From a virus: a DNA stretch of 20,511 bases. The stretch spans positions 1 through 20,511 of IMG/VR virus record IMGVR_UViG_3300044766_000017; one strand, given 5' to 3'. The notes beneath the pieces are model-generated. The model was not told the DNA's origin, did not search any database, and saw only the letters and a program-made list of their open reading frames with translations. A program made the position numbers and the translations under genes. Below, in pieces: positions 1 to 20,511 of the stretch (the first letter of the stretch is position 1; each line of letters opens with the position of its first letter).

Positions 1-18
1 TTATGGAACGGGTTAGAT

Positions 19-38
19 AAGGAAGAGGCGTCTTCCTT
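19..38 (-). terminator. Hairpin after the last minus-strand gene
   Basis: An 8-bp perfect stem (AAGGAAGA / TCTTCCTT) with a 4-base loop begins two bases after the TAG stop of the 41-412 gene. Read on the minus strand, the second arm runs into TTATCTAA, so there is only a short, mixed T-tract. It looks like an intrinsic terminator or an mRNA 3'-end stabiliser closing the late operon. The weak T-tract keeps confidence moderate. Confidence 0.45.
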
Positions 39-40
39 GT

Positions 41-412
41 CTACGACTTGCCGATCTCGCCTTCGGCCTCGAACGTCAGAGCCGTGGCCGTGCCGGCGCC
101 ACCGACGAGGAAGTCAGCAGCGTCCAACCGCAACATCCCGTACCACGGGAACGAAGAGTTGGCGGCAACAGACTGACCCGTTCCGATGACCTCAGTGCCG
201 GCAGCGTTCGCGCCGGTAGCGCCAAGCCACAGCGAGAACGTCGCGGCAGAGCCGGTCTTGTTCACGATGTTGATGTGGCGCAGGATGATGTAGTCCGCTG
301 TCGCGGTGTAGCCGACGACCGATCCTGGGGCCGCGCCAGTGTTGAGGATGTTCGTGGTCAACGTGGTCGAAAGGGCCACGGGACCGAACTTCATTACCTT
401 GTTTGCAGCCAT
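41..412 (-). CDS. Small beta-rich virion protein (hypothetical)
   Basis: A 123-residue protein with an ATG start and an AAAGGA ribosome site about 9 bases upstream. The sequence alternates short hydrophobic strands with Gly/Ala/Thr/Ser turns, including VNKTGSAATFSLWLG and a VAANSSFPWYG stretch, and has almost no charge. This is the look of small phage virion proteins that fold as a beta sandwich, often seen near tail or head-fibre genes. It is the last gene of the leftward operon, 14 bases after the 427-1119 gene, and is followed by a hairpin. The AANSS motif also occurs in the 3571-3957 protein, hinting at a shared fold. I do not recognise a named family. A capsid decoration or fibre-associated role is inference from position and composition only. 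Confidence 0.8.
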   Translation of the reverse strand: MAANKVMKFGPVALSTTLTTNILNTGAAPGSVVGYTATADYIILRHINIVNKTGSAATFSLWLGATGANAAGTEVIGTGQSVAANSSFPWYGMLRLDAADFLVGGAGTATALTFEAEGEIGKS

Positions 413-426
413 CTACCGTTCCTTTC

Positions 427-1119
427 CTAGAAGCTCTGGACTTCGGTCCACGCGACGTTGACCGTCAAGTTCCATGTCATCGTCGCTGGCTGGATGATGC
501 CCGTACGGACCACGAAGCCTTCCTGGTTGGCAAGCACGAGGGGGAAGCCCAACGCACCCGCGAACTCCCCAAGCAAGTCAGTTTGACCGAGGAGGTTGAG
601 AGGTACCGACGTAGTGATGGCGCCCGTGCCCACTCCATAGGCCACCCCTCCGATGTCCTGCGAGTCGAGTGTCTTCGTGCCCGCTGTCAAAGCGGCGGTA
701 GTAGCCATACCGATGTCGCTAACCTCGGAAGTCGTGTGGGCAGTACGCAGCTTGTTGTTGTTGCCCGTCATCGTCGCGCGGGTTCCGCCCGACCCGGCCA
801 CCGTCCAGGCGCGCGCGACGGTCGCGCGCAGGGACAGGATGGCGGCGGCGGTCGCCGCGACGTTCGCGCCTGCGCTGACGCTGATGCCGTGGACGAGGCA
901 GACGCGACTCGCGCCCGTCACGTATCGGAACTGGAACAACTCGGAGTTGGCGGCTATCGCTGCCGCGAGAGTGCCAGAGACCATCGAAAGTCGAAACGCG
1001 CCACCGGTGCCCACCGGTAGCGGACCACCAGCAACATGTTGCGGCGTCCACGTGGTCCCGGCGCCCATACCTACTTGTGCCACCTGTGCCGCGATGTTCG
1101 GATCGTTGATGACTGCCAT
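427..1119 (-). CDS. Virion structural protein, hypothetical
   Basis: A 230-residue protein starting at ATG with AGGAG six bases upstream. It is rich in Ala, Gly, Thr and Val, has few charged residues and only two Lys, and has no signal peptide or membrane segment. The pattern of short strands and turns suggests an all-beta virion protein. It lies directly after the collagen-like fibre gene (the fibre stop overlaps this gene's ribosome site region) and before the 41-412 gene, so the three are probably co-translated as one appendage or surface module. I do not recognise a conserved family. A receptor-contact or fibre-tip role is possible from position but nothing in the sequence proves it. Confidence 0.8.
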   Translation of the reverse strand: MAVINDPNIAAQVAQVGMGAGTTWTPQHVAGGPLPVGTGGAFRLSMVSGTLAAAIAANSELFQFRYVTGASRVCLVHGISVSAGANVAATAAAILSLRATVARAWTVAGSGGTRATMTGNNNKLRTAHTTSEVSDIGMATTAALTAGTKTLDSQDIGGVAYGVGTGAITTSVPLNLLGQTDLLGEFAGALGFPLVLANQEGFVVRTGIIQPATMTWNLTVNVAWTEVQSF

Positions 1120-1126
1120 GAATCTC

Positions 1127-2536
1127 CTATCCGCTCACTTGGTAGGCGAACGCGTATGTGCCCACCTGAACGCTGCTATCGTCCGAGAACCAGTAGGCCC
1201 GGATGGTGGCCGCGTCGACGACGTAGCCCGTGAGGTTGATGAGTTGCATCTCAGCCTCGTCTCGAGCATCGCCCTTCGACGTGATCTTCGCGGCGGTTTG
1301 CACGATGCTGACAACCTTCTCGGCCGTGAGCCCCGCGAGCCCGGTGATGTCGAACGTGCCGGAGCGGCGTGCCGCCCCGAGGTCTTTGGTGAAATCGGTA
1401 TACGCCCCGCCGCCACCACCTCCACCCGCAGCACCCGTATCACCCTTGGCGCCAGGGGGCACGAAGGACTCGTCGGGAAGTTCATCCGGCCAGATGACGT
1501 ACCCGGCCGCGGAGCCTCCGCCGGAGCCCGGAGCGCCATCGGCGCCCTTCGCCCCGTCCTTGCCCGGAACCACGAAGAAGTCCGGTTCGATCACATCCGC
1601 TTCGAGAAAGACCGCGGGACCGATGGGACCAGCAACCGAGCTCGGGGGACCAGACGGCCCGGGCACGACGAAGAAATCGGGCTCGATGACATCGGCTTCG
1701 AGGTACACCGCAGGGCCGTTGGGTCCCATGGGTCCTGCGATGCCCACTCCGGCGAGCCCCTGCGGCCCCGGGATGATCCACGGTTCATCCGCAGCCTCGG
1801 CCTCAAGGTACGTGGCCGGCCCCTGTGTACCGACCCCCGCGGGACCCGTTGGACCGATCGCTCCGCCGGGACTCGCTACGCTCGCGCGAATCGAATACTG
1901 ATTCCCCGATGTCGTTGGTCCGTACCAGCCCCAGTCCGCGAACCAGTAGCTCCCCGGACTGTAGAACCTGTCGGACCCCGTGGCGTCGTACCGGATGCGG
2001 ATCGGGGTGCCGCCGGCGCCGTTGCTCCCAGCCTGTACGCAGATCCAGTAGTCCCCGGCGGTGAGCCAGGTGTTCATGGCGATCTGGAACCAGCGCGCCG
2101 TCGTGTTCCCGCCGGCGCCGCTGATGCTGTCGAGCAGGATGGCCGTGTCTCGGGGCTGAGACGCAGCCTGCACGCGATCGGGGGTCCCAGAAGCGTCGGT
2201 CATCACGGATGCGGCAAGACCGCCCACCGTGTCGTCGAGCGATCCGGCGTCGATGTAGGCGTCGATGCTTGTGAGCCAGCCGTCCGCCGGCATCGTGATC
2301 TTCTTGGCGTAGACGCGATACAGCGTCATGTTCTCGATGGAACCGCCGATGGTGTTGTAGCCGAGGAAGGAGTGCCCGACGCCGCCCTGTGAGCCGTCGA
2401 TCCCCTTCTGGCCGGGGATCACCCAGAGCTCATCACCAGCCCCCATAACCTCGTCGGGCCATACCATGACGCCGGCGGACGGGCCGATCGTCGAGGTCCC
2501 GGAGGCGGACCCGCCGGGTCGGGTGTCGTAACTCAT
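1127..2536 (-). CDS. Collagen-like phage fibre protein
   Basis: I start this 469-residue protein at the ATG at 2536 (MSYDTRPGG), because it overlaps the upstream stop as ATGA; the reading frame stays open 18 codons further upstream. An N-terminal non-collagen domain of about 200 residues, rich in aromatics (SYWFADWGWYG), is followed by interrupted Gly-X-Y stretches such as GPTGPAG, GPMGPNGPA, GPIGPA, GKDGAKGADGAPG and GAKGDTG. The C-terminal domain of about 90 residues contains DEAEMQLINLTGY and ends in YAFAYQVSG, a beta-rich cap of a kind I associate with collagen-like phage fibres. Between the Gly-X-Y blocks sits a repeated acidic-aromatic insert ending in PG (LEADVIEPDFFVVPG twice, with three looser copies). 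Collagen-like repeats trimerise in phage fibres, so a trimeric head or tail fibre that contacts the host is likely. Confidence 0.85.
   Translation of the reverse strand: MSYDTRPGGSASGTSTIGPSAGVMVWPDEVMGAGDELWVIPGQKGIDGSQGGVGHSFLGYNTIGGSIENMTLYRVYAKKITMPADGWLTSIDAYIDAGSLDDTVGGLAASVMTDASGTPDRVQAASQPRDTAILLDSISGAGGNTTARWFQIAMNTWLTAGDYWICVQAGSNGAGGTPIRIRYDATGSDRFYSPGSYWFADWGWYGPTTSGNQYSIRASVASPGGAIGPTGPAGVGTQGPATYLEAEAADEPWIIPGPQGLAGVGIAGPMGPNGPAVYLEADVIEPDFFVVPGPSGPPSSVAGPIGPAVFLEADVIEPDFFVVPGKDGAKGADGAPGSGGGSAAGYVIWPDELPDESFVPPGAKGDTGAAGGGGGGGAYTDFTKDLGAARRSGTFDITGLAGLTAEKVVSIVQTAAKITSKGDARDEAEMQLINLTGYVVDAATIRAYWFSDDSSVQVGTYAFAYQVSG
1564..1706 (-). repeat. Duplicated fibre module LEADVIEPDFFVVPG
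   Basis: Two copies of a roughly 45-base coding segment, at about 1564-1610 and 1659-1706, encode the same 15 residues of the fibre protein. The copies differ at several third-codon positions (for example tccggttcg versus tcgggctcg) while the peptide is unchanged. Looser relatives of the module flank them. The silent differences indicate an old duplication held constant at protein level rather than a fresh slippage event. Confidence 0.7.
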
Positions 2537-2817
2537 CGGCCGCTCATCGAGACAGTGATGCTGGCCCCGGAGACGAACTCCACGTACCACATCCCAGCAC
2601 CGGTAGCGTCACAGTTGAGGGGATGCTCGTACTCGTGGCCGACCGAGGAGAGGGGTTGGACGTGCAGGGGGACCACGATCTGCCCGGCGATGCCACCCTC
2701 ACGGATCCGCACGTATGCGACCTGCGCGGCGTCCGCGTTGTCGACGTGCCACGCCGACAGGAGCTTGAGGTTTCCGTCACCCGACGCGGTCAGGGTGATG
2801 TGGCGATCTGCGAGCAT
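2533..2817 (-). CDS. 94-residue virion protein, paralogue B
   Basis: A 94-residue beta-rich protein with ATG start and AGGGGA four bases upstream. It matches the neighbouring 2863-3147 product in length and layout: HI-x-x-TASG near the N terminus, then V-x-(I/L)REG-x-x-GG/AG-x-I, then a region ending in W-x-V-x-F-(V/T)-(S/T)G and a short final strand. The two are therefore tandem paralogues. Its stop overlaps the fibre gene start (ATGA at 2533-2536), which suggests coupled translation and related assembly. It is probably a small surface or fibre-base protein. I do not recognise a named family. Confidence 0.8.
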   Translation of the reverse strand: MLADRHITLTASGDGNLKLLSAWHVDNADAAQVAYVRIREGGIAGQIVVPLHVQPLSSVGHEYEHPLNCDATGAGMWYVEFVSGASITVSMSGR

Positions 2818-2862
2818 CTGATCCCCTGTTGCTGTTGATGATGAGGGGGGGGTGAAGCTGTG

Positions 2863-3147
2863 CTATCCGGGCTGGCCGTTCACGAGAACGCGACAGGTTC
2901 CGGTGAAGACGACCTGCCAGGTCTGACCGGATTGAGCCACGAGCGGACACGGGAAGGCGATCGCTGTCGCCGGCACCGCAGCGCCGTTCGTCGGCACGTT
3001 GATCTCGAAGAAGATGCCTCCGGCCGCGCCCTCACGGAGCTGGACGAGCCCAGTGGCCGTGCTGGTGGCCGACAGAGACATGATCTCCTTGAGACCGGTG
3101 TCGGTACCCGAAGCGGTGACCAGGATGTGGGTGTCAGCTCTTGGCAT
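2863..3147 (-). CDS. 94-residue virion protein, paralogue A
   Basis: A 94-residue protein whose ATG lies inside the end of the 3134-3562 gene (14-base overlap) with GAAGGA as ribosome site. It shares length and a HIxxTASG ... LREGAAGG ... WQVVFTG framework with the downstream 2533-2817 product, so the pair arose by duplication. It is low in charge and has one pair of cysteines in its second half. A beta-sandwich virion or fibre-associated protein is the likeliest reading. The 45-base gap to its paralogue contains a run of eight G but no hairpin. Function is unknown. Confidence 0.8.
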   Translation of the reverse strand: MPRADTHILVTASGTDTGLKEIMSLSATSTATGLVQLREGAAGGIFFEINVPTNGAAVPATAIAFPCPLVAQSGQTWQVVFTGTCRVLVNGQPG

Positions 3148-3562
3148 CTTCGTCCTTCACCGGAAGGTCGCCGTGACCGCCTGAGCCAGGAAACGTGCGG
3201 GCGAAGACCTCTTCCTCCGCGAGGAGCTCGAGCTTCTCGGCCATACGGTCCTCGGCCTCTTGGCCCTCAGCGTCAAACGAGCGTCCGCCCTCGTTGGCCG
3301 CGGCCTGCTTCGCCACGTCGCGCATGGACTTCGCGTACTCAAACTGCGCGCCGGGGTGATCCGAGATCGCGGAGCCCTCGAGCGGGACGAAGTTCGAGAG
3401 GTAGGACGAATGGCTCTGCGTCTCTACCACGACATCCGCTTCCGCTTCGCCATCTCTCACGACATCCGCTTCCGCGGTCAGTACGTCGGCCGCGGCTTCG
3501 GCTTCCTCGGCCTTGGCTTCCTGATGCGCGTCTTCATCGGTCTTCTTCTTGGCTGCGGTCAT
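3134..3562 (-). CDS. Acidic hypothetical protein of the structural operon
   Basis: A 142-residue protein with an ATG start and AGGAG eight bases upstream. The first 50 residues are a low-complexity Ala/Glu/Asp/Lys tract (KAEEAEAAADVLTAEADVV) expected to be helical or disordered. The middle contains SSYLSNFVPLEGSAISDHPGAQFEY, and residues 75-125 look helical (AKSMRDVAKQAAANEG, MAEKLELLAEEEVF). It is strongly acidic overall. It sits between two beta-rich small virion genes, eight bases after one and overlapping the next by 14 bases, so it is part of the same transcript. I do not recognise a family. A head-tail connector, chaperone or tail-assembly role is possible but unsupported. Confidence 0.75.
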   Translation of the reverse strand: MTAAKKKTDEDAHQEAKAEEAEAAADVLTAEADVVRDGEAEADVVVETQSHSSYLSNFVPLEGSAISDHPGAQFEYAKSMRDVAKQAAANEGGRSFDAEGQEAEDRMAEKLELLAEEEVFARTFPGSGGHGDLPVKDEDAKS

Positions 3563-3570
3563 CAGGACTC

Positions 3571-3957
3571 CTAGTTGGCCTGGTCCGTCGGCGCGGTCGC
3601 GTGGGCGCGGAACCAGTTGGTGCCGTCCCAGACGAACTCGAAGGTCTGGGAGCTGTTGGCCGCGATCGAAGGCGTGGCGCCGGTCTTGAAAATCGCGTTC
3701 CAGGTGACCACCAGGGCGCCACCCGTGGTGTTCTTGAACCTGAACGTGTACCGCGTACCGATCGGGACCACGTCCGAGGACAGAACTCCGCCTCGGAACA
3801 GCGGAGCCGCAACGGTGATGGCACCAGTGATGGCCTGGATGACGATCCCGCCGTCGTTGAGGTCATATACCGGCGTGGATGCACCGATGGAGGCCGGCAC
3901 GTTCGCCTTGCAGACCATACCGAGATGCTGGTCGAGTTCTCCGGTGTTTCCGGTCAT
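3571..3957 (-). CDS. Small beta-rich virion protein (hypothetical)
   Basis: A 128-residue protein whose ATG overlaps the stop of the previous gene (ATGA at 3954-3957). Residues 30-110 are a run of predicted strands (VIQAITGAITVAAPLF, TRYTFRFKNTTGGALVVTWN, SIAANSSQTFEFVWDGTNWF). The closing VWDGTNWF motif recalls the short repeats at the ends of phage fibre and decoration proteins. It has no membrane or signal segment. Its coupling to the upstream 146-residue protein and position after the coat genes favour a virion component. The exact role is unknown. Confidence 0.8.
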   Translation of the reverse strand: MTGNTGELDQHLGMVCKANVPASIGASTPVYDLNDGGIVIQAITGAITVAAPLFRGGVLSSDVVPIGTRYTFRFKNTTGGALVVTWNAIFKTGATPSIAANSSQTFEFVWDGTNWFRAHATAPTDQAN

Positions 3958-4394
3958 TTCGCTTGCTCCATTTCCATCTCGTGCATCATGTTGCCGATCG
4001 CCTGGCGCACCAGGGTCCGGTCAAGCGGTTGGCCCCGCTTCATGGCTTCCTCGAGCGTGCGCGCGGCACGGTCGTCCATGTAGTCGGAGAGCGTCTTCAG
4101 CGGGAAGTACCGGTGGTAGTCCTCGTACTCCTTGATCAGCATCATCGACATGCGCTCGGCGGTCTCCGCCGGCGAGAGCGGCTTCCGCATGAGCACGGGG
4201 GGCGGCTCTTTGGGATGCTGCTTCGCGCGTTGCCGCGCCCACTTCGCAGCCCGGCGGGCCTGCTCCCGGTTCATCAGCACCGTGACGACTACAGGCCGCA
4301 CGACACCAACGTCCGTCTTGGCAAACTGCTTCAGAGGATCGAACGTGATGTCGAGCTCTTCGGCGTCCGGGACGGTTACGACGGTTGGGTTCAA
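3954..4394 (-). CDS. Hypothetical helical protein, TTG start
   Basis: The open frame extends upstream to 4586, but that part is antisense-like and Arg/Pro-rich and overlaps the 4391-4888 gene. I start it at TTG 4394, which overlaps the previous stop as TTGA, giving 146 residues beginning NPTVVTVPDAEELD. The N-terminal third is beta-like (VVRPVVVTVLM). The rest is helical and charged (REQARRAAKWARQRAKQHPKEPPPV, then ETAERMSMMLIKEYEDYHRYFPLKTLSDYM). It ends with a Met/Glu-rich helix. The next gene starts inside its stop. Position after the coat genes suggests a head-completion or connector role, but no family is recognised. The start is the least certain part. Confidence 0.65.
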   Translation of the reverse strand: MNPTVVTVPDAEELDITFDPLKQFAKTDVGVVRPVVVTVLMNREQARRAAKWARQRAKQHPKEPPPVLMRKPLSPAETAERMSMMLIKEYEDYHRYFPLKTLSDYMDDRAARTLEEAMKRGQPLDRTLVRQAIGNMMHEMEMEQAK

Positions 4395-4888
4395 GGAATG
4401 GCCGCCTGCATCTTCGCGCTGGTGGCGTACCGGATCTCCTTGCGCTGCCACATCGCCTCGTGCTCCTGGCACCGCTCGGTGCCGCGGTCGGGGTCGAAGT
4501 TGACGAGAGCCTGGTCCCAGCAGTCCATCACGGCACACACGATGCCGGGATACTGGGCCTGGAGCTCCGGGACCTCGTGAGGCCACTGGAGATCCTGATC
4601 CAGGTAGAACCGCAGCGGGGCCGTGTTGTCCCCGAGGTTGCCGCCGTTGTTGAACGAGGGCTCGATCGGAAACTGCCCGACGTACCGCTTGTCGTCCACG
4701 GTGAACCCGGCCAGCTTGACCGTCCGCACCGTGGTCCGGCGCATCTTGCCGCTGACCCGCTTCGGCGCGACCCTCTTGCGAAGAGCCGGGTGGACGAGCG
4801 GAGCCTTGGTGACCTTCTCGACGAACTTCTCGGCGCCCACATTGCTGGGTGCCGTGTCCGACGCGACCTGCGGTTTCTCGTCAGCCAT
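4391..4888 (-). CDS. Hypothetical protein with possible Cys3His zinc site
   Basis: A 165-residue protein with an ATG start and GGAAGG about nine bases upstream. Residues 30-52 are strongly basic (LRKRVAPKRVSGKMRRTTVR). The middle is a mixed region with an FNNGGNLGDN turn and WPHEVPEL. Near the C terminus, Cys118 and Cys123 (C-x4-C) are followed after 16 residues by Cys140 and His143 (C-x2-H), a spacing typical of small zinc knuckles. That metal site is an inference from spacing alone. It is the first gene after the UUCG hairpin and is coupled by TTGA to the next one. In many phages this position holds head-completion or connector genes, but I recognise no family. Confidence 0.8.
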   Translation of the reverse strand: MADEKPQVASDTAPSNVGAEKFVEKVTKAPLVHPALRKRVAPKRVSGKMRRTTVRTVKLAGFTVDDKRYVGQFPIEPSFNNGGNLGDNTAPLRFYLDQDLQWPHEVPELQAQYPGIVCAVMDCWDQALVNFDPDRGTERCQEHEAMWQRKEIRYATSAKMQAAIP

Positions 4889-4931
4889 GATGTTGCCTTC
4901 CTGCCGGGATCACCCGGACTTGATGGGGGTA

Positions 4932-4953
4932 GGGGCGACCCGAAGGCCGCCCC
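4932..4953 (-). terminator. UUCG-capped hairpin downstream of coat module
   Basis: On the minus strand GGGGCGGCC and GGTCGCCCC form a 9-bp stem (one G-U pair) capped by the very stable C(UUCG)G tetraloop. It begins nine bases after the stop of the 64-residue gene. No T-tract follows (TACCCCCATC), so it is either a weak or factor-aided terminator, or a structure that protects or processes the 3' end of the highly expressed capsid mRNA. Confidence 0.55.
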
Positions 4954-4961
4954 ATCCCTGC

Positions 4962-5156
4962 TTATGCGAGTGCCGCTGTCGCGCGCCAGGTCCCCGCAGA
5001 GCGGACGTAGATCTTGTTGTCCGCGGTGCAGTAGACCAGCGACCCGTTGACGGGCGTGGTGGTGAAAGCGGCGTCCGCCGGGGTAGTCGCGCTGACGTAC
5101 AGCACGGGGATCCCCGGCTCGCGGAACTCCTTGGCGCCTGCGTACTCGTTTGCCAT
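4962..5156 (-). CDS. Small protein next to the coat gene
   Basis: A 64-residue protein with a very strong ribosome site (GGAGGAG, six bases before ATG), which implies high expression. The C-terminal half (GSLVYCTADNKIYVRSAGTW) is a beta-hairpin motif that also turns up in phage fibre and decoration proteins. It lies 18 bases downstream of the major capsid gene and is followed by the UUCG hairpin. In tailed phages a small abundant protein in this slot is often a head decoration or cement protein. That is inference from place and expression, not from a recognised family. Confidence 0.75.
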   Translation of the reverse strand: MANEYAGAKEFREPGIPVLYVSATTPADAAFTTTPVNGSLVYCTADNKIYVRSAGTWRATAALA

Positions 5157-5174
5157 GAGGTTCTCCTCCTGGCC

Positions 5175-6032
5175 TTACGAGGCCGCGTTCTTCGAGAGGA
5201 CAGCAACGCCCCAGTTCTGGACCAGGATGCCCTGGCCGTAGACGGAGGTGATGTTGTACTCGGTGGCGCGCAGCGAGGCGTCACGCTGGGGCTCGACACG
5301 GATCGGGCGCTTGTCGACGCGGGCCAAAGCCTGCCCGCGCGAGAAGATCGCGCCCTTCACGTCCGCGGCGGCGTTGGCCGTCGGGATGTTCGTGGATCCG
5401 TACACGTCGACGCCGAAGTACGAGAACTCGTACCCGACTCCCGGCGCGAGGTCACCGTCCGTGCGGCTGGTCTGCACGACGGCCGTGGTCGTCGCCAGAG
5501 CCTTGCGGAAGTCGCCGATCGCGAAGGGGTGCAGCGCGAGGACGTACGGCTGCGGAGCGTCAAGACCGTGGAGGGTCGTGATCGCCTTCAGAACGTTCGC
5601 CTCGGACAACACAACGGTCGTGGTTCCCACGACGGTCGCGAAGGAGCCGCAAAGCGCAGCGAGGTCGGTGTCGCGCTTGTCCGCAACAGCCTTCCCGCCC
5701 TGCTCGGCGAAACGCATCCCGTCGGTCAGGATCGCTGACTCGATCAGGAGGTCGGTCACGTCGACGCGGATCGAGGCGGCCTCGGTCACGGCGATGTCGA
5801 CGTTCGTGGTGTCGACCGCGCTCGACGCCAGGTCAGCGGTCTCAGCGATGGACGCTGCCGTCAGCGCCGGCCACACCGGGAAGCTGAACGTGTTGGACGG
5901 CTTGCCTACCAGGGATTCCTGGCGGACGAGCTGGTCCATGACCGCGACACCGTACATGTTGTCGATCAGCATGTCGGTGAGGATCTTGGCGTAGATGAGC
6001 TCGGTCGCAGTTGCGGTCGTGGTAGCTGCCAC
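5175..6032 (-). CDS. Major capsid protein (HK97-fold)
   Basis: A 285-residue protein read from a GTG start with AGGACC upstream. It directly follows the scaffold gene, as coat genes do. The N-terminal arm (TELIYAKILTDMLIDNMYGVAVMDQLV) is followed by a strand-rich stretch (TFSFPVWPAL) and the spine-helix region (RFAEQGGKAVADKRDTDLAAL). The middle has LALHPFAIGDFRKAL, and a late part reads GAIFSRGQALARVDKRPIRVEPQRDASLRATEY, both familiar features of HK97-type coat subunits. Length is normal for this family. It would form the icosahedral head shell around the scaffold. No protease is fused or adjacent. The absence of an extended delta domain fits the presence of a separate scaffold protein. Confidence 0.9.
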   Translation of the reverse strand: MAATTTATATELIYAKILTDMLIDNMYGVAVMDQLVRQESLVGKPSNTFSFPVWPALTAASIAETADLASSAVDTTNVDIAVTEAASIRVDVTDLLIESAILTDGMRFAEQGGKAVADKRDTDLAALCGSFATVVGTTTVVLSEANVLKAITTLHGLDAPQPYVLALHPFAIGDFRKALATTTAVVQTSRTDGDLAPGVGYEFSYFGVDVYGSTNIPTANAAADVKGAIFSRGQALARVDKRPIRVEPQRDASLRATEYNITSVYGQGILVQNWGVAVLSKNAAS

Positions 6033-6061
6033 TGCGGGGTCCTATCGGTTGGCGCTGCCCC

Positions 6062-6610
6062 TCAGTCGGGGATCAGGTCCCCGTGCTTCAGGGTCAAGCG
6101 GCTGGGGTCGCGAGCGATCAGGTCGGCCATCTGCCGGAGCTCCGCCTCGGTGCCGGTTTTCGCGACACGGACGAAGTCCTCGGTTGAGAAGTCCTTCTGA
6201 CCACCCTTCAGGTTACCTCCAGCGATGGGCGCGGGCGGGGCCGTCGGCTTCTCGGGCGCGGTCCCGGGCATGAGGTCTTCGTGCTGGTTCTCGTCGCCCG
6301 TGTCCACCTTGTCGGTGACAAAGGCCGCCGCGAACGCTTCGATCGCCTCGACGCTCGGATCCGGCTGAAGAGCCGTCAGCGCCTCAAACTGCTTGTCCGT
6401 CAGACCCTTCTCCTTCGCCGTGGCGAGGGCGGTGGTCTGCCGATCCTTCAGCTCGAGGGCCGCGAGACGAGTCTCCGCCTCCGTCACCTTCGCTTCGGCC
6501 GCCTTGGCGCGGGCCTCGTTCTGCTCGCCCCAGGAACGCACCTTGCGGAGGTTCTCGGAGTACCGGGGGTCGTCTTCGTCCAACACTGGGTCATTCGTGG
6601 GGTCAGCCAC
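6062..6610 (-). CDS. Capsid scaffolding protein
   Basis: A 182-residue protein read from GTG with GAGGAGA immediately upstream. Residues 20-62 form a likely coiled coil (LRKVRSWGEQNEARAKAAEAKVTEAETRLAALE). They are followed by an acidic linker and a Pro/Ala-rich hinge (APEKPTAPPAPIAGG). A basic C-terminal helix-turn region (FVRVAKTGTEAELRQMADLIARDPSRL) is the usual coat-binding end of scaffolds. It is the first gene after the intrinsic terminator and hairpin at 6632-6817 and lies 29 bases before the coat gene. It would direct procapsid assembly and then leave the head. Composition, size and position all agree; scaffolds are too diverse for a confident family name. Confidence 0.85.
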   Translation of the reverse strand: MADPTNDPVLDEDDPRYSENLRKVRSWGEQNEARAKAAEAKVTEAETRLAALELKDRQTTALATAKEKGLTDKQFEALTALQPDPSVEAIEAFAAAFVTDKVDTGDENQHEDLMPGTAPEKPTAPPAPIAGGNLKGGQKDFSTEDFVRVAKTGTEAELRQMADLIARDPSRLTLKHGDLIPD

Positions 6611-6631
6611 GACTCTCCTCTCGGGAGGGCA

Positions 6632-6657
6632 TGAAGAAAGACAGGCTTCCGCCTGTC
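6632..6657 (-). terminator. Hairpin with T-rich tail upstream of the scaffold gene
   Basis: On the minus strand GACAGGC and GCCTGTC make a 7-bp stem (6640-6657) with a GGAA tetraloop of the stable GNRA class, followed by TTTCTTCAT. It looks like a second, weaker intrinsic terminator or an attenuator. It lies 30 bases before the scaffold start and about 125 bases past the main terminator, so it could restrain read-through or define the 5' leader of the coat mRNA. Confidence 0.5.
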
Positions 6658-6767
6658 GGCTTCGTGCGTTACAGGACTTGAGGACGCGACGGGAGCCTGT
6701 CGATCTCGTCGGTAGGATGCTGCACCGGTCTTGTCCGAGCAGGGTGCCGGGCGTCTCCCTGCCGTAG

Positions 6768-6782
6768 GTGGTAGTCTACCAC
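6768..6782. promoter_or_regulatory. 15-base palindrome beside the terminator
   Basis: GTGGTAG-T-CTACCAC is a perfect 7+7 inverted repeat around a single base, directly abutting the T-run of the terminator at 6783-6817. It could be a protein-binding site between the two transcription blocks or an extension of the terminator structure. No convincing -10/-35 pair is visible between it and the scaffold gene. Confidence 0.4.
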
Positions 6783-6817
6783 AAAAAACGCAAGGACGCA
6801 AGCTCCGCGTTGCGTTT
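6783..6817 (-). terminator. Rho-independent terminator after the giant-protein block
   Basis: On the minus strand AAACGCAA (6810-6817) pairs perfectly with TTGCGTTT (6786-6793), and the second arm merges into six T (6783-6788). An alternative inner pairing of ACGCAA and TTGCGT is also possible. It starts eight bases past the stop of the 6825-8435 gene and faces the right way, so it should end the terL-to-536-residue-protein transcript. Confidence 0.8.
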
Positions 6818-6824
6818 CTTGGGT

Positions 6825-8435
6825 CTACTGGACCTGGGCCTGATCCTGTTGCCCGCCGATCGAGGCGAAGCCGCCCTGGGAGACCTGCATCGGCGTGTGG
6901 CCGAACCGCTGAGCGAAGAACGCGGAGTGGGTGTCCATGACGCGCTGGAGCTTGTCGCTGGCCGCGCCGGCGCCCGGGCCACCGAACTCGGCAGCCAAGA
7001 GGTCCGATCGGGTTAGGCCGAAAGACCTAGCCTCCTGGGTTCCCATCTGGGTTCGGACCTTGTTCGCGAAGTCCGCGGTGCCCTTCACGATGTCGGACAG
7101 GTTCATGCCGGCCGTGAGGGACTGGATCTTGTTGATCCCCTTCTCACCGAGCGGGGCGCCCTCGGCCTTCGCCGTGGCCCCGATGTTCGCGCCCTCCCAC
7201 ACGTCCTTGAACGTGGAGTTGCTCATGCCCATGATGTGGTTCAGGAGCTCGGATCGAGTAGCTGGAGGCAGGCCGGCGTCGGCCAGTTGCCGCTGAAACT
7301 GCTCGAAGACGGCCTTGTTCTTGTCCAGGACGACCGTCGCGTTCGCTCGCGCGGCGAAGACCTCGGGGCGGACGTGACCGGCGAACAGATTGGCCTTCAG
7401 AGCGTCGGTCAGGTTGATCCCGTACCGGTCGGCGGTGGCCTGGTAGGACTTCATGTTCGCCTGGTACGCAGATTCGGACATGTTCGGCCCGATCCCCGGG
7501 AAGGCGGCCTGGTACTCGGCTGTCTGGCGAAGCGCCTGGAGGAAACGATCGGCGTTGTAGTTGCCGTTCGTGGCCTGGAGGATGAGAGCTTCGATCCCAG
7601 GCGTGTCCTGGATCCCCCAGCCCTGGAGCATGGAGCGGAAGGTGGCCTCCGTGTTGTGCCGATATTGGGGCTTCGAGGGGTTCCCGAGGGAGCCCGGAGT
7701 TGCCGTGGTCGACGCCGCGCCGGCCGCCATCGCGGCGGCGATGTCCGGATACTGCGTGGAAACCCCGGCGCTGGTCGTAACGGTGACCGTTCCGTCAGCG
7801 TTGGTCGTGAGGGTGCTTCCGTTCGCCAGCGTGATAGGGGGCAGGGTGGTGCTCGGGGGTGCGCCAGGCATGGTATTCGGCCCGGAGGAAGGGGGTTGCA
7901 CCGGCGTGGTTCCGTTGGCGGGGGGGGTGCCGGTGGAGGCCGCGTTGGCGATCTCCCGAACGGTAGTGAAGGTCCCATTCTGGATCGAAGCTGACACGGC
8001 CTGCAACTGCTCGGCAGTCAGGTCGTTCAGGTGGGTCTGAACACCCTGATCCGGTTGCCAGCCGTCGGGCTGGAGATGCAACTTGTTCGCGATGACCCCG
8101 GACAGTGCCTCAGCCGCCTTACCAGCCTTGCTTCCGATGAGTCCGTTGTCCCCCATGGAGGTGCCCGCATCCATGTTGGAGCCCATGATCATGCCGTGCG
8201 CGGTCTCATACGCAACGATGGCGGCGGCACGACTCGGGGAGACATCCGCCGGCACATAGACCGTGTGGCCGGCCGCCATGCCCCCCGTGTTTCCGCCAGG
8301 GAACTTCGCGTCGTACGCCGTGCGCGACAGCACGATCACCTGCATGTCGGTGGGAGTCGGCATCCCCAGGTATCCGGCGATGGTGTCCTCGTACTTCGCC
8401 TGGATCCTGTCTGCTTCCTGCTGAGTAAGGGTCAT
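6825..8435 (-). CDS. 536-residue virion-associated protein with zincin-like N-terminus
   Basis: The ATG overlaps the giant protein stop (ATGA at 8432-8435), so the two are likely made together. Residues 1-135 resemble a small zincin fold. They include HTVYVPADVSPSRAAAIVA, then Y76-E-T-A-H80, where a metalloprotease would have HExxH; here the first His is Tyr (codon TAT, one base from CAT), so it is probably inactive or a relic. Residues 165-205 are a Thr/Pro/Ser-rich linker. Residues 258-400 are helical (FRSMLQGWGIQDTPGIEAL, YQAAFPGI, ESAYQANMKSYQATADRYGI, FAARANATVV), a pattern I associate with large actinophage virion proteins, from memory only. The end is Gln/Gly-rich. Likely an internal head or ejection protein partnering the giant protein. 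Confidence 0.7.
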   Translation of the reverse strand: MTLTQQEADRIQAKYEDTIAGYLGMPTPTDMQVIVLSRTAYDAKFPGGNTGGMAAGHTVYVPADVSPSRAAAIVAYETAHGMIMGSNMDAGTSMGDNGLIGSKAGKAAEALSGVIANKLHLQPDGWQPDQGVQTHLNDLTAEQLQAVSASIQNGTFTTVREIANAASTGTPPANGTTPVQPPSSGPNTMPGAPPSTTLPPITLANGSTLTTNADGTVTVTTSAGVSTQYPDIAAAMAAGAASTTATPGSLGNPSKPQYRHNTEATFRSMLQGWGIQDTPGIEALILQATNGNYNADRFLQALRQTAEYQAAFPGIGPNMSESAYQANMKSYQATADRYGINLTDALKANLFAGHVRPEVFAARANATVVLDKNKAVFEQFQRQLADAGLPPATRSELLNHIMGMSNSTFKDVWEGANIGATAKAEGAPLGEKGINKIQSLTAGMNLSDIVKGTADFANKVRTQMGTQEARSFGLTRSDLLAAEFGGPGAGAASDKLQRVMDTHSAFFAQRFGHTPMQVSQGGFASIGGQQDQAQVQ

Positions 8436-11400
8436 GCCGCCACGCTCGCGATCAAGTCTCGATTGATGTTCGTGTCGTTCCAGTTGTTGAAGAAGAGCGC
8501 TTCGTACAGGGGCACGCCCTCACGCTGCGTGAGACCCTTGAGGGGCGAGGCGTACGAGAGGTTCGTCAGCTCATCAGCGAACGCCTTGTCGTAGTACGGC
8601 GAGTTCGGATCGCGGTACTGCTCGACGATCTGATAGAGCCACTGCTTGTACGCCAACGCCATACCGGTCGTTCCGGCGGGCGACAGCCCCGCGGCCGTCA
8701 GCGCGGCAGTGACCGTGGCGACCCCTTGGGAGACCTGCGTCCACGCCGCGTCCCCAGCGCCCACGCCCAGGTAGTTCAGGCGATCGAGCGGCGTGCCCTG
8801 CGCCAGTCTCACGAACTCGATACCATCGACGCCGTACTGCGCGCCCAGGGCTTGATATTGGAGCGTCTCCATCTGCTTCCAGGCATCAGCCTGCGTCGAG
8901 CCGGCCACCACTCCGGCCAGCTCCTCATCCGTGCGGAAGGTGAGCTGAAGCGCGTTCATCTTGTCGGCGAGCTCCGTCCGCCCGTCGAACTTCTTGAAGC
9001 CGGCGGTGTCGAGCTGGAAAGGCGTCAGCCAGTTGAGCGGCTTCGATGCCCAGTTTTCCCGCGCGTAGAGCTGCCCCTGCGCGTTCTTGTTGCCGTAGAA
9101 GACTTCCTCCGGCGTGGGGAGTGTGATCGTCTTCCCCTTGTACGTGTAGGACCGGTCCATCGAGTCATACCGCGCGTTGACAGCCGAGAGCTGGGCGTAG
9201 AGCGCAGTCGTATCCTCACCGCGGATGTTGGCCGCGTCGATCTGGTCCCAGATCGGTTTCGTCTCATCCTGATACGGCGTCATCACGTCTTGGTAGAAGT
9301 GCGCGATCCCGGCCTCGAGAGGCGTGACATTGATGTTCGGGTTCTTGCTCTCCTCGTCCTGGATGATCTGAGAAGTGATCTCCGCGAGCTTGCCCTTGAT
9401 CGCCTGGTACTCACTCGAGGTGACGCCACCCTCGCCGGTGAAGGCCGGCGCCAACATCTCGAGGTTGTGCAACGTGCTCGTCACGCGATCGGCCTCGATG
9501 TTGAGACCTTGTCCGTAGCCAAGCTCGGCGTACCGACGTTGCTTGTCGGCGAGATCCTGAACCACTCCCGGAGTAAGTTGCTGGTAGGTACGCCACTCGT
9601 CGGAGGTCCGCTGACGGATCGGCGAGACCTCGCCACCGTGCGTCAGGATCGTCGTGAGATCGAGCGCGGGGCTGATGGTGCGGAGCTGCTTGTCCAACTG
9701 AGCCTGGTAGTACGCATGGCTCGTGCTCGTCTGCACCAGACGCACATACTCGTCGGGCGACATCTGGTGGCGGGCACCCTCGAGAAACTGCGTCGTGAAG
9801 TCGCCATTGGGATCGTTGAGGAGCTGCTGCTTCTCCCCCGTCGCGTAGCTCGTGAAGTACGAGTAGGACAGAGACTCAGGGTGATTGGCCACGTACTGGT
9901 GCATGATCGCGAGTTGCGCGTCGGTAACGCTTCCGTCCTCCGAAGTGAAGACATTCTGGTTCAGGAAGTCGTAGAAGGACTGACGCTCCTTCGTGGTGAT
10001 CGACACGTTGCCCGGTGTGAACGTAGCCGAAGCGAAGTGAACGAAAGCGTTCGCCCGCGCGATGTGCTCAGCGTCGTTCATGAGTCCTACCGTGAACGCT
10101 TTGATCGCGGCGAGGTACTTGTCCTGATCGACGACCGGCAAGCCCGTGTTGGGGTCGACCTTGTCGGTGTAAAACTGCTCCGGCCGTGGCGGCAACCGCC
10201 CCTTGTCGAGATAGTCGCGCTGGAAAGCAACCTGGACAGCCTGATCGAACGAACGGTCCCACGCGAGTTTCTGGTACTGCGGCGAGAGGAACTCCCACGG
10301 CACGGGATGGCCGGTGAGCCCCTCGATCAGGTAGTTGACGTTCGACGGCACCGACACGGTGGGGATGTCCATCGGCGCCAGCTTGTCGGCGAGGAAGCCC
10401 AAGATGCCCGAGTTCTTCTGGATGATCGCGTGGATCGCGAGCGCCGGCACGGTCGACACTGTCGGCCACGGTGTCGCCCAGTGGGGCTGGATGCTCATCG
10501 CGTTGCGGAAGGCGATCTCGGGGTGATGGCTGAGCACGGTACTGAACAGGCTCATGAGTGGATCAGGGATGATCCATTGACCCTGACTGTCCTTCTTCAC
10601 GATGCCGAGATCGGAGAAGAGCTTGAGGTAGTTCGCGGCCTTCATGGCGAGCAGCGGGATCCCCAGCGCCCCGTACTGCGAGGGGATCTTCGTCAGCCAC
10701 GCCGACAGGATCGACTGCGACACCGGCTCGAACCAGAACACGTCGCGCGTGGCCTGTTGGAACGTCGACCGCGCGCCGAGATGGTAGAGCAACCCTCGTA
10801 CCTGCCGCGCAGCGTAGAGTTCGGCAAATGCGCGAGCCTCAACCTCAGCCATGCCGCTGTCCTTGAAGCCTTGGTACGCACGCTCGGCGGCCTGACGGAA
10901 CATGCTCCCGCGGGCGCCCATGAGGTCGATGGAACTCGCGACCCGGAAGGGTCGATACGTCATGTTGGTGATCCCGGCGCGGATGTTGTCGAGCGTCTCG
11001 CCCGGGTTGTCTCCACCGTACCTTCCCTGCTTCTTGTAGATTTCGTTCGGAAACTCCCAGGTACCGGCCTCCCATTTGTCGCGCAGGGTCTTGGCGAGCT
11101 CCGCGTTCTTACCAGGCTTGCGGCCCAGACGAGCGACCTGCTCTTGGATCGCCGCGGCAGCATCCTCGCCGAGATTCGCGCGCTCGGCCGCGAGCTGTGA
11201 GATGGTCGACTTGCGCGCGTCCTGGAGAGCGCGGAAGGTGGCGAAGTCATCGGCCGTGGCGCCTGAACCATTGACCGTGTTGGCAAGTTCAGATAGGCGC
11301 GCATCTTCGGCGAACAACTCCACCTGGAGTTCACCGAAGCGCGAAGCCGTCGCGGCGTCCGCGTTGCCGATGATCCCGTGGAACTTGCCCGTGGCAACGA

Positions 11401-14400
11401 TCTGAAGGAGCTCGGGGTCCACACCGGAGGCGACCTGAACAGCTCCCGCCGGACCAGCTCCCGCAGCGCCCACTTCCCCGCCCAGCGCAGCCTGGCCTTC
11501 AACGGCGCCACCAGAGCGGTACGCTCGGTAGCCACCGGTGACGGAACGGATCTGCTCGACCTGACGCTCGAGGAATGCGCGAAGCTGCTCGTCGAAGGGC
11601 AGATTGAGCGTGCGATAGTCGCGCGCGATGAGTTCGTGAAGCTGGTTGTCGATCAGATCCGTCAGCTCGCTCGAGTTCTCTATCGCGGACAGCGTGGCGT
11701 CCACGTCCAGATTATGCTGCGCCAACGTGCGCGTGATCGGTCCCCTGTTGAGGCGCTGAAGCTTGTCCGCCACCGCGGCGAAGTCCTCCGTCCTCGGAGC
11801 CCGACTACGAAGCTGGATGTCCGAGGTCGGAGTCGGCACGAACGGGCGCGAAGGCGTCGGCTCGAGGATGTCCTGCGACAGCACACCGAGCGGCTGCGAA
11901 CGGACATCCCAGTTGCCGTAAACCGACGGCGAGACAAGCTGAACGCGACCATCGCCGGCCGGCCCCATCTCCTTGAACTTGTCGAGCATCATGTCCATCG
12001 AGGGGTGCATGTCGAGATATTCACGCCCCAGGGCGCCCTCGAGGAAGGTCTGGATCTTGCCAGCGTCCATGAACATGCCGTCGGGGAACCAGACGACGCC
12101 CTTGTACCCAGAAGCCTTCGCTCTCATCGCGTGCTCGATGAACGTGCGTTCGATCATCGCCGGCATGTGGAACAACAGCGTCGGACCCTTCCAGATGGTC
12201 GTCGCCAGCTTCATGATGAACTTGGGCGTAGAGACCAATGCGTCGGCCGGCCCGTAGATCGCCTTCTGCGCGAACTTACTCGAGTACCGACCCTCAACGT
12301 AGCGCTGAACCTCGGCGAGCTTCCGACTGCGCCACTGCATCGCTTCCCTGAACTTCGCCGTGTCGGGCAGGAAGGCGTGGTTGGCGAACTCCGTGGCGTC
12401 GGCCGGCATCGGCACCGGGTTGCCGTTCAGGTCCAGCTCGGCGAGCACGTACTCAGAACTCGGGATCGTCACGCCGTCGGCGCCCGTGGTGGTCGAGTCG
12501 AAACGCGAAGTGGTGCGCTGGTCGATCGGCTTGTCGTGGATCTGCGTCAGTTGCCGGCGGATCTCCGGCGGCGTATCGGCCGGGAGATGACGGTCGATCG
12601 TCTTCGCGATGTCCTCACGGAGATGGAAGAACTCCTGGTCGTTTGCGATGCGCTCCATTCGACCGATGAGTTCATTGACCGTCGCATCGGGGACGCCCAG
12701 GCGATGAAGTTCATTCGTGATCGTGACAGCGTTCTGCGCGGCCCAGTCTCGAGGCGCGTCGGGCATCCCCGGATTCCACAGCGGGACGTTCCCACCGGGA
12801 AGTTCGTCACCGAAGTCGCGCAGGTCCATGTGCCCCAGGTCACGCAGCGGCTTCACGAACACATTGGAGATGAACCGCTCGAGCCCCGACATCGGGTTGT
12901 GCACAGCGGCGCGCAGCGTCGAGAGCTTCGGATACTTCAGCACCGGGGGGTTGACGTTCGAGGCGTACTCCATCTCGTTGCGGAGCGCGAGCGCTTTCGC
13001 GCGCACCTCGGCGAGCCCCTGAGGATCGACGACAGTCTCATCGGGGTACTTCCACTCGTACGACGGAGGGGCGGCAGCGCTGGCCTCGGCAGACACCTGT
13101 TCCATCGGCGACATACCGGGAGTAGCTTCAGGGATCGCCGCCTCGATCTTCGTGGCCTTGCCATCGCGTACCGCTTTCTCCCAGAGGGCGCGCGCGGCAT
13201 CACTGAGCTCAGAGCTGCTGAGGAAACGCGCCTCCGGACCCTGACTACGGATCCACTGTGCGACTGCCTCATACAGCTTCATGCCGAGCCCCTGGCCCTG
13301 AAGCGCCTCGGGGACCTGGCTTCGCGTGAGGAAGTAGTCGTTGCCCCCGTTCGGGATCTGCTCCACGGCGGCGTGCTCGCCCTGGGTTCCCTCGATGTAT
13401 GCAGCCCGGCCGCCGCCCGGAGCAACACCACTGTCGTCCACGGTGAATCCGTCGAGCGCCTTGGTCGTGGTGACGTTGTCGGCAGCGGCCTCCATGGTGC
13501 GGGCCTGCTCATCGAGACGGGAGAGCTCTTGCAGCCTGCCCACGATCTGATCCGCGGTGAGGCGCACCTTACCCTCGAGGTAGTCGGTGGCGGCCTGCGC
13601 CATGCCGAGTCGCGGCGCATCGTTCACTGCGCGGAAGAACTCCGGCGGGTAGCCGACGCCGTATGTGCGCGCCATGTCTCCGACGACGTAGTCGTTGAGC
13701 GCCTCGCCCTCGAGTCCGGTGGCCGCCCCGGCGTCTCGAGAGAGCTGGATGCGATCGAAGAGTGAGTTGCCGATGTCGCCGGCCATGACATCCGCGATGG
13801 GCTTCGAGGTGAGCTCGAACGCCTTCGTGCGGAGCCAGTAGTCGAACGCCTTCAGCGGGTGGAGTGCGGGATCGTCGAGGATACGCCCATCGAAGAAGCC
13901 CGGATGCGTGTCGGCGAAGGAGGTATTGATCCCGAGCTCCGCGCGGCCCGTCATCGGCAGGTACTCGCGGCCGACCTTCGCCGCCTTGAAGAACTCACCG
14001 GTCTTGTCGGTAAGCCAGATGACCCCGATGTCGGTCGTCAGCCCGACGATGTCGTTGTAGTCCTGGGAGTTCTTATCCATGCCGAAGCCCTGAAGGACTC
14101 GGCCCAACGACTGATCGACCGTGAAATGAACACCGGTCTGGATGCCGTTGAAGATGTGCTCGATCCCTCCCACGATCGCGGAGATGGTGGTTGGAACGAC
14201 GGAGGCGAGTTTCTCCGCGCCCCCTCCGCCCTGAAGGAACTTCGCAGCTCCCTGGTTGCCAGTCTTGATGAACTCGAGCCCAGCTCCGACCGGCTTCATG
14301 ATCGTTTCGAGACCGGTCTTCGCATAGCTGATCTCATCCATCAGCACGCGCCCGGGACCGCCAACGCGAATCGCGTCAAGAGCGCCGAGTCCGTTGATCC

Positions 14401-15112
14401 CGACTGGCACCCCCGTCAGGGTTTGAAGCGCATGAGCGATAGGGATCGCAGCGTCGACGTTCGACAGGACCCACTGGTGAGAGGCGTTGGGGTCTTCCAC
14501 CTGGACGCCCGCGGGCATCATCAGATCGAGGATGTAACGCATGGAGACCGACCCAGAGGGATCCGCGACCTGCGTATCCGGACCCGCTTGCGCCATCTGC
14601 GTCAACTGGCTCATCACCATCTGCTGGGAGGCCACGTCGAGCTGCTGGACGCGCTCGAGCAACTTCAGTGCGTCGGTGTTGTGGGTCGCCAGTGCGTAGG
14701 AACGCGCCGCAGTCAACGTGCCGGGGACCCCGGCGAGATGGTCGCGCTCCTCGAGCCAGGGAAGCACCTTGTTCATGTACTGCGCGTGGAGCTTGAGCTG
14801 TTCGTCGGGCATGTTTCCGGCGATCATCCGAGCGATCGCCCAGGGCATGTACTTGAACGTCTCGGGGGCGAAGTACCCCGCGCGCCGGGCGACGACCTTG
14901 GGGTATGCGGCGCTCGCCTTCGCCAGTGGACCGACGACGTAGGGGTTCTTCCCGCCCGACATCTGGAGCGACGGCTCGAGCGGAGGAGCGATGCCGATCG
15001 TGGTGGGCGCGGTGGGGCGCGATCCGAAGCGCGGCGACGCAACAACGGGAGCAGCCCCGGTGTCCGAGGCCGCGTTGGGAGAGGGTTCTACGTTCGGATC
15101 TTCAGCAAGCAC
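8432..15112 (-). CDS. Giant polyvalent-type virion protein with GNAT domain
   Basis: A 2226-residue protein from GTG with AGGGG upstream. The N terminus is disordered (Pro/Ala/Ser), followed by helical segments and a Gly-rich, mildly hydrophobic stretch near residues 290-325. Residues about 552-665 look like a GNAT acetyltransferase: strands, then Q605-G-Q-G-L-G610 (the Q-x-x-G-x-G acetyl-CoA loop) with KLYEAVAQWIRSQG, and a late SSSELSDAARALWEKA helix. Around W974 (TIWKGPTLLFHMPAMIERTF) and W1460 (RDVFWFEPVSQSILSAWL) lie aromatic motifs recalling very large actinophage virion proteins. The C-terminal 700 residues are mostly helical. It sits between portal and scaffold, the usual place of MuF or polyvalent minor head proteins, so packaging in the head and injection with DNA is a fair inference. 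No polymerase or lytic motif was found. Confidence 0.8.
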   Translation of the reverse strand: MLAEDPNVEPSPNAASDTGAAPVVASPRFGSRPTAPTTIGIAPPLEPSLQMSGGKNPYVVGPLAKASAAYPKVVARRAGYFAPETFKYMPWAIARMIAGNMPDEQLKLHAQYMNKVLPWLEERDHLAGVPGTLTAARSYALATHNTDALKLLERVQQLDVASQQMVMSQLTQMAQAGPDTQVADPSGSVSMRYILDLMMPAGVQVEDPNASHQWVLSNVDAAIPIAHALQTLTGVPVGINGLGALDAIRVGGPGRVLMDEISYAKTGLETIMKPVGAGLEFIKTGNQGAAKFLQGGGGAEKLASVVPTTISAIVGGIEHIFNGIQTGVHFTVDQSLGRVLQGFGMDKNSQDYNDIVGLTTDIGVIWLTDKTGEFFKAAKVGREYLPMTGRAELGINTSFADTHPGFFDGRILDDPALHPLKAFDYWLRTKAFELTSKPIADVMAGDIGNSLFDRIQLSRDAGAATGLEGEALNDYVVGDMARTYGVGYPPEFFRAVNDAPRLGMAQAATDYLEGKVRLTADQIVGRLQELSRLDEQARTMEAAADNVTTTKALDGFTVDDSGVAPGGGRAAYIEGTQGEHAAVEQIPNGGNDYFLTRSQVPEALQGQGLGMKLYEAVAQWIRSQGPEARFLSSSELSDAARALWEKAVRDGKATKIEAAIPEATPGMSPMEQVSAEASAAAPPSYEWKYPDETVVDPQGLAEVRAKALALRNEMEYASNVNPPVLKYPKLSTLRAAVHNPMSGLERFISNVFVKPLRDLGHMDLRDFGDELPGGNVPLWNPGMPDAPRDWAAQNAVTITNELHRLGVPDATVNELIGRMERIANDQEFFHLREDIAKTIDRHLPADTPPEIRRQLTQIHDKPIDQRTTSRFDSTTTGADGVTIPSSEYVLAELDLNGNPVPMPADATEFANHAFLPDTAKFREAMQWRSRKLAEVQRYVEGRYSSKFAQKAIYGPADALVSTPKFIMKLATTIWKGPTLLFHMPAMIERTFIEHAMRAKASGYKGVVWFPDGMFMDAGKIQTFLEGALGREYLDMHPSMDMMLDKFKEMGPAGDGRVQLVSPSVYGNWDVRSQPLGVLSQDILEPTPSRPFVPTPTSDIQLRSRAPRTEDFAAVADKLQRLNRGPITRTLAQHNLDVDATLSAIENSSELTDLIDNQLHELIARDYRTLNLPFDEQLRAFLERQVEQIRSVTGGYRAYRSGGAVEGQAALGGEVGAAGAGPAGAVQVASGVDPELLQIVATGKFHGIIGNADAATASRFGELQVELFAEDARLSELANTVNGSGATADDFATFRALQDARKSTISQLAAERANLGEDAAAAIQEQVARLGRKPGKNAELAKTLRDKWEAGTWEFPNEIYKKQGRYGGDNPGETLDNIRAGITNMTYRPFRVASSIDLMGARGSMFRQAAERAYQGFKDSGMAEVEARAFAELYAARQVRGLLYHLGARSTFQQATRDVFWFEPVSQSILSAWLTKIPSQYGALGIPLLAMKAANYLKLFSDLGIVKKDSQGQWIIPDPLMSLFSTVLSHHPEIAFRNAMSIQPHWATPWPTVSTVPALAIHAIIQKNSGILGFLADKLAPMDIPTVSVPSNVNYLIEGLTGHPVPWEFLSPQYQKLAWDRSFDQAVQVAFQRDYLDKGRLPPRPEQFYTDKVDPNTGLPVVDQDKYLAAIKAFTVGLMNDAEHIARANAFVHFASATFTPGNVSITTKERQSFYDFLNQNVFTSEDGSVTDAQLAIMHQYVANHPESLSYSYFTSYATGEKQQLLNDPNGDFTTQFLEGARHQMSPDEYVRLVQTSTSHAYYQAQLDKQLRTISPALDLTTILTHGGEVSPIRQRTSDEWRTYQQLTPGVVQDLADKQRRYAELGYGQGLNIEADRVTSTLHNLEMLAPAFTGEGGVTSSEYQAIKGKLAEITSQIIQDEESKNPNINVTPLEAGIAHFYQDVMTPYQDETKPIWDQIDAANIRGEDTTALYAQLSAVNARYDSMDRSYTYKGKTITLPTPEEVFYGNKNAQGQLYARENWASKPLNWLTPFQLDTAGFKKFDGRTELADKMNALQLTFRTDEELAGVVAGSTQADAWKQMETLQYQALGAQYGVDGIEFVRLAQGTPLDRLNYLGVGAGDAAWTQVSQGVATVTAALTAAGLSPAGTTGMALAYKQWLYQIVEQYRDPNSPYYDKAFADELTNLSYASPLKGLTQREGVPLYEALFFNNWNDTNINRDLIASVAA

Positions 15113-15119
15113 GGAGCCC

Positions 15120-15491
15120 CTATGAAGAGAGGTGGTACGTGAGGAGCTGGACGAGCGACTTCAGCCCCGGACTCGCGTCGGGCATGTTCGCCGACTCGAC
15201 GAGCCACGGGAGCCAAGCCTGGGCATCGGCCGGCGGCGGGATCTTCGACCCCGTCTGATTCAGCGCGCCGGCGGTCGACTCCATGCCGCGCGACGGCCCG
15301 GCGAGGAAAGCCTCATCCCCGACGAGCGGCGGTGGCGAAGCCTGGGGGCGCGGCCGGCCGGCACTGGCCGGCGCTGGAGGCGCGACAGTGTCGCCCTGTT
15401 GCGAGGGCGGGACGGCCATCGGAGCTCCGCCGGGCGCCGGCGGTTGCGCGCCAACGTCGACGGGAGCCCCGCCGGTCTGCATGTCGGCCAT
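15120..15491 (-). CDS. Pro/Ala-rich small protein
   Basis: A 123-residue protein with ATG start and AGGA seven bases upstream. The first 60 residues are low-complexity Pro/Ala/Gly (PPAPGGAPMAVPPSQQGD, VAPPAPASAGRPRP) and surely disordered. The last 40 form a compact helical tail (DAQAWLPWLVESANMPD, GLKSLVQLLTYHL). It lies just upstream of the giant gene and seven bases after the basic protein. The helical tail could bind the giant protein or the portal, as small ejection chaperones do, but no family is recognised. Confidence 0.7.
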   Translation of the reverse strand: MADMQTGGAPVDVGAQPPAPGGAPMAVPPSQQGDTVAPPAPASAGRPRPQASPPPLVGDEAFLAGPSRGMESTAGALNQTGSKIPPPADAQAWLPWLVESANMPDASPGLKSLVQLLTYHLSS

Positions 15492-15498
15492 CTACGTC

Positions 15499-15732
15499 CT
15501 AGCTGGTGCCCTTGGTGTTGCCGCGGAACGTCGGGAAGCGGAGTCTGCCGCGCGCGCCGCCCTTGGGAGACGCAGACCGACCAGAGCCGATGCTCGTCGA
15601 GCCCTTCGTGTTCGTCCGCATGGATCGCCCAAGACCGCGCCGCACCTTCGAGTGCGCGCCCTGAAGCCCACCCACACCGCCACTGTGCCGCTTCATCCGC
15701 GGCGTCTTTCCTGCTTGCCCTCCGGTTGCCAT
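15499..15732 (-). CDS. Very basic small protein (possible DNA-condensing head protein)
   Basis: A 77-residue protein with ATG start and GAGAGGA upstream. It contains 17 Lys/Arg and not one Asp or Glu, and is rich in Gly and Ser (KVRRGLGRSMRTNTKG, KGGARGRLRFP). Such a composition suits nucleic-acid binding or packing against DNA inside the head, and disorder in isolation. It follows the portal gene by 16 bases and precedes two more head-module genes. A protamine-like internal protein or a portal-associated peptide is an inference; no family is recognised. Good ribosome site and clean spacing support it being a real gene. Confidence 0.7.
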   Translation of the reverse strand: MATGGQAGKTPRMKRHSGGVGGLQGAHSKVRRGLGRSMRTNTKGSTSIGSGRSASPKGGARGRLRFPTFRGNTKGTS

Positions 15733-15748
15733 CTATCCGTTCCTCTCG

Positions 15749-17614
15749 TTAGCCGGCCCCGACCATCGACTCGATGGACGGGAGCGGTCGTGCTTGACTG
15801 GGTTGAGGCAGTGCCGCGGATCGCACCGGTGCCTCGGGGGAAGCAGGCGGCGTGTTCATGCCGATCGGAGACTCTGCGGCCACGCCGGGAGCAGATGGGC
15901 TGGTACCACCACCGCCCCCGGCCGCAGCCTGTTGGGCTGCGAGCTGTTGGGCTTGCTGATCCTCGGCGGCGCTCGCCAGTACGGCGGCGGCGTCGAGCGG
16001 ATCCATGCCCGTGACGAGGAGCTGGGCGAAGTGCATGATCATCGCCATGCCGGTGTTCGGGTCGGTGAGGAGGCGTTGAAGCAGCGCGTCCTCGGTCTTC
16101 TCTCGGGCGATCTGTTGCGATTCGCCGGCCTCATCCATCAGGTACTCGGTCTGCTCGCGCGCGGTCTTCTTCGACGCGATCCCGAGGTTCACGTCGTTCG
16201 CCAGCGCGGCCTTCTTGTTCAGCGCATCGAGGCCAGCCCCGGCGCCGTAGATGACCATGTTGTCGTAGTTGTCGATGTCCTTCTGCGGGTTGTAGTCAGA
16301 GAACTCCCCCGACGGGATCGCCAGGGACTTCGAGCCCTGCGTGCAGAAGGTCTTGTCGACCTCGAGAGCGAGCCGGTTCCTGCGCTGCCAGAGCCGGCCG
16401 ACTTCCTTCTGGCCGCTCTTGATCATCGTGGTCAAGTTGCCCATCGTCGAGTTGACGAAGGACGCCGATGCGATCGACTGCCCGATCTCACCCTGTCGCG
16501 ACTCCGGGTAGTTCGCACCCGCGCGCGCCTGGGACTCGAGGTATTCGAGGACGTGGAAGACCTCGGGATTCGCACCACCGTTCGGCACGCGAATCATCCG
16601 GCCGTCCTTCGTCCGCGCATGGAAGACGGTCTTCGGGCCGGGCGGGTCGTTCGGGTTGTCGATGTCGTACTCGACGAACGGCGCGTACACGATCTGCTCG
16701 GCGCCGGTGATGATGAGGTTCAGGATCCGGTTCTGCGTGAGGGTTGCGCCCTTGAGCTGGTCGAAGAACCCGCGGAACGCACCGTCGGCCGTCTTCAGCC
16801 GCGCCCACGCCACGCAGGGCTTCCCCATGTCGTGCTGCCACGTTGAGATCAAGGAGGCCGGGGAGTCCTTCGTGGCCTTCGCCTTCTTCTTCGCCGCCAC
16901 GGTGTTCGAGTTGCCCGACGCAGAGAGAAGGACGATGACGCGGCTGTACGAACTCGCGTCGTAGTAGTCGATGACTTCGACTTCGGTCGCCTTGCCGAGC
17001 TCGCCGCCCTCGAAGTAGTCGGTCAGGTCGATGTCGAACGCCGGGGAGACCAGCTCCTTCTCCATGCGCTGGACGACGATCAGGTCCACGAGCTTGTTGT
17101 TGACGAACCGCGGGAACGCACCCCGGGGGTCGATGCGGGTGAAGATGGGGTAGTTGTCCTCACCCTCGTCCGGCTCGTCGTACGTGATGGCCTCGAGGGC
17201 GATGCCGGTCTGCGCGAGGTCGAGCGCGATCCAGTGGTTCTCTTCCTCGAGGTCGTTCACTGCGGCGTAGGTCTGGAGGATGGCCTCCTTCTTGTACGCC
17301 CGCTTCTGCTTCGAGCCCTTGTCTCCGCGCGAGGCGCAGCGGATCTGCGGCTGGACCTCCATGACGAGGCGGCCGAAGTCGTCGGTCGCCGTCTGCGTCA
17401 GGTTCATGACGATGGGTTTAGCCTGCTCCACCGTTCCATCGGGCCATTCGATCGTCCAGTCGCCGCGGTACATGCGATCGTTGACCTCGATCTGATCCTT
17501 CCAGTCGGAGAAGTACAGGTCGACGCCGCGGCCCAGCCGGTTGACGAGCACCTGCTTGGCAAACTGCCGGCGCTCGAGTTCCGCCTGGATCTGACGTGCA
17601 GTGGCGTTAGCCAA
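15749..17614 (-). CDS. Portal protein
   Basis: A 621-residue protein read from TTG (17614), with TTAGGAAT seven bases upstream; no ATG is nearby in frame. Position right after terL, size, and layout fit a portal. The N-terminal helical part includes YFSDWKDQIEVNDRMYRGDW and AKPIVMNLTQTATDDFGRLVMEVQPQIRC. The middle is mixed alpha/beta (FTRIDPRGAFPRFVNN, TEVEVIDYYDASSYSRVIVL), and a long helical stem region follows (GEIGQSIASASFVNSTMGNLTTMIKSGQKEVGRLWQRRNR). The last 100 residues are Gln/Ala/Gly and Pro-rich and probably disordered, as in P22-like portals. It would form the dodecameric DNA channel at one head vertex and dock the terminase motor encoded just upstream. Confidence 0.88.
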   Translation of the reverse strand: MANATARQIQAELERRQFAKQVLVNRLGRGVDLYFSDWKDQIEVNDRMYRGDWTIEWPDGTVEQAKPIVMNLTQTATDDFGRLVMEVQPQIRCASRGDKGSKQKRAYKKEAILQTYAAVNDLEEENHWIALDLAQTGIALEAITYDEPDEGEDNYPIFTRIDPRGAFPRFVNNKLVDLIVVQRMEKELVSPAFDIDLTDYFEGGELGKATEVEVIDYYDASSYSRVIVLLSASGNSNTVAAKKKAKATKDSPASLISTWQHDMGKPCVAWARLKTADGAFRGFFDQLKGATLTQNRILNLIITGAEQIVYAPFVEYDIDNPNDPPGPKTVFHARTKDGRMIRVPNGGANPEVFHVLEYLESQARAGANYPESRQGEIGQSIASASFVNSTMGNLTTMIKSGQKEVGRLWQRRNRLALEVDKTFCTQGSKSLAIPSGEFSDYNPQKDIDNYDNMVIYGAGAGLDALNKKAALANDVNLGIASKKTAREQTEYLMDEAGESQQIAREKTEDALLQRLLTDPNTGMAMIMHFAQLLVTGMDPLDAAAVLASAAEDQQAQQLAAQQAAAGGGGGTSPSAPGVAAESPIGMNTPPASPEAPVRSAALPQPSQARPLPSIESMVGAG

Positions 17615-17623
17615 TGAAGATTC

Positions 17624-19435
17624 CTAACGTGAGAAAGCGGCCCAGCCCTGGTTGTGCGCGCCCTTGGTGAAGCCGGGACCGTAGCGCGCGCCCTCGGGCA
17701 TCGGAGATGGGGGCGTCAACTGGGCGAGGTTGAAGGCGATGAACCAAAGCGCCATGAGAAGGTCGTTGTACGGGCCATAGGGGTAGGTCGTGGCCTCGTC
17801 GATGAGGACTCGTGACATCTCCCGCCCGCGGTGGTCTGCCCACGGCAGCCGAACCCGGCCGTACTCGAAGGCGACAGCAAGGGACTGGATCCCATAGACC
17901 TCGTCCGTCTTGTTGATGCCAGTGGTGTGAGACATGATCCGGACGTTGTGCCGGTTCTTCCACTGGAGAAACTGGGAGTCCTGGAGGAACCACCGCTGCG
18001 CGGCGTTCTTCTCGAAGATCAGGTAGCTCGGGTGGTACTCCTCCGTCACCCGTTCGATCTGACGCAGCATCTCGCGCACATCCATGCGCGCGCGCGTGGC
18101 TTCCAGTATACCACACTTGAACACTTCGCGCGAGACCATGAGGTCCGCGACTATCAAACCGGCTTGCCGCTCGGGGCTCGGGTCCATGGACACGACACGG
18201 ACCCACTGCTCATCCGTCTGGAAGACCTCGTTGGTGGCCGGGTCGACCTCGCCCTTCTTCTTCACCCGCATGGGGGTGCCGGCGCGGCGCGTCTTGTCGA
18301 GGCAACCCTCGTGATCGGCGTCTCCGTAGATCCACTCGTCCAGCACCAGCCGGTCCTCCGGCGGGATCGGGTTCTGCTGATACATGGACTCCCAGAGCCA
18401 GGAGTTGTGCTTGCGCTTCAGGTCCTCGTAGGTCTCCATCAGGCGCTCGAACGGCCACTCCTGGGGCCAGAGCACCGTCTGGGCCTCCCAATCGAGGATC
18501 GCCGGGTAGTTGATGTGCTCCCAGAGGGGCTGGTTCATGAGCGGCCCGCGGGTGTAGGTCTTCTCCGCGAGCTCGCCATAGAGGTCCAGGTAGTGGATCC
18601 GCTGCCCGATGACGATTACCTTCGAGACCGGGGAGCGCCGGGACATCACGTCGCCTGACCAGTACTCCGACAGCTTGTCGCGGGCGTCCTGGGTGTAGGC
18701 GGACTCGCGATCGACCACGTCGTCGCCGATGATGAGGTCCGCCTCCATGCCGAGGATCTGCTGGCCGGCGCCGCGGATCTGGAGGGTGAGGTCCCCCGAC
18801 TCCCGTTGGCGGTCTCGGCCTTCGACCATGAGCTCCCCGGAGCGGGGGCGCCACGGGGCGTCGTCTCCCATGGGCTTGAACCGGCCGAAGTCCTGGATCA
18901 GCCTCTTGTTGTACTCGAGGTGCCAGGCGATCTTCTCCGAGAACTTCCGGGCCATGTTCACTGTCTGGGAGATGATGAGGATCTGGATGTTGCGGTCTAG
19001 GGCGATCCGCCAGACGGAGTACCAGACGCTCAGGATCTCGGACTTGGCGTGGCGCGGGGGGACGTTCAGGAGCAGGCGGTCGTGGATCAGGATCGCCTTG
19101 ATCCACTCTTTCGCATGTTGCGGAAGGTACTTCTCTCCGGAATAGCGGAGGAAGAACGCCTCGAACCCGGCCACGGACTGCTCGAGGCACAGGAGCACCT
19201 CTGGGTCCTCGGAGCCGTTGAGCTCCTGGAACGAACGGGGGTCCGGGGCAACCGCACCGACGCGGCCGGCGGCCCGGACCCTGAAGACCGTCCGCTTGGA
19301 GATCCCTAGCTTCCGCGCGATGGCTTCGGCTGAGAGACCCGGGTAGGGCTTGACCGAGAGGGCGAGCACCTGGGAGGCGAGCGCCTCGGAGACGACATGG
19401 ATCCGCTCCTGGTACCCGGCCTTCTTGTTGCTCAA
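17624..19435 (-). CDS. terL: Terminase large subunit with N-terminal HTH
   Basis: A 603-residue protein read from TTG (19435) with AGGGGA four bases upstream; no in-frame ATG is close. The ATPase has a Walker A at V125-PPRHAKSE (an A for G variant of the common PPRHGKSE), Walker B at 233-239 (DLIIGDD) and the coupling motif GQRIHYLDL at about 277. The C-terminal RNase H-like nuclease shows S-M-D418, E475 in YLIFEKNAAQ and D558 in YNDLLMAL, the expected acidic triad. Residues about 34-60 (LSAEAIARKLGISKRTVFRVR) form a helix-turn-helix, unusual for TerL and typical of small terminase subunits. No separate terS is seen in the window. It powers DNA packaging into the head and cuts the concatemer. 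It is the first gene of the leftward late operon. Confidence 0.93.
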   Translation of the reverse strand: MSNKKAGYQERIHVVSEALASQVLALSVKPYPGLSAEAIARKLGISKRTVFRVRAAGRVGAVAPDPRSFQELNGSEDPEVLLCLEQSVAGFEAFFLRYSGEKYLPQHAKEWIKAILIHDRLLLNVPPRHAKSEILSVWYSVWRIALDRNIQILIISQTVNMARKFSEKIAWHLEYNKRLIQDFGRFKPMGDDAPWRPRSGELMVEGRDRQRESGDLTLQIRGAGQQILGMEADLIIGDDVVDRESAYTQDARDKLSEYWSGDVMSRRSPVSKVIVIGQRIHYLDLYGELAEKTYTRGPLMNQPLWEHINYPAILDWEAQTVLWPQEWPFERLMETYEDLKRKHNSWLWESMYQQNPIPPEDRLVLDEWIYGDADHEGCLDKTRRAGTPMRVKKKGEVDPATNEVFQTDEQWVRVVSMDPSPERQAGLIVADLMVSREVFKCGILEATRARMDVREMLRQIERVTEEYHPSYLIFEKNAAQRWFLQDSQFLQWKNRHNVRIMSHTTGINKTDEVYGIQSLAVAFEYGRVRLPWADHRGREMSRVLIDEATTYPYGPYNDLLMALWFIAFNLAQLTPPSPMPEGARYGPGFTKGAHNQGWAAFSR

Positions 19436-19539
19436 GCCATCCCCTGAACCCCTGGAAGTCCCCGATAGGGAGGCCAGGGCATAGTTCGCCCGTTCGCCCT
19501 GCGTCTTCTCCGATCGGACCCGCCGGACCTTCTGTTCGG

Positions 19540-19561
19540 CCGGCGAGCCTCCCGGCGAGCC
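19540..19561. repeat. Direct repeat CCGGCGAGCC x2
   Basis: Two identical 10-base copies at 19540-19549 and 19552-19561, separated by two bases, in the presumed leader of the terL operon. A nearby 8-base tandem GTTCGCCC pair lies around 19485-19498. In so GC-rich a region chance duplication is possible. Confidence 0.45.
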
Positions 19562-19598
19562 GCCGTCTATCCGGCTTCTCGTTTACAGGACGAGTCGG

Positions 19599-19630
19599 AT
19601 TGTATCATGCCTGTCAAATGCCCTGGTCAA
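19599..19630 (-). promoter_or_regulatory. Candidate late-operon promoter (extended -10)
   Basis: Read on the minus strand, TGATACAAT is a good extended -10 (TG-n-TACAAT, 19599-19607). A TTGACC lies 20 bases upstream of the TACAAT, longer than the ideal 17, and a TTGACA lies only 7 bases upstream. It would give a leader of about 155 bases before the terL TTG. It is the only AT-rich promoter-like site facing the late genes. The 19650-19668 palindrome lies just upstream of it. Confidence 0.5.
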
Positions 19631-19649
19631 AGGGTATGTCATGAGTAAA

Positions 19650-19668
19650 CACTCGAATGGTTCGAGTG
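19650..19668. promoter_or_regulatory. 19-bp palindromic operator-like site
   Basis: CACTCGAATGGTTCGAGTG is a perfect 8+8 inverted repeat with a 3-base centre. Length and symmetry match dimeric repressor operators. It sits about 20 bases upstream of the -35 zone of the candidate leftward promoter, a fitting position for control of late transcription. The binding protein is not in the window. Confidence 0.6.
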
Positions 19669-19687
19669 GATGCTCGTACGATTCTAT

Positions 19688-19757
19688 CTGGCACTAGAGG
19701 AATCATGGCACTAGATCCGTACCTGGCACTAGAGAAGTCATGGCACTGGGTCTGTGA
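19688..19757. repeat. 35-bp tandem duplication with four TGGCACT boxes
   Basis: Units 19688-19722 and 19723-19757 match at 28 of 35 positions. Each contains two TGGCACT boxes, giving four boxes starting at 19689, 19706, 19724 and 19741; three extend to TGGCACTAGA. Spacing is 17, 18 and 17 bases, so the set is nearly regular. Such iterated boxes are typical of initiator iterons, multi-site regulators or terminase-binding (pac/cos-type) sites. Confidence 0.75.
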
Positions 19758-19870
19758 CCTGGGAAAGGACAAGAGCTGCCCCTGAGGATGACAGGAGGAG
19801 TGACCGATCCAGAGGAGGGTTCCGAGAAGGGTTGCGAGACAGATGACATCGTATGGATCCGGGGTATCTC

Positions 19871-19896
19871 ACATACATCAGACTCAAGTCTTATGT
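19871..19896. promoter_or_regulatory. Imperfect dyad around AGACT-CA-AGTCT
   Basis: AGACT (19880-19884) and AGTCT (19887-19891) form a 12-base dyad. Outer arms ACATA (19871-19875) and TATGT (19892-19896) extend the symmetry imperfectly, with four extra bases on one side. It could be a regulator site or the lower stem of an RNA hairpin. Support is limited to symmetry. Confidence 0.3.
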
Positions 19897-19918
19897 ACCC
19901 CCCCCTGGGTGGGGTCTT
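19897..19918 (+). terminator. C8/G-rich hairpin with TCTTCC tail
   Basis: A run of eight C (19898-19905) faces TGGGTGGGGT, allowing an ACCCC/GGGGT stem (19897-19901 with 19911-19915), followed by TCTTCCTC. It resembles a weak rightward terminator. A second GC hairpin, GGGGCGC-TCC-GCGCCCC at 19941-19957, follows without a T-tract. Confidence 0.35.
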
Positions 19919-19991
19919 CCTCGCGCTTGACTCCTGGGCAGGGGCGCTCCGCGCCCCGCCTGACCAGCGCAGATGCGCTCGACTGCTTGAG

Positions 19992-20012
19992 GTATCACAT
20001 CATCTCTGATAC
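19992..20012. promoter_or_regulatory. Inverted repeat GTATCA-N9-TGATAC
   Basis: Perfect 6-base arms at 19992-19997 and 20007-20012 with a 9-base spacer. It abuts the next palindrome at base 20012, so the two sites may be read together by regulators. Confidence 0.45.
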
Positions 20013-20025
20013 GAACGATCGTTCG
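20012..20025. promoter_or_regulatory. 14-bp perfect palindrome CGAACGATCGTTCG
   Basis: A perfect palindrome. Its half CGAACGA recurs at 20031-20037, 19 bases on, immediately before the second 14-bp palindrome. It overlaps the upstream edge of the candidate rightward promoter at 20027-20055. Confidence 0.6.
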
Positions 20026-20026
20026 C

Positions 20027-20055
20027 TTGTCGAACGAGTTAGGTCGACCTAAGAA
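20027..20055 (+). promoter_or_regulatory. Candidate rightward promoter
   Basis: TTGTCG (20027-20032) and TAAGAA (20050-20055) are spaced by exactly 17 bases. Match to consensus is only partial (4 of 6 and 3 of 6). Its place between two palindromes, one overlapping the -10, is what makes it credible. It would produce a transcript reading the 20241 gene with a leader of about 180 bases. Confidence 0.3.
20039..20052. promoter_or_regulatory. 14-bp perfect palindrome TTAGGTCGACCTAA
   Basis: A perfect palindrome overlapping the -10 of the candidate rightward promoter, an arrangement expected for a repressor operator. A related GGTCGAC core occurs again near 20102 (CGGTCGACGG). Confidence 0.6.
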
Positions 20056-20240
20056 GCATGAGAGTCTCGTGTAACCCCCAACGCCTACATGACCGGTGTC
20101 GGTCGACGGTATCCACACACGGCGTCATGTGGGGATAACTAGACCTTTGCCGAGTCGAATCCCCCGATCGGCCGATACGGTCGTCAAGCGTGCTGGTCGA
20201 TGATGTGACCATGGAAGTGGACGACAGAAAGGGGAACGAC

Positions 20241-20399
20241 GTGAAGAAGTACGTAGTGTGCATCAGACACCGTGCCCCCGGTCGCGAGTGGTCAACGTGG
20301 CGGCCGGTCCGCACGTTCGAGGTCCGCGAGTACGCCGACCTTCTGGCGCAGCACCTCGGCGGCTCGACGTGCGCCGTGGTCATGGAGGTGCCAGCATGA
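20241..20399 (+). CDS. 52-residue rightward protein, hypothetical
   Basis: I start at GTG 20241, because AAAGGGGA lies five bases upstream; in-frame ATGs at 20190 and 20211 lack such a site. The product begins with KKYVVCIRHRAPGREWSTW and contains VRTFEVREYADLLAQHLGG. The pattern is a strand, a Trp-containing turn, then a helix and a closing strand (TCAVVMEV), suggesting a small compact alpha/beta domain. Its TGA overlaps the next ATG (ATGA, 20396-20399), so the two are coupled. It is the first gene of the rightward set and probably early. No family is recognised. Confidence 0.75.
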   Translation: MKKYVVCIRHRAPGREWSTWRPVRTFEVREYADLLAQHLGGSTCAVVMEVPA

Positions 20400-20511
20400 C
20401 AACTCCTGCCGAAAACGCCATGCGGAAGCTGTACAACGCGCTCCGCGAGCTGACTGACTCCGGCATCATCGACCTCTCGGAAGACTTCACCGATGCGGAC
20501 AGCATCCGTGA
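20396..20511 (+). CDS. Partial rightward gene, cut by window end
   Basis: An ATG overlapping the previous stop begins a frame that stays open to the window edge: 38 complete codons and two bases. The visible part (ENAMRKLYNALRELTDSGIIDL, then EDFTDADSIR) is an acidic helical start. Coupling and the unbroken frame support a real gene. Too little is present to name it. Confidence 0.65.
   Translation, partial: MTTPAENAMRKLYNALRELTDSGIIDLSEDFTDADSIR

Follow-up and report, generated by a model that had tools for sequence, protein, structure and literature searches.

The closest described counterparts of the protein considered here are polyvalent proteins, injected proteins of phages and conjugative elements among which Iyer et al. 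(2017) distinguished two families of GNAT acetyltransferase domains (PMC5512222). One of these families was found in gammaproteobacterial (pro)phages and in an uncultured Mediterranean phage, the phage GNAT family typically has an ART neighbour within the same polypeptide, and both families are assigned to a larger RimI-like clade and presumed to modify proteins (PMC5512222). A further point of comparison is T7 gp16, which is ejected and has been modelled crossing the inner membrane (PMC8954989).

The window, an IMG/VR virus record analysed over its full length of 20,511 bases, encodes a giant protein of 2226 residues that resembles the polyvalent GNAT proteins of Iyer et al. in three respects: the GNAT lies inside a very large protein, this protein is encoded among head genes, and it is thought to be injected. 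Unlike their phage GNAT proteins, the window giant has no second enzymatic domain, such as an ART, that we could find. Large size, late-gene location and presumed co-ejection with the DNA are also features that it shares with N4 virion RNA polymerase and T7 gp16. No sequence relationship to either was detected, and no polymerase or transglycosylase domain was found. Homology to T7 gp16 in particular received no backing from PHROGs, where the acetyltransferase was the sole match, or from tblastn against 50,697 phage records, which returned none. By analogy, the window protein may work like the polyvalent GNAT proteins.

The late genes around the giant all lie on the minus strand, in the order TerL, portal, 123-aa ORF, giant, 536-aa ORF, 182-aa ORF and MCP:

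17624..19435, minus strand: terminase large subunit, TerL (phrog_38, E 2.8e-69)
15749..17614, minus strand: portal protein (PF05133, 34.4 bits; 40% identity to the portal of the related phage L003)
15120..15491, minus strand: 123-aa ORF between portal and giant, with no family match
8432..15112, minus strand: giant protein P0001, 2226 aa, delimited by its ORF, its codon-position GC and its slot between portal and MCP
6825..8435, minus strand: 536-aa protein directly downstream of the giant, overlapping the giant's stop
6062..6610, minus strand: 182-aa ORF in the scaffold position, so named by position alone, with no profile match
5175..6032, minus strand: major capsid protein, MCP (phrog_544, E 1.6e-14; 69% identity to the L003 MCP)

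The giant begins with GTG and runs through 2226 codons without a stop, occupying 32.6% of the window. In codon-position GC (0.64/0.44/0.83) it agrees with the co-oriented genes for TerL, portal and capsid, and the long ORFs opposite it on the plus strand show the mirrored pattern; because of this match with the late genes, we regard the giant's frame as real and the opposing ORFs as its shadows. The first-pass annotation, made from the sequence alone, is thus upheld in describing 8432-15112 as a 2226-residue protein filling a third of the window, and both the Q605-GQGLG-610 loop and the SSSELSDAARALWEKA stretch occur exactly as it quoted them. Its placement of the gene in a head-gene slot between portal and scaffold likewise agrees with the PF05133 match of the portal and the phrog_544 match of the MCP, the scaffold ORF being assigned by position only. 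Its further description of this place as a MuF slot is not supported: no Phage_Mu_F profile matched the giant at E values up to 1 or its neighbours at E values up to 0.01, and we rejected a MuF identity for the giant.

As expected of a polyvalent protein, the giant is encoded among late head genes, and from this gene position we infer that it is a virion protein. A simple hydropathy scan detected no 19-residue segment of it above a Kyte-Doolittle value of 1.6, which would mark a membrane helix. Searches of Pfam, PHROGs and NCBIfam revealed no enzymatic domain besides the GNAT, with the proviso that profiles can miss domains in an orphan protein. Two other ORFs in the window deserve mention. 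The C-terminal part of the 536-aa protein is conserved at the same place in the L003 phage (tblastn E 9.5e-21), and in its N-terminal part, inspected by eye, YETAHG takes the place of a zincin's HExxH; the ORF has no Pfam match and is possibly a degenerate metallopeptidase. A 487-aa ORF (1127-2590, minus strand) without a family match contains collagen-like Gly-Pro-rich repeats (GPTGPAG, GPMGPNG) and, judging by these, is probably a fibre protein.

Within the giant, the following features define the putative acetyltransferase:

13118..13459, minus strand: GNAT domain, residues 552-665 (PF00583, phage GNAT profile, Foldseek/VIA)
13283..13300, minus strand: acetyl-CoA motif A loop, Q605-G-Q-G-L-G610, read from the sequence and aligning with R/Q-G-K/Q-G-x-G of relatives

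The GNAT superfamily carries the acetyl-CoA signature Q/R-x-x-G-x-G/A, which is present in the giant as this loop. Searched as a whole, the giant matched PF14542 (E 6.8e-5, 23.4 bits) and PF00583 (E 0.0053, 17.5 bits) below their curated cut-offs. The excised domain scored 22.8 bits against PF00583, exceeding the cut-off of 20.7, and 29.0 bits against PF14542, compared with a cut-off of 30. Subthreshold scores for the entire protein would be compatible with a chance resemblance within a long sequence of low identity, an explanation that becomes highly improbable in view of two independent lines of evidence. When eight other phage GNATs were made into a profile that excluded the window sequence, the window domain scored 30.8 bits against it, and the highest score among 1000 shuffled versions of that stretch was 5.8. 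Moreover, in Foldseek/VIA comparisons the 50 best PDB matches of both predicted structures were all acetyltransferases.

These structures were two AlphaFold2 models. Model 1, built on an alignment of 6 rows, was weak (pLDDT 52) and matched the same fold family; model 2, built on 9 sequences, reached a mean pLDDT of 71.5 and a pTM of 0.63 and recovered the GNAT strand order together with the motif-A helix, with pLDDT declining at its C-terminal end. The elements expected of the GNAT core (strands 2-4, the motif A helix, strand 5 and the last helix) are accordingly taken as present. The closest folds were those of the minimal GNATs YjdJ (5i0c; Foldseek E 9.7e-4; VIA Z 9.4, rmsd 2.2, 84 aligned) and At1g77540 (2il4; VIA Z 9.9, rmsd 2.4, 85 aligned). 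As these are the best structure matches, the window domain appears closest to minimal GNATs of about 90 residues; YjdJ and At1g77540 are free-standing cellular proteins, whereas the window GNAT is embedded in a giant. The GNAT-like core that had been proposed at about residues 552-665 is therefore confirmed by the PF00583 match of the domain alone, by the independent phage profile and by acetyltransferase matches to a predicted GNAT fold. On profile and model evidence together, residues 552-665 are a genuine GNAT domain.

Scans with the GNAT alignment revealed the same domain type in other giant proteins, namely IMG/VR viral ORFs of 1591, 1860, 2267+ and 2779 aa, and also in two shorter ORFs of 248 and 817 aa; the same GNAT type is embedded in the 2748-aa giant of Lbo-JY46. 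The 2779-aa ORF (L033:2160-10496) combines radical SAM, DUF3293 and DUF7178 domains with the GNAT motif in one polypeptide. In the 2267+ aa ORF (L024:1-6801) the GNAT is accompanied by an HSP90/GHKL-like ATPase match just below the cut-off and by a WLM zincin match below the cut-off.

Further relatives come from phages of Klebsiella, Shigella and Escherichia (KpV48, myPSH1235, SFN6B, ZH5), in which a GNAT of the same small kind, with the R/Q-G-K/Q-G-x-G loop and a Trp-bearing last helix, is likewise carried in a giant virion protein. In Klebsiella phage KpV48 it lies in a 1420-aa internal virion protein (PF00583, 30.4 bits) of the T7 gp16 class. This carrier is a gp16 homologue, whereas the window giant is unrelated to it in sequence. 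The KpV48-type GNAT is a clean 188-residue insert (L021:3035-7297 compared with L028 and L029): exactly those 188 residues are missing from the proteins of phages RCIP0037 and ZX6, which elsewhere are 97.6% and 89.4% identical, respectively. Close copies of the insert occur in seven records. The KpV48 protein matches 314 records in which one place covers at least 80% of it, and among the matches listed the GNAT-less records appear at 86% coverage in two pieces. Nei-Gojobori estimates of dN/dS for the KpV48-type GNAT (0.08-0.12) are similar to those for the rest of the protein, and this purifying selection indicates that the inserted sequence is kept as working protein. A clean insert under purifying selection in a gp16-like virion protein fits well with interpretation of the domain as virion-borne cargo. 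A literature search for GNATs in internal virion proteins returned no paper that matched every term.

Whether the window GNAT is active is a separate matter. In GNATs, a Tyr of the last helix often serves as general acid, and an acidic base is also usual. The window domain has Trp in place of this Tyr (A-L-W-E-K), a replacement shared by most relatives. It also has Ser where most relatives, after strand 5, carry the Asp of an S-D motif; activity is consequently not assured. A catalytically dead domain, serving as a structural or CoA/ligand-binding module, for example in head assembly or as a host-protein anchor, would account for both substitutions and for the declining pLDDT towards the C-terminus of the modelled domain. 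We nevertheless consider it unlikely, since the acetyl-CoA loop is intact, the related virion GNATs share the Trp under purifying selection, and several known GNATs work without using the last-helix Tyr.

Searches with the giant itself, by whole-protein tblastn against the phage records and by a pattern scan of viral contigs, found no relatives; these came to light by way of TerL, portal and GNAT alignments. TerL relatives with 37-49% identity in the best segment led to contigs that have another giant after the portal, and no prophage relatives of the window TerL were present among the genome contigs searched. In HTVC112P and DSL-LC06, the nearest phages by MCP, the slot is occupied by small proteins only. 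One of the slot giants, that of contig L014, is homologous to the window giant on both sides of the GNAT:

14609..14899, minus strand: N-terminal backbone, residues 72-168, homologous to the L014 giant (BLASTP E 3e-7)
12323..13015, minus strand: post-GNAT backbone, residues 700-930, homologous to the L014 giant and collinear (BLASTP E 3e-4)

A GNAT profile search detected no GNAT in the L014 giant, which has a different stretch at the collinear position. Homology on both flanks of a GNAT-less position shows that the domain has been exchanged here. The domain replacing it (L014:6281-6655; EAHHRIGVAAEAGQSVPVEV, with an EAHHR stretch) resembles ParB/sulfiredoxin-like cores by eye; the ParB-like reading was set aside, as it rested on the EAHHR motif and searches of Pfam and the PDB gave no match.

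Other occupants of the slot differ further. Truncated where its contig ends, the L010 giant includes ART-PolyVal (PF18760, 36.3 bits, compared with a cut-off of 31.2). This domain was defined on the basis of polyvalent proteins that are injected, and its presence lends support to the earlier suggestion that this slot is used for effector-type giants. At 3705 aa, the slot ORF of L003 (L006:5822-16939, on a 43.5-kb contig) carries a zincin-like motif, HEMGH, and matches DUF7178 below threshold; a GNAT suspected in it by eye was withdrawn, because its score of 6.8 bits is within the shuffle range and below the Pfam cut-offs. One region of this giant is shared with a slot protein of 1635-1646 aa that the Streptomyces phages Dennebes and Manuel encode (phrog_10618, E 1.8e-12). 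The phrog_10618 giant of these Beephvirinae thus occupies the same gene slot as the window giant and is homologous to its L003 counterpart, whereas its similarity to the window giant is not significant, so that homology between the two was not accepted; profile searches found neither a GNAT nor any other enzymatic domain in it. Phages related to that of the window retain a giant in this position and vary its enzymatic content.

These counterparts also bear on a second function that the giant might have. Being encoded among assembly genes, and having same-slot counterparts in Dennebes and Manuel that yielded no enzymatic domain, it might be a non-ejected scaffold/assembly or tail-joining protein, with a GNAT that modifies proteins of the phage while virions are being assembled inside the infected cell. 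Against this, the slot giant of L010 has an ART-PolyVal domain, of a kind typically seen in injected proteins, and the same GNAT type occurs in a gp16-class ejection protein; we judge such a role to be distinctly improbable.

The computed GNAT fold, acetyl-CoA loop, gene slot and domain replacement point instead to an ejected protein with an enzymatic cargo, which we hold to be the rather more probable account. Expressed late, the giant would be packaged into the head close to the portal. It would exit together with the DNA, carrying the compact GNAT (residues 552-665) as a cargo module. Once in the cytoplasm, which supplies acetyl-CoA, the GNAT would then transfer acetyl to an amine on a target in the host, most probably a protein, ahead of phage gene expression.

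How far the giant deserves the name polyvalent, which the first-pass annotation had given to its slot, depends on how strictly the term is used. Its late head-gene location and the ART-PolyVal domain of its L010 counterpart favour the name, and its single enzymatic domain leaves strict polyvalent status unproven; some of the other GNAT-bearing giants, judged by their profile matches, are polyvalent. The same annotation had presented an injected acetyltransferase as a new example of a virion-borne effector. Here it overstated the case: the class has already been described (Iyer et al. 2017; PMC5512222), and the record of SFN6B already carries an N-acyltransferase note on its internal core protein. 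By analogy with these proteins, the window giant probably adds an example to a described class of multi-part injected virus proteins, with the GNAT as cargo into the host.

A broader interpretation, which we offer tentatively and regard as somewhat doubtful, is that one ejected giant backbone acts as a plug-in carrier. Different warheads (the GNAT of the window, the ART of L010, the zincin-like motif of L003 and another domain in L014) would be swapped at the portal-capsid position, and host-specific modifications, for example protein acetylation, would be delivered pre-emptively, ahead of any phage gene expression. Virion-borne modification of the host has a precedent in ADP-ribosylation by T4 Alt.

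For the specialist, the most useful outcome is the evidence of cargo exchange, seen in homologous giants with and without the GNAT and in GNAT-plus/GNAT-minus pairs of KpV48-type phages. The latter offer a natural pair for experiment: closely related phages whose internal virion protein, of the ejected gp16 class, has the GNAT insert in one case and lacks it in the other. If the proposed role is correct, virion-delivered protein acetylation would join the small set of virion-borne host modifications exemplified by T4 Alt.
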